In this document: piece after piece, positions 1-36,918 of the stretch
How the letters are laid out: every line of letters begins with the position of its first letter
How positions within the stretch are numbered: position 1 is the first letter of the stretch
NCBI GenBank assembly: GCA_009927275.1
Contig: RFNG01000045.1
Location: 1 to 36,918 of the forward strand
Length of the DNA: 36,918 nt
Origin: Sphingobacteriia bacterium
GTDB lineage: Bacteria > Bacteroidota > Bacteroidia > B-17B0 > Aurantibacillaceae
Direction of reading: 5' to 3'
The notes under the pieces: generated by a model
Told to the model about the DNA's origin: nothing
Databases searched by the model: none
What the model saw: the letters and a program-made list of their open reading frames with translations, nothing else
Position numbers and translations under genes: made by a program

Positions 1-2
1 TA

Positions 3-101
3 TTAGCAATTTTGATAGGTTTAATTACACTAGGTTTAGCCTGCACCCATTATTTAATAATAAATTTTGTGAAGCTATTTAAAATAATTCTTAAAAGCTA
101 A
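3..101 (+). CDS. C-terminal end of a probable membrane protein (partial)
   Basis: A frame is open from the left edge to a TAA at 99-101. The 32 visible residues are strongly hydrophobic at first (LAILIGLITLGLA) and end in a basic tail (KLFKIILKS), as at the end of an inner-membrane protein. The stop overlaps the stop of the convergent minus-strand gene by a few bases, a pattern seen at other convergent pairs here. The piece is too short to assign a family, and in AT-rich DNA a chance open frame of this size is possible. Confidence 0.35.
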   Translation, partial: LAILIGLITLGLACTHYLIINFVKLFKIILKS

Positions 102-616
102 TCCACTAAACTTAAAATACAGGCTTCAAAATCATCTTCAAAAGTTTTGCGTTTTGTAGCATCACACCAAATTAATATTTTATAAAAAGCTTTTGAAGTT
201 TCAGCCACACCAATTTTATAGTAAATTTTAGTTTTAGCATCTTTATCAAAATAGGATAAATCTGAAAGCCAAAAGCTTATTCCGTTTTTAGTTTTTGATT
301 TAGGATCAGAAACCGTACGTTGCTCTTCATCTTTAACAAAATCGGTAATAAAATTATCATAAAAATCACGGGCACTGTTAAAATTCATTTCAAGCGCCAG
401 CAATTCTTCTTTGGTATCGTAAATAACTATACCGTAAATATCTTTAACTACACTTTTAAATTGAAGGGCCGCAGCAGAGTTAATACCGGCTGTTTTACTT
501 AAATACGAAGGTACATTAAGCGTAAAGGTTAAACCGCCTACAAGCGGTGTGATTTTGGTTTGAGCCGTTGTAATGCCTATACACAATACAAGAGCCAGAG
601 TAACAAGAGCGTTCAT
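98..616 (-). CDS. Small secreted protein of unknown function
   Basis: The 172-residue product starts with a typical Sec signal peptide (MNALVTLALVLCIGITTAQ), so the mature part of about 150 residues should be periplasmic or outer-membrane associated. There are no TM segments after the signal, no lipobox cysteine, and I recognise no catalytic motif. The mature part is a mix of short strands and charged helices with a late aromatic stretch (FYKILIWCDA). The ATG lies 4 bases after the pepT stop, so it is probably the last gene of a clpX-pepT transcript. Its function cannot be read from the sequence; a small envelope protein is the only safe statement. Confidence 0.7.
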   Translation of the reverse strand: MNALVTLALVLCIGITTAQTKITPLVGGLTFTLNVPSYLSKTAGINSAAALQFKSVVKDIYGIVIYDTKEELLALEMNFNSARDFYDNFITDFVKDEEQRTVSDPKSKTKNGISFWLSDLSYFDKDAKTKIYYKIGVAETSKAFYKILIWCDATKRKTFEDDFEACILSLVD

Positions 617-620
617 AATG

Positions 621-1880
621 TCAGTACGTTTTTTCCGACCAAATTACAGATAAATTTACAATAGTTTGAACGGCTTTTTGCATATCCTGTACACTAACCC
701 ATTCGTGTTTGCTATGAATAGCGTGTTCACCCGCAAAAATATTAGGACAAGGCAAACCCATAAAAGATAAACGCGATCCGTCGGTTCCCCCACGTATACT
801 GGATGTAATAGGCGTCATACCGCTTCGTTTTATAGCTTCTTGGGCATTTGCAACAACTTCGGGATGTTGATCTAGTACAGCTTTCATGTTGCGGTATTGC
901 GCACTAACAGCTATACTATAGCTGCATTTGGGATAATCGTTTAAAATTTGTTTTAACAGGTTTTCAAATTCGGATTCCATAGCCTTTAGCGTTTTTTCAT
1001 CAAAGGCCCTTACAATATAACTTAGTTTTACTGCTTCAAGTCCACCTTCAATAGCTGTGGGATGAATAAAAGGCTCACGGCCTTCAGTAGTTTCGGGTGT
1101 TTGCGTTGCATTCCAGGACGTGATAAGCCGAGCCGCAATTTTTAATGCATGCTGCATTTTATTTTTAGCAAATCCCGGATGTGTAGGATAGCCGGTAATT
1201 GTAAGGTCCATACGATCGGCACTAAAGGTTTCGTTTTCAATATGTCCCCGAGACTCGCCATCAATAGTATATCCAAAATGGGCTCCGAGTTTTTTTATAT
1301 CAACGCGATCGGCACCGCGGCCAATTTCTTCGTCGGGTGTAAATAAAATGCGAATGCAGCCATGCGGTATTTCGGGATGTGTTGTTAAAAAATGCATGGC
1401 ATCCATAATTTCAGCTAGGCCCGCTTTGTTATCGGCACCTAATAACGTTGTACCATCAGCCGTGATAATATCATTTCCAAATTGATCATTAAGCTTGGGA
1501 TGTTCGGACAGTCGAATAATTTGTTCGGTATCCTGAGGTAAAATGAGATCTTGCCCGCTGTAATTATAATGTACTATAGGTTTTACATGTGCTCCCGAAC
1601 AGTCGGGCGATGTGTCCATGTGCGAACAATAACAAATTACAGGCACCTCATGCGTAACATTAGAAGGCAGAGTGGCGTATACATAGCCATGTTCATCCAG
1701 TTCAGCATCTTGCAGGCCCATTGCTTTTAATTCTTGTACCAGTATCCGTCCCAGGTCTTTTTGTTTTTCGGTGCTTGGGCATGTGGCGGAGTTTGGATCC
1801 GACTGCGTATCAATTTGAACATAGCGTAAAAAACGCTCGGTAACCGTATAGGCGTATGTATTAAAATTTACAGGATTCAT
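621..1880 (-). CDS. pepT: Peptidase T (tripeptide aminopeptidase, M20B)
   Basis: Cytoplasmic dizinc aminopeptidase that removes the N-terminal residue from tripeptides. The 419-residue product has the usual family length. Visible metal and catalytic residues are H87 and D89 (SHMDTSPD), D150 (GADNKAG), E184/E185 (TPDEEIG), D207 (YTIDGE) and H389 (HAIHSKHE). The lid-domain glycine-rich stretch SIRGGTDGSRLS is present near 361-372. The ATG follows directly on the clpX stop with no spacer, so translation is probably coupled to clpX. The pairing fits protein turnover: ClpXP yields short peptides that PepT can finish. Nothing is missing or odd. Confidence 0.97.
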   Translation of the reverse strand: MNPVNFNTYAYTVTERFLRYVQIDTQSDPNSATCPSTEKQKDLGRILVQELKAMGLQDAELDEHGYVYATLPSNVTHEVPVICYCSHMDTSPDCSGAHVKPIVHYNYSGQDLILPQDTEQIIRLSEHPKLNDQFGNDIITADGTTLLGADNKAGLAEIMDAMHFLTTHPEIPHGCIRILFTPDEEIGRGADRVDIKKLGAHFGYTIDGESRGHIENETFSADRMDLTITGYPTHPGFAKNKMQHALKIAARLITSWNATQTPETTEGREPFIHPTAIEGGLEAVKLSYIVRAFDEKTLKAMESEFENLLKQILNDYPKCSYSIAVSAQYRNMKAVLDQHPEVVANAQEAIKRSGMTPITSSIRGGTDGSRLSFMGLPCPNIFAGEHAIHSKHEWVSVQDMQKAVQTIVNLSVIWSEKTY

Positions 1881-3116
1881 TTATGCAGCATTTAGCGTAT
1901 CAAGTTTTAAATGTTGAAGTTTCTTTGCAGCTTGAGCATAGGTTAGGGTATAATGGCTAACGCGCGGTTCGGCCTCTGGCAACTCAAACATTAAGTCATT
2001 TAAAAGTGCCTCACAAATACCTCTAAGGCCGCGCGCGCCCAAATGAAAATCCATGGTTTTGTCTACAATAAGTTCTAAAACGGCATCTTCAAATTCAAAT
2101 GTAATACCATCTAGAGCAAACAAACTCTGGTATTGTTTTATAAGGGCATTTTTGGGTTCGGTTAATATAGACCGCAGGGCATTTCGATCGAGTGGATTTA
2201 AATACGTTAGCACCGGTAAGCGCCCTATAAGTTCTGGAATAAGTCCATATGATTTTAAATCCTGAGGTGAAAGGTATTGCAGTAAATGGTCATTTGCTAT
2301 GCGCTGGCTGTTTGTAGCCGTATAACCTACCGCACGTGTATTAAGCCGTTGTGCTATTTTTTTTTCAATGCCATCAAAAGCACCACCACAAATAAATAAA
2401 ATGTTTTTGGTGTTTACCTGTATCATTTTGGCATCGGGATGTTTTCGCCCCCCCTGAGGCGGTACATTTACCACCGTGCCCTCTAATAATTTTAATAAGG
2501 CCTGTTGTACCCCTTCGCCACTTACATCACGTGTTATAGAGGGGTTATCACTTTTACGGGCTATTTTATCTATTTCATCAATAAAAACAATACCTTTTTC
2601 GGCTGCAGATACATTATAATCGGCCGCCTGAAGCAAACGCGTTAAAATGCTTTCAACATCTTCGCCTACATAACCCGCCTCGGTTAAAACGGTGGCGTCT
2701 GCAATGCAAAACGGCACATTTAAAAGTTTGGCTATGGTACGCGCCAATAAGGTTTTTCCGGTTCCGGTTTCACCCACTAAAATTAAATTTGATTTGTCAA
2801 TTTCAAGTTCTTGTGTGGGCACATCGTTATGTATGCGCTTAAAATGATTATACACAGCTACACATAATGTTTTTTTGGCAGCATCCTGGCCAATAACGTA
2901 TTCATCCAGTTTTAGCTTAATGGTTTTGGGCTTAAGCAAATCCATTGAAGATTTAGCCTGCCGCTGTTGTTCGGCCTGAGTTGTTTCATGTATTATTTGA
3001 TAAGCTTGTGTTATGCAGGCATCACAAATGTGACCACTTACGCCGGCAATTAACACCTTGGTTTCTTTTTTATTGCGTCCGCATAACGAACAACAAATTG
3101 CTTGATCTTTACCCAT
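1881..3116 (-). CDS. clpX: ATP-dependent protease ATP-binding subunit ClpX
   Basis: AAA+ unfoldase that feeds substrates to ClpP in the cytoplasm. The N-terminal zinc-binding domain shows C9-C12-C31-C34. The AAA module shows Walker A (GETGTGKT), Walker B with FIDEIDK, sensor-type segment LIGRLP and a C-terminal GARGLR. The ClpP-contacting IGF loop appears as VGY ([11 protein letters not shown]). I chose the ATG at 3116 (411 residues): a longer frame begins only at a TTG at 3134, and those six extra codons lie on a perfect -7 promoter box. No clpP is in the window. pepT follows with no gap. Confidence 0.97.
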
Positions 3117-3123
3117 GGTACCG

Positions 3124-3131
3124 CAAAGGTA
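3124..3131 (-). promoter_or_regulatory. Putative clpX promoter -7 box
   Basis: TACCTTTG on the minus strand matches the Bacteroidota -7 consensus TAnnTTTG exactly and ends 7 bases before the clpX ATG. No TTTG-like -33 element is visible at the expected distance. The transcript would have only a few untranslated bases. Confidence 0.6.
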
Positions 3132-3182
3132 CAAATACCTGTTTAATGCGCGCCCGTTTGGGTTTTTTTTGTAAATTAAAAC

Positions 3183-4136
3183 ATGCCAATTATAACTCCT
3201 AAGCCAGTTATCAATACCCTAAAGTTTGTCATTTTTATAACCTTGTTTTTAAGCTTATGCGGCTTATTTTTTAAATTGATGTACTGGCCCGGCGCAAGTG
3301 CGTTTTTTGCTGCCGGCGCGTTATTTTTTACACTGCTGTACATACCGCTTATTACCGTTCAGATTTGTTTAACACAACCGGATATTTGGAAACGTGTTTT
3401 AACCATATGCCAATCTGTAATTATAATGATACTGGGTATTGGATTTACATTTTCTTTTTTACGATTTCCGGGTGCGGCAACCTTGCTGCAACTTAACAAA
3501 GGGCTTATTTTAGGCTTGTTGTTGCCATACGCGCTGTATCATCTTTTTGTATCGTATAAACAGCCGGTTCAAAAAACCCATGCACGGGTTCTTTTAATAT
3601 ACTTTTTAGCTAATATGTTAACGGTGGTTTTACTTTCAGGATCTGGCAAAATTAGTATTCGCCCCATATTACAACAAACCCAAAAAGTTGAGCAGCAAGT
3701 GCGCGATAATAAAAATCGAAACTTGCAAATTATACAGTATTTAACCCCATTACAATTTAATAACAAGCCACGATTTATTGCTATGCGCAACATAACCAAT
3801 AAACTGTGGCAGCACACCCAGCAATTTAAAATTCATTTGGTAAACAGCGTAGATCAAAAAGCAATACCCGATACGGCGTGGTTTTCTGCTGTTGACATAG
3901 AACATAAACAAGATTATGAAAACACCCTAGCGCTTTTATTTTCTAATTTAAATGACACGGCAAATCCCTGTAATATAAAAGTTTTAAAACAGCATATACG
4001 CTGCTTTAATGATACATGCGCGCAAATTTATAATGCCATAAAAAAAGATGCAGCGCTTAAACCCATTCAAATTAATATTGAATCTATTAAAATGAGGACG
4101 GCAGTACAGAATCGTGGGAGCAGTATTATTTACTAG
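3183..4136 (+). CDS. GldL/GldM-like membrane sensor, N-terminal piece of a split gene
   Basis: The 317-residue frame has five predicted membrane helices (about 13-33, 39-62, 72-93, 106-125, 135-153), then a soluble helical region from 158. Twice it shows the F-x-x-[ML]-x-[WF]-P-G-A pattern (FKLMYWPGA at 30-38, FSFLRFPGA at 90-98), which resembles the membrane segment of GldL, the T9SS/gliding motor protein; this match is from memory. With the N terminus inside, five helices place the soluble region in the periplasm. Residues up to K303 look authentic; the last 14 are read out of frame, because adding one A to the AAAA at 4089-4092 joins it without a break to the frame at 4091-4288. The phosphatase frame follows. 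It is best read as the sensor half of one sensor-phosphatase. Confidence 0.6.
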
Positions 4137-4288
4137 AATCTCCGGCACTTTCAGTTTGTAATATAATAACCGATCTGCAAAACGAAATTTTAAATGCCGA
4201 ATACCAAGTATTATTAGAATTTGTAAACCAGGCCACGCAACCTTGCAAACACAACAGCAGTTTAAGCATTTATTACAGCATAATATAA
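4091..4288 (+). pseudogene. Middle piece of the split gene: GldM-like segment in another frame
   Basis: This frame is open only from 4091 to a TAA at 4286-4288 and has no start codon of its own that fits. It reads [20 protein letters not shown] and then continues as an amphipathic helix with LQNEILNAEYQVLLEFVNQ. The pattern WxxYxxxxxPxxxxxxxxxxLQxxxxxxE resembles the first periplasmic domain of GldM, where W, P, Q and E sit at the same spacing in the sequence I remember. It joins the upstream frame through one inserted base at 4089-4092 and the downstream phosphatase frame through one inserted base between about 4223 and 4250. Both joins have the same sign, as expected from two one-base deletions or two sequencing errors. 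Confidence 0.5.
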
Positions 4289-5298
4289 ATCATGTATTAC
4301 AAGAACAAGCGCAAAAGCTTAAGGATTTAAATACAGCCCACGAAAATCGTCAAAACACGCTTAATAGACAAACCAAAGAGTTACAAACGGTTAAAGACCA
4401 AAATACACTTATGATTTTGTCGATAATAATATTTTTAGGTTTAATTGCCTATGTTATATTTTCTAATATACAACGTAAACGACTCAATACAAAGCTACAC
4501 GCACAAAATCAAAAAATAGAATTTCAAAAAACTGAATTGCTTGAAAAGCAACATGAAATTTTAGATTCTATTACCTATGCGCGACGCTTGCAAGAAGCCA
4601 TTTTACCCAATAAACAAGCTATGGCATTGCATTTTAAACAATGTGAAATATATTATAAACCCAAAGCCATTGTGGCTGGTGATTTTTATTGGTTTGAGCA
4701 AAAACAAGATTGGATTTATATTGCAGTTGCCGATTGTACTGGCCATGGTGTGCCCGGCGCCATGGTATCAATGGTGGGTTATAATGCCTTGCAACGCGCT
4801 GTGTTTGAATTTAATTGTGTTGAACCCGGCGCCATTTTAGATAAAGCACGTGTTTTAATTGCAGAAACGTTTTCAAATCAAAAAACAGAAACCGTTAAAG
4901 ACGGCATGGACATTTCATTAGTGGCTATAAATAAAATTCAAAACACCGTACTTTGGGCTGGTGCGCATAATCCATTATGGACAATGGACATACATGGCTT
5001 ACATGAAATAAAAGCCACCAAACAAAGTGTAGGTTTTGCTTTTGATCCTAAACCATTTACAACACACGCCATCCCATACCAGGAAAACTTATATATATTT
5101 TTGTTTACCGATGGAATGCCGGATCAATTTGGGGGAGCAAAAGGTAAAAAAATGAAATACAAACAATTTTCTGAACTTTTAATGCAAACTACCCAAATTA
5201 AAAATGCTGTTGAAGTATTAGATCAAAAATTTAAAGAATGGATGCAACAATACGAGCAAATAGATGATGTTTGTGTAATTATATTGCAGTTGAAATAA
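4243..5298 (+). CDS. SpoIIE-type PPM serine/threonine phosphatase, C-terminal piece of the split gene
   Basis: From the first possible start, a TTG, the frame gives 351 residues: coiled coil 1-55, one TM helix about 56-74 (MILSIIIFLGLIAYVIF), a second coiled coil 75-110, then a complete PPM/SpoIIE domain. Metal-binding motifs are all present: GD in AGDFYW (145-150), DCTGHG (164-169), DG (221-222), FTDG (288-291) and the closing DD (341-342). Such phosphatases act on anti-sigma-factor antagonists or other phosphoproteins in the cytoplasm. The linker plus ITYARRLQEAILP start is typical of Bacteroidota members that carry an N-terminal sensor. The TTG start is weak and the upstream frame runs on, so I think this is the output half of a single gene from 3183 to 5298 interrupted by two indels. 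Confidence 0.85.
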   Translation: MQTQQQFKHLLQHNINHVLQEQAQKLKDLNTAHENRQNTLNRQTKELQTVKDQNTLMILSIIIFLGLIAYVIFSNIQRKRLNTKLHAQNQKIEFQKTELLEKQHEILDSITYARRLQEAILPNKQAMALHFKQCEIYYKPKAIVAGDFYWFEQKQDWIYIAVADCTGHGVPGAMVSMVGYNALQRAVFEFNCVEPGAILDKARVLIAETFSNQKTETVKDGMDISLVAINKIQNTVLWAGAHNPLWTMDIHGLHEIKATKQSVGFAFDPKPFTTHAIPYQENLYIFLFTDGMPDQFGGAKGKKMKYKQFSELLMQTTQIKNAVEVLDQKFKEWMQQYEQIDDVCVIILQLK

Positions 5299-5447
5299 GA
5301 TAAAACAAGAAAAGTATTGTTTTTGGTTCTTTTTTCATTGTTTTAATTGTATTTAAGGGTTTTGCATTTAGCTATTTCAAAGACTGTGAGTCACAATTAA
5401 AATCAATATGAAACACAATGCCGCAAAAGAGTTTGGCTTTCTTTCAA

Positions 5448-7865
5448 CTAACTGCCACAGGCTTCGCAAGCCTCCGGATTGTCTAAACTACAGGCCAGTT
5501 GTGCTTGTTGTTCTTCTACGCTAAGTAAATGGGTTTGTCCGCGTTCAACCAGTAACTGATCTTCATTACCAAGCACTACGGTAGGTTTTTTTAAAGCATC
5601 CTGGTCTACGGTAAATTTAATGGCATCGGCAGCTGCTTTGGTACGTAAGTAGTACATGCCGGTTTTTAATCCTTTTTTCCAGGCATAAAAATGCGCACTG
5701 CTCATTTTTGCAAAATTAGCATCCTGTATAAACAAGTTTAGCGATTGCGACTGATCTATAAATGCGCCACGATCTGCAGCCATGTCGATAATAGTACGTT
5801 GTTTAATTTCCCAAACGGTTTTGTAAAGTGCTTTAATATTATCGGGTATTTCGTCAATATGTTGTACGGAACCGTTAGACGCAATGATTTTATTTTTTAA
5901 TCCTTCATTCCAAATGCCAAGCTTAACCAAATCGCGCAACAAGTGTTTATTTACTACAACAAATTCACCACTTAACACACGGCGTGTATATATATTACTA
6001 GTGTAGGGCTCAAAGCATTCATTATTGCCTAAAATTTGCGAGGTACTTGCGGTAGGCATGGGCGCTAATAACAAGCTATTGCGTACCCCGTACTTTAAGA
6101 TTTCTTCTCTTAAAATATCCCATTCCCAGCGCTTACTAGGTGTAACATGCCACATGTCATGCTGAAAAATACCTTTAGAAATAGGTGATCCGGCATACGT
6201 TTCATAGGCACCATCCGTTTTAGCAAGATCTTTGCTGGCAGAAAGTGCTGCAAAATAAATAGTTTCAAAAATTTCAGAATTTAATCGGCGCGCATCTTCA
6301 CTTTCAAACGGAAAGCGCATTAAAATAAATGCATCTGCAAGGCCCTGAACACCCAATCCAATGGGACGATGCCGCATATTACTGTTACGCGCTTCGGGTA
6401 TCGGATAATAGTTTCTATCAATAATTTTATTAAGGTTTAGTGTGGCCTGATAGGTAATATCAAATAATGCATTATGATCAAACTCACCGGTTTTTTCGTC
6501 TACAAAACGTGGCAAGGCAATAGAAGCGAGGTTACAAACGGCAACTTCATCGGCACTGGTGTATTCAATAATTTCTGTACATAAATTACTAGATTTTATA
6601 GTACCGAGATTTTGTTGATTAGATTTACTATTAGCCGCATCTTTAAATAACATGTACGGATTTCCCGTTTCAATTTGCGCTTCAATTATGGCGGCCCACA
6701 ATTCACGTGCTTTTATTTTTTTTCTGTAGCGACCTTCAGCTTCATACGATTCATATAAGGTTTCAAAGGCGGCACTGTGACAATCGCTTAAACCCGGACA
6801 TTCATTAGGGCACATCAGCGACCAGTCACCCTCGGCCTCAACACGTTTCATAAATAAATCCGGAATCCACAGCGCGGTAAATAAATCGCGCGCGCGCAAT
6901 TCTTCTTTCCCATGGTTTTTACGAATGTCTAAAAACTCATAAATATCGGCATGCCAGGGCTCAAGATAAACCGCAATAGAGCCTTTTCGCTTGCCGCCGC
7001 CCTGGTCCACATATCGTGCGGTTTCGTTATATACTTTTAGCATGGGAATAATACCATTGCTGGTTCCGTTAGTGCCTTTTATATATGAACCCGTGGCACG
7101 AACATTGTGTATGCTAATACCTATTCCTCCGGCGCTTTGTGAAATTTTTGCACATTGTTTAAGCGTATCATAAATTCCATCAATACTATCATCTTTAACC
7201 TGCAATAAAAAACAAGAACTCATTTGTGGCTTTGGTGTTCCGGCATTAAATAGGGTAGGCGTGGCATGCGTAAACCAACGTTCACTCATCAGGGTATAGG
7301 TTTTTAATGCCGATTCAATATCATCTTTATGAATGCCAACAGCTACGCGCATAATCATGTGCTGCGGTCGTTCTGCAACCAAGCCGTTCATTTTTAAAAG
7401 ATACGAACGTTCCAAGGTTTTAAATCCAAAATAATCATAGCCAAAATCACGGTCATATATTATGGAGGAATCTAAAATCTGCGCATTTTGCATTACCAGA
7501 GCAAAAACATCTTCTGCTATTAATCCCGCTTTTTGACCGGTTTTAGGATCAATGTAATGGTACAGGCTTTCAATAGTTTTTGAAAATGACTTTATGGTGT
7601 TTTTATGTAAATTACTTACTGCAATACGCGAAGCCAGTTGAGCGTAATCGGGATGCCGTACCGTTAATGATGCAGCGGTTTCAGCAGCCAAATTATCTAA
7701 ATCACTGGTACTAACGCCGTCATAAACACCATCTATAACTTTTTTAGCCACCAATATCGGATCAACGTGTGCCGGTTCTAATCCGTAACTTAGTTTTTGA
7801 ATGCGAGCTGTAATTTTATCAAATTTTACAGACTCCCGGGTGCCATCGCGTTTAATTACAAACAT
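5448..7865 (-). CDS. nrdA: Ribonucleoside-diphosphate reductase, alpha subunit (class Ia)
   Basis: Large subunit that reduces NDPs to dNDPs. The 805 residues start with an ATP-cone (about 1-90, VIKRDGTRE), the dATP/ATP activity switch. Active-site residues are visible: N427, C429 (thiyl radical) and E431 in NLCTEI, the disulfide pair C218 (SSCFLLQ) and C444 (VAVCNLA), and NECFEP. The tail ends CEACGS with C800/C803, the pair that passes electrons from thioredoxin or glutaredoxin. It lies 198 bases downstream of nrdB on the same strand. Upstream the minus strand has TGTATTTG, one base off the -7 consensus, so a separate promoter is possible. The gene looks intact. Confidence 0.98.
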
Positions 7866-8063
7866 GTTTTAGGGGTGTTAAATAGGTTTTTAATTATATA
7901 CAAATACAAGATAATACGAGAACTTAAAAATTTTAATTTTAACCTGATTTTTCTTTCAACAGTAGCGTAGTTAATATCTTCAATACCCTGGATTATGGGG
8001 CTAAGATTCCTGACAATCAAGTATTTAATCATCTCAAAGGGGGGTTTTTAACGAAGCGGCGAA
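7866..8063. other. nrdB-nrdA intergenic gap
   Basis: These 198 bases are AT-rich on the nrdA side and contain no open frame worth reporting. I see no hairpin followed by a T tract and no clear repeated box of NrdR type. A weak CCC...GGG pairing at 7986-8000 is too short to call a terminator. Confidence 0.5.
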
Positions 8064-9074
8064 CTAAAAGTCTTCGTCCAGTTTAAATTCTTTTTGAGTT
8101 TCGGATTTATTCATTACGCCGGCCTTTTGATATTCGCCTACTCGTTTTTCAAAGAAATTGGTTTTTCCCTGAAGCGAAATCATTTCCATAAAATCAAAAG
8201 GGTTAGCAGCATTAAAAAATTTAGAACAACCCAATGCAACGAGCAGACGGTCGGCCACAAATTCAATATACTGGCACATTAAATCGGCATTCATGCCAAT
8301 AAGTTTTACAGGTATGGCATCCACAACAAATTTCTTTTCAATTTGCACAGCATCTGTAATAATTTGCGTAACCTGTTCTTTAGGCAATTGCCATTTAATA
8401 TGCTGTGCATATAATAGGCAAGCAAAATCACAGTGCAGGCCTTCGTCACGGCTAATAAGTTCGTTGCTAAATGTAAGCCCCGGCATTAAGCCCCGTTTTT
8501 TTAACCAAAATATAGAACAAAACGAGCCTGAAAAGAAAATACCTTCCACGGCAGCAAAGGCAATTAGGCGTTCCGCGAAACTGCCATTGCCAATCCAACG
8601 CAAGGCCCACTGGGCTTTTTCACCCACACAGGGTACGGTATCAACAGCATGTAAAAGTTTGTCTTTTTCAACAGGGTCTTTTATATAAGTGTCAATAAGT
8701 AAGGAATAGGTTTCAGAATGTATATTTTCCATCATAACCTGAAAACCATAAAAGCAACGGGCTTCAGGGTATTGCACCTCGTTTAAAAAATTGATTGCTA
8801 AATTTTCATTTACAATACCATCACTCGCGGCAAAAAAAGCCAGTACATGTTTTATAAAGTGCCGTTCGTTATCGTTCAGTTTGGTATTCCAGTCTGTAAG
8901 ATCAGAGGCCAAATCAATTTCTTCAGCAGTCCAGAAACTGGCTTCTGCTTTTTTATAAAAATCCCAAATGTCACGATACGTGATGGGAAACAGAACAAAA
9001 CGATCTTTGTTTTCAATAAGTATTGGCTCTTGCGGCATGTAATTTGTATTAATTGGTTTTAAAAAACTCTTCAT
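8064..9074 (-). CDS. nrdB: Ribonucleoside-diphosphate reductase, beta subunit (class Ia, tyrosyl radical)
   Basis: Small subunit that houses the diiron-tyrosyl radical cofactor used by NrdA. The 336 residues follow the eukaryote-like R2 pattern. Metal ligands are D85 (AASDG), E116 and H119 (MENIHSE), E177 (VEGIFFSG), and E211 and H214 (RDEGLHCDF); the radical tyrosine is Y123. The C-terminal tail (FKLDEDF) is the acidic, phenylalanine-ended peptide that docks on NrdA. Order is nrdB then nrdA with a 198-base gap. The ATG at 9074 is the only sensible start. TATTTTTC (9086-9093 on the minus strand), seven of eight against TAnnTTTG, may be its promoter. Confidence 0.98.
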
Positions 9075-9239
9075 GCAAATAAATTGAAAAATACAGGGGG
9101 GTATCTTTAAAATGAATTAACACATTGCCTAAGTTTTTAACACGTGACGTTATTAACCGATTTTATGTTGATAAAAACAAGAAATGATTTTAAAACTCCA
9201 TTTTGAATTAAAGACAAAATTCGTATTGGCCTATTTATG

Positions 9240-9247
9240 TATCTTTG
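9240..9247 (+). promoter_or_regulatory. Putative sigma-factor gene -7 box
   Basis: TATCTTTG is a perfect TAnnTTTG match ending 10 bases before the ATG at 9258. It overlaps the longer open frame that begins at 9237, which argues against that earlier start. No -33 TTTG is seen at about 19-20 bases upstream. Confidence 0.55.
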
Positions 9248-9257
9248 TTTATACGGC

Positions 9258-9824
9258 ATGAATGATGTTGCACTGTTTGATCAATTGCGGAAACGAAATT
9301 TTTCGGCCTCAAAAGTGTTTTTTGAACGCTATTACGGCCGCATGCTTGCAGTTTGCCGCCGCTACTGCGCCGAGGATGCAGAGGCCTTAAGCACACTGTT
9401 TGATTTATACGACCCTACTTTAGAATATTTACTTCAACATACTGTTGAGTCCAAAGAAAACCTATGGCCGCATTTAGAAATGGCCTTAATAAAAAAGCTT
9501 ATTCTGCATACAAAATTGAAAGGTGCATCCTTTCATGTCTCAAACACGGTGCATCCAAAGTCACAAAACGAATTCAACTTTGATTTGTTTGCGCCCAGCG
9601 AACGGGTAGATTTTTCGTTAACCAATCGGGAATCTTTATTAAAAAGTATTCAGCAATTAACACCGCCACACCGTTTAGTATATAATTTGTGTTGCATAGA
9701 TGGTTTTTCTAACATGGAAGTGGCAGAACTTATGGAATACAGCTTGGACACGGTTCGTGTAAATCTTGAAAAAGCAAAATTTGCGTTGTTTAAAAATTTA
9801 GAATATATATTAACACACCAGTGA
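9258..9824 (+). CDS. ECF-like RNA polymerase sigma factor
   Basis: The 188-residue product ends in a sigma region 4 helix-turn-helix (about 130-185): QLTPPHRLVYNLCCIDGFS followed by MEVAELMEYSLDTVRVNL, the usual pattern for promoter -35 recognition. The N-terminal part (ALFDQLRKRNFSASKVFFERYY, then MLAVCRRYC) fits region 2, but the segment after it is less canonical than in textbook ECF factors. I start at the ATG 9258 because the alternative at 9237 lies across the promoter box. It overlaps the next gene by 4 bases, and that gene encodes a one-TM protein, the usual cognate anti-sigma arrangement in this phylum. Subfamily and target genes are unknown. Confidence 0.8.
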   Translation: MNDVALFDQLRKRNFSASKVFFERYYGRMLAVCRRYCAEDAEALSTLFDLYDPTLEYLLQHTVESKENLWPHLEMALIKKLILHTKLKGASFHVSNTVHPKSQNEFNFDLFAPSERVDFSLTNRESLLKSIQQLTPPHRLVYNLCCIDGFSNMEVAELMEYSLDTVRVNLEKAKFALFKNLEYILTHQ

Positions 9825-10345
9825 ACGCAGAAAAGCCTCAAAATTTAGATGAAAATCGATTTTCGGTTTTACTTAAAAATACCGAAGAGCCCTTTAACGC
9901 ATCCGCATGGGAATTATATTTGGCATTCAAAGGAAAACTACAACCAAATGCAGACCCTAAGCCTTTTAGGCCACATGCCTGGAAATACTTTGAATTTGAT
10001 AAAACAAGAACGCTCTTAGCAATTGTTTTAGGGGCACTTACAATTTTAATTATAGGGCTGTTGGTAAAACCCAGTAAGCCTAATACCACAATCCAATTTA
10101 CAGATATAGACACAGCAAACGCATCCTTAAATTCCTATCAAAATAAAAATCAATCTGCAAAACCATCACCAATAAACACACTGCAAGTTTCAAATGGAAT
10201 TCCAAAAACAACTGAAAATCAAAAATTTAAAAACACAAAGCGCCCCATGGAAAAGCCAATTTCAAAAAAAGATTCTGCAGACGTTAAAACAGCAATTCCT
10301 GAAATAATTCAAAAGTCAACAACGGCCGAAGATACCATACCATGA
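9821..10345 (+). CDS. Single-pass membrane protein, putative anti-sigma factor
   Basis: The 174-residue product begins at a GTG overlapping the sigma-factor stop (GTGA). It has a cytoplasmic N terminus of about 62 residues with the segment EEPFNASAWELY, like the P-x-x-x-W motif at the start of many Bacteroidota anti-sigma-like proteins, one TM helix (about 65-84, LLAIVLGALTILIIGLLV), and a Ser/Lys/Asn-rich periplasmic tail of about 90 residues with low complexity. The 4-base overlaps on both sides show tight translational coupling. The anti-sigma role is inferred from position and topology; no zinc-binding HxxxCxxC motif is present. Confidence 0.65.
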   Translation: MNAEKPQNLDENRFSVLLKNTEEPFNASAWELYLAFKGKLQPNADPKPFRPHAWKYFEFDKTRTLLAIVLGALTILIIGLLVKPSKPNTTIQFTDIDTANASLNSYQNKNQSAKPSPINTLQVSNGIPKTTENQKFKNTKRPMEKPISKKDSADVKTAIPEIIQKSTTAEDTIP

Positions 10346-11610
10346 GTTTTGAAAACAGCCTAAATTACGCGCGCGCGTGCGATTCGCAAGATCCGTTGCG
10401 TGCATTTCGAGATAAATTTCACATACCGCAGTTTAACGGTGCTCCGGTTGTATATTTAACCGGAAACTCACTTGGGTTACAACCCAAAACCGTTACTGCA
10501 TACCTTTTGCAAGAATTACACGATTGGGCTTCCCTGGGTGTGGAGGGCCATGTTAAAGCAAAACATCCTTGGATGCTGTACCATGAATTTTTAACACCTG
10601 CCATGGCTGAAATTGTAGGCGCTGAACCTTCAGAAGTAGTGATGATGAATCAGCTAACGGTAAACTTGCATTTACTGATGGTATCGTTTTACAGGCCCAC
10701 AGGCAAACGTAAAAAAATTATATGCGAGCATAAGGCGTTTCCAAGTGATCAGTATATGTTTCAATCGCAAATGCATTGGCATGGACTGAATCCCGAAACG
10801 GATTTGATTAGTGCAAAGCCGCGTACCGGAGAATGGCATCTGCGCACTGAAGATGTTATACAACTTATTCAAATGCATGCCGATGAACTTGCTTTGGTAT
10901 GCTTTGGTGGCGTCCACTATTATACGGGTCAACTCATGGATATGCCCGCCATAACTAGAGCCGCTCATCAGGCGGGAGCGCTTGCAGGCTTTGATTTGGC
11001 GCATGCAGCCGGAAACGTTGAATTAAAACTGCACGATTGGAATATTGATTTTGCCGCATGGTGTTCCTATAAGTATTTAAACAGTGGTCCGGGCGCTGTT
11101 GCCGGTATATATGTACATAAAAAACATCATCAGCGTACAGATTTAAAACAATTTTCGGGCTGGTGGGGGCACGATGCCGCCAGCCGTTTTAAAATGCCTG
11201 AAACCTTTAAACCCATGTCAACTGCTGAGCGCTGGCAGCTCAGTAATGCGCCGGTTTTAAGCATGGCGGCTTGCCGGGCTAGCCTCGATTTATTTTTAGA
11301 AGCCGGCACATCGCAACTTTTTAAAAAAAGTAAAATGCTTACGGCATATTTAGATTTTATAATACGTGATTTAAATAAACAGTATGCAAATGCATTAGAG
11401 ATTATAACACCAGATGCACGCGGCGCGCAAGTATCCGTGGTGGCACACGGGTATGGAAAAAACTTGTTTGAAGCCATGACAGCGTCCGGTATTATTGCAG
11501 ACTGGCGCGAACCTAATGTAATACGGTGCGCACCGGTTCCGCTTTATAATTCTTTTGAAGACGTATTTCGTTTTGGCCAAATACTATCGCAACTACAGGG
11601 TACACTATAA
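10342..11610 (+). CDS. kynU: Kynureninase
   Basis: PLP enzyme that cleaves L-kynurenine to anthranilate and alanine (or 3-hydroxykynurenine to 3-hydroxyanthranilate) in tryptophan catabolism or de novo NAD synthesis. The 422 residues have the fold-type I aminotransferase layout: LTGNSLGL near 39-46, MMNQLTVNLH near 101-110, the cofactor aspartate D218 (GFDLAHAAG), the Schiff-base lysine K244 (CSYKYLNSGPG), and GWWGH plus the RWQLSNAPV segment that closes the active site. The start ATG overlaps the stop of the putative anti-sigma gene (ATGA), so it is the third gene of a sigma operon. Its 3' end overlaps the convergent acyltransferase by 6 bases. No other kynurenine-pathway gene is here. Confidence 0.96.
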   Translation: MSFENSLNYARACDSQDPLRAFRDKFHIPQFNGAPVVYLTGNSLGLQPKTVTAYLLQELHDWASLGVEGHVKAKHPWMLYHEFLTPAMAEIVGAEPSEVVMMNQLTVNLHLLMVSFYRPTGKRKKIICEHKAFPSDQYMFQSQMHWHGLNPETDLISAKPRTGEWHLRTEDVIQLIQMHADELALVCFGGVHYYTGQLMDMPAITRAAHQAGALAGFDLAHAAGNVELKLHDWNIDFAAWCSYKYLNSGPGAVAGIYVHKKHHQRTDLKQFSGWWGHDAASRFKMPETFKPMSTAERWQLSNAPVLSMAACRASLDLFLEAGTSQLFKKSKMLTAYLDFIIRDLNKQYANALEIITPDARGAQVSVVAHGYGKNLFEAMTASGIIADWREPNVIRCAPVPLYNSFEDVFRFGQILSQLQGTL

Positions 11611-12888
11611 TACAAAGCCACATTCTTTTAGGGCTTGTAACAATTCCGTTTTTAAAGTTAAAATGAATTGCTGTTCCGATTTTTTTAATCGAAACCATTT
11701 CCAATTTTGCCACTGCAAACGCAATAAATCTATAAGTCCTACACTGATTATACCAAAACTCAACAAGGCTATAAGTGTACAAAAGCCAATAAAAACTGAA
11801 CCGCTGTAGCAATAGCCCAACGTAAAAAAAACGGCATACCAAACCATCCCACTGCCAAGTACAAACGTTAGTAATACCGAAGTATAAAATTCTTTATGTT
11901 TTACTTTATTACATGCATACCAGCGTGAAATTGCAATTACCGGGGCATGTAGCATAATTCCCGGCCAAGCTAAAAGCCCTATGCACAGTAATGTTACAAG
12001 GGTAATTAAGGGTACATACGGAGGGTATTGCCGGGCATACATTTCTTGCAGTCCGTGGTTTAAACATGCTTTAGTATAAAGTAAACTCTTATGTTCTAGA
12101 GCTTCTTGCTGCACAACCGTTAAGGTATTAAACGCATCGGCACGCCTTTTACTTTCACGCCAATTAAAATCATAGGCGTTTGTTGACTGCGGTAAAAGTT
12201 TTTCAACAAGTGGTATTACTGTTTGGCATTGGGCAGGTTCAACATGAATAACCAAGGATACTAAATGCTGGTATATACGCTGTATCATGTCATACTGCGC
12301 TTTTGCAGGCTGCTGCCTATATGCAGGCAGGTATTGTAAAACTGAAATAGGCTCTCCAATATGGTATATTAGCCGGCTACGAAACCGGCTGGGATCGCTG
12401 TAGTTAACACCAATAGGAATAATGTGTAAGGGGCTTGTGCCTAAAGCTTCTTGCGCTTCAAAAGCCAGCCGGGCAGCACCTTTTTTAATTGGCTTTAAAC
12501 GCCGGTCTTGAACACTAACGCCTTCGGCAAAAATCATTACTTTTTTCCCTTGTTTTAATGCTTCAATAACGCGCGCCGAAGTTATATCGTTGTTTTTTAA
12601 ACCTGATTTTCCGCCGTCTTGAATTCTATATATGGGAATAATGCCCAGTTGTTTTAAAAAAAATGCAGCCCAAGAACTGCGAAAGTAAATTCCACCGGCC
12701 AAATAATGCGTACGCAACGGATAAAACACATAGGTAAAAGCAATAGGATCCGTAAACGCACTGGGATGATTTAAAATTAATAATGCAGGACCAGGCGTAT
12801 TTAATATGCTTTTATTCCATACGCGAATAGATTTAAAAAAGAAAAAAAACACAAATGCCAAGGGCTGACTCAAAAAATGCCAAATCAT
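11605..12888 (-). CDS. PlsC-type 1-acylglycerol-phosphate acyltransferase family protein with membrane tail
   Basis: The N-terminal half (about 25-215) is a lysophospholipid acyltransferase domain: NHPSAFTD (the HxxxxD catalytic pair), IPIYRI, EGVS (phosphate binding) and the HIIPIGVNY segment. The C-terminal half carries about four hydrophobic helices (near 290-310, 318-330, 340-385) and a soluble tail, an extension seen in some GPAT-like proteins of this phylum. It probably acylates lysophosphatidate or a related lipid at the inner membrane. The substrate cannot be told from motifs. The ATG at 12888 is 10 bases downstream of a perfect -7 box. Its stop overlaps that of kynU on the other strand. 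Confidence 0.9.
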   Translation of the reverse strand: MIWHFLSQPLAFVFFFFFKSIRVWNKSILNTPGPALLILNHPSAFTDPIAFTYVFYPLRTHYLAGGIYFRSSWAAFFLKQLGIIPIYRIQDGGKSGLKNNDITSARVIEALKQGKKVMIFAEGVSVQDRRLKPIKKGAARLAFEAQEALGTSPLHIIPIGVNYSDPSRFRSRLIYHIGEPISVLQYLPAYRQQPAKAQYDMIQRIYQHLVSLVIHVEPAQCQTVIPLVEKLLPQSTNAYDFNWRESKRRADAFNTLTVVQQEALEHKSLLYTKACLNHGLQEMYARQYPPYVPLITLVTLLCIGLLAWPGIMLHAPVIAISRWYACNKVKHKEFYTSVLLTFVLGSGMVWYAVFFTLGYCYSGSVFIGFCTLIALLSFGIISVGLIDLLRLQWQNWKWFRLKKSEQQFILTLKTELLQALKECGFVL

Positions 12889-12898
12889 GATTTACAGG

Positions 12899-12906
12899 CA
12901 AATGTA
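12899..12906 (-). promoter_or_regulatory. Putative acyltransferase promoter -7 box
   Basis: TACATTTG on the minus strand is an exact TAnnTTTG match ending 10 bases before the ATG at 12888, which predicts a very short leader. Confidence 0.55.
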
Positions 12907-12928
12907 ATACCTCTAAGGCGAACTTATA

Positions 12929-12949
12929 TTATTAACATCATGTTAGTAA
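12929..12949. repeat. 21-base palindrome in the acyltransferase/gyrB divergent region
   Basis: TTATTAACATCATGTTAGTAA is an odd palindrome centred on the C at 12939 with nine of ten positions paired. It sits 23 bases above the acyltransferase -7 box and about 80 bases before gyrB. The size and symmetry suit a dimeric repressor site. No T tract follows, so it is not a terminator. Confidence 0.45.
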
Positions 12950-13016
12950 GATTTATCTGTAAAAACCATTCAAAATGCCTTAAATTTCTGTAGATTTAAA
13001 GGTTATTAAAAAATAA

Positions 13017-14984
<1,968 letters not shown>

Positions 14985-14999
14985 TTAGGTGTTTACAAA

Positions 15000-16052
15000 A
15001 TGTTACTGCAGGGTCATGAAAGGGTACCGCTTACAGAATTAAAGGGGCATACACTACTAGTGGCCCCCTTAGATTGGGGATTAGGGCATGCCAGCCGCTG
15101 TATTGAATTAATTCATTTCTTAAAACGCCAAAACGCTGTGATTTTGGGGATTACGCCAAGTACTGAAGCCATACTCAAAAATGCATTTCCGGATCTTAAA
15201 ACAGTGGCAATTCCAGCCTTAGGCTTTTTTATAAATCCACATTTAAAATTTGGATTTAGCGCATGGATGCAGCTTCCTAAATTTATAAAAATCTTGTTTT
15301 CAGAATTAATATGGGTGCGTCGCTTTAAAGCCCGCTGCCCTGAATTGAGTTGTATTATTAGTGATAACAGGTATGGAATACGTCATTCCAAGGTTCTGTC
15401 TATAATGATAACCCATCAGGTGAACATGCAGGGCAGGGGGTTAATACAGGTAATTAATTCTGTACATAAAATAGGGTGTAAGCCATTTAATCAAGTTTGG
15501 ATTCCAGATTATAAAAGTCCAAAACAGGCGTTGGCAGGATTGCTGTCCCGTGCAGATAATTTTCATCACTCTCAATTTTATATTGGCCCCCTTTCACAAT
15601 TAAATTTAGAATGCGCTGGTACTATTGAAAAGCACGATATTGTAATTTTGTTATCAGGCCCGGAACCACTACGCAGCCGTTGGGCAAACAGCCTTGTTGC
15701 CCGCTTAACATCAATGTATTCAAGCCTTCGGCTAGCGCTTATAAGCCCGGTGCCGCTGTATATAACACGGTCGCATCCATCTTTTATTATCCGGCACTAC
15801 ATTTTACCTCAACCGCAGGTATTAACAAATCTTATTTTAAATTCAAAATGTGTAATTACCCGTGCTGGCTATAGCACATTAATGGATTTAAACCGACTTA
15901 ATAAACCTAAAGCACTCTTAATACCAACACCTCAGCAACAGGAGCAAGAATATTTAGCACACTATTGGCAACAACAAGGTTGGGCAAACAGTATAAGTGA
16001 AAGCGCGTGGAATATTAAATCTGCAAAGGAGTTAAAAGCACTTATTTATTAA
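15000..16052 (+). CDS. GT28/MurG-like glycosyltransferase family protein
   Basis: The 350-residue product has the two-domain look of GT-B glycosyltransferases. Near the N terminus is LVAPLDWGLGHASRCIELI, where the G-x-GHxxR segment is the usual family 28 nucleotide-sugar/acceptor loop. The C-terminal half has VILLSGPEP, then TRAGYSTLMDL and PTPQQQEQEYLA, matching the donor-binding motifs of the family (GYST and the final QxEQ). No TM segments are evident, so it is cytoplasmic or peripheral. It starts 15 bases after gyrB and is probably cotranscribed. The stop overlaps the convergent reductase stop: TTAA at 16049-16052 supplies TAA on both strands. Acceptor and sugar are unknown. Confidence 0.75.
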   Translation: MLLQGHERVPLTELKGHTLLVAPLDWGLGHASRCIELIHFLKRQNAVILGITPSTEAILKNAFPDLKTVAIPALGFFINPHLKFGFSAWMQLPKFIKILFSELIWVRRFKARCPELSCIISDNRYGIRHSKVLSIMITHQVNMQGRGLIQVINSVHKIGCKPFNQVWIPDYKSPKQALAGLLSRADNFHHSQFYIGPLSQLNLECAGTIEKHDIVILLSGPEPLRSRWANSLVARLTSMYSSLRLALISPVPLYITRSHPSFIIRHYILPQPQVLTNLILNSKCVITRAGYSTLMDLNRLNKPKALLIPTPQQQEQEYLAHYWQQQGWANSISESAWNIKSAKELKALIY

Positions 16053-17062
16053 AATGAATTTACACCCTGAACGGTTGTATATTTCATGGTATATTTTATT
16101 CCTGGATTTATGTATTTATAAGCGCTATGGCTCATAAGCGCAGCCTCATGAAAGCCGCATAAAATTAATTTTAGTTTATTGGTGTATGTATTAATATCGC
16201 CAATGGCATAAATGCCCGAAATATTAGTGCTGTAATCTTCAGTATTTACCACAATGGCATTTTTGTCTAAATTTAAATTCCAGGATTCAATGGGTCCCAA
16301 TTTTGGACTTAAACCAAACAAGGGAATTAAGGCATCACAAGTCTTTTCTAGTGGCGGGGAATTTTCCTTAACAGATTTAATGCTTACGCGTTCTAAATGT
16401 GAATTTCCAAAAACTTCATGCACGGCAGCATTTAAGTGCAATTGAATTTTTCCATGTTCGGCTAATTGCATTACTTTTTGTACAGAATCAGGGGCGCCCC
16501 TAAAACTCTCACTTCTGTGTACCAAGGTTAATTCAGAACAGCATTCAGACATAAAAATGGTCCAATCGAGAGCCGAATCGCCACCACCTGCAATTATAAC
16601 TTTTTTGTTTCGAAATGCCTCAGGATCCAGCACCATATAATATACCCCTTTGCCATTTTCAAAACGGGTGAGGTTTTCAACGTCAGGTTTACGGGGTTCA
16701 AAACATCCTAAACCGCCTGCAATTACAACGGCTTTACAGGCAATTTGAGTACCCATATTGGTGGTAATTAAAAAATCACGCTCACTTTTTTTTTCCAATT
16801 GCTCTACACGTTCGCCTAGCGTGAAACCCGGTTTAAAAGGGGCCGCCTGCTGCATCAGCTTATCAACCAAATCACCAGCTAAAACCGAGGGATAGCCAGG
16901 TATGTCATATATGGGTTTTTTGGGATAAATTTCTGAGAGTTGACCACCAACCTGAGGTAAAAAATCAATTAGGTGGCAACGCATTTTAAGCAATCCAGCT
17001 TCAAAAACAGCAAAAAGGCCAACCGGTCCGGCACCAATTATAGCTATGTCAGTTGTAATCAA
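16049..17062 (-). CDS. Ferredoxin/flavodoxin-NADP+ reductase, thioredoxin-reductase-like
   Basis: The 337-residue flavoprotein has an N-terminal FAD motif (IIGAGPVGLFAVFEAG), a central NADPH motif (GGGDSALDW) and the closing FAD motif YAIGDINTY. The thioredoxin-reductase active-site CxxC is absent, which with the length fits YumC-type ferredoxin-NADP+ reductases. It would move electrons between NADPH and ferredoxin or flavodoxin in the cytoplasm. No in-frame ATG precedes the FAD motif. I chose the TTG at 17062 because the earlier TTG at 17080 lies just upstream of and across a perfect -7 box. ATT at 17059 is another option. It could serve an oxygenase such as PaaABC, but nothing in the sequence shows that. 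Confidence 0.88.
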   Translation of the reverse strand: MITTDIAIIGAGPVGLFAVFEAGLLKMRCHLIDFLPQVGGQLSEIYPKKPIYDIPGYPSVLAGDLVDKLMQQAAPFKPGFTLGERVEQLEKKSERDFLITTNMGTQIACKAVVIAGGLGCFEPRKPDVENLTRFENGKGVYYMVLDPEAFRNKKVIIAGGGDSALDWTIFMSECCSELTLVHRSESFRGAPDSVQKVMQLAEHGKIQLHLNAAVHEVFGNSHLERVSIKSVKENSPPLEKTCDALIPLFGLSPKLGPIESWNLNLDKNAIVVNTEDYSTNISGIYAIGDINTYTNKLKLILCGFHEAALMSHSAYKYINPGIKYTMKYTTVQGVNSF

Positions 17063-17068
17063 TGCCTG

Positions 17069-17076
17069 CAAAAGTA
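17069..17076 (-). promoter_or_regulatory. Putative reductase-gene -7 box
   Basis: TACTTTTG on the minus strand matches TAnnTTTG exactly and ends 6 bases before the TTG start at 17062. It helps to rule out the earlier TTG at 17080. Confidence 0.5.
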
Positions 17077-17101
17077 CCAATTTTTAAAGTAATTGTTAAA
17101 T

Positions 17102-17132
17102 TTTGATTTGTACAGATTATTCAATAGCTTTA
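17102..17132 (+). promoter_or_regulatory. Putative promoter of the first T9SS exoprotein
   Basis: TTTG at 17102-17105 is followed after 19 bases by TAGCTTTA at 17125-17132, close to the Bacteroidota pattern TTTG-N19-TAnnTTTG. The ATG follows 18 bases later, a longer leader than at most genes here. Confidence 0.5.
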
Positions 17133-17150
17133 CAGCAAACTGATTTACAC

Positions 17151-19343
17151 ATGAAAAAGCAATTACTTACTTTATTGTCTTGCTTAGGAATGGGAATAGT
17201 GTTAGCACAAACCCCTAGCCCCAGCTGGACCATTTCACAAAATGCCGCATTTACCAATACATCTGTTGGTATTCGCTTTATGGATGCCGTTGACCCTAAT
17301 GTGGTTTGGGTTGTTGGATATGATGGCTTTGCTCCAAACCGTAATTATAACTGGTTTTCCAGAACCATTAATGGAGGTTCAACTTTTACCGCAGGAACTA
17401 TTTTTCCTGATACCAGTACCTATGTTTTAGCAAACATGGAAGGTGTGGATGCCAATACGGCATGGGTTTGTTCTTATTTGAAATCTTCACAGGCCCAAGG
17501 TGCCATACACCGCACTACAAATGGCGGTGCCAATTGGCAAAATATGACTGCCGCTGGTATGTTTACCAACGCTGCGTCGTTTGCAAATGTGGTTTCGTTT
17601 TTTACGCCTTCAGTCGGAATGGTTATGGGCGATCCAATTAATGGATCATTTGAAATCTGGAGAACTACAAATGGTGGTCTTTCATGGAGCCCCGTGCCGG
17701 CAGCCAATATCCCCTCACCACTTCCTGGAGAGTATGGTATAGTTAATTTATACTACAAGCAAAGTTCTTCAAACTTGTGGTATGGCACACAAATGGGTCG
17801 TATCTATTATACCAACAATGCCGGATTAACTTGGAGCGTTTCTAATGTGGGTGCACAAACCAATACGGTAATTGAAATTGCATTTACTACACCAAACAAT
17901 GGTATTGCCTATGTGGTAAATGCGGCACAACAATTTGATGTATATAACACTACCAATGGTGGTGCTACTTGGTCTATCATTTCACCGGCTCCTGCTAACG
18001 TTGGCAGAAACGATATTGTTGGAGTTCCGGGAACCAATCAATTTGTTTCTTTTGGTGCGGGCACCGGAAATCAAATTGTTTCATTTTCAACCAATAATGG
18101 TGTAAGCTGGACCGACTATGGCAGCGTTAATATTCAGTATTTAACGGGCGATTTTGTAAACAGTTCTACAGGATGGGCAGGATCGTTTAGCGATAATACC
18201 AATCCTAATGTTGGTGGTATTTGGAAATATAATGGTGCTGCAATTCAGGGTACGGTTGCACCTACAGCAGCGTTTACAATGCCTGCCAATTTATGCTTAA
18301 CCGGATCTTCGGCCACATTGCAATTAAATAATTCTTCTACCGGTTCGCCAGCCCCAACTTACAGCTGGTCATCCTCACCTGCGGGAGGTAGTTTATCTAG
18401 TCCAACAGCTTCTACACCAGTATTAACGTTTACAGCACCTGGTAATTACACGGTTGTATTACGTGCCAACAATGCTGCAGGTACCAATTCAACGGCATTG
18501 GTAATAAATGTACAAGCTTGTAGCCTGCCAACTGTAAATTTTGCAGTAACTAGTGGTACAATTTGTAATAACGGCGCATTTACTGCTACCAATACCAGTA
18601 ACGGTGGTTCACCAGCACCAAGCTATTCATGGTCTGCCATTCCTTCTGCCGGTGTTACATTTTCGCCTTCTTCATTAGCGATGAATCCCAGTATTAAAGC
18701 AGCTACTCCTGGCACATACACAATTGTACTTGAAGCTACAAATAGCCAAGGCGTTGTTACTTATACGCAATCTGTAAACGTGGTAAGTTGTTTACCTGCA
18801 GTGGATTTTACTGTACCATCAACGTTTTTCCGTTGTAACGACCCTGCTAACCGTATGCAAACTATAAATGGTAGTACAAGTACTAACGGTGCTATGTCAT
18901 ATACATGGAGTATTCAGCCAACCAGCGGCGTTAGTATTGCTCCTCCAGGTGTAAATGGCAATAATATTTTAGTAGCGTTTACAAATACTGCAATTACTAA
19001 TTACTCAATAACGCTTCGTGCAGCAAATGCATCAGGAACCACTATTGCTACAAAAGGATTTACAGTTGATTACCTTTGCTTAGGCGTTCAAGAAAATTAT
19101 GATTTATCATTCCTTCTCGACGTATATCCAAATCCTGCACACGATCAGTTTAATGTACGTATGCCACGTCATAACGAACCAGCAAAAGTTCGTGTTGTAA
19201 ATTTAGTTGGTGCTTTAGTGTTTGAAGACAAGTCCTCTAAAGAAGTGATTTCTATAAATATGTCAAATCGCCCTAAAGGTGTTTATTTTGTAACCATTGA
19301 GGTGAATGGACAAAAAGCCACAAAGCGTCTTGTAATAGAATAA
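17151..19343 (+). CDS. T9SS-secreted BNR/Asp-box protein with PKD domains
   Basis: From the ATG at 17151 the product is 730 residues; a longer frame from a TTG at 17103 has no signal peptide at its start. Order: signal peptide (1-20, MKKQLLTLLSCLGMG...LAQ); a repeat region to about 370 with six Asp-box-like motifs (NGGSTF, NGGANW, NGGLSW, NNAGLTW, NGGATW, NNGVSW) spaced close to 48 residues, as in a sortilin/Ycf48-type beta-propeller; three PKD-like modules (about 370, 460, 549); and a type A T9SS sorting domain (about 645-730) with VYPNPAHDQF, the KGVYFV motif and KRLVIE. It should be exported by T9SS and anchored or released at the surface. The ligand is unknown. A strong terminator follows. 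Confidence 0.9.
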   Translation: MKKQLLTLLSCLGMGIVLAQTPSPSWTISQNAAFTNTSVGIRFMDAVDPNVVWVVGYDGFAPNRNYNWFSRTINGGSTFTAGTIFPDTSTYVLANMEGVDANTAWVCSYLKSSQAQGAIHRTTNGGANWQNMTAAGMFTNAASFANVVSFFTPSVGMVMGDPINGSFEIWRTTNGGLSWSPVPAANIPSPLPGEYGIVNLYYKQSSSNLWYGTQMGRIYYTNNAGLTWSVSNVGAQTNTVIEIAFTTPNNGIAYVVNAAQQFDVYNTTNGGATWSIISPAPANVGRNDIVGVPGTNQFVSFGAGTGNQIVSFSTNNGVSWTDYGSVNIQYLTGDFVNSSTGWAGSFSDNTNPNVGGIWKYNGAAIQGTVAPTAAFTMPANLCLTGSSATLQLNNSSTGSPAPTYSWSSSPAGGSLSSPTASTPVLTFTAPGNYTVVLRANNAAGTNSTALVINVQACSLPTVNFAVTSGTICNNGAFTATNTSNGGSPAPSYSWSAIPSAGVTFSPSSLAMNPSIKAATPGTYTIVLEATNSQGVVTYTQSVNVVSCLPAVDFTVPSTFFRCNDPANRMQTINGSTSTNGAMSYTWSIQPTSGVSIAPPGVNGNNILVAFTNTAITNYSITLRAANASGTTIATKGFTVDYLCLGVQENYDLSFLLDVYPNPAHDQFNVRMPRHNEPAKVRVVNLVGALVFEDKSSKEVISINMSNRPKGVYFVTIEVNGQKATKRLVIE

Positions 19344-19362
19344 CAATTAATAATTTTTATAG

Positions 19363-19393
19363 AAAAAACCGCCCCATTGGGGGCGGTTTTTTT
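19363..19393 (+). terminator. Rho-independent terminator
   Basis: CCGCCCC at 19369-19375 pairs with GGGGCGG at 19380-19386 across a 4-base loop, flanked by an A run and seven Ts. It ends the exoprotein transcript. Only 5 bases separate it from the fmt ATG. Confidence 0.92.
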
Positions 19394-19398
19394 ATGTT

Positions 19399-20370
19399 AT
19401 GAAACTTGTTTTTTTTGGAACACCGGAATTTGCCGCAAGCCACTTAGATTGTTTGCTTAATGCACAGCATGAGGTGCTGGCTGTAGTTACGGCTCCTGAT
19501 AAGCCTTCAGGTCGGGGATTAAAAACACAAGTATCGGCTGTTAAAAACACAGCTATAACATATAATCTACCTGTTTTACAACCCAACAATTTAAAAGATG
19601 CAGATTTTATAAATACTCTATCAGCATTTCATGCAGATGTTTTTATAGTTGTTGCATTTAGGATGTTACCTGAAATCGTTTGGGCAATGCCGAAATGGGG
19701 AACCTATAATATCCATGCTTCATTATTGCCTCAATTACGCGGTGCGGCTCCAATTAACTGGAGCATAATTAATGGACATACCCAAACCGGTATTACCATG
19801 TTTAAAATTTCGATGCAAATTGATACCGGAACTATTTTATTGCAACGTAAAATGCAAATTAAGCCCGAATGGAATGCAGGCATTTTGCATGAGCACTTAA
19901 AGCAGCTTGGTTGCGATACCCTTAAAGAAGGTCTTGAAACCATCAAAAAAACAATAACTGAAAATGCAGCATTACCATTAATCGACCAAAATCATGAGCT
20001 TGCAACACATGCGCCAAAATTATTTAAGCAGCATCAAATTATAGATTGGAATAAATCAAGTGTTCAAGTTTTAAATACCATTCGTGGTTTAGCTCCATAT
20101 CCAGGCGCAATTACCTATGCCACTTCAAAATCAAACACCAAAGTACAAATTAAAATTTTAACCGCTAAAGCATTTGAAATGCCTGTACCTTCACCCCTCA
20201 TAAGCGGCACTGTATTAAAATTAAACAACCATATAATTGTTGCTGCCGCTGATGGCTGGCTTGAACTTTGTGAATTACAGCTTGAGGGCAAACGGCGCAT
20301 GGATGCGCTTGCATTTGGAAATGGATCTGCACTACATTTTCCAAATCGTTTTTTCATATCAGCGGAATAG
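19399..20370 (+). CDS. fmt: Methionyl-tRNA formyltransferase
   Basis: Formylates the initiator Met-tRNA with 10-formyl-THF. The 323 residues have the N-terminal formyltransferase domain with FFGTPEFAA at 5-13, PSGRG in the flexible loop, the catalytic N-x-H in NIHASLLPQLRGAAP and the essential aspartate in QIDTG; a C-terminal OB-like domain follows from about 205. The start cannot be moved because the conserved motif begins at residue 5. It lies 5 bases after the terminator T tract and I see no promoter box between them. HU follows 149 bases downstream with its own promoter. Confidence 0.97.
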   Translation: MKLVFFGTPEFAASHLDCLLNAQHEVLAVVTAPDKPSGRGLKTQVSAVKNTAITYNLPVLQPNNLKDADFINTLSAFHADVFIVVAFRMLPEIVWAMPKWGTYNIHASLLPQLRGAAPINWSIINGHTQTGITMFKISMQIDTGTILLQRKMQIKPEWNAGILHEHLKQLGCDTLKEGLETIKKTITENAALPLIDQNHELATHAPKLFKQHQIIDWNKSSVQVLNTIRGLAPYPGAITYATSKSNTKVQIKILTAKAFEMPVPSPLISGTVLKLNNHIIVAAADGWLELCELQLEGKRRMDALAFGNGSALHFPNRFFISAE

Positions 20371-20395
20371 CCCTGATATCGGGCGTCTTAGAACT

Positions 20396-20430
20396 ATTTA
20401 TTAACAAAACCCTTATTTATCAACAAAACC
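20396..20430 (+). repeat. Two 16-base direct repeats upstream of the HU promoter
   Basis: ATTTATTAACAAAACC at 20396-20411 recurs as ATTTATCAACAAAACC at 20415-20430, one mismatch, period 19 bases. They lie 23 bases above the HU -33 hexamer. Two copies on the same face of the helix suggest an activator or DnaA-like site (TTATCAACA differs from the DnaA box TTATCCACA by one base). Confidence 0.5.
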
Positions 20431-20452
20431 AGCCTATGCATAGCGAAACCAC

Positions 20453-20483
20453 TTGACAGGTATAGGTTCTAGCAGTAATATTG
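20453..20483 (+). promoter_or_regulatory. Promoter of the HU gene
   Basis: TTGACA at 20453-20458, 17 bases, then TAATATTG at 20476-20483. It fits TTG...TAnnTTTG with one mismatch and equally the classical sigma-70 TTGACA-N17-TAATAT. The ATG is 36 bases further on, so the leader is about 30 bases. Confidence 0.65.
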
Positions 20484-20519
20484 CATCTAAATAATGTTTA
20501 ACCTTAAAAACTAAAAACA

Positions 20520-20801
20520 ATGAACAAAGCAGAATTAATCGACGCTATTGCGTCCAGCACAAAAATGTCAAAAGCTGATTCAGGTCGCGCACTTGATGCA
20601 ACTATTGAGAGCATTCACAAAGCCCTAAAAAAAGGTGACCGCATCGGATTAGTAGGTTTCGGATCGTTCTCTGTTGCTAAACGTAATGCACGTAAGGGTC
20701 GTAATCCTAAAACCGGTAAGGAAATTAAAATTGCAGCTAAAAAAGTTGTAAAATTTAAAGCCGGAGCGGAATTAGCTGGAGCGGTTAACAAAGGAAAGTA
20801 A
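20520..20801 (+). CDS. HU-family DNA-binding protein
   Basis: A 93-residue nucleoid protein that binds and bends DNA as a dimer. It has the family pattern throughout: [11 protein letters not shown], the [18 protein letters not shown] segment of the DNA-binding arm with the RNP tip, and [12 protein letters not shown] near the end. The length is right for HU or IHF; HU alone is the simpler reading because nothing indicates a partner. It has its own promoter and terminator, which isolates it from fmt and from the exoprotein after it. High expression is expected from the strong promoter. Confidence 0.96.
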
Positions 20802-20822
20802 TTATAAAAGTATTTACTTTTT

Positions 20823-20851
20823 AAAAAACCCGGATTACCGGGTTTTTTTTT
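20823..20851 (+). terminator. Rho-independent terminator of the HU gene
   Basis: CCCGG-ATTA-CCGGG with an A run before and nine Ts after it, starting 21 bases after the HU stop. Confidence 0.9.
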
Positions 20852-20852
20852 G

Positions 20853-20883
20853 TTTGAAAATTAAATTTCAATACGTAATTTAG
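20853..20883 (+). promoter_or_regulatory. Putative promoter of the second T9SS exoprotein
   Basis: TTTG at 20853-20856, 19 bases, then TAATTTAG at 20876-20883 (seven of eight against TAnnTTTG). It begins directly after the HU terminator. The ATG at 20912 is 28 bases away. Confidence 0.4.
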
Positions 20884-20911
20884 TAACATATAAACAATAA
20901 AATTAAGCGAG

Positions 20912-23023
20912 ATGAAAAAACAATTACTCATTGCATCTGCACTACTTACTACATGTGGTGTATTTGCACAACAACCTCGTGTTCCCGAACATGCAACAAT
21001 CGTTGACTTGGCATCACGTTTAGCCAAACGTTATGAAATGATCGAGCGCGTTGAAGAGAAAACGCGCCCGTCGCGTTCGCAGAACGGAACACAATCCACT
21101 GCTCAGCAAAAATCTGCAGCAACCACTTGGCAGGCCTTCAGCGCATCTATGAACGCTTATGGTATGCTTGTGAGCCACTCAAAGCCTTTACAGTACAATA
21201 AAGATTTAAACGCAGTTACTTTTATTCATCGTAAATCACCGAGTTATCAGGTATCTGCAAACGGCAATTCCGGTTCAATTGTTAGTATGGTATCGTCAAA
21301 CTTTGGTCAAACATGGGATTCTACATGTATTTGGGCAAGCGGAACAAATCTTGGACGTTACCCGCAAGGTGGCATATACAATCCTCCGGGTAATACCAGT
21401 ATTGCAAATGCATATATTGTTGGTACAGGACCTGTTACTGGCGGCAGTGGCTGGCTTGGATCGTGGGCAGCAAGTAAACAATTGGGCACGTATAATAATA
21501 CTCCAAGTGCGGCTCCAAATGCTCAGCAGTTTTGGCCCAGTACCCCACCTTATCCAGCTTCTGGTAAAGTAGATTTTCCGCGTTATGATTTTACATCTAC
21601 ATCAGACGGTTTGGTGCGATCAATAGGTACCATTGTAAACGATGTTAATGGTACAACTAATGCTACGTATGCATGGCGTGGTGCCCGTGTTATGAAAGGT
21701 ACATTTACTTCAGGTGTTTTTAATTGGTCTGGAGACTCCATTATACCTGCATTATATGTTAATGCCAATACTGGCGCAAAAATGGTGTATGGGGGCTATC
21801 CTCATATGGCATGGAATGAAGCAGGTACTGTTGGTTATGTGTGGTTTATTGGTGTAATAAACTCTACTGTTGCCGCAAACCGCGGGTATCAACCTGTAAT
21901 TTATAAAACTACTAATGGTGGTCAATCGTGGAGCTTAATGCCCCGTATTGATTTTGCAGCCCCAAACATGTCTGTAGTTATAGATGGAATTGCAGCAACT
22001 AACAATACAACTATTGCAATTCCCTTTTTCAATCATGGAGAAGGTTGCGATGCTATCGTAGATAAAAATGACAAGTTACATTTAGTAAGCACAATTGTTG
22101 GTACAGCACGTGCACATGTAGATTCCGTTGGTTATACCTGGAATTATAATAATTTTGATAACGAATCGTATTCATTTCCGCATCAACCCGGTGCTCGTCC
22201 TTACATCTATGACTTTACAGAAACTGCCAGCGGTTGGAATGTTATGGTTGTAGATTCAATGTCATCTGAAAGCCCCGGAAATGCAACCGGAGACAACGGT
22301 TATGCAGATAATCCCTGGTTAGATAATGCCGGTTCTAAAATCAGTGTAGATGCTCGTATTCAATTAAGCCGCACTACAAACGGAAGCCATATTGTTTATA
22401 CATGGACAGAATCGGATACTAACTTTACCAATCAAGGTCGTAAATGGAATCATATTCCTGATATTAAAGCACGTGTACTTGAAGTTGGTGCGCCTGCCAC
22501 TTCATACCAACCGGCAGCACGCGTACATACTCTCGAAGTAAATATTACAAAACCAAATTCGGGCGGACATCCCCGTGTACAAAGTGCAGCGTTTTTAAAT
22601 TACGTATCACCTAAATGTGCCGTAACCACTAATTCTGCAGCATCTTCATATACAGTGCGTGTACCAATGACGGTTTCAAATAGTGTTCCATTAGATGAAC
22701 TTTCACCTAATCAACACTTTTATTCTACTGTTGAATTGATAATGCCTGTAAGTGCTCCTGTAAATACAACAAGCATTCAATATCTCAACACTGAAAGTTT
22801 TGAATTGTATCCCAATCCAGCACAAAACACTGTTTATGTTACTTTAAATACGGATGCCCCTGCTCAAATTAGTGTATTAAATGTAATTGGACAGGAAGTG
22901 CGTTCTTATAATGTAAGTGATAAAAATCTGGCACTTGATATACAAGGATTACAGCAAGGTATTTATATGATTCAGGTTACTCAAGGTACCTCAACGATAA
23001 GTAAAAAATTAATTATCGATTAA
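20912..23023 (+). CDS. Large T9SS-secreted protein
   Basis: The 703 residues begin with a signal peptide (MKKQLLIASALLTTCGVFAQ), then a charged stretch (about 20-70), a long beta-rich body with two Asp-box-like motifs (SSNFGQTW near 128, TNGGQSW near 333), and a type A T9SS sorting domain from about 628 (ELYPNPAQNTVYV, GIYMIQV, KKLIID). The body is rich in Asn, Thr, Gly and aromatic residues, like secreted propeller or sialidase-like proteins, but I see no catalytic motif and cannot name a family for it. It is probably exported and surface-attached or released. It resembles the first exoprotein only at the two ends. Confidence 0.88.
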   Translation: MKKQLLIASALLTTCGVFAQQPRVPEHATIVDLASRLAKRYEMIERVEEKTRPSRSQNGTQSTAQQKSAATTWQAFSASMNAYGMLVSHSKPLQYNKDLNAVTFIHRKSPSYQVSANGNSGSIVSMVSSNFGQTWDSTCIWASGTNLGRYPQGGIYNPPGNTSIANAYIVGTGPVTGGSGWLGSWAASKQLGTYNNTPSAAPNAQQFWPSTPPYPASGKVDFPRYDFTSTSDGLVRSIGTIVNDVNGTTNATYAWRGARVMKGTFTSGVFNWSGDSIIPALYVNANTGAKMVYGGYPHMAWNEAGTVGYVWFIGVINSTVAANRGYQPVIYKTTNGGQSWSLMPRIDFAAPNMSVVIDGIAATNNTTIAIPFFNHGEGCDAIVDKNDKLHLVSTIVGTARAHVDSVGYTWNYNNFDNESYSFPHQPGARPYIYDFTETASGWNVMVVDSMSSESPGNATGDNGYADNPWLDNAGSKISVDARIQLSRTTNGSHIVYTWTESDTNFTNQGRKWNHIPDIKARVLEVGAPATSYQPAARVHTLEVNITKPNSGGHPRVQSAAFLNYVSPKCAVTTNSAASSYTVRVPMTVSNSVPLDELSPNQHFYSTVELIMPVSAPVNTTSIQYLNTESFELYPNPAQNTVYVTLNTDAPAQISVLNVIGQEVRSYNVSDKNLALDIQGLQQGIYMIQVTQGTSTISKKLIID

Positions 23024-23045
23024 TTCATTAATATATTATATTTTT

Positions 23046-23074
23046 AAAAAAGCCGCAGAAATGCGGCTTTTTTT
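23046..23074. terminator. Bidirectional terminator between convergent genes
   Basis: GCCGCA-GAAA-TGCGGC with an A run on the left and a T run on the right, so it can work for both strands. It overlaps the last bases of the SprT-like gene (stop at 23073-23075). Confidence 0.88.
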
Positions 23075-23699
23075 ATGAAATATACACTTCGTAGGCTGCT
23101 GGAAATAAATAGGTTTTGGTACTATTATATTCTTTGCAATGATAACGTGTACGTTGTTTTTTACCCTTTATAAAAGCGCGCCGATTTTTGGTATAAAACA
23201 TGGTGCCTTCCGGTAATAAATCAAGCAAATGCATTTTTGATTCCGTGTTGTACATAAATAATACTTTATATAACTGTAAATCGCTACAAGAGGAGGCCGC
23301 TGGATTTTTTATATAGGTATTTAAAGCAAATAAAACATCGGGCGGAAACACATCAATAGCTATAAAATCATTTAAAAGTTTACTAAAACAACGTTTCCAT
23401 TCTATACCATGCGGCAAATGCTTTGGACCAAATTCAATATGTACTTTTAAATGCGCTATTTCATGAATAAGCGTTATTAAAAAGGCATGGGGGTTTAAAT
23501 TTTGATTAATTGTAATAATATGGTTACGATTTCCCAGAGGCGGCCTATAATCTCCAAAACGTGTAATGCGCTCTTTTTTAATTTTTAATTTAAAATCTAA
23601 AGTAATTATCCATTGTGCAATAATTTTAGCAGCGAGTGGGTGAATGTATTTTGTTAAAATGCTGCAGTTTTTATCAATTTGATCAGCCTTGGAATACAT
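23073..23699 (-). CDS. SprT-like zinc metalloprotease family protein
   Basis: The 208-residue protein has the SprT core: RFGDYRPP near 46-53, the HExxH zinc motif in LIHEIAHLKVH, and a third histidine in HGIEWKR. The family includes Spartan/DVC1-like proteases for DNA-protein crosslinks; bacterial members are poorly characterised. The C-terminal zinc ribbon is only vestigial, with a single HCKEY near the end, so the protein may bind only the catalytic zinc. The ATG at 23699 fits. It is a single gene, convergent with the exoprotein and divergent from nadE. TAATTTTC on the minus strand (23704-23711) may be its -7 box. Confidence 0.82.
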   Translation of the reverse strand: MYSKADQIDKNCSILTKYIHPLAAKIIAQWIITLDFKLKIKKERITRFGDYRPPLGNRNHIITINQNLNPHAFLITLIHEIAHLKVHIEFGPKHLPHGIEWKRCFSKLLNDFIAIDVFPPDVLFALNTYIKNPAASSCSDLQLYKVLFMYNTESKMHLLDLLPEGTMFYTKNRRAFIKGKKQRTRYHCKEYNSTKTYLFPAAYEVYIS

Positions 23700-23731
23700 T
23701 GCCGAAAATTAATGAAACAAATTGGCTTTAG

Positions 23732-23739
23732 TATATTTA
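23732..23739 (+). promoter_or_regulatory. Putative nadE -7 box
   Basis: TATATTTA, one mismatch to TAnnTTTG, ends 7 bases before the nadE ATG at 23747. No -33 element is clear. Confidence 0.3.
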
Positions 23740-23746
23740 CAATGAA

Positions 23747-24526
23747 ATGAAATACCCCGAAGTAACCACACATATAGTAAAATGGCTAAACCAACATTTG
23801 GTTCAAAGTGCACAAAAAGGTTTTGTAATTGGAATTTCAGGAGGCATAGATAGTGCGGTTACATCCACACTGTGCGCATTAACAGGAGCTCCCACACTTA
23901 TTGTAAGTATGCCTATTAAGCAACATGCTCCTGAATACCATCGCGCCCAAGAACATTGCTTATGGTTAAAGCAAAAATTTTCAAATGTTGAAACACAAGA
24001 ACTTAATTTAGATACAGTTTGGATGGCCATTGAAACTGCATTTACACCAATTTCAACACATGCTTTGGTAATGGCCAATAGCCGATCACGCTTACGCATG
24101 CTGACGCTTTATGCATTTGCAGGCAGCCGTTCGTTTTTAGTTGCAGGTACCGGCAACAAAATTGAAGATTTTGGCATAGGTTTTTTTACTAAATATGGAG
24201 ATGGCGGCGTTGATATAAGTCCAATTGCGGATTTATTTAAATCAGAAGTATATGCTTTAGGACGGCATTTGCAGATATGCAATTCCATTTTAAGTGCTAA
24301 ACCCACAGATGGTCTTTTTGCTGATGGACGAACGGATGAAGATCAAATTGGAGCAACATACGATGAACTTGAATGGGCCATGAAACATGCATCAAACATA
24401 AAACCCGAAGAGTATACGGAGCGCCAGCGGGCAGTTTTAGAAATTTATAGGCAACGCCATAATCAAAACGCACATAAAATGAAACCCATTCCCGTTTGCA
24501 GTATTCCACAACATTTAAAAACATGA
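23747..24526 (+). CDS. nadE: NAD+ synthase, ammonia-dependent
   Basis: Converts deamido-NAD+ to NAD+ with ATP and ammonia. The 259 residues match the short bacterial NadE without a glutaminase domain. Visible are the PP-loop SGGIDSAVTS, the deamido-NAD-binding GTGNKIEDFGIGFFTKYGDG and the segment DISPIADLFKSEVYAL. The ATG at 23747 is in frame; an ATG at 23742 is in another frame and stops at once. It lies 77 bases before paaA. Kynureninase elsewhere in the window could feed NAD synthesis, but quinolinate-pathway genes are not visible. Confidence 0.96.
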   Translation: MKYPEVTTHIVKWLNQHLVQSAQKGFVIGISGGIDSAVTSTLCALTGAPTLIVSMPIKQHAPEYHRAQEHCLWLKQKFSNVETQELNLDTVWMAIETAFTPISTHALVMANSRSRLRMLTLYAFAGSRSFLVAGTGNKIEDFGIGFFTKYGDGGVDISPIADLFKSEVYALGRHLQICNSILSAKPTDGLFADGRTDEDQIGATYDELEWAMKHASNIKPEEYTERQRAVLEIYRQRHNQNAHKMKPIPVCSIPQHLKT

Positions 24527-24591
24527 ACAATTATCCGATTCGAGGGTTATAGAATGAGTAAAATCATGTAGTATTCATAAACCCTAAAACG

Positions 24592-24599
24592 TATCTTTA
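24592..24599 (+). promoter_or_regulatory. Putative paa operon -7 box
   Basis: TATCTTTA (one mismatch to TAnnTTTG) ends 4 bases before the paaA ATG, predicting an almost leaderless paa mRNA. Confidence 0.4.
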
Positions 24600-24603
24600 T
24601 ACC

Positions 24604-25545
24604 ATGGAAACCAATGAAGCACAGGCCGTTTTTGAATCAAAATTGGCCAACAATGAGTACATTGAACCAAAAGATTGGATGCCCGAAGATTATCGAAAGC
24701 ATTTAATTCGCCAGATATCACAACATGCCCACAGTGAAGTTGTAGGTATGTTACCCGAAGGCAATTGGATATCACGGGCTCCGAGTCTCAGGGCCAAATT
24801 GGTATTGTTAGCAAAGGTTCAAGATGAGGGCGGTCACGGTTTGTACTTGTATACTGCAGCTGAAACTTTAGGTACCAGCCGCGATGAAATGCTTGACGCC
24901 TTATTAACGGGCAAAGCTAAGTATTCCTCAATTTTTAATTATCCTACCTTAACGTGGGCCGATATTGGAGCTATTGGATGGTTGGTTGATGGCGCAGCCA
25001 TAATGAATCAGGTAATGTTACAACGTACGTCATATGGACCCTATAGCCGAGCTATGATTCGTATATGTAAAGAAGAAAGTTTCCATCAACGTCAGGGCTA
25101 TGAAATCATGACCCGAATGGCATTTGGTAGCCCTGAACAAAAAGACATGGCACAGGATGCATTAAACCGCTGGTGGTACCCCAGTTTAATGATGTTTGGA
25201 CCACCGGATACCGAAAGTCCCAACTCCGAAAAAGCCATAAAATGGCGCATAAAGCGAGAAACGAACGATCAATTACGTCAGCGTTTTGTAAATCAAACGG
25301 TTGTTCAGGCAACATACTTGGGCTTAAAAGTGCCTGATGATAAACTAAAGTGGAACCCTGAAAAAGACGGTTACGATTATTCGGATCCCGATTGGAACGA
25401 ATTTAAAAATGTAATTAAAGGACATGGCATATGTAACCGTGAGCGCATTAATGCGCGCCAAAAGGCTCATGACAATGGCGCCTGGGTTAGAGCAGCAGCC
25501 AATGCCTATTCTCAAAAACAAAATCAACAATCTGAGGCAGCATAA
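24604..25545 (+). CDS. paaA: 1,2-phenylacetyl-CoA epoxidase, subunit A
   Basis: Catalytic ferritin-like subunit of the multicomponent epoxidase that opens the aromatic ring of phenylacetyl-CoA. The 313 residues show the diiron-site motifs [18 protein letters not shown] (ExxH) and [12 protein letters not shown] (second ExxH). The N-terminal [15 protein letters not shown] and the C-terminal [19 protein letters not shown] are typical of PaaA. It heads paaA-paaB-paaC-paaD; the stop shares a base with the paaB start (TAATG). The gene is complete. Confidence 0.97.
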
Positions 25546-25835
25546 TGACTAAAGATACGCAAGGTCCTCTGTGGGAGGTATTTGTTCAAAAAAAATCAGG
25601 TCAACCCTTTGTGCATTGTGGTAATTTACATGCCTTTGATGCTGAAATGGCCCTTCAAAACGCACGTGATTTATATACCCGAAGAGGCGAAGGAATGTCG
25701 TTATGGGTGGTGCCCAGTGCTGCAATTACAGCCAGTAGTCCCGAAGACCGTGGGGCATTTTTTGAGCCTTCTAACGATAAAATTTTTAGACACCCTACAT
25801 TTTATCAAATCCCTGACGGCATAGGTCATATGTAA
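25545..25835 (+). CDS. paaB: 1,2-phenylacetyl-CoA epoxidase, subunit B
   Basis: Small structural subunit (96 residues) that bridges the PaaA-PaaC heterodimers. It has the family pattern LWEVFVQKKSGQPFVHCG, then HAFDAEMALQNARDLYTRR and the VVPSAAI segment. The ATG overlaps the paaA TAA by one base and the stop is one base from the paaC ATG, so translation is probably coupled along the cluster. Confidence 0.95.
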   Translation: MTKDTQGPLWEVFVQKKSGQPFVHCGNLHAFDAEMALQNARDLYTRRGEGMSLWVVPSAAITASSPEDRGAFFEPSNDKIFRHPTFYQIPDGIGHM

Positions 25836-25836
25836 T

Positions 25837-26589
25837 ATGGCAAACGCACTTTTTAATTATATTTTACGCCTGGCCGATTCAACTATTATTTTGGCGCAGC
25901 GTGATGCCGAGTGGACCGGTCATGGACCTTATTTAGAGGAAGATCTTGCGCTTACCAATATAGCCTTAGATTTATTTGGTCGTGGAAAAGCCTTGCTTGA
26001 GTATGCAGCTAAACTTGAGGCTAAGGGCCGAACCGAAGATGACTTAGCCTTTTTTCGATCCGAACGTCAGTATTTTAATGCTATTATTACAGAACTCCCT
26101 AAAGGTGATTATGCATTTACCATGCTGCGACATGCAATTGTAGACACTTTTGATTTGCTATTGTATTCTGCTTTAATGTCTAGCACAGACGAAACCTTAA
26201 AAGGTATTGCATCAAAAACCTGCAAAGAAATTCAATACCATCAACGTCATTCGTTTGCATGGATAAAGCGCTTTGGATTGGGAACCGAAGAAAGCGCCCG
26301 ACGTGTATCAGATGCACTGGAACAATTATGGCCTTTTACAGATGATTTATTTGACCAGGCGCCTGCAGAAGTGGATCTAATAAATGCCGGTATAATTCCT
26401 GATCGCTCGTCTTTAAAGCCTGCATGGCAAAATCATATTTTAAATCTTTTTAACGAGGTACATTTAAAGCCAAACACAGAGGCCTTTATGCAAAGCGGAA
26501 GCATTAAGGGTATACACACAGAACACCTGGGCCATTTGCTGGCAGAAATGCAAGCCCTTCCGCGCATGTACCCAAATGCTACTTGGTAA
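25837..26589 (+). CDS. paaC: 1,2-phenylacetyl-CoA epoxidase, subunit C
   Basis: Structural ferritin-like partner of PaaA (250 residues). It shows LADSTIILAQRDAEWTGHGP, EEDLALTNIALDLFGRG and the EIQYHQRHSFAWIKRFGLGT segment. The usual diiron ligands are degraded in this subunit across the family, so the lack of a complete site is expected. It follows paaB by one base and precedes paaD by 15 bases. Confidence 0.95.
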   Translation: MANALFNYILRLADSTIILAQRDAEWTGHGPYLEEDLALTNIALDLFGRGKALLEYAAKLEAKGRTEDDLAFFRSERQYFNAIITELPKGDYAFTMLRHAIVDTFDLLLYSALMSSTDETLKGIASKTCKEIQYHQRHSFAWIKRFGLGTEESARRVSDALEQLWPFTDDLFDQAPAEVDLINAGIIPDRSSLKPAWQNHILNLFNEVHLKPNTEAFMQSGSIKGIHTEHLGHLLAEMQALPRMYPNATW

Positions 26590-26604
26590 ACGGCATTAGT
26601 TAAT

Positions 26605-27090
26605 ATGATTAGCGAGGACGATGTTTGGAAATGTTTAGAACAGATACCCGATCCCGAAATACCCGTTTTAAATATTGTAGAACTTGGGGTAATTCGTAAA
26701 GTACAAATTACCAATAATCATGTTACTATAACGCTCACGCCAACTTATAGCGGCTGCCCAGCCATGAAGCATATGGAACAAGAAATTCAACGCAGTTTAA
26801 AAATGTTTAAAGGGATTCATTTAAAGCTTGAAACGGTGTATTTTCCACCCTGGACCACATCATGGATAAGTGTAGAAGCGCGCAACAAACTTCAAGCCTA
26901 TGGCATTGCACCCCCCGAAGAGGAAACCGAACGCAAGGCAGCCTTGTGGGGAGTAGAATCTAAAATACAATGTCCGCGCTGTAAACAGCAGCAATCTAAA
27001 TTGATTTCGCAATTTGGAAGCACGGCTTGTAAAGCCCTGTATCAGTGCCAATCCTGTATGGAGCCGTTTGATTATTTTAAGTGTTTGTAA
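26605..27090 (+). CDS. paaD: Phenylacetate degradation protein PaaD (MIP18-family)
   Basis: Probably needed to mature the epoxidase iron centre; acts in the cytoplasm. The 161 residues have an N-terminal MIP18/DUF59 domain (PDPEIPVLNIVELG near 17-30, and TPTYSGCPA) and a C-terminal zinc ribbon with CPRC near 131 and CQSC near 151. That domain order is specific for PaaD (also called PaaJ), which separates it from plain SufT-like proteins. The paaE reductase that normally follows is absent; the next gene is unrelated. Confidence 0.93.
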   Translation: MISEDDVWKCLEQIPDPEIPVLNIVELGVIRKVQITNNHVTITLTPTYSGCPAMKHMEQEIQRSLKMFKGIHLKLETVYFPPWTTSWISVEARNKLQAYGIAPPEEETERKAALWGVESKIQCPRCKQQQSKLISQFGSTACKALYQCQSCMEPFDYFKCL

Positions 27091-27133
27091 TTAAATACAA
27101 ATGCATTAACAGCTTACTGCTTTACTAAATGAT

Positions 27134-27141
27134 TATATTTA
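27134..27141 (+). promoter_or_regulatory. Possible -7 box for the repeat protein
   Basis: TATATTTA, one mismatch to TAnnTTTG, ends 4 bases before the ATG at 27146. The region is AT-rich, so this is weak. Confidence 0.25.
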
Positions 27142-27145
27142 ATAT

Positions 27146-27544
27146 ATGAAATATCGGATTTTACTTTTATTTTTTTGCTTTGATTTATATGTTTTTGCCC
27201 AGCGCATTCAAAATGCAAATTATTCAACGCTTGGGTACATTACCTCAGATGGTAAAGTACAAGATGCCAATTACCGTACGCTGGGCTATATTGCAACCGA
27301 TGGAAAGGTGCAAGATGCCAATTACCGTACGCTGGGGTATATTGGTTTTGATGGAAAGATACAAGACGTCAATTACCGTACACTAGGATACATTCAAGAT
27401 TCAAAAGTACAGGACAACAACTACCGTACAATAGGTTATTTTGACAATGGAAGATTACAAGACGCAAACTATAAAACCATTGGTTACTTTGAGGGCATAA
27501 AAGCGCGATGGGCCGCATCGGCAGTTTTCTTTTTTTTCTTTTAA
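27146..27544 (+). CDS. Small secreted protein of six 16-17-residue repeats (beta-flower-like)
   Basis: The 132 residues begin with a signal peptide (MKYRILLLFFCFDLYVFAQ), then six tandem repeats from about 21 to 119 with the consensus [VIL]QD-x-NY-[RK]-T-[LI]-GY-[IF] plus a G-K/R turn, then a tail KARWAASAVFFFFF. Each repeat looks like a two-strand hairpin. The sequence is like the Bacteroidota family that I remember being annotated as 5-fold beta-flower protein. The first three repeats are nearly identical in DNA, so they expanded recently. The hydrophobic last residues are a conserved-looking oddity that may insert in a membrane. Function is unknown. It lies between paaD and a RemB/Wzi-like gene. 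Confidence 0.75.
   Translation: MKYRILLLFFCFDLYVFAQRIQNANYSTLGYITSDGKVQDANYRTLGYIATDGKVQDANYRTLGYIGFDGKIQDVNYRTLGYIQDSKVQDNNYRTIGYFDNGRLQDANYKTIGYFEGIKARWAASAVFFFFF
27206..27502 (+). repeat. Tandem coding repeat, 51 then 48 bases
   Basis: Units begin at 27206, 27257, 27308, 27359, 27407 and 27455. The second and third units are almost identical over about 35 bases, the last three are shorter by one codon and more diverged. Confidence 0.85.
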
Positions 27545-27594
27545 TTTGAAAACACCATCCTATGGGATGTATAAACTAAACGTAGCATTAATAG

Positions 27595-29166
27595 GTGTTT
27601 AAATATATATATAGCGCAGTAGTAGTATTAAGTATTAACCTTGGATATGCACAGCATATTTTTAAGGCGCGTAATTTTTGGATACAGCAGGACGTTCAAT
27701 TAGCCATGGATTTTCTTGATATAAAAGAACCAGGCTCACAATTTCACTCTTCATTTAAACCCTATCTCAGCGGATATTGTACTGATTTTAAAGACAGTTT
27801 GGCATTTTCATCCGTTTCGCATAATCGTTTTTTAAAACCAAAATATTATATGGGTTTAGGTCAATTTACATGGGAATCAACACCAATAATTAATGGTTCA
27901 TTTTCAGGGGCACATAAAACATCAGCATACGATTTTACCTATGGCACAGAACATGCGTTTTTAGTTAAATCCAATTTGGCTTTTGTATTAAACTGGAGTA
28001 ATACCTGGTCCCAACACTATTTGCTAGGGGACTCATCTTGGATTGCATTAAACCAAACATCAAGTTTGGGACTTATTACAGATCGTAATAGGCAAAAACA
28101 GCGAATATCCAGCGAGCTCTATCAGGGTTATATATCGTTTAATCCGGGAAGTTCAAAGTATTTTAATCTTCAAGCGGGTAAGGGAAAACATGTTGTAGGG
28201 GATGGTTTTAGAAGTTTGTTACACAGTGATAATGCTCCGGCCTATCCGTATGCTCAAATTTCAGCAAAGGCATGGAGGTTGCAGTACCACGTGTGGTATG
28301 CAGCGTTACAACATCAGTCGCCCATAGATCCGGCGTTCTTACTAAAGAAGTATGCTACCTTTCATTATCTTTCCTATAAAGGCCCCAAGGGTTTTCAATT
28401 GGGTTTTTTTGAGAGCGTTATCTGGGCCGGCACAGACAGTTTAAGATACAGAACATGGGATGTTACGTATTTAAATCCTGTAATTTTCTTAAGGCCTGTT
28501 GAATATCATAATGGTTCACCAGATAATGTTATAATGGGCTTAAATGGCAGTGCTATTTTTTTTAAAACCTTAAAGGTGTATGCGCAATTTGCCTTAGATG
28601 AGTTTCTATTAAAAGAGATTTTTGCAGGAAATAATTGGTGGGGAAATAAGTATGCCTGGCAGCTTGGCGCTAAAATACGGCTTCAAAAAAATATTTTGAT
28701 ACAAACAGAATACAACCGAATACGTCCGTTTACCTATTCGCACATGTATACTGCTCAAAATTTTGCTCATGCCGGATATGCATTAGCACATCCTAACGGT
28801 TCAAATTTAAATGAAATGTTTTTTCAAGCAATATACCGCCATCGGCGGATGGCATTTAATGTACTTTATATTAACCGCTTACAGGGTATTGAAAACCCCT
28901 CAGAAAATTTGGGCAATAATCTTTTTAAATCCTATAACAGCCGACCACGTGATTATAATTTTGGTATTGCCTTAAGTCCCCGCTCAAATACCACCATTTT
29001 GCAATCCGGATTAGGATATTTATTGCAAGCACAACATAACCTTTGGTTTAAAATCTCAGGCTGGATTAGTCAAAACATTGATAAACAAACAGTTATAAAA
29101 ACCGGATTTCAGGTTTCTCTCACAAGCGGCCTGTGGAATAATCCGGTATTTCCGGTTAACCAATAA
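27595..29166 (+). CDS. RemB/Wzi-like outer-membrane protein (gliding motility or capsule assembly family)
   Basis: The 523-residue product starts at a GTG (the codon before it is a stop) with a signal peptide (MFKYIYSAVVVLSINLGYAQ). The rest is a run of amphipathic beta strands rich in Tyr, Trp and Phe, as in a beta-barrel. Landmarks are QAGKGKHVVGDGFRSLL followed by SDNAPAYPYAQIS, LNPVIFLRPVEY, GSPDNVIMGLNGSA and FAGNNWWGNKYAWQLGAK. These match the RemB proteins of gliding Bacteroidota, which belong to the capsule-assembly Wzi fold, as far as I remember. With two T9SS exoproteins here, a role in surface polysaccharide or motility is likely. Confidence 0.8.
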   Translation: MFKYIYSAVVVLSINLGYAQHIFKARNFWIQQDVQLAMDFLDIKEPGSQFHSSFKPYLSGYCTDFKDSLAFSSVSHNRFLKPKYYMGLGQFTWESTPIINGSFSGAHKTSAYDFTYGTEHAFLVKSNLAFVLNWSNTWSQHYLLGDSSWIALNQTSSLGLITDRNRQKQRISSELYQGYISFNPGSSKYFNLQAGKGKHVVGDGFRSLLHSDNAPAYPYAQISAKAWRLQYHVWYAALQHQSPIDPAFLLKKYATFHYLSYKGPKGFQLGFFESVIWAGTDSLRYRTWDVTYLNPVIFLRPVEYHNGSPDNVIMGLNGSAIFFKTLKVYAQFALDEFLLKEIFAGNNWWGNKYAWQLGAKIRLQKNILIQTEYNRIRPFTYSHMYTAQNFAHAGYALAHPNGSNLNEMFFQAIYRHRRMAFNVLYINRLQGIENPSENLGNNLFKSYNSRPRDYNFGIALSPRSNTTILQSGLGYLLQAQHNLWFKISGWISQNIDKQTVIKTGFQVSLTSGLWNNPVFPVNQ

Positions 29167-29171
29167 AATTT

Positions 29172-29179
29172 TATATTTG
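29172..29179 (+). promoter_or_regulatory. Putative yceD/rpmF/plsX/fabH operon -7 box
   Basis: TATATTTG matches TAnnTTTG exactly and ends 11 bases before the ATG at 29191. Confidence 0.55.
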
Positions 29180-29190
29180 TCATCCCAAAA

Positions 29191-29715
29191 ATGGATGCTT
29201 TGTTATTTTCGGTTCCGCTTACCGGTTTAAGTGAGGGAATCCATAAATACGAGTTTGCATGTGGGCCTGCGTTCTTTAAAGAAATGGGTAGTACAGATGA
29301 TGTAATAGCCGACTTAAAAGTTGATGCGCACATTATTAACCAGTCTTCACGCTTACAATTGAAGCTTGTTTATAATGGAATACTTCATATGCAATGTGAT
29401 CGCTGCTTAATTGCTTATACAAAGCCAGTGGTGCTTACCGAATCCTTTTGGATTTCTATTGCAGATATTTTAAGTATTGAAGATCAAATTATTTTAGTAC
29501 CGGCCGGACACGACAGGCTAAATCTTTCGCAGCATTTGTACGAAACGCTAATGCTTCAAATTCCTTTACGAAAAGTGCCTTGTGATGATGAAACCCTAAC
29601 CAAAGCGTATTGTGATAAAAATGTATTACAATCATTGCAGGGGGTTTCAAATACCGACTCAGAGCACACAAAGGACTTAGAGTACTGGAATACCCTAAAA
29701 AAACTAAAACATTAA
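29191..29715 (+). CDS. YceD/DUF177 family protein
   Basis: The 174-residue product carries the DUF177 core, including MQCDRCLIAYTKPV near 67-80, where the C-x2-C is the family signature. YceD proteins are linked to 23S rRNA and large-subunit assembly and almost always sit just upstream of rpmF, as here (21 bases). The gene has a perfect -7 box close to its start. The family link rests on that C-x2-C and the synteny. Confidence 0.88.
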   Translation: MDALLFSVPLTGLSEGIHKYEFACGPAFFKEMGSTDDVIADLKVDAHIINQSSRLQLKLVYNGILHMQCDRCLIAYTKPVVLTESFWISIADILSIEDQIILVPAGHDRLNLSQHLYETLMLQIPLRKVPCDDETLTKAYCDKNVLQSLQGVSNTDSEHTKDLEYWNTLKKLKH

Positions 29716-29736
29716 ACTATTTTTAAACTATAAACT

Positions 29737-29916
29737 ATGCCAAATCCTAAACGAAAACTTTCCCGATCACGTCGCGATTCTCGTCGTGCCACCTATAAAG
29801 CACCTAGCATGACAATATCAAAAGATCCAACAACCGGTGAAGCGCATTTAATGCATCGCGCCCATTGGTATGAAGGAAAATTATATTACAAGGGCCAAGT
29901 TGTAATGGAAAAATAA
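29737..29916 (+). CDS. rpmF: 50S ribosomal protein L32
   Basis: A 59-residue basic protein. It begins [18 protein letters not shown], the standard L32 N terminus, and ends with [20 protein letters not shown]. It lacks the C-terminal cysteine pair, so it is a zinc-free L32. It lies between yceD and plsX, the common bacterial order. An inverted repeat covers the stop codon. Confidence 0.97.
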
Positions 29917-29939
29917 TTTGTTAGCCCTGTTAACAAATT
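29915..29939. repeat. 9-base inverted repeat over the rpmF stop
   Basis: AATTTGTTA at 29915-29923 and TAACAAATT at 29931-29939 are perfect arms around a 7-base loop. No T tract follows the right arm. It could be a hairpin that protects or attenuates the rpmF end, or a dimeric operator site before plsX. Confidence 0.5.
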
Positions 29940-29958
29940 TAAATTCTAATAATTTTAA

Positions 29959-29986
29959 AAGGCAATAAAATAATGTATCTTGCCTT
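29959..29986. repeat. Second inverted repeat upstream of plsX
   Basis: AAGGCAA at 29959-29965 and TTGCCTT at 29980-29986 enclose 14 bases that include part of a TATCTTGC (29976-29983), a weak -7 box 21 bases before plsX. The symmetry around the promoter suggests a repressor site for fatty-acid genes. Confidence 0.4.
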
Positions 29987-30004
29987 ACTATAACAATTGT
30001 TTGT

Positions 30005-30946
30005 ATGCGAATAGGCCTTGATATTTCTGGTGGAGATTATGCCCCTGAAAATTGTTTGGAGGGTGCAATTTTGGCACTTTCCCATTCCGAACGGCATAAT
30101 GCAAAAATCTGTTTAATTGGATCAAAAAGTACAGCGGATTCATTTTTAAAGTCAAAAGGCGTTAATTTAAATCATTTTGAATTTATTGATGCGCCAGAAG
30201 TTATAGAAATGGCAGAGTCGCCTACTAAGGCCTTTGCTCAAAAACCAAACAGTAGTATTGCCATGGGCTTTAAAGCGCTAAAAGAAGGTAAAATTGATGC
30301 CTTTATTAGCGCAGGTAATACAGGTGCCATGCTGGTAGGCGCCATGTTTACGGTTAAGGCTATACCAGGGGTTATACGCCCATGTATTACAACCTTGCTT
30401 CCAAAAGAAAATGGGGGAGTTGGACTTATGTTAGATGTGGGTACAAATGCGGATTGTAAACCGGATGTTTTATATCAATTTGGTATACTGGGCTCGGTAT
30501 GTGCACGTGCGCTTTATAAAATAGAAAATCCTAAGGTGGGCTTATTAAACATTGGCGAAGAACCTGAAAAAGGCAATTTAGTAGCACAGGCAGCTTACAA
30601 TTTAATGAAAGACAGCAAGGATTTTAATTTTATTGGAAATATTGAAGGTCGTGATTTATTTAACGACAAAGCAGATGTTATTGTTTGCGAAGGTTTTGTA
30701 GGGAATGTTGTATTAAAAGCGGCCGAGGCTTTTTATACGAGTATACGCAAAAGAAATCGAAGCGATGCCTATTTCGATCGATTTAATTATGAGTTATACG
30801 GAGGCACTCCCATTTTAGGAGTAAATGGCAATGTATTAATTGGTCATGGTATATCAAGTCCTTTGGCATTTCAAAATATGGTTATGCTGGCTATTGATTT
30901 GGTTAATTCAAAACTTAACGAGAAGGTGGCTCAAGTTTTTCAATGA
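30005..30946 (+). CDS. plsX: Phosphate acyltransferase PlsX
   Basis: Makes acyl-phosphate from acyl-ACP, the first step of phospholipid synthesis, in the cytoplasm near the membrane. The 313 residues start [15 protein letters not shown] (the usual MGGDYAP variant), then show [20 protein letters not shown], the [11 protein letters not shown] type motif ([10 protein letters not shown]) and CEGFVGNV. The stop overlaps the fabH ATG by 4 bases (ATGA). It is complete. Confidence 0.96.
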
Positions 30947-31938
30947 CACAAATAAGGGCTGCTATAACGGCCTTGGGGGGTTATGTTCCTCCGGATATTT
31001 TATCAAATGCTGATTTTGAACAAATGGTTGATACCACCGATGCGTGGATTAAATCCAGAACCGGAATAGAAACCCGTCATATTTTAAAAGGGGAAGGCCT
31101 GGGAACCAGCGACATGGCTGTAGAAGCCGTTAAACAGCTTTGCATTAAACGAAAAATAGAGCCTAATGATATTGATTTACTTATATGCGCAACAGTAACA
31201 CCAGATCATCAGTTTCCAGCTACAGCAAATATTATTACTGATAAATTAGGAGCTAAAAAAGCATGGGGTTTTGATGTAGGTGCTGCGTGTTCAGGTTTTA
31301 TATATGCACTTAATGTTGGCGCTCAGTTTATAGAAACCGGAAAGCATAAAAAAGTTGTAGTTGTAGGTGCTGATAAAATGTCAAGCATTATGGATTACAC
31401 CGATCGGGCCACATGTATATTATTTGGTGACGGTGCCGGTGCCGTATTATTAGAACCCACTACCGAGGCTTTTGGCATTATGGACGCTATTTTAAAATCA
31501 GACGGTCATGGTCGCCATTTTTTGCATCAAAAGGCTGGAGGCTCTGTAAAACCGGCGAGTGCTGAAACCGTTTCCAATCGCGAACATTTTGTATTTCAAG
31601 ATGGACAACCAGTATTTAAAGCGGCCGTTGTTGGAATGGCAGAGGTATCGGCTGAAATTATGGAAAAAAACAAACTTACAGCTGATGATATAGCCTGGCT
31701 TGTTCCGCATCAGGCCAATTTGCGTATAATTGATGCAACAGCCCGTCGTATGGGTATTGGAAATGATAAAGTCATGATAAATATTCAAAAATATGGCAAT
31801 ACCACGGCAGGTACAATTCCATTATGTTTATCGGATTGGGAAGGGCGTTTAAAAACAGGTGACAATTTGATTTTAGCCGCATTTGGAGGTGGATTTACCT
31901 GGGGTGCCGTATATTTGCGTTGGGCGTATACCGCCTAA
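30943..31938 (+). CDS. fabH: Beta-ketoacyl-ACP synthase III
   Basis: Starts fatty-acid chains by joining acetyl-CoA (or a branched acyl-CoA) to malonyl-ACP. The 331 residues hold the Cys-His-Asn triad: the cysteine in [11 protein letters not shown], the histidine in [10 protein letters not shown] and the asparagine in [11 protein letters not shown], with the closing GGGFTWGA. Start ATG overlaps plsX. The order yceD-rpmF-plsX-fabH is the widespread bacterial cluster. Confidence 0.97.
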
Positions 31939-31940
31939 AT

Positions 31941-32141
31941 ATGGCATCAATTATACCGCCCTCTAATCCCATTGATCCTGAAGATTACTACAAAACCGAA
32001 GAAGGGTATATTGTATTTAAAGCTTCGTATCATCTTAAACGCGGATATTGCTGCCAAAGTGGATGCCGCCATTGCCCTTACGGTTTTGATTTAAGAACCG
32101 GAAAAATAACGAAACCTTCAAAGCCTGATGACAATGCATAA
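31941..32141 (+). CDS. Small cysteine-rich protein, DUF5522 family
   Basis: 66 residues from the ATG at 31941, 2 bases after the fabH stop; a TTG at 31920 would extend it into fabH and is unlikely. The core is EDYYKTEEGYIVFKASYHLKRGYCC followed by the Cys pattern SGCRHCPYGFD. The cysteine-rich motif is typical of a conserved protein of Bacteroidota annotated DUF5522, probably metal binding. Function is not known. It is the last gene before lptB. Confidence 0.85.
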   Translation: MASIIPPSNPIDPEDYYKTEEGYIVFKASYHLKRGYCCQSGCRHCPYGFDLRTGKITKPSKPDDNA

Positions 32142-32159
32142 AGCAGATTTGAATATTAT

Positions 32160-32167
32160 TATATTTA
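32160..32167 (+). promoter_or_regulatory. Possible lptB -7 box
   Basis: TATATTTA, one mismatch to TAnnTTTG, ends 3 bases before the lptB ATG. The surrounding AT-rich sequence makes this uncertain. Confidence 0.25.
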
Positions 32168-32170
32168 TAT

Positions 32171-32896
32171 ATGTTACTGCGAAGTGAAAATCTGGTAAAA
32201 AGCTATGGTGCTCGCCTGGTTGCCAACAAAGTGAGTTTGGAACTTAATCAGGGTGAAATTGTAGGCCTATTGGGTCCGAATGGTGCCGGTAAAACAACAT
32301 CGTTTTACATGATTGTTGGCATGATTCGTCCAAATGCAGGAAGTATTTTTTTAGATAACATAAACATTACGCGTGAGCCGATGTATCGCAGAGCACAATT
32401 GGGCATAGGCTATTTACCACAAGAAGCTTCAGTTTTTAGAAAACTTAGCGTGGAGCAAAACCTACACGCTATACTTGAACTTACAAATCTGAGTAAATTG
32501 CAGCAACATGAAAAGGCTGAACAATTATTAAATGAATTTGGGCTACAACATGTGCGTAAAAACTTGGGCGATCAGTTGAGTGGAGGTGAACGGCGAAGAA
32601 CGGAAATTGCGCGTGCACTTGCAACAGATCCAAAATTTATTTTACTCGATGAACCCTTTGCAGGAGTTGATCCTATCGCAGTTGAAGATATTCAGCAAGT
32701 GATACAAACACTTAAAAATAAAAATATTGGAGTACTGATTACCGACCATAATGTACATGAAACACTTAGTATTACAGACCGTGCGTACTTGCTGTATGCG
32801 GGCCAAGTAATTAAAAGCGGTACAGCAGAAGAACTTGCCAACGATGAACACGTTCGGAGGGTATATTTAGGGTCTAATTTTGAGCTTCGACGGTAA
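32171..32896 (+). CDS. lptB: LPS export ABC transporter ATP-binding protein LptB
   Basis: Cytoplasmic ATPase that drives LPS extraction with LptFG and LptC. The 241 residues show Walker A ([10 protein letters not shown]), Q-loop ([12 protein letters not shown]), signature [13 protein letters not shown], Walker B ([13 protein letters not shown]) and H-loop (ITDHNVHET). Several positions match the LptB group ([30 protein letters not shown]). It precedes the RdgB-like gene, with one base between stop and start. Confidence 0.96.
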
Positions 32897-32897
32897 A

Positions 32898-33494
32898 ATG
32901 TTCAATATTTTAATTGCCAGTCAAAACATAAAAAAACGTAACGAACTTTTGCACTTATTGCCTAATACCTATAACGTGATAATGCCTTCAGATATTGACT
33001 ATCATGATAATGTTGAAGAAACCGAAACTAGCTTTGAGGGCAATGCCAGGCTAAAAGCACAAGCCTTACATAATTTTGCACTATCAAAAGGTTTAAATGC
33101 AGCAATTATAGCTGATGATAGCGGTTTAGAAGTTGAAGCCCTGAATGGTGCACCGGGTGTTTACAGTGCACGATATGCCGGAGTTCATCAAAATGATAAC
33201 GACAATACACAACTTTTGTTATTAAATTTAAAAGGTATTACCCACCGTAAAGCCCGATTTGTAAGTGTAATTATTTACCAAGTCCTGCAAGAGATACATG
33301 TATTTAGAGGCGAAGTTCAGGGCACTATTGCTTATCAGGCCAGAGGAACTAACGGTTTTGGGTACGATGCAGTATTTATTCCCACAGGATTTCGCAGTAC
33401 GTTTGCAGAACTTACAGCAGATCAAAAAAATTTAATCAGCCACCGTGCACAGGCAATGAAAGCACTGGTGAATTTTATAAAACAACCAACCTAA
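32898..33494 (+). CDS. rdgB: HAM1/RdgB-family non-canonical purine NTP pyrophosphatase
   Basis: Hydrolyses XTP, ITP and dITP to keep them out of DNA and RNA. The 198 residues from ATG 32898 (a TTG at 32880 would overlap lptB) hold SQNIKKRNELLHLL near 7-20, ADDSGLEVEALNGAPGV with SARYAG, GTNGFGYDAVF and SHRAQAM. All substrate and Mg contacts expected from the family are visible. It starts one base after lptB stops, so the two are cotranscribed. Confidence 0.95.
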   Translation: MFNILIASQNIKKRNELLHLLPNTYNVIMPSDIDYHDNVEETETSFEGNARLKAQALHNFALSKGLNAAIIADDSGLEVEALNGAPGVYSARYAGVHQNDNDNTQLLLLNLKGITHRKARFVSVIIYQVLQEIHVFRGEVQGTIAYQARGTNGFGYDAVFIPTGFRSTFAELTADQKNLISHRAQAMKALVNFIKQPT

Positions 33495-33578
33495 TAAATT
33501 TTAAATAGTTAAAGAAATTGTTTTACATGTAGGTTTTTAAACCTTGGAATTGTTTTTGGAAATATCAACGTAATAATG

Positions 33579-34511
33579 TTACCGCTCCCAACTGTTCCAG
33601 TTAAATTCATCGCTTTGTAACATGTTTAAATAAGCTTCATACCGCCACAGTAGGTTTTTTTCAACCTCAAAGGTATTACGTACGGCGCATTGTGGTTCGT
33701 GACTGTGAGTGCATTGTGCAAAACGGCACGCCGCTCTATAGTTTTTAAATTCGGGAAAAAATAAGTGTAAGTCTTTAGCCTGGATTTCTATTAATCCCCA
33801 TTCCTGAATGCCCGGTGTATCAATTATAAAACTTGAATTTTGCCATTGGTGCATTTCAGCAAAAGTAGTGGTGTGTTTGCCTTTTTCATGCTGGTCAGAA
33901 ATTGAATTTGTTTTTAGTTTTAACTCCGGACAAAGACAATTTAATAATGTGGATTTTCCTGCACCAGAATGCCCTGTAAATGCTACAACTTTATTTTTTA
34001 ACAAAGGCTCAAGTGTTTTTTTTACGCCGGCTTCATCTTTGGCAGTTACTGCAATTGATTGGTATCCGAGAAGCGTGTAGGCCTGTATCAATGTTTGTAA
34101 TGAACGCGTTTCATCAGAACTTAACAAATCGGCTTTATTAAATATAATTAGCACTGGAATTTGAAATGCCTCAGCGGTTATTAAAAACCGGTCAATAAAA
34201 CCGGAACTGGTTTTGGGCATTTTCCAGGAAGCAACAATTACAGCTAAATCAATATTGCTTGCCAAAATATGCACTTGTTTACTCAGGTTAACCGATTTTC
34301 GTATCAGATAATTTGTTCGCGGCAATAAAGTTTTAATTTGGGCATCATTATCAGAATTCAAGTTAAATTCAACCCAATCTCCCACAGCAATGGGATTTGT
34401 TGTTTTACGCCCTTCCAAACGCATGTGTCCCCGTAGTATACCTTTGATAATATTTGAGCCATGTTGTATCCAGTAGTGTTGACCTGTAGATTTAATAATT
34501 CGACCCTGCAT
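33579..34511 (-). CDS. rsgA: Ribosome small subunit-dependent GTPase A
   Basis: Circularly permuted GTPase for late 30S assembly. From the ATG at 34511 it has 310 residues: OB fold (1-70, MQGRIIKSTGQHYWI), G4 FNKADLL near 129-135, G1 GHSGAGKSTLLN, G3 DTPG and a zinc domain CRFAQCTHSHEPQC near the end. A longer frame from a TTG at 34532 is rejected because a perfect -7 box lies inside it. The gene is divergent from the thiolase. Confidence 0.96.
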   Translation of the reverse strand: MQGRIIKSTGQHYWIQHGSNIIKGILRGHMRLEGRKTTNPIAVGDWVEFNLNSDNDAQIKTLLPRTNYLIRKSVNLSKQVHILASNIDLAVIVASWKMPKTSSGFIDRFLITAEAFQIPVLIIFNKADLLSSDETRSLQTLIQAYTLLGYQSIAVTAKDEAGVKKTLEPLLKNKVVAFTGHSGAGKSTLLNCLCPELKLKTNSISDQHEKGKHTTTFAEMHQWQNSSFIIDTPGIQEWGLIEIQAKDLHLFFPEFKNYRAACRFAQCTHSHEPQCAVRNTFEVEKNLLWRYEAYLNMLQSDEFNWNSWER

Positions 34512-34514
34512 AAT

Positions 34515-34522
34515 CAAATATA
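34515..34522 (-). promoter_or_regulatory. Putative rsgA -7 box (leaderless)
   Basis: TATATTTG on the minus strand is a perfect TAnnTTTG and ends only 3 bases before the ATG, so transcription should start at or within a base or two of the start codon. Confidence 0.55.
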
Positions 34523-34559
34523 AGCATGCCAAAAGGGCTTTTAACCATTTATTTATTGG

Positions 34560-34567
34560 TAATTTTG
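34560..34567 (+). promoter_or_regulatory. Putative thiolase -7 box
   Basis: TAATTTTG matches TAnnTTTG exactly and ends 18 bases before the thiolase ATG at 34586. Confidence 0.5.
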
Positions 34568-34585
34568 TCGAAAATAAATGTAATC

Positions 34586-35764
34586 ATGAAAGAAGTTTAT
34601 ATTGTTTCTGCTGTAAGAACCCCTTTGGGTTCATTTGGAGGCTCTCTCGCAAGCTTATCGGCCCCTCAACTGGGCGCAATAGCAATACAAGGGGCAATTG
34701 ACAAAATTAAGATTTCACCGGATGAGGTACAGGAGGTTATTATGGGCTCCGTATTGCAGGCCAATTTAGGCCAGGCACCAGCTCGACAGGCCGCTAAATT
34801 TGCCGGCTTACCCGATACGGTGACGTGTACTACAATTAATAAAGTTTGTGCCAGTGGCATGAAAGCCATCGCCTACGGTATGCAGTCTATTACATTAGGA
34901 GATGCCGATGTGGTAATAGCTGGAGGTATGGAAAGCATGAGTCAAGTACCGTTTTATTTACCATCCATGCGTTGGGGAGCTAAATACGGTAATGTGCAAA
35001 CCATAGACGGGCTAGCCAAAGACGGTTTAACAGATGTATATGGGCAAGTACCTATGGGTCAGTGCGCGGAACGATGTGCAACCGATTTAAACATTAGCCG
35101 TGAAGACCAGGATGCTTTTGCAATACAGTCCTACAAACGTTCTGCTCAGGCATGGTCCGAGGGGCGTTTTTCGGATGAAATAATTCCGGTTAAAATAAGT
35201 ACTAAAAAAGGCGACGTGATAATAACCGAAGATGAAGAATTCAAGTCGGTTCAGTTTGATAAAATCCCAACTTTAAAACCCGTATTTATAAAAGACGGTA
35301 CCATAACTGCAGCAAATGCAAGTACCATGAACGATGGCGCCGCGGCCTTGGTTTTGATGAGTAAAGAAAAAGTTGAAAAACTGGGTTTAAAACCATTGGC
35401 ACGCATTTTAGCTGCTGCAGATGCGGAGCAGGCTCCGGAATGGTTTACTACCACACCAAGTATTGCATTACCAAAGGCGGTAAAAAAAGCAGGTTTAGCA
35501 CTTGATCAAATTGATTATTTTGAACTTAATGAAGCGTTTAGCGTTGTGGGGTTGGCCAATATCAAAAAAATGAATCTTAATCCGGATCGTGTAAATGTAA
35601 ACGGCGGTGCTGTTTCATTGGGGCATCCATTAGGAGCCAGTGGTGCCCGTATACTGGTTACGCTTATACAGGTTTTAAAACAACAAAATGCGCGTTATGG
35701 TGCAGCAGGAATTTGTAATGGCGGTGGGGGTGCAAGTGCAATGGTTATAGAACTTTTAAAATAA
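34586..35764 (+). CDS. Acetyl-CoA acetyltransferase (thiolase)
   Basis: Condenses or cleaves acyl-CoA units. The 392 residues from ATG 34586 have the catalytic Cys in [10 protein letters not shown], the active His in [16 protein letters not shown] and the second Cys in [10 protein letters not shown]. The 5' start [13 protein letters not shown] is typical of biosynthetic or degradative thiolases; the residue pattern is closest to acetyl-CoA acetyltransferase. A link to phenylacetate breakdown (PaaJ makes the last cut there) is possible because paaABCD is in the window, but the distance is about 7.5 kb. A TTG at 34526 is rejected as start. gcvT follows after 2 bases. Confidence 0.94.
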
Positions 35765-35766
35765 AT

Positions 35767-36855
35767 ATGAAAACAACAATACTTAATGCCACACACCGTA
35801 GTTTGGGCGCTAAAATGGTACCATTTGCAGGTTTTGAAATGCCGGTATCCTATTCAGGATTAAATGAAGAGCATATGGCCGTGCGCCAGTCTGTGGGTGT
35901 ATTTGACGTAAGCCATATGGGTGAATTTATACTGCGTGGCCCACATGCTTTAAAATTAATTCAAAAAGTATGCACCAACGATGCAGCCGTGTTAACTGCT
36001 GGCAAGGCACAATATTCATGCATGCCAAACGCACAAGGGGGTATTGTAGATGATTTAATTGTTTACGCTATAGATGCTGAAACCTATATGCTAGTTGTTA
36101 ATGCGGGTAATATTAAAAAAGATTGGGATTGGATTTGCGCTCAAAACGAATGGAATGTTCCTATGGAAGATATTTCAGATAATACAGCATTATTAGCAGT
36201 TCAGGGGCCTAATGCTAAAAAGGTAATACAGCAACTAACACCCGTGGACTTAGACCAAATACCATATTATAATTTTACAAAAGGACATGTTGCAGGAATT
36301 CAAAATGTTTTAATTAGCCATACCGGATATACAGGTGCCGGCGGTTTTGAATTATATGTAGATATTGCACATGCACAAGTGCTATGGGACGCACTTTTTG
36401 ATAAAGGTAAAGAGGTAGACATTAAACCTATTGGATTAGGTGCGCGCGACACGCTTCGTTTAGAAATGGGGTTTTGCTTGTATGGCAACGATATTAATGA
36501 TTCAACGTCACCTATTGAGGCGGGTTTAAGTTGGATAACAAAATTTACTAAAACTTTTACTGCATCAGAATTTCTTAAAAAGCAAAAACTAGAAGGGGTA
36601 ACACGTAAACTGGTGGGTTTTGAAATGACGGCACGCGGCATTCCACGTCACGGATATGCCATTACAAACAACCAAGGTCAAATTATAGGAGAGGTTACTT
36701 CGGGAACGCAATCACCCAGTTTACAAAATGCAATTGGCATGGGCTATGTAGATATTGCTTTTGCAAATGTGGGTAATGACTTTAATATTGTTATACGTAA
36801 TCAACAGGTAAAAGCCAAAGTGGTTAAATTACCATTTTATAAATCAACTAATTAG
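35767..36855 (+). CDS. gcvT: Glycine cleavage system aminomethyltransferase (T protein)
   Basis: Transfers the methylene group from the lipoyl H protein to THF, releasing ammonia. The 362 residues carry [14 protein letters not shown], the FDVSHMGE segment, [12 protein letters not shown] and [19 protein letters not shown], all typical of GcvT. The start ATG lies 2 bases after the thiolase stop, so both are probably on one transcript. The gene is complete; a tRNA gene follows 18 bases later. Confidence 0.97.
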
Positions 36856-36863
36856 TATCTTTA
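36856..36863 (+). promoter_or_regulatory. Possible tRNA-Ala promoter box
   Basis: TATCTTTA overlaps the space after gcvT and precedes the tRNA by 10 bases; one mismatch to TAnnTTTG. It gives the tRNA a likely start independent of gcvT. Confidence 0.4.
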
Positions 36864-36873
36864 CGCACGTTAA

Positions 36874-36918
<45 letters not shown>

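Follow-up and report, generated by a model that had tools for sequence, protein, structure and literature searches.

The window, a 36,918-nucleotide stretch of bacterial DNA, carries at positions 3183-5298 a gene that is spread over three reading frames. We consider it likely that the gene encodes a Bacteroidota receptor phosphatase and has decayed in this copy; in the intact protein, a signal received by a GldM D1-like domain would be relayed by a coiled coil to a SpoIIE phosphatase. Intact copies in relatives suggest that parts of the type IX secretion motor have been reused as sensors, and the fusion belongs to a wider family of GldL/GldM-like receptors, of which it forms one arm and whose outputs are PadR and SpoIIE.

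We built a fusion profile of 714 positions from 11 intact homologues and searched it against all six frames of the window. Three frames matched consecutive segments of the profile: frame 0 (profile 9-306, window 3213-4091, 150 bits, E = 6e-45), a middle frame (profile 308-360, window 4094-4252, 30 bits, E = 1e-8), and a third frame (profile 370-713, window 4282-5289, 404 bits, E = 1e-121). Because the runner-up in the whole window scored only 2.9 bits, this three-frame match lies far above chance, and it bears out the initial annotation of the locus as one split gene read across two one-base shifts. Frame 0 is open to position 4136, the middle frame from 4091 to ~4285, and the third frame from ~4162 to 5298; each frame change is minus one (or plus two), in the same direction. 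The codon-position composition of all three pieces is coding-like, a property that cannot date the shifts. The gene is flanked by a clpX-like gene on the opposite strand and by a ribonucleotide reductase gene (names assigned by eye from the list of open reading frames). Elsewhere in the window, positions 27146-27544 encode a protein of 132 residues made of DANYRTLGYI-like repeats with a run of Phe at its end. The parts of the split gene, all on the + strand, are as follows:

3183-4091, +: frame-0 piece, covering both GldL-like hairpins, the helix that resembles the one of GldM, and the greater part of D1 (fusion profile 9-306, 150 bits)
3204-3377, +: GldL-like hairpin 1, helices 1-2, motif FKLMYWPGA at residue 30 (hydropathy and motif; GldL_N in homologues)
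3390-3551, +: GldL-like hairpin 2, helices 3-4, motif FSFLRFPGA at residue 90 (helix 3 by hydropathy)
3576-3647, +: helix 5, equivalent of the GldM transmembrane helix (hydropathy; the PDB GldM match of the family profile begins there)
3648-4091, +: GldM D1-like domain, first part (Pfam and fold of homologues; fusion profile)
4094-4252, +: middle-frame piece, end of D1, W/Q/E pattern (fusion profile, E = 1e-8; TIGR03517, E = 9.8e-4)
4282-4395, +: coiled-coil region ahead of helix 6, third frame (fusion profile; long helix in the homologue model)
4396-4476, +: helix 6 (hydropathy)
4477-4674, +: cytoplasmic helical linker and phosphatase lead-in (fusion profile; homologue model)
4675-5298, +: SpoIIE/PPM phosphatase domain, Pfam stretch 4714-5292 (Pfam, E = 4e-16; motifs)
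4675, 4729, 4897, 5107, and 5257, +: starts of the SpoIIE/PPM motifs (motif reading)

The two F-x-x-x-x-[WF]-P-G-A motifs described initially are both present, at residues 30 and 90. Five N-terminal membrane helices had also been proposed; a simple hydropathy cut detected helices 1, 2, 3, and 5, whereas helix 4 is predicted from the AlphaFold model of a homologue, by alignment to which both this helix and the end point of hairpin 2 were placed. Hydropathy likewise recovered the proposed sixth helix at 4396-4476. We oriented the protein by its homology to GldL and GldM and by the known membrane topology of the motor, which predicts the N terminus inside, D1 outside, and the phosphatase inside. 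The coherent sensor-phosphatase topology of the initial annotation is supported on this basis, rather than by a topology predictor.

Neither of the two long open reading frames of the window gave a Pfam or NCBIfam match to GldL or GldM at E values up to 1, so the assignment of the window's sensor depends on homologues, together with the middle frame, where TIGR03517, a GldM model, gives a match unaided (E = 9.8e-4, 17.7 bits, under its cut-off of 180). In all ten fused homologues scanned, GldM_1st (the D1 domain of GldM, PF12081) exceeded its cut-off, with 38-76 bits versus 25; GldL_N (the transmembrane hairpin, PF22827) was over cut-off in five of the ten, below it in three, and without a match in two. 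A sensor profile of eight rows (six fused and two phosphatase-free sequences), compared with the PDB, matched PorM/GldM at E = 1e-15 and GldL at E = 8e-4; the best-scoring unrelated chain followed at 0.56. Since the GldM match begins in helix 5, this helix corresponds to the GldM helix, and helices 1-4 to two GldL-like hairpins. The models of whole proteins stayed below their cut-offs: TIGR03517 (cut-off 180) gave 31-44 bits for four fused homologues over profile positions 34-265 of 524, and the whole-GldL model TIGR03513 (cut-off 68.3 bits) gave at best 39 bits among ten family proteins, for a phosphatase-free one. Beyond D1, the fusions carry the coil, helix 6, and SpoIIE in place of the remaining GldM.

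The AlphaFold model of the homologue L027 (the JACDDR010000074.1 protein; a monomer; mean pLDDT 78, pTM 0.49, 32 sequences) matched the PorM D1 structure 7cmg_A with a Z score of 22.3 (rmsd of 2.2 Å over 184 residues), tied with GldM 7sau_A (Z of 21.9), and its phosphatase part matched the SiaA PP2C domain 6k4e_A with a Z score of 24.1 (rmsd of 3.2 Å over 233 residues). The model contains an uninterrupted helix, residues 376-484, which would span helix 6 and the linker. Profile searches and the homologue model together show the sensor of the fusion to be homologous to both GldL and GldM, and the GldM-like domain first proposed from the window's W/P/Q/E pattern holds up in the homologues on both counts.

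Beyond the window's own genome, its GTDB family was represented by 86 genomes; the fusion occurs in 14 of them (G001, G010, G020, G021, G032, G034, G039, G041, G047, G051, G052, G054, G056, and G074) as a single open frame of 704-808 residues, three of the fusions having named records (JAJNBG010000008.1, JACDDR010000074.1, and JAEUTQ010000082.1). Neither outcome that would have told against the initial annotation was observed: profile searches of intact homologues recover GldL and GldM, and the gene of these 14 relatives is unbroken instead of being divided into a sensor gene and a separate phosphatase gene. The frame-0 protein was matched in 22 of 40 genomes of the same GTDB genus, its own included, and the sensor profile in 86 of 87 family genomes, a figure that includes true GldM and GldL. 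One further copy (G023) is truncated by the end of its contig; in G055 the sensor is interrupted by an in-frame stop, and a phosphatase was not found within the 5.5 kb fetched. The fused proteins at L115-L117 (780-808 residues) apparently have one additional hairpin N-terminal to the matched sensor; because each hairpin brings the chain back to the same side, the number of hairpins can vary. G057 holds a split version (L123:1048-4267), in which a GldL/GldM-like sensor of 416 residues is followed by a protein of 266 residues and then by a SpoIIE protein of 395 residues; in the D1 tree, the D1 of this sensor clusters with the fused ones.

Among 18 loci compared, the window included and with three of the pairs being one record fetched twice, the fusion had no conserved partner gene. 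Neighbours were shared only between identical or very closely related genomes, apart from a single protein family common to G020 and G074, and no gld gene was seen beside the fused gene among the neighbours of these loci. In a sample of the phylum, 394 other genomes gave no match at E = 1e-38; at most five candidates were scored per genome, so the conclusion goes no further than a scarcity of close relatives beyond the family. A search of 87 genomes, as many as in the family search, based on A3, an alignment of 32 rows (three fused, 27 phosphatase-free, and two phosphatase-only), returned mostly other SpoIIE genes because A3 includes the SpoIIE domain.

The phosphatase domain of the window scored 59.9 bits against SpoIIE (PF07228; cut-off 25, E = 4e-16), and SpoIIE was over the Pfam cut-off in all ten fused homologues scanned. 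Its acidic motifs, AGD, ADCTGHG, KDGMD, TDG, and QIDD, which include the metal-binding ones, are all retained, in agreement with the complete SpoIIE domain described initially. The SiaA model NF038263 (cut-off 700 bits) was missed, with 161 bits for the window and up to 195 for fused homologues. In the phosphatase tree, the domains of L116 and of L019, L118, and L119, all from fused proteins, branch far off, as if the phosphatase had been exchanged. The window's own genome holds five SpoIIE genes, the window gene counted, as well as true gldL and gldM, and searches for two further families returned one STAS match (PF01740) and one HATPase_c_2 match (PF13581). The output of the fusion phosphatase is likely a STAS protein with its RsbW-like kinase.

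GldM is a dimer, and we propose that this property would be put to use in the receptor. The intact protein begins with GldL-like hairpins, two in number or, apparently, three in some relatives; the helix corresponding to that of GldM and a periplasmic D1 come next, and from D1 the coiled coil leads back across the membrane to the cytoplasmic SpoIIE/PPM phosphatase. D1 may dimerise as in GldM, and an envelope signal would alter the D1 dimer; the coiled coil and helix 6 would transmit the change to a phosphatase dimer, which would dephosphorylate a STAS protein of the anti-anti-sigma type and so allow it to capture the RsbW-like kinase. The accessible parts of two published accounts describe two GldM helices in the motor (PMC8986121) and PPM phosphatases that are switched by coiled-coil linkers ordering the phosphatase dimer (PMC12143880).

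The hairpin motifs bear on whether such a protein is a receptor or a motor. The motif Lys, presumably the equivalent of the studied GldL residue K27, is retained in 14/14 and 13/14 fusions at the two aligned hairpins (at both in 13/14), and A3 retains the motif Lys and His at both hairpins in each of its 30 rows with a sensor. With the position of GldL E49 fixed by aligning the motif to GldL sequences, the equivalent residue is acidic in none of the 14 fusions at either aligned hairpin and in none of the 30 A3 rows; in the two window hairpins it is F and I. In GldL, according to the accessible part of the report by Vincent and colleagues, E49 is strictly conserved and required for secretion (PMC8986121). 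With the proton-coupling glutamate absent, the fusion looks, from its residues, like a receptor rather than a motor. A chain that unites GldL-like and GldM-like parts might itself act as a motor, powered by protons and driving the phosphatase by its rotation, but the loss from 14/14 fusions of a residue reported as essential for GldL (PMC8986121, accessible part) makes this very improbable. It is less far-fetched, though still unlikely in our view, that the receptor senses the motor directly, by joining GldL or GldM in a complex, and informs the phosphatase of motor load, assembly, or proton-motive force. The sensor's homology to both motor subunits, the motif Lys kept in both aligned hairpins of 13/14 fusions, and the true gldL and gldM of the same genome all speak for such co-assembly, although co-occurrence with GldM is uninformative because true GldM is found across the family. 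Against it stand the lost E49 equivalent, the replacement of GldM beyond D1, and the lack of a gld gene among the neighbours seen; the coupling to motor or secretion state suggested in the initial annotation stays hypothetical, with the same three points set against it.

For the window copy itself, we lean modestly towards decay over any other origin of its two shifts, and production of a single protein from the gene has probably ceased in its own genome. Both shifts fall within ~200 bases of a single gene, in 37 kb of DNA whose remaining genes show no obvious split when judged by eye. In the window motifs, His has changed to Tyr and to Arg in the two hairpins and K to S in the second, compared with K in 22/22 and H in 21/22 hairpins of the 11 intact fusions with two hairpins; these changes are only supportive of decay, because the unbroken L019, L116, and L117 deviate from the motif K/H too, with both K and H residues missing from the motifs of L117. 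The D1 tree places the window within a set of eight rows, seven of them fused (support 100/99), on an end branch of 2.44 versus 0.03-0.38 in those seven; its exact position is unsure, as the tree tool flags this row for its length and unusual composition. Its end branch in the phosphatase tree (bootstrap not settled) is 1.66 versus 0-0.41 in ten intact rows, which leave out the divergent L116 and L019/L118/L119. The branch lengths speak less clearly for decay in that the GldM of this genome, a 165-contig draft of 2.29 Mb, also has a long end branch (1.32 versus 0.33 and 0.47 in the two nearest). The genome being small and generally fast, relaxed constraint on the window copy is likely, short of proof.

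Errors of sequencing or assembly might instead account for the two shifts, with the cell carrying an unbroken gene, a reading we hold possible but somewhat doubtful. Apart from the shifts, the 682 matched residues are free of stops, the acidic phosphatase motifs are retained, the genome is a draft in 165 contigs, and L117, an unbroken relative, has changed motif residues as well; errors sit less well with two shifts in one gene where nothing else in 37 kb looks split by eye, with long branches in sensor and phosphatase alike, and with the broken G055 sensor (in-frame stop, no phosphatase in the fetched 5.5 kb). That two shifts run in the same direction could point to programmed frameshifting as the source of the full protein, yet two shifts would be needed and all 14 intact relatives use one frame, so we rate this as highly unlikely. 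Two separate adjacent genes, as the two long open reading frames listed might suggest, have a negligible probability given that the intact homologues are single open reading frames and that the middle frame holds the end of D1.

Decay of a fused receptor phosphatase thus remains the reading we prefer for the window, and its sensor has many relatives that lack the phosphatase. These phosphatase-free proteins are either bare sensors or carry ~80 additional N-terminal residues. Classed by profile position, 79 proteins in 79 named loci comprised 52 with the extra N terminus, 24 bare sensors, and 3 fusions. A PadR-like gene lay directly upstream (within 400 bases on the same strand) of 45/52 proteins with the extra N terminus, 1/24 bare sensors, and 0/3 fusions, and all 21 upstream genes sampled were PadR by Pfam. 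Many bare sensors are the second gene of a PadR-sensor operon. PadR was present at each of 40 picked phosphatase-free sensor loci (39 new ones and L122, together L168-L206 + L122, overlapping in part with the 79), at a distance of ~1-1.5 kb from the sensor in five (L177, L178, L180, L190, and L203). In nine of the 40 (L169, L183, L185, L189, L190, L192, L193, L200, and L202), a divergent SpoIIE gene encoding 448-477 residues with a GldL-like hairpin match adjoined PadR at 105-257 bases, a count in which a few contigs were too short to tell and two of the nine were known before the survey; the two of these proteins scanned by Pfam had GldL_N at or over cut-off together with SpoIIE. At L173:3127-4458, GldL-like hairpins are joined to a GAF domain in a gene divergent from the PadR-sensor pair.

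Many of the shorter PadR-linked sensors matched in their hairpin part only, and P0011 had no GldM_1st match; D1 is therefore not part of all PadR-linked sensors. The extra N-terminal domain matched HAAS/DUF1700 of Pfam in 0/20 proteins, and Foldseek found no PDB match to it at E up to 0.001, its weak hits being at 3.6 or worse, an outcome that does not count against a HAAS domain. At seven loci (L035, L036, L037, L038, L040, L041, and L044), a sensor of 467-506 residues with an apparent extra hairpin is directly followed by a bare sensor of 322-348 residues, and these tandem pairs resemble a two-subunit receptor. The window's own genome (G000) gave no PadR match at E up to 0.01, in a search that was positive in 14/14 control genomes, and contains no further sensor of the GldL/GldM-like receptor family besides true GldL and GldM.

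To our knowledge, it is for the most part an open question by which routes Bacteroidota monitor the condition of their envelope and of type IX secretion, the PorXY route being one known answer. In the literature searched, which contained no preprints and few subscription papers, no link of GldM or type IX secretion with SpoIIE and no GldL/GldM-PadR receptor was described, as judged from titles and the openings of abstracts. The initial annotation's view of the fusion as undescribed agrees with that search; the fusion that it described also proves to belong to a larger family. As a broader and quite speculative idea, Bacteroidota may have made GldL-GldM into a family of single-chain receptors without the proton-coupling glutamate. 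By joining the motor or mimicking it, these receptors would signal its state by way of interchangeable outputs, namely a fused SpoIIE, PadR, or the divergent SpoIIE gene with GldL hairpins. If true, subunits of a rotary motor would have been reused as signalling input, of which the literature searched holds no description. A receptor family assembled from motor components, which has intact members and whose output genes are evident, permits direct knock-out and interaction tests, and the main interest lies in the family exposed rather than in the single broken locus of the window.

Several known systems share features with these proteins. The phosphatase-free relatives resemble the HAAS-PadR dyad (PMC11237479) in having PadR upstream of a membrane-sensor protein with an N-terminal helical domain; they differ in their GldL/GldM-like sensor, which is absent from the accessible part of the published description (PMC11237479), and in an N-terminal domain that Pfam does not recognise as HAAS/DUF1700. 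With the RsbU-type phosphatases of the general stress response, the fusion shares a helical linker into the PPM domain (PMC12143880, accessible part), and its genome the STAS and HATPase_c_2 genes, but the fusion has a membrane sensor and its substrate is putative. SiaA and other transmembrane SpoIIE/PPM sensor phosphatases have the same cytoplasmic PPM domain, SiaA being the best fold match; in contrast to SiaA, the sensor of the fusion is GldL/GldM-like and its score falls short of the NCBIfam SiaA cut-off. The closest likeness on the sensor side is to the GldL-GldM (PorL-PorM) proton motor of type IX secretion, in the helix hairpins with their FK-x-x-HWPGA motif and in the GldM helix and D1. 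Unlike the motor, the fusion is one chain, without an E49 equivalent, the cytoplasmic part of GldL, or GldM beyond D1, and it joins these motor parts to SpoIIE.
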